Source: Chloroflexota bacterium (GTDB lineage: Bacteria; Chloroflexota; Anaerolineae; Caldilineales; Caldilineaceae). Taken from it: a stretch of DNA of 13,487 bases. The DNA is taken from assembly GCA_003577005.1 (NCBI GenBank), contig QEUW01000239.1, forward strand, positions 1 through 13,487, read 5' to 3'. The notes below the pieces were generated by a model that saw only the letters and a list, made by a program, of their open reading frames with translations, ran no database searches and was not told where the DNA came from. Positions within the stretch are counted from its first letter, which is position 1, and each line of letters begins with the position of its first letter. Below, one piece after another: positions 1 to 13,487 of the stretch. The translations under genes were made by a program, and so were the position numbers.

Positions 1-274
1 CAGGGGGGCCGGTCTACGCTAAGATGGAGACGGACAGGCACCGTTTGCTCACCAGCAACCGTCGTCCACCGAGGGCAGTCTGCGCACACAGGCTGCTCTC
101 TTTTGTTGGCTCGCCGGGGGTCGCTCCTGGCCTGCTGGTGAGCCCGCCCGGGGGGAGGCTGCTGCACCCCAGCGGGGCGAGGATCGGACCCTCAAGCGCA
201 TCGCTACATTATTGACCTCCTTTCACCCAGGCGGGATAGCTGTTCGCCTCAACGATAGTGCGGATCGAACTCTC

Positions 275-302
275 CGCAATCTGCGCATGATTTTCATCGT
301 TG
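275..302 (+). repeat. Dispersed repeat fragment, copy A
   Basis: This stretch, beginning CGCAATCTGCG and ending GATTTTCATCGTTG, is nearly the same as 491-519: it differs by a one-base gap and a few substitutions. The two copies lie about 215 bases apart in the same orientation. Function unknown. It may be a decayed remnant of an intergenic repeat family. Confidence 0.55.
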
Positions 303-490
303 TCTGTGGGCTCAGCCCATGAAAACTGTTCTGCCCGCATGGTCATAAGCTTATCGAGCCGGCCGGTTGAGCGCATCGGTCAATTGACGCAGAATAGATT
401 ACGATCCGGTTACGAACCTGACACGCAGGCTGTTCTGAAAATAGACCGCGGATTGGGCGGATTTCCGCGGATTCAAATCTGCGTGATCTG

Positions 491-519
491 CGCAATCTGC
501 GGATTGATTTTCATTGTTC
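491..519 (+). repeat. Dispersed repeat fragment, copy B
   Basis: Same-orientation relative of 275-302 (CGCAATCTGCGGATTGATTTTC core). The flank to its left (452-490) repeats GCGGATT and ATCTGCG words several times. With the inverted relative at 561-595 it could form an imperfect stem around a GC-rich loop of about 40 bases. Confidence 0.55.
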
Positions 520-560
520 GGCGCCAGAGGGCCCCCGACCCGGTTCATGATGACTGCTGT

Positions 561-595
561 GAAAATCGTACACAGATTGCACAGATTTCACGGAT
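561..595 (-). repeat. Dispersed repeat fragment, copy C (inverted)
   Basis: Read on the minus strand this gives ATCCGTGAAATCTGTGCAAT followed by CTGTGTACGATTTTC, an imperfect relative of 470-510. Copies B and C therefore face each other. More diverged than A against B, so the assignment is moderate. Confidence 0.45.
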
Positions 596-731
596 AAAAG
601 CTGGACGTCCGTGTTTGTCCTGAAAACCCGTGTACAATTTTCGTCGTTGAGCGGTTGGCGTTGTCCACGACGTCTGCGTCGGGGCGCCCGGTGGGTGGGA
701 TTGACCCGTCGCCAATCGTCGCAATCGTTGT

Positions 732-751
732 GTTACGAATACGTTACGAAT
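732..751 (+). promoter_or_regulatory. Direct repeat GTTACGAAT x2, possible protein-binding site
   Basis: GTTACGAAT occurs at 732-740 and again at 743-751, an 11-base period that would put both copies on the same face of the helix. A further GTTACGAA lies at 409-416. The pair ends 85 bases before the -35 box of the promoter at 837, a plausible place for an activator site. No known regulator is matched. Coincidence is possible. Confidence 0.3.
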
Positions 752-836
752 CAGAAGGAAGCTGGCGCGAACAGCCAATGGTCTCCCCACCCCCTGTGGT
801 TTTTGATGCCGGCCTGTTCTTGATCGGTACTTGAAG

Positions 837-865
837 TTGACAGGTTGGCTGTCTCGGGCTATAGT
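837..865 (+). promoter_or_regulatory. Sigma-70-type promoter for the STAND/WD40 regulator
   Basis: A perfect -35 hexamer TTGACA (837-842) is followed after 17 bases by TATAGT (860-865), five of six matches to the -10 consensus. Transcription would begin near 872, leaving a leader of about 170 bases before the ATG at 1043. The leader is AT-rich at its start and shows no obvious riboswitch or terminator. A ribosome site AGAGGG (1029-1034) lies 8 bases before the ATG. Confidence 0.7.
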
Positions 866-1042
866 TTACAATATATTTGGTTATCTGTTACTCTCTAGTT
901 ACGCTCCGCAATCGCGCCTGGCCTGGCTGCTGGCCGCAAAAACATCTTCCAGCATCTACACTCTATCGTCTAAACTGTATCGTCGCCGACATGAATCTTC
1001 ATTGCTTGACGCCGGATTCCAATCGTCCAGAGGGTCTTACCA

Positions 1043-1819
1043 ATGCCTACGCTCAAACTCTATCTTCTCAATGGCTTCTCTGCCGAGCTTGATGGGAAGC
1101 CGCTCACAGCGTTTCGGTCAGACCGGGTGCGCGCGCTGCTGGCCTATCTGGCGGTGGAAGGGCAGCGCCCCCATCCTCGTAGCCATTTGGCAGAACTGCT
1201 GTGGAGCGGATATGCTCCTGTGAGCGCACGCACCAGCCTGCGCGTGGCGCTCTCCAATCTGCGCCAGGTGCTTAGCCCGCTCAATCTGCTCCAGGTCTCC
1301 TTTCGCACCCTCCTGCTGCATACAAATCATCCCTACTTTTGGTGTGATGCTCTGGCGCTCGAGGCGGAGGGCAACGGTGAGCCAGCGACGGGTGAAGCCT
1401 GGTTGTTGCAAGCCAGACCGGAGTTGTTTTTAGCGGGGCTGGAAGGGATCGATAGCGGCCCCTTTCAGGTGTGGCTCCGCGAGCGCAGGGCATATTACCG
1501 GGAGTTGATCACCCGGCGGCAAACCCAGGGGGTGTTGCCGGCGCCGCCTCCGCCTGACCCGGTCATGCCATCCGGCACCGCCGAACCGGCACCAGCAGGC
1601 GAGCCAGGGGAGACACTGGCGCCGACGGTGGAAGCGTTCTACGGTCGCCACAACGAACTCGACCAATTGCGGCGCTGGATCCTCGCCACTTCGTCCAGAC
1701 GCTGGAGCACAGCGTTGGTGCGCAGCCAGGGCAACAAACGGGGGGCACAGGAACACAACCCACCGGTGGGACGCCGGTGCAGCGCCCCTTGGCCCGAATT
1801 CTCTGGCGCTCGCTGTTGA
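1043..1819 (+). CDS. Winged-helix (OmpR/BTAD-like) N-terminal part of a split STAND-WD40 regulator
   Basis: This is the 5' part of a large regulator. Residues 1-95 look like the DNA-binding head of SARP/BTAD-type regulators: a beta start (LKLYLLNGFSAELDGKPL), then RSDRVRALLAYLAVEG and a recognition-helix region ARTSLRVALSNLRQVL. Residues 95-155 resemble a shortened BTAD-like linker (HPYFWCDALALEAEG and FLAGLEGIDSGPFQVWLRERR). A proline-rich hinge follows (166-190), then FYGRHNELDQLRRWIL (199-214), the usual entry to a STAND NTPase. After residue 214 the frame becomes arginine/serine-rich nonsense and stops, while the NTPase continues one frame away in the next entry. No frame between 1630 and 1800 encodes the Walker A loop. 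The start has a good ribosome site. The DNA-binding role is family knowledge; the target is unknown. I read the tail beyond about position 1684 as out of frame. Confidence 0.75.
   Translation: MPTLKLYLLNGFSAELDGKPLTAFRSDRVRALLAYLAVEGQRPHPRSHLAELLWSGYAPVSARTSLRVALSNLRQVLSPLNLLQVSFRTLLLHTNHPYFWCDALALEAEGNGEPATGEAWLLQARPELFLAGLEGIDSGPFQVWLRERRAYYRELITRRQTQGVLPAPPPPDPVMPSGTAEPAPAGEPGETLAPTVEAFYGRHNELDQLRRWILATSSRRWSTALVRSQGNKRGAQEHNPPVGRRCSAPWPEFSGARC
1677..1690 (+). other. Frame-change junction: probable deletion removing the Walker A loop
   Basis: Coding sense leaves frame 2 after ...LRRWIL (to about 1684) and resumes in frame 1 with RHFVQTLEHS (from 1684), which reads as the helix normally placed just after a GxGGxGKT loop. 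The loop and its preceding strand, roughly 20 residues, are absent from all three forward frames. A deletion of 3n+1 bases explains both the frame change and the loss. The junction includes a GGATCC hexamer (1677-1682); I attach no meaning to it. Confidence 0.6.
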
Positions 1820-4800
1820 ATGCGCCACCCTTGAGCGAAGTCCTAGGTGACTGGCTCCGGGTGCTTTCTAACCAGCAGGTGGTCGAGTTGCCCCCCAGCC
1901 TTGACCAGCAATTCGCCCTGTTGCTTGGCTATCTCCGGCGCCAGCGCTGTCTGTTGGTGTTGGACAATGTCGAGAGTATCATGAGCATCGGCGAGCGGGC
2001 CGGCCAGTACCGCTCTGGCTACGAGGACTATGGGCAACTGCTGCAGCGCATCGCCGAGTATGACCATCAGAGCTGTCTATTGCTCACCAGCCGGGAAGAG
2101 CCTTATACTTTGAAGCGGTTGGAGATTGGCGCATCGGCTGTCCGGTCGCTCCGGCTGGGCGGGTTGGCGGTGCAGGTCGGCCAGGCCCTGTTGCGTGATA
2201 TTGGCGTCACCGGCAGTATAGAGGCGAGTAGCGAGGTCGTACACCGGTACTCTGGCAATCCACTGGCGCTCAAGCTGGTGGCGGCAACGATCACCGAGTT
2301 GTTTGCCGGCGATATTGCACAGTTTTTGTCGCAGGAAGCGCTGGTCTTCGACGATATTCGCGATGTGCTCGACCAGCACTTTGCCCGTCTCTCGCCCTTG
2401 GAACGGGAGGTGATGAACTGGTTGGCCATCGAACGCGAACCCCTGCCCTTCGCTGCATTGTATGACGACCTGGTGCAATCCCCCTCGCGCCGGGTAGTGT
2501 TGGAGGCGCTCCGCTCGTTGCACCGCCGCTCCTTGCTGGAGCGGAACGGCGAACGTCTCAGCTTGCAGAACGTTGTGCTCGAATACACCACCGACCACCT
2601 GGTGGAACATATTCGCCACGAGTTGGCCGATTTTGGTGTGGGGGACAGCGAATCCAAAATCCAAAATCCCCAATCTAAAATCACAGACTCCCGTCTCAAC
2701 CGTTTCGCCCTGGTCAAGGCGCAGGCGAAAGAGTATGTGCGCGAGAGCCAGGTGCGGATGCTGTTGCAGCCCGTTGCCAATTTTTTGTCCGGGCATTGGG
2801 GCAAAGAGGTGGTGGCGAAGCGGCTGCAAGATATCCTCCATCGCCTGCGGGCGGAAGCGCCCCTGGCGCCGGGCTATGCGGCGGCCAATATTCTGCATCT
2901 TTTGCTCCAGCTGCAGGTAGACCTACGTGGCTATAACTTTTCCCGGCTGGCGGTCTGGCAGGCTGACCTGCGCGAGTCACGTCTACCCCAAGTCAATTTC
3001 TCCCAGGCGGACTTGACTCACTCAACCTTTATCGAGCCGTTTGAGACGATTCGTGCCTTGGCATTTAGCCCCAACGGGCTCCGGTTGGTCGGCGGCGCCT
3101 ACAATGGCAACCTCCACGTGTGGCGCCTGGTGGACCATCAGCCGGAGTGGCTGCTACAAGGTCACCGGGGAGTCGTCTATTCTGTGGCGTGGAGCCCGGA
3201 TGGCCGGCTTTTGGCCAGCGCCAGTGCTGATCAGACTGCCCGGCTGTGGGATCTGGCAACCGGCGAACTCTGCTGTATCCTACGCGGACACGGCAGCGAT
3301 GTAGTGCTGGTTGCCTTTGATGCAACCGGAGAGTTGCTCATCAGCATGGGTCAGGATGGCGTCACCCGTACCTGGGAAGTGCGCACATTGCTCAACAATA
3401 CGGTATGCGACCAGCCGTATACATTTTTGGGAGGAACCCCTATGCCTATGTACCAGGCTGCCGCCAGCAGAGATGGGGCGTGGGTGGCCGCCGGTGGCGA
3501 TGACAGGATCGTACGTTGTTGGGACGTGCGGGACGGCCACCTGCGCGCCAGCTTGCAAGGACATACGCATGCGGTTACACGCCTGGCCTTTAGCCCCGAC
3601 GGCAAAACCCTGGCCAGCAGCAGCCTTGATCGGACGATCCGCCTCTGGATGCTTGCTGACCAGGCGCAGACCGCTGACCTATACCAACCGGGCCACATCT
3701 TGCCGGAACAGGCTGAGCAATTGGCCTTCAGTCCGGATGGGGCAGTGCTGGCCAGCGGCTACTTCAAACAAATCAACCTGTGGGAGATGGGGGAGCCCAC
3801 AGGGCGCGGCAAACTACGCCAGCGCCTGACCGGCCACAGCGGCAGGCTTTCGGCGCTGGCCTTCAGCCCCGATGGCGCCACCCTGGCCAGCGCCAGTTAC
3901 GACCAGACGGTCCAGTTATGGAATGTGCAGATAGGGCAGGCAGAGCACAAATTGTACGGCCAAGCCAGGGCGGTTGAACTCGTCCGCTTCAGCCCCGATG
4001 GCGCTACGCTGGTCAGCACCCACTTTGACCATACGGTTCACCTGTGGACGCAAGATGGCCGCCATCTTCACGCTTTGCACGGGCACCAGGACGTAGTGCG
4101 CCACGTCGCTTTTAGCCCGCCGCTCGCAGGCGCCCGCCCCCTGCTGGCCACGGGTGGCAGTGAGACAATCGTTCGCATATGGGACATGCACAGCGGTGAG
4201 AACCGTTTTAGCTTGCGCCGGCACGCCATCAGTGTAAATTCACTTGTCTTTAGACCCTCTGAGGAAAAAAACGGCTTCACGCTAGTCAGCGGCGGTGCGG
4301 ATGCGATGGTCTACCGGTGGGATGCAGCTACGGGTGAGCCGTTCGATGCGTTAGCAGGACACAGCAGTCAAATCAAGTGGATCACCTTCAACCCCGCAGG
4401 CGCGCTCCTTGCCACCGGCAGCGGCGATCAAACAACGCGCATCTGGGAGATGCCGTCTGGCCGGCTGCGACATGTCTTGCAGGAGCACACGGGTATGGTT
4501 CGCTATGTCGCCTTCCATCCCAATGGCCGGTTGTTGGCCACTGCAAGCGACGACACAACCGTTTGCCTGTGGGATGCCGTCGAGGGCCGGGTTTGCCAGA
4601 CCCTCCAAGGGCATACGCACGCGGTGATCAACACGCAGTTCACCCTCGACGGAAAAACCCTGATCAGCGTCAGTGATGACCAAACGGTGCGGGTATGGTC
4701 GGTTGATGCGGCGACCGGAATGTACCAACCCGCGCATGTCTTGCCCGCATCCGTTTACAAGCACAACTGTGTGGCCCTTAGCCCCGATAGCATCACGCTG

Positions 4801-5103
4801 GTCAGCGGCGGCATGGATGGGGTCGTGCGCTTGTGGGATCTCCAAACCGGCCAGGTGCGCCACACACTGCACGGCCATACCAATCTGATCACCGGTGTCG
4901 ATGTCAGCCCGGATGGCCGCCAGATCCTGAGCGGCTGTAGCAATGGCATGGTGAAACTCTGGGATGCGCAGAGTGGCCAATGTCTGCATACCCTCCAGCC
5001 CGAGGGCCCCTACGTCGGTATGAACATCACCGGCGTCACCGGCATCAGCGAGACGCAGAAGGCGGCGCTCGTGGCGTTAGGGGCAGTCACCGATGGAGAA
5101 TAA
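1777..5103 (+). CDS. STAND NTPase remainder with pentapeptide-like stretch and 15 WD40 repeats (C-terminal part of the split regulator)
   Basis: Numbered from the GTG at 1777, residues 7-30 (ARILWRSLLNAPPLSEVLGDWL) fit a STAND NTPase just past its P-loop. Walker B is RCLLVLDNVES (57-67), a sensor-like TSRE lies at 104-107 and the GxP motif is SGNPLALKL (159-167). A winged-helix-like section reaches about 285. Residues 381-420 carry pentapeptide-like ADL/NFS steps, and WD40 repeats run from 422 to about 1075; I count 15, enough for two propellers. The tail GMNITGVTGISETQKAALVALGA is a familiar ending for this protein class. In such proteins the propeller senses a partner or ligand and the NTPase switches the N-terminal effector. 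The frame is open upstream to 1510, but GTG 1777 is its first ATG/GTG/TTG codon; it is probably not a natural start, since the true N-terminus is the entry at 1043. Without Walker A the switch is probably dead. Confidence 0.8.
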   Translation: MQRPLARILWRSLLNAPPLSEVLGDWLRVLSNQQVVELPPSLDQQFALLLGYLRRQRCLLVLDNVESIMSIGERAGQYRSGYEDYGQLLQRIAEYDHQSCLLLTSREEPYTLKRLEIGASAVRSLRLGGLAVQVGQALLRDIGVTGSIEASSEVVHRYSGNPLALKLVAATITELFAGDIAQFLSQEALVFDDIRDVLDQHFARLSPLEREVMNWLAIEREPLPFAALYDDLVQSPSRRVVLEALRSLHRRSLLERNGERLSLQNVVLEYTTDHLVEHIRHELADFGVGDSESKIQNPQSKITDSRLNRFALVKAQAKEYVRESQVRMLLQPVANFLSGHWGKEVVAKRLQDILHRLRAEAPLAPGYAAANILHLLLQLQVDLRGYNFSRLAVWQADLRESRLPQVNFSQADLTHSTFIEPFETIRALAFSPNGLRLVGGAYNGNLHVWRLVDHQPEWLLQGHRGVVYSVAWSPDGRLLASASADQTARLWDLATGELCCILRGHGSDVVLVAFDATGELLISMGQDGVTRTWEVRTLLNNTVCDQPYTFLGGTPMPMYQAAASRDGAWVAAGGDDRIVRCWDVRDGHLRASLQGHTHAVTRLAFSPDGKTLASSSLDRTIRLWMLADQAQTADLYQPGHILPEQAEQLAFSPDGAVLASGYFKQINLWEMGEPTGRGKLRQRLTGHSGRLSALAFSPDGATLASASYDQTVQLWNVQIGQAEHKLYGQARAVELVRFSPDGATLVSTHFDHTVHLWTQDGRHLHALHGHQDVVRHVAFSPPLAGARPLLATGGSETIVRIWDMHSGENRFSLRRHAISVNSLVFRPSEEKNGFTLVSGGADAMVYRWDAATGEPFDALAGHSSQIKWITFNPAGALLATGSGDQTTRIWEMPSGRLRHVLQEHTGMVRYVAFHPNGRLLATASDDTTVCLWDAVEGRVCQTLQGHTHAVINTQFTLDGKTLISVSDDQTVRVWSVDAATGMYQPAHVLPASVYKHNCVALSPDSITLVSGGMDGVVRLWDLQTGQVRHTLHGHTNLITGVDVSPDGRQILSGCSNGMVKLWDAQSGQCLHTLQPEGPYVGMNITGVTGISETQKAALVALGAVTDGE
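2653..2680 (+). repeat. Heptamer microsatellite inside the STAND coding region
   Basis: Four 7-base units stand in a row: TCCAAAA, TCCAAAA, TCCCCAA, TCTAAAA. They encode SKIQNPQSKI (residues 293-302), a low-complexity insert between the winged-helix region and the next helical segment. The reading frame is kept. Similar heptamer repeats are known from cyanobacteria and, in my experience, other filamentous bacteria. Confidence 0.7.
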
Positions 5104-6046
5104 CCTATCTATGGCACAAACAATCCAACCGTGGGAACTGCTTTCCCCAGACAGCACCTGGCGCGGCTGGTGGCAGCCGCCGATTGAGGGCATCCCGGCC
5201 TTGCCGGTGTTGGCGGCAAGGGGGCGGCGGGATGGCCCCACCGTACTCGTCACCGGCGCCGTCCACGGCGATGAGTATGAGGGGCCGGCGGCCATCCATG
5301 CGCTCTTCAACAATCTGGACCTCTCCGAGTTGGCCGGGCGGGTCATCGGCCTGCCGGTGGTCAATGTGGCGGCGTGGCAGGCCCATGCGCGCACCTCGCC
5401 CGTTGATGGCATCGACTTGAATCGCGTCTTCCCCGGAACAGACGACGCCGGTGCGGAGCCCAGCCGGCAGTTGGCCCGAGCGGTGTTCGAGCACTTTGTG
5501 CGCCCGTGCGATGTCCTCATCGACCTACACAGCGGTGGGGCCAGACTGGTGCATCTCCCTATGGTCGGCTGGTATGCTGGGGACGCCGAAGCCGAACGGC
5601 TGGCCCGGCGTTTTGGCGAGGGCCTCATGCCCTGGCTGATCCCCGACGTGCCCGGTGTGCTCTCATCCGAAGCCCACCAGGCCGGCAAGATCGCCATCGG
5701 CGCTGAGTATGGCGGCGGCGCCCGGCTGGACCCCGGTGGCGTGGCCGCGTACACGGCCGGGCTGCGCCGCCTACTGGCTCTCCTGGCCGGCGAGGAGCCG
5801 GAACCGGCGGCGCCAGATACACGCCGGCCAATTGCCGGCAGCTATCAGACTGGTGAGCAGGGCGGGCTCTTTGTCGCTAATGTTAACCTAGGCGACCATG
5901 TGACACCGGCGACGGTGCTGGGGCAACTCTATAACCTGTTGGGTGAATCCGTAGGCGGAGTGATGGCTGAGCGGGCCGGCATTGTGGCGGCGCTGGCCCA
6001 TCGGGCGCTGCTGGGGCCGGGTGATCGGGTGGCTTATATCGGATGA
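5093..6046 (+). CDS. AstE/aspartoacylase-like M14 zinc hydrolase
   Basis: A 317-residue protein of the succinylglutamate desuccinylase/aspartoacylase family, cytoplasmic zinc enzymes that remove acyl groups from amino acids or small peptides. Zinc ligands are visible as HGDE (H58, E61) and DLHSGG (H146). GIDLNRVFPG (106-115) gives the substrate-binding Asn-Arg, and E205 in AEYGGG is the likely general base. Residues 250-317 form the small C-terminal beta domain usual for the family. The true substrate cannot be read from sequence; the closest styles are AstE-like and DoeB-like deacylases. The first ATG (5093) overlaps the WD40 stop by 11 bases; a second ATG at 5111, with GGAG 12 bases upstream, gives a 311-residue form beginning MAQTIQPWE and may be the real start. 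The overlap suggests translational coupling with the regulator. Its 3' end overlaps the convergent anti-sigma gene by 13 bases. Confidence 0.85.
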   Translation: MENNLSMAQTIQPWELLSPDSTWRGWWQPPIEGIPALPVLAARGRRDGPTVLVTGAVHGDEYEGPAAIHALFNNLDLSELAGRVIGLPVVNVAAWQAHARTSPVDGIDLNRVFPGTDDAGAEPSRQLARAVFEHFVRPCDVLIDLHSGGARLVHLPMVGWYAGDAEAERLARRFGEGLMPWLIPDVPGVLSSEAHQAGKIAIGAEYGGGARLDPGGVAAYTAGLRRLLALLAGEEPEPAAPDTRRPIAGSYQTGEQGGLFVANVNLGDHVTPATVLGQLYNLLGESVGGVMAERAGIVAALAHRALLGPGDRVAYIG

Positions 6047-6345
6047 ACGGGCGGTTTATGAGAATGACCAGACTCGGTGCTGTCGCGCTGTTGCCAGGCG
6101 TGGAAGACTGCCAGGAGCGCAGCCTGTTCAGCTTGAGAAAGCGTTGCGGGCGCCAGCTTGCCGACCAGCGCGATGGTCTGCCGCATCTGCTCTAGATAGA
6201 AGCGGCAACCTTGACAGCGCGCCAGGTGGGCTTCAAAGCGAGCCCGCGGTGCTGGTGGCAGTGTGCCCTCCAGATAATCAGTGATCAGCTGCACCAATTC
6301 CTGGCAGGTGAGTTCATCGGGTTGGGTAGCAGGTTCTTTAGCCAT
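6034..6345 (-). CDS. Soluble zinc-binding anti-sigma factor (ZAS, RsrA/ChrR-like)
   Basis: A 103-residue protein starting MAKEPATQPDELTCQEL. It has C14, then H40-x3-C44-x2-C47 (HLARCQGC), the zinc anti-sigma signature. The spacing C14-x25-H-x3-C-x2-C equals that of the thiol sensor RsrA (C11, H37, C41, C44). No membrane segment is present, so it should be cytoplasmic and could release its sigma factor on thiol oxidation. It lies just downstream of the ECF sigma gene on the same strand, as expected for a cognate pair. The frame stays open upstream to a GTG at 6474 that overlaps the sigma stop, but that extension (43 residues) is encoded by the palindromic repeats and looks non-native. The ATG at 6345 has no clear ribosome site, so its translation may depend on coupling or on the hairpin. 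The 3' end overlaps the convergent hydrolase gene tail to tail. Confidence 0.8.
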   Translation of the reverse strand: MAKEPATQPDELTCQELVQLITDYLEGTLPPAPRARFEAHLARCQGCRFYLEQMRQTIALVGKLAPATLSQAEQAALLAVFHAWQQRDSTESGHSHKPPVHPI

Positions 6346-6360
6346 AGAGCTGTCAAGTTG

Positions 6361-6393
6361 TCTGTAGGGCAAGATGGCATCTTGCCCTACAGA
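6361..6393. repeat. 33-base near-perfect palindrome between sigma and anti-sigma genes
   Basis: Arms TCTGTAGGGCAAGATG (6361-6376) and CATCTTGCCCTACAGA (6378-6393) are exact inverted copies around one central G, giving a 16-bp arm. In the minus-strand transcript the structure ends 15 bases before the anti-sigma ATG, so it sits in the translation start region. There is no T-run on either side to make it a standard terminator. It may be a REP-like mobile palindrome or an RNA processing/attenuation element. Confidence 0.85.
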
Positions 6394-6428
6394 TCGCCAT
6401 TGCTGTAGCGCCCTCTTTGATTGGCGAG

Positions 6429-6457
6429 TGTGGGGAAGATGCCATCTTGCCCTACAG
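6429..6457. repeat. Second, decayed copy of the sigma/anti-sigma palindrome
   Basis: The right arm CATCTTGCCCTACAG (6443-6457) matches the first copy exactly. The left arm TGTGGGGAAGATG (6429-6441) carries a substitution and a one-base loss, and the centre is C in place of G. It sits right next to the end of the sigma gene (stop at 6461). Two copies about 65 bases apart fill nearly the whole gap. Confidence 0.75.
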
Positions 6458-6460
6458 GCG

Positions 6461-7147
6461 TCAATGGGGCACACCGCCCAGATACTGTTCGAGTGCGCAA
6501 CGTACCTTGGAGCGGGCCCGGTGAAGCAAGACGCGCTGGTTGGCTTCGGTGAGATGCAGCGTGGCGCAGGTTTCTTCGACGGAGCATCCTTCCAGGTCGC
6601 GCAAGGTGATCACCGCCCGTTGGCCGGCGGGTAGGTTGGCGATTGCCTGCCGTACACAACTCTCTAACTCTTTTGCCAGCACTTGCTGCTCCGGCGTCGT
6701 TCCCCATGAGCGCGGGGGATAGAGCCAGTGACCGGGGCGGTCGTGGCTCGGTGTCTCAAACCTGGCGCCGGGCACCGCCTCCTCTTGCTCCTCTGCCTCT
6801 GCCCCATACCAGTCGGAGAAGGCGATTGTGCGGCCTTCACGTTTGGCGTACGTCCGAGCGCGATTCGCCACAATCGCAAAGAGCCACGCTCGCAGTGATG
6901 CCCGGCCCTCGAAATGGCGCAACCCTTGCAAGACCGCCATCCACGTCTCCTGCACCACCTCCTCAGCCACTTCAGCGGCGTTGACGTACCGCAAGGCCAT
7001 CGCTTGCATTGCCGTGTAATACTTCCGCACCAGGGCCAGGTAGGCCTCCTCGTCGTGGTTGAGCAACGCCTGGATCAACCGTCCATCCTCGCACCTGGTA
7101 TCTGCAGCCGGGTCTACATCGTCGGCGAGCTGAACTGTGCTCAGCAT
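6461..7147 (-). CDS. ECF-family RNA polymerase sigma factor
   Basis: A 228-residue sigma-70 family protein with only regions 2 and 4, as in extracytoplasmic-function sigma factors. Region 2 spans about 24-105 (LIQALLNHDEEAYLALVRKY, then VVQETWMAVLQGLRHFEG and RAWLFAIVANRARTYAKRE). Region 4 spans about 160-222 (LPAGQRAVITLRDLEGCSVE and the helix-turn-helix TEANQRVLLHRARSKV). The linker between them, about 106-158, is longer than usual and Glu/Pro-rich. The ATG at 7147 is chosen because the protein starts there in ECF style and AAGGA lies about 12 bases upstream; the frame is open further to 7306 but that part lacks family character. It heads an operon with the zinc anti-sigma gene downstream, so it is probably held inactive by it. 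The exact ECF subgroup and target promoters are not known. The divergent secreted-protein genes are candidate targets. Confidence 0.88.
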   Translation of the reverse strand: MLSTVQLADDVDPAADTRCEDGRLIQALLNHDEEAYLALVRKYYTAMQAMALRYVNAAEVAEEVVQETWMAVLQGLRHFEGRASLRAWLFAIVANRARTYAKREGRTIAFSDWYGAEAEEQEEAVPGARFETPSHDRPGHWLYPPRSWGTTPEQQVLAKELESCVRQAIANLPAGQRAVITLRDLEGCSVEETCATLHLTEANQRVLLHRARSKVRCALEQYLGGVPH

Positions 7148-7506
7148 AGGCGACCGTTTCCTTCCTGTCCATCCACGAGACCGCTCTGCGCGTAGGATTG
7201 TTGGCGCGTCTACAGCATAGCGGATTGGGCGGCCAACCGGCACCGGACGATTACCTAAACCGGTCTGTGTATTTCTCCCTACCTCCGTACAACCGTTCTC
7301 GTGCATTTCTGCTCAACTTTTTTGCCGCTACCAGTGGTGAGCCATTTTTTGCTCTGTAACAGATCGGTCGTTGGCGATACATAAACCGCAGGCACGTTGA
7401 TACACTGTAGCCGTAACCTGCGTCTGGTCGACCAACAATCGTTCGGTGTTTTCGGCGCTTTTGGCTCATCAAGTAGATACGACTCACACACGAAAGGAAC
7501 AACCTC
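7148..7506. other. Divergent control region between the sigma operon and the secreted-protein genes
   Basis: About 360 bases with no supported gene. Short open frames on the minus strand here are basic and lack family character. It must hold promoters for both directions, but no near-consensus sigma-70 pair stands out, which would fit ECF-type control. TGATACACTGT (7398-7408) recurs at 11853-11863 upstream of the Usp gene. A ribosome site AAAGGA lies 9 bases before the ATG at 7507. Confidence 0.5.
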
Positions 7507-8721
7507 ATGCAATCAAAGATGCAACCGGGCAACAATAGGACACCAGACTGGTGGGTACGCCGGCTGGGCGTCCTGACTCTCGTCTGTGCGCTGGTGGCGA
7601 CAGGCCTCCTGGGGCGCGGCGCCTTGCAGGCTCAAGAGAGTATGTCGAGTTATGTGCGCCACCGCTTTGACTTCTACCAGCCAGCACCGGCGGCGGTTGC
7701 AGCCTACTTTCCCTACGCCTACGAAAGCAAGCAGATTCTGAAGTCGGCCATTATCGACGAAGAAGCGAGCACCGTCACGCTGCCTCTCTATCGGGGGCAG
7801 ATGCGGGACGGGCGCACCGTCTGGTATGTGCTTACCGATGTTTCCGACCCGGGTATTGCCGAGGCAGCTGGACTCAACTACTCACCCAAGCTGCGCAATG
7901 TCTCCGGCAAGGCTGCCCGTACCGCCACGTTGGAGACTGACGGCACTTTGACCTTTGACCAGGGCACCGTCGATTTCTCACCCGAACGAGTGGTCGTGCC
8001 GGGCGAGGCGCCCAACTTCTTTCCGCCCGCCGAGGTGCAGGCCGGCTCTATTGGTGATGCCGATTACACCCCGCTGGTGCGGGTGACCAATGCCGGCAAT
8101 GTGGTTTACAACGCTACCGTAGTGGCCTTTGATGTCGAAGCCGACGATATCGAATTTCCCGACGGCGACGTCGATTACAGCAAAGTCATCGACCGCGCCG
8201 TCGCCATTTCGCCGGAACAGGGCACCGTCACCTTCCTGGTCACGCTGGGCGCCGCCGATGGCCGGCCCGTGCTCTTTATCAGCCTGGACTCGAACGACAA
8301 TCTGGTCTCGGCGTTGGAGGCCACCACCTATGCGCCGGCGCTGAGCGACATCCCGGTGGGGCTGAATGACACCCCCAACAGCGCCGTCTCGGTCAACTAC
8401 ATCATCACCAATGGACCGACCGGGGCGGATAACCCGCAGAAACAGGGGCTCAACAGCGCCCTGAGCGACCCCGGCGCCCAATTGCTCGACATCTTCGACG
8501 GCGCCCCCGGCGTGCTCAACGGCGAAGCCTATAGCCCCATGTGGGATCTCTACGTGGCTTCCTGGACAGACGAGGCCATCGACAACGGCTATCGCTCGGC
8601 GATCTACAGCGAGTTGCAGTTTCTCGGCCTGGTAGAGAAGGGCTGGATCACGGCGCCCGACGGCGGGCCGGTGGGTCCGAGTGGTCTGATCTCCAACTGC
8701 CCATTGCTGATGTCGTACTGA
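7507..8721 (+). CDS. Secreted protein of unknown function (possible DUF7482-type)
   Basis: A 404-residue exported protein. A positively charged start (WWVRRL) is followed by a hydrophobic core at about 19-36 and a likely signal-peptidase site near A42 (LQA before QES); no lipobox cysteine or anchor is seen. The mature part is acidic and beta-rich. Notable words are YTPLVRVTNAGNVVYNATVV, DVDYSKVIDRAVAISPEQGTV and NGPTGADNPQKQGLNSALSD (from residue 302), then YSPMWDLYVASWTDEAIDNG. These remind me of an uncharacterised family seen in haloarchaea and actinobacteria (possibly DUF7482), but I cannot verify that here. No catalytic motif is evident. The ATG has AAAGGA upstream. It is followed 13 bases later by a 25-bp hairpin and then by another secreted-protein gene, so the two may form an operon. 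It lies divergent to the ECF sigma gene and could be part of its regulon. Confidence 0.75.
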   Translation: MQSKMQPGNNRTPDWWVRRLGVLTLVCALVATGLLGRGALQAQESMSSYVRHRFDFYQPAPAAVAAYFPYAYESKQILKSAIIDEEASTVTLPLYRGQMRDGRTVWYVLTDVSDPGIAEAAGLNYSPKLRNVSGKAARTATLETDGTLTFDQGTVDFSPERVVVPGEAPNFFPPAEVQAGSIGDADYTPLVRVTNAGNVVYNATVVAFDVEADDIEFPDGDVDYSKVIDRAVAISPEQGTVTFLVTLGAADGRPVLFISLDSNDNLVSALEATTYAPALSDIPVGLNDTPNSAVSVNYIITNGPTGADNPQKQGLNSALSDPGAQLLDIFDGAPGVLNGEAYSPMWDLYVASWTDEAIDNGYRSAIYSELQFLGLVEKGWITAPDGGPVGPSGLISNCPLLMSY

Positions 8722-8733
8722 TTCCGATAGTGA

Positions 8734-8794
8734 AACCTCCCCAATCTCCTCCAATCTCTAAGAATTCAGGAGATTGGAGGAGATTGGGGAGGTT
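8734..8794. repeat. Long hairpin: 25-bp perfect inverted repeat, 11-base loop
   Basis: Arms at 8734-8758 (AACCTCCCCAATCTCC...) and 8770-8794 (...GGAGATTGGGGAGGTT) are exact inverted copies around an 11-base loop TAAGAATTCAG. Each arm itself contains a duplicated word, CCAATCTCCT/CCAATCTC. It begins 13 bases after the stop of the upstream gene and lies 55 bases before the next ATG. There is no following T-run, so a classical terminator is unlikely; it could protect the upstream message or lower read-through. Confidence 0.9.
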
Positions 8795-8849
8795 GCCAGA
8801 TTCGTGTTGTACCGTTATCACTGTTACAGAACAGACAAGGAGAAAGCTC

Positions 8850-10124
8850 ATGTTCCGTCGAATTTTGCTGACATTGATCATCCTGGTGTTGGGGCTGGGC
8901 GTGGCGGTGCCATCGTTCGCTCAAAGCCAGAACTTCACCGACCTACCGGGGAACAGCGACATGGCCCACATGAACGGCGCCTCCGGTGCGGTCTTTGTGG
9001 CAACGAATTCATACGATGAGGTGCGCGGCAACGAAGTGGTGATGTATCGCCGCGCGGCGAACGGTCTGCTCACGCTGGTGGGGCGTTTCCCCACGGGCGG
9101 GCAGGGTTCCGGCCCCGGCACCCGTTTCCGCGCCGATGGGCTAGGTTCGGCCAATTCCGTTGTGCTGAGCAAGAACAACCAGTGGCTTTTCGCCGTCAAT
9201 GGGGGCGACGACAGCGTCTCGGTCTTCCGCGTTCATGAACATGGTCTGGAACTGCGCGACCATGTCTACTCGGGCGGCATCTTCCCCAATAGCGTCACCG
9301 TGCGCAACAACCTGGTCTATGTGCTCAACGCTGCCAACGAGGGGAACATCACCGGCTTCCGTATGGACGGCCAGGGCAAGCTGACGCCAATCGACGGCTC
9401 GACACGAACGATCGACGCCAACCAGACCTTCCCGCCCGATGCGCTCTTCAACCCTGCCGGCATCAGCTTTACGCCGGACGGACGTCAGCTTGTCGTCACC
9501 ATCAAAGATGGCCCGGCCATTCCCGAAGCAACGGGCAAGGGTCGCATCCTCGTCTTCAATCTGGATAACAGGGGTCTGCCGGGCGTCGCACCGGTGGTCT
9601 ACGAGGGCAACAACAATGGTCCCTTTGGCTTCGACTTTGACAAGCGTGGCAACCTATTGGTGGCCGATTTTGTCGGCGGGCCGGAGCTGACCGGTGCGGC
9701 CTCCTCCTACAAGATCAACCCGGACGGCAGCCTGACTGTGATCAGCAACAACGTGGCCGATGGGCAGATCGATACCTGCTGGCTGGTGACCAATGGCAAA
9801 TATGCCTACGGCTCCAATTTTGGCACCGACAACATTTCGAGTTGGGTGGTGGGTGACGACGGCAGCCTGACACTCCTGGCCGCTGAGGCAGCTCACACCG
9901 ACGAAGAGATTACCTTCCCGTTGGACCTGGCCGTGACGCCCAACGGGAAGTTCCTCTATCTGGTGCAGCCGGGCAACGGCAAGGTTGGCATGTGGGCGAT
10001 CAACGACGATGGCAGCCTCACCAGCCTGGGCGCCGCCACCGGCCTCGAACCCACGGCGGACAGCGAGCCACCGGCTTACTTTACCCACCTGGGTGGCAGC
10101 CCGGCCGGTATCGCGGCGTATTAG
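8850..10124 (+). CDS. Secreted lactonase-fold beta-propeller protein (6-phosphogluconolactonase-like)
   Basis: A 424-residue exported protein. The signal peptide is clear: MFRRILLTLIILVLGLGVAV followed by PSFA, with cleavage likely before QSQNF. The mature part shows propeller blades of the YVTN/lactonase type: NSVVLSKNNQWLFAVNGGDD, SVSVFRVHEHGLEL, NPAGISFTPDGRQLVVTIKD, GRILVFNLDNRGL, LDLAVTPNGKFLYLVQPGNG and VGMWAINDDGSLTSLG. In cytoplasmic relatives this fold hydrolyses 6-phosphogluconolactone; export makes that substrate unlikely, and the activity here is open. The ATG at 8850 is preceded by AAGGAG with 7 bases of spacing. The frame is open far upstream, but that part lies across the hairpin and the previous gene and is not native. 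Likely co-expressed with the secreted protein before it. The stop is followed by a 21-bp hairpin before the convergent sthA gene. Confidence 0.85.
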   Translation: MFRRILLTLIILVLGLGVAVPSFAQSQNFTDLPGNSDMAHMNGASGAVFVATNSYDEVRGNEVVMYRRAANGLLTLVGRFPTGGQGSGPGTRFRADGLGSANSVVLSKNNQWLFAVNGGDDSVSVFRVHEHGLELRDHVYSGGIFPNSVTVRNNLVYVLNAANEGNITGFRMDGQGKLTPIDGSTRTIDANQTFPPDALFNPAGISFTPDGRQLVVTIKDGPAIPEATGKGRILVFNLDNRGLPGVAPVVYEGNNNGPFGFDFDKRGNLLVADFVGGPELTGAASSYKINPDGSLTVISNNVADGQIDTCWLVTNGKYAYGSNFGTDNISSWVVGDDGSLTLLAAEAAHTDEEITFPLDLAVTPNGKFLYLVQPGNGKVGMWAINDDGSLTSLGAATGLEPTADSEPPAYFTHLGGSPAGIAAY

Positions 10125-10146
10125 AGTAGCGTCGAAGCAAAAAACG

Positions 10147-10159
10147 AGGAGGTGTGATG
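10147..10159 (+). promoter_or_regulatory. Consensus ribosome site plus ATG leading into a hairpin, apparent orphan start
   Basis: AGGAGG (10147-10152) stands 4 bases before ATG (10157), but the frame that follows (10157-10282, 41 codons) is encoded by the hairpin and then by the antisense of sthA. Its product, [15 protein letters not shown]..., looks like no protein. This reads as a leftover translation start of a lost gene, or as a chance site. Confidence 0.4.
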
Positions 10160-10162
10160 GTG

Positions 10163-10215
10163 GACGATAGACGGTGGACGATAGTCCAATGGTTTATCGT
10201 CCACCGTCTATCGTC
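10163..10215. repeat. Hairpin between convergent genes: 21-bp perfect inverted repeat, 11-base loop
   Basis: Arms at 10163-10183 (GACGATAGACGGTGGACGATA) and 10195-10215 are exact inverted copies around an 11-base loop. The left side holds the duplicated word TGGACGATAG (10161-10170 and 10175-10184). It lies 38 bases after the lactonase stop and 24 bases before the sthA stop, so it could end or stabilise both messages. No T-run follows in either direction. Confidence 0.88.
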
Positions 10216-10239
10216 AGAGAACATTTGCGCCCGCCCCTC

Positions 10240-11607
10240 TCACCGCACCCGGTTCAGCCCATTGAGCGCCGCCACGCGGTAGGCTTCGGCCATAGTAGGA
10301 TAGTTGAAGGTCGTGTTGACAAAGTAGAGCAGCGTGTTCGCCTCCCCCTTCTGCGCCATGATGGCCTGGCCAATGTGGATGATCTCTGACGCCTGGGCGC
10401 CAAAGCAGTGGATGCCCAAAATTTGCAGCGTTTCCCGGTGGAAGAGAATCTTCAGCATCCCCGTGGTTCGCCCCGTGATCTGGGCGCGCGCCAGGCTGCG
10501 AAAATAGGAATGGCCTACCTCGTAGGGGATCTTTTGCGCCGTCAACTCCCGCTCGGTGGCGCCCAGCGAGCTGATCTCGGGGATAGTGTAGATGCCGGTA
10601 GGGATCTGTGAGACCAGTTTGATGTTGCATTCGCCCGTGACAATGTGGATGGCGGCAAAGCGGCCCTGGTCATAGGCAGCGCTGGCGAGGCTGGGGAAGC
10701 CGATCACATCACCCACGGCATAGATGTGGGGCTGGGCCGATTGATAATTGTCGTTGACAACGATGTTGCCCCGGCTGTCACGCTCGATGCCCAATTCCTC
10801 CAGCCCCATGTTGTCCGAGTTGCCCGTGCGACCATTGGCCCAGAGCAGGTAATCCGACCGGATCTGCTTTTTGGATTTGAGATAGAGCGTCACCCCAGTC
10901 TCGTCGGCCTCGACGCGTTCATACTCCTCGTTGTGGCGGATGAGCACGCCGTTGACGCTCAGGTGGTAGCTGAGCGCATCGATGATCTCATCGTCCAAAA
11001 AAGAGAGCAGCCGGTCACGGGTGTTGACTAGGTTGACTTTGATGCGCAACCCGCGGAAAATAGAAGCATATTCGCAGCCGACGACGCCAGCGCCGTATAT
11101 GGTGAGCGAGCGGGGAGAGGTTGTCAGCCGGAGCACGGTGTCACTGTCAAGAATGCGCGGGTGGGTAAAATCCACATCAGGTGGGTGGTAGGGCCGGGCG
11201 CCGGTGGCAATGATAAAGGCGCTGGCGCGATACCGCCGTTTGGCGCCCGTACTGGCAGTTACTTCCATGGTGTGCGGGTCGACAAAAACGGCCCTGCCGG
11301 TTAAGACATCCACATAGTTGCGTTCATAGAAGCCTGTCCGCAGGCTGACTTGTTGGCTAATCACCGATTCAGCACTCTTGAGAAGCGTTTGGAAATTGAC
11401 ACCGCGAAAGCTGCCACACTCTTCTAGCAGCTGGATAGTGTGGCGCAGTGCCTTGCTGGGGATGGTGGCGCTATGGGTGGCGCTGCCGCCAACGAGTGGG
11501 AATTCCTCGATCACTGCCACATGTTTTCCGGCCTTAGCCAGCCCCATGGCGGCGCCCTCGCCGCCTGGACCGCTGCCGATGACGATGACGTCATATTGAT
11601 CTGGCAT
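10240..11607 (-). CDS. sthA: Soluble pyridine nucleotide transhydrogenase
   Basis: A 455-residue FAD enzyme close to the usual SthA/UdhA length, which passes hydride between NADPH and NAD in the cytoplasm. Seen in order: FAD loop [10 protein letters not shown] (11-20), the family-typical TIPSKALRH (48-56), [11 protein letters not shown] (92-102), NAD loop [16 protein letters not shown] (171-186), second FAD contact [20 protein letters not shown] (295-314), [13 protein letters not shown] (335-347) and the C-terminal dimer signature [20 protein letters not shown] (430-449). The last two are almost word for word as in E. coli SthA, which argues against dihydrolipoamide dehydrogenase or mercuric reductase. 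The active-site stretch reads GGSATHSAT where E. coli has GGGCTHWGT, so even the single cysteine is gone. The ATG is preceded by GAAGGTG. It is divergent from the triple-Usp gene and convergent with the lactonase-fold gene. Confidence 0.92.
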
Positions 11608-12009
11608 ATCGCACCTTCATCGCTCGCGCAACCAAATTGTAACGCTATTTGGCTGTTCGTTTACCTGTTAGCCCCCGCACAGATTGTAAGATAGATTACA
11701 ATTGTGTCATTGTACTCTTGTTATACTAAGATTGCTCCTGGTTGTGTGCTGGCCCAGGTGCATCAGACTACGCCCTTTCCTGGCTGGGGCGACCAGGCTA
11801 ATACCGTTATACCTGTTTTTTGCCTTCGACGCTAATCTGCGCAGTGATAACGTGATACACTGTTGCGTAGATTCCCCATAAGGGTCAAAGGCAAAGCAGC
11901 TTCTACACTGGCTAGATGGCTGTTTTACCGGTTGTTTTGCGTACCACGTGGGATTTCAGCCGCGCCCCCTCCGCTGTCCACAGCCTGCTCATCCATATGG
12001 AGGTAAAAG
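11608..12009. other. Divergent control region between sthA and the Usp gene
   Basis: About 400 bases without a supported gene, AT-rich near the sthA side. It holds the candidate sthA promoter and operator described at 11683-11710. On the Usp side, TGATACACTGT at 11853-11863 repeats a word found at 7398-7408, but no proper -35 hexamer accompanies it. A strong ribosome site GGAGG (11999-12003) lies 6 bases before the Usp ATG. Confidence 0.55.
11683..11710 (-). promoter_or_regulatory. Candidate sthA promoter with overlapping ATTGTAA inverted repeat
   Basis: On the minus strand ATGACA (11710-11705) and TACAAT (11688-11683) are separated by 16 bases, each five of six to consensus. The -10 box lies inside the inverted repeat ATTGTAA (11683-11689), 6 bases, TTACAAT (11696-11702), a natural operator shape that would block the promoter when bound. 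A third ATTGTAA lies at 11636-11642, closer to the sthA start. The regulator is unknown. Confidence 0.45.
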
Positions 12010-13350
12010 ATGACCCGTCGCCGCATCGCCGTACTGCTCGAAATATCGGAAATCAGCGCCGAAATCCTACCCGTCGTCCGCCGTCTCTTCCCGCCCGACC
12101 AGGCCGAACTTACCCTGATCGCGGTGGCGCAGCGCAATCTCTCGCCCATGGTGACCGAGGCGTATCTGACCGGTATGCCCCCGTCGCTCTATGCTTCGCC
12201 AATCTACACTGAAGAAGAGTGGGAGGCCCATCTACGGGCCGTGCAAGACACCTTGCACCGGGTTGTAGTCGAATTGCGTACAGCCGGCTACGTGGTGCAA
12301 ACCGTCCTCCTCAAAGGCGAGAAGGTTCAGGCCATTGCCGATTATGTGGAAAATCGCTCGTTCGACCTGATCGCGATGGCCACCTATGGCCGCAAGGGGT
12401 TTAGCCGTCTGGTCTACGGCAGCGTGGCCGAGCGGCTGCTCCGCCTGGTCACGACGCCGATGTTGCTCTTTCGCCACCAGCCAGCTCCCGAAGGCGCGCC
12501 GGCCACGGCCGAACGCCAGGTTGCGCCAGCGCCCAAACCGGCCTTTACCGTCGTGGCGGCCAGCGACGGCGGGGGTCACAGCCTGGATGCCGTCCGGCTT
12601 GCCTGCAAAACGGCCCGTGCGCTCGATGCCCGTTGCACGATCCTGGTCATCGGTGATGAACGCGCCGGCATTGCAGCCGACCAGCAAATTATGAAAAAGG
12701 TAGCCGACGCAGTGCGGGAGTTCGAGCCGCACCCAGTGCTGATCCCACTCGTGGGGCCGGTCGATGAAGCGGTGAGCCGCTACTTGGAGGGTGAGCCAGC
12801 GGATCTGCTGGTGATCGGCGCTTTTAAGGACCGGGGCTCCGGCGATGTCTCAGCCATCGGAGAGACGGCGCACCGGCTCTTTGGCTACGCCCCCAAGTCG
12901 GTGCTCGTGGTCAAGGGTGAACCATCGATTCGCCACATGCTGGTTTGTGTCACCGACTACTCGACACCCCTATTGGATGATGCGCTCCAGTTTGCGCAGG
13001 CGCTCGACGCCCGCATCGAGGTCGCCTACGTTGCGCCACCCAAAAACGGTGCGGCGCCCCAGTGGCTGGACACCACATCCACCGACTTTGCCACCACCCT
13101 CGATGCCGACCGCCAACTGGCCGGCATCTGGCAGCGGATCCAGTCGCGCCTCAACGACCGCGGAGTCGCAGCCGAGGCGCTCCATCTCGGCTATGGCGAC
13201 CCGGTGACGGCCATTCTCCAGTTGGCGCAACGGCAACGGTATGACCTGCTGGTCACCGGTGCGCCAGGCGCCCAAGCCGACGTGGCCGGTAGTTTTGTCG
13301 ATGAACTGGCGCGACGTTCTCAACAGTCGGTGCTGGTGCTGCGTGCCTGA
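12010..13350 (+). CDS. Universal stress protein with three Usp domains in tandem
   Basis: A 446-residue cytoplasmic protein, about three times a single UspA domain. Domain 1 (about 3-157) ends in the nucleotide-binding pattern ATYGRKGFSRLVYGSVAERL (A124, G127, G137, S138), matching G-x2-G-x9-G-S with Ala for the first Gly, followed by TTPMLLFRH. A Pro/Ala linker (158-177) leads to domain 2 (about 178-304: FTVVAASDGGGHSLDAVRLA ... LLVIGAFKDRGSGDV ... SVLVVKGE) and domain 3 (about 306-446: MLVCVTDYSTPLLDDALQFA ... LLVTGAPGAQADV ... SVLVLRA). Domains 2 and 3 keep the fold words but have lost the full Gly pattern, so only domain 1 is a good ATP binder. Such proteins accumulate under stress, often without a known partner. 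The start is firm: GGAGG 6 bases upstream. A repeat hairpin begins 3 bases after the stop. Divergence from sthA hints at joint redox or stress control. Confidence 0.9.
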   Translation: MTRRRIAVLLEISEISAEILPVVRRLFPPDQAELTLIAVAQRNLSPMVTEAYLTGMPPSLYASPIYTEEEWEAHLRAVQDTLHRVVVELRTAGYVVQTVLLKGEKVQAIADYVENRSFDLIAMATYGRKGFSRLVYGSVAERLLRLVTTPMLLFRHQPAPEGAPATAERQVAPAPKPAFTVVAASDGGGHSLDAVRLACKTARALDARCTILVIGDERAGIAADQQIMKKVADAVREFEPHPVLIPLVGPVDEAVSRYLEGEPADLLVIGAFKDRGSGDVSAIGETAHRLFGYAPKSVLVVKGEPSIRHMLVCVTDYSTPLLDDALQFAQALDARIEVAYVAPPKNGAAPQWLDTTSTDFATTLDADRQLAGIWQRIQSRLNDRGVAAEALHLGYGDPVTAILQLAQRQRYDLLVTGAPGAQADVAGSFVDELARRSQQSVLVLRA

Positions 13351-13352
13351 GC

Positions 13353-13410
13353 AGTGATGCGTGATAAGTGATGCGTGATTGGCCGGCGCCGCTCACTGGT
13401 CACGCATCAC
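13353..13410. repeat. Tandem 13-mer with inverted copy after the Usp gene
   Basis: AGTGATGCGTGAT occurs twice in tandem (13353-13365 and 13367-13379, one base apart), and TCACGCATCAC (13400-13410) is the inverted partner of either copy over 11 bases. The sequence between contains GGCGCC and a GC-rich loop. The left copy starts 3 bases after the Usp stop, while the right arm encodes the end of the minus-strand gene entering from the right. Confidence 0.8.
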
Positions 13411-13487
13411 GTTTCTTGCCAATCAACAGAGCCTCCCCCAGGAAAAAGTGAACATCATCGCCGGCAAGGGTAGGCTGTAAGAACGCC
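13400..13487 (-). CDS. C-terminal end of an unknown protein, cut by the window edge
   Basis: Read from the right edge on the minus strand, the only sensible frame gives 28 codons, AFLQPTLAGDDVHFFLGEAL then LIGKKRDA, and a TGA at 13402-13400. The residue mix looks like a real protein tail and the gene would converge on the Usp gene. The last four codons and the stop (KRDA, TGA) lie in the inverted arm of the repeat at 13400-13410, so the repeat may have replaced the original end. Too short to name a family. Confidence 0.5.
   Translation of the reverse strand, partial: AFLQPTLAGDDVHFFLGEALLIGKKRDA

Follow-up and report, generated by a model that had tools for sequence, protein, structure and literature searches.

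A split SARP-like/STAND/WD40 gene lacking its P-loop in a Chloroflexota bacterium

Introduction

STAND NTPases hold their nucleotide with a Walker A loop (P-loop), and the gene described here raises the question of how a member of this class came to lack the loop and to change reading frame at the same place. The gene lies in a stretch of 13,487 nucleotides (hereafter the window) from a Caldilineaceae-type Chloroflexota genome, which appears to be an entire contig, the record of its own protein giving a contig of the same length. A sequence-only reading of the window had proposed that one deletion removed the loop and shifted the frame, that the event was recent or an assembly fault, and that, if real, it left a sensor without a motor. 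We examined this proposal by comparison with relatives of the gene, with structural models of intact relatives and with the corresponding site in the closest genome compared.

Results

Organization of the split gene

All parts of the gene are located on the forward strand. Its first half is an open reading frame in frame 2 (1043–1819), which starts with ATG at 1043, stops with TGA at 1817–1819 and codes for 258 residues. A ribosome-site-like AGAGGG (1029–1034) is situated 8 nt upstream of the ATG, and a sigma-70-like promoter sequence, TTGACA-17-TATAGT, is present at 837–865 with 11 of 12 consensus positions matched; this is a consensus match only, in a region (600–5300) that holds five promoter-like sites against a mean of 1.2 in shuffled sequences. 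The first 214 residues (1043–1684) resemble the family, at 43–52% identity to 12 relatives, and comprise a putative SARP-like winged helix, a proline-rich linker and a segment running from FYGR to RRWIL, of which FYGRHNELDQLRRWIL (1637–1684) is the last family-like part. The Trans_reg_C match to the winged helix scores 20.9 bits, below the curated cut-off of 26.2, and the BTAD domain (PF03704) has no match at E 0.001 in 1043–1684, whereas it is present in many lower-ranked relatives among those listed. The remainder of the frame-2 reading frame (1685–1819) translates into an out-of-frame tail of 44 residues and the TGA.

Family likeness resumes in frame 1, which is free of stops between the one at 1555 and the one that ends the gene at 5103. 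Here RHFVQTLEHS starts at 1684 and LARILWRSLLNAPP at 1789, so that the frames, peptides and coordinates are as the sequence-only reading had given them. Alignment with relatives shows that 1684–1797 encodes what remains of helix 1, followed by a linker of low complexity. The rest of the STAND domain (1798–2757) is 67–75% identical to four relatives and retains the Walker-B-like LLVLDN, LLLTSRE and SGNPLAL at positions that are invariant in our alignment (A1). Positions 2962–5103 encode a short pentapeptide-like stretch, then 15 WD40 blades and finally the C-terminus, where the frame stops. The WD40 part matches PF00400 with 365 bits and is up to 73% identical to relatives; the 15 WD-type blade ends, a number also given earlier together with the retained motifs, were counted by eye among 19 W-centred strings; the other four were excluded as not being blade ends. 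Because both halves match the same gene family, chance resemblance is not an issue.

An in-frame AATCCAAAATC-type repeat in 2650–2690 gives SKIQNPQSKI inside the STAND part, and SKIQN-like strings are also present in the proteins P0004 and P0079. A non-coding repeat, ATCTGCGCAATCTGCGGAT, is located upstream of the gene at 478–504; with up to two mismatches it occurs at nine places in the closest genome compared (G001, Caldilineaceae bacterium CHL12) against none for the reversed control.

Size and position of the lesion

The earlier observation that no forward frame holds a GKT in 1678–1800 extends to the whole window, as the pattern GxxxxGK[ST] is absent from all six frames of its 13,487 bases. 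This rules out a P-loop moved or inverted elsewhere in the window. At E 0.001, none of the P-loop NTPase families of Pfam matches the window, whereas P0004 matches four. In the closest relatives a tryptophan is followed by 12 residues, GMGGQGK[ST], about four further residues and then the stretch that matches frame 1; the spacing between tryptophan and P-loop is 12 residues in 100 of 103 pattern-fitting relatives and 16 in the other three. From this tryptophan to the residue aligned with the histidine of the window, relatives have 24 residues (72 nt), whereas at the deletion junction of the window (1679–1689) only 8 nt separate the W codon (1676–1678) from the His codon (1687–1689). By comparison with relatives, therefore, 64 nt are missing, which is 3 × 21 + 1, and a single event of this size explains both the loss of the P-loop and the frame change. 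The proposed deletion of 3n+1 bases, about 60–70 in length, agrees with this comparison.

The missing part corresponds to residues 38–59 of the intact relative P0021. In the model of P0021 (mean pLDDT 88.2) it covers a strand (residues 43–47), the loop and the start of a helix (54–70), and the model of the STAND part of L002 (mean pLDDT 75.7) has the same layout, with the strand at 32–36 and the helix at 43–59. Judged on these models of intact relatives, the lesion would have removed the P-loop together with the core strand before it (strand 1) and the beginning of the helix after it (helix 1). All 50 rows of the first fold search fell in the WD40 part and were uninformative on the STAND part, so a second model was made, and the search then returned a STAND fold for the model of an intact relative. 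A PDB sequence search with the STAND part of P0004 gave no match at E 0.01. STAND ATPases of known structure, namely 6mfv (STAND-TPR), chain C of the maltose-system entry 8bob, which we take to be MalT, and Apaf-1, are 16–20% identical; compared with these, the window copy is without the nucleotide-holding elements, namely the strand, the loop and the first part of the helix. In relatives, the linker that follows the P-loop helix (1684–1797 in the window) spans 5 to 58 residues, and the frame change of another family locus, L008, falls in it.

Presence of the P-loop in relatives

DNA relatives were gathered at E 1e-60 and, in a further search of 396 genomes drawn from a larger class, at E 1e-90. 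Merging duplicates by a 100-nt signature reduced 67 loci to 58 distinct places including the window, and three loci with fewer than 40 bases upstream (L016, L017 and L050) were left out of the P-loop count. The motif is present in 54 of the 54 testable places, although in L008 and L054 its frame differs from that of the rest of the domain. At protein level, 7,996 candidates were scored, and the best 120 of 3,352 matches consist of the window's own record and 119 relatives. Five of these (P0015, P0017, P0031, P0052 and P0119) begin after the P-loop, and the loop is found in 112 of the 114 testable proteins among these best matches: 111 fit the pattern and P0036, with the variant ALGGMGKS, was counted as intact. 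The two exceptions are P0029, which reads GIGGQGMTT with the Walker A lysine changed to methionine, and P0063, whose P-loop stretch is out of frame between in-frame parts. A family that normally lacks the loop is ruled out by the absence of any loop-less copy among the 54 DNA places, with P0029 and P0063 as the protein exceptions. By alignment, intact homologues carry the loop, and the outcome named earlier as refuting the proposal, intact homologues without it, was not observed; the earlier statement that it is always there stands for the testable DNA places and needs softening for the proteins.

The records of P0015 and P0017 begin just past the P-loop, although in both cases the contig exceeds the gene in length; they may represent additional split copies or fragments at contig ends. 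No relative was found among 96 stretches of viral contigs, and Rfam gave no match at gathering scores. Among the papers listed by literature searches, none on the SARP-like/STAND/WD40 subfamily was noticed, which does not prove that such work is lacking.

Genomic site and neighbouring genes

By Pfam, the seven other genes of the window are AstE, zf-HC2, sigma70, DUF7482, lactonase, Pyr_redox and Usp, with no MoxR or vWA gene among them. G001 has related neighbours on contig C624 (locus L077), with Pyr_redox 92% and AstE 83% identical, and the three of the seven neighbours that were compared (AstE, Pyr_redox and Usp) align nearly full length and in one frame. Across 5093–13350 of the window the order of these three genes is kept, and the window is longer by about 4.2 kb between AstE and Pyr_redox, where it carries an anti-sigma-like zf-HC2 gene, an ECF sigma gene, DUF7482 and the lactonase. 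Homology ends at 5111, close to where AstE starts, and gives way to unrelated sequence, so that the STAND gene is absent from this site in G001 and a syntenic intact copy there was rejected. A 27-codon tblastx match between L077 and the antisense strand of 1717–1797 was taken as chance.

Broken and mosaic copies in the family

The STAND part has 14 matches in G001; one gene (C544) accounts for two of these and contains two stops and a second frame. A place was counted as broken when its best local match showed a stop or a second frame (66 of 77 loci). On this definition, the STAND stretch is interrupted by a stop or a change of frame at five of 57 other places (L008, L017, L030, L035 and L054), which may include assembly faults or contig-end effects. 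These copies resemble the window in the broken STAND part; unlike it, L008, L030, L035 and L054 still encode the P-loop, and L017 is cut by a contig end. P0029 and P0063 share with the window an altered P-loop. Broken copies are not rare in the SARP-like/STAND/WD40 family, and the split copy is not remarkable, since the family is multi-copy, five of 57 other places are broken and the gene is absent from the site in G001.

P0004 and P0012 are 92–100% identical over the first 160 residues and 97–100% around the loop (241–400) but mostly below 60% in the propellers, whereas P0007 and P0014 are mostly 20–60% identical in front and 77–100% behind residue 604. Both pairs appear as paralogue mosaics, as if recombination had swapped sensor and engine. 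In fungal NLRs such domains have been described to reassort, and noncanonical P-loops are mentioned as well (PMC4986451). A dead copy is expected in such a mosaic multi-copy family.

Discussion

Intact Chloroflexota SARP-like/STAND/WD40 proteins (P0004, P0005, P0007, P0009, L001 and L002) have the same order of parts as the window; they differ from it in having a P-loop and one open frame, and the window has neither. As the relatives do have the loop, the split copy is, as far as sequence comparison can tell, broken as an ATP switch. With its frame broken and an essential motif lost relative to intact relatives, it reads as a pseudogene.

Whether the lesion belongs to the organism or to its assembly is a matter of judgement. 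The organism's gene may be intact and the contig may skip 64 bases where the P-loop should be, in a stretch that several paralogues of one genome have in conserved form, and we regard this as a possibility of some weight, though not the probable one. The lesion is seen in one contig and in one cluster member, a fault and a true deletion predict identical sequence, the family is multi-copy, and the remainder of the gene is free of stops. The related contig L001 has a coverage of about 4.8, and frame changes are present at other public loci of the family, some of which may themselves be faults (coverage of L008 is 1.8). Against this, no direct repeat in 1–3100, in a search that covers the remaining bases only, accounts for the junction, either as the site of a misassembly or of a repeat-mediated deletion, and the three neighbours compared align nearly full length and in one frame with G001. 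Nor do the two halves look as if they derived from different paralogues: the identity of the STAND part exceeds that of the N-terminal part by 18.7 points on average in the window and by 14.6 points in 66 other pairs (sd 7.9, range −10 to 33), and GC3 is alike on the two sides of the junction (0.71 upstream; 0.71, 0.75 and 0.71 downstream). With an identity gap inside the family range, nothing speaks for a chimera of two paralogues, which we rejected.

The split could also be real and functional, with the winged-helix fragment and a P-loop-less WD40 sensor kept separately as a decoy or dominant-negative partner of intact paralogues. Both halves are open and alike in GC3, the promoter-like site is kept, and precedents exist: the rice NLR Pb1 lacks a P-loop and has a proposed function (PMC3782705), and functions are proposed for the inactive iSTAND proteins of MoxR-vWA systems (PMC7159879). 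Like the window, these have a STAND-type domain without a working nucleotide grip; however, they are established proteins, whereas the window holds one copy whose frame is broken too, and the MoxR and vWA neighbours of the iSTAND systems have no counterpart among its genes. Translation of the second half could restart at GTG 1777 or at a TTGA overlap (TTG 1816 with TGA 1817–1819), but 1684–2100 offers no convincing start site: only GTG 1777 (GGGA) and CTG 2038 are preceded by a purine stretch, a short one, and the first ATG (1981) lies past the Walker-B-like motif. In addition, none of the 54 testable DNA relatives shares the loss, and loss of strand 1, going by the models of intact relatives, should disturb the fold. 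A restarted sensor would have to be translated although no convincing ribosome site precedes it, and to fold although its first strand is gone. We regard such a role as improbable; that the lesion is real and maintained as a two-gene decoy or dominant-negative derivative, a bacterial counterpart of P-loop-less plant NLRs, seems to us more improbable still.

We therefore favour, as the probable explanation in our judgement and ahead of an assembly fault, a natural deletion that recently struck a dispensable paralogue. The ancestor would have been an intact SARP-like winged-helix/STAND NTPase/WD40 gene of Caldilineaceae type, presumably an ATP-driven switch in which the WD40 propellers would act as the sensor and the winged helix would deliver the output. 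A single 64 bp deletion would then have shifted the frame and taken out the P-loop together with the first core strand and the beginning of the first helix. The image of a sensor without a motor is doubtful, since the frame change cut the propeller half off from the gene's start codon and ribosome site; the likely product is at most the 258-residue N-terminal fragment, without nucleotide binding and without the sensor, and the sensor half would barely be translated. The gene being one of many expendable copies, its loss could be tolerated. That the event is recent follows from the 1,353 codons without a further stop only if the sequence evolves neutrally: without selection, the probability of remaining stop-free falls from 26% at a neutral divergence of 1% to 6.9% at 2% divergence and 1.8% at 3%. 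A run of 4 kb with no further stop would be seen after a recent event and equally with no event.

A long open WD40 frame can thus be the orphaned tail of a switch, which calls for caution in reading such frames. The finding would gain importance if many cells carried this junction and selection acted on it. As it stands, the split gene appears as a further disabled member of a rapidly changing family of NLR-like genes in bacteria and fits the picture of such families losing and mixing copies.
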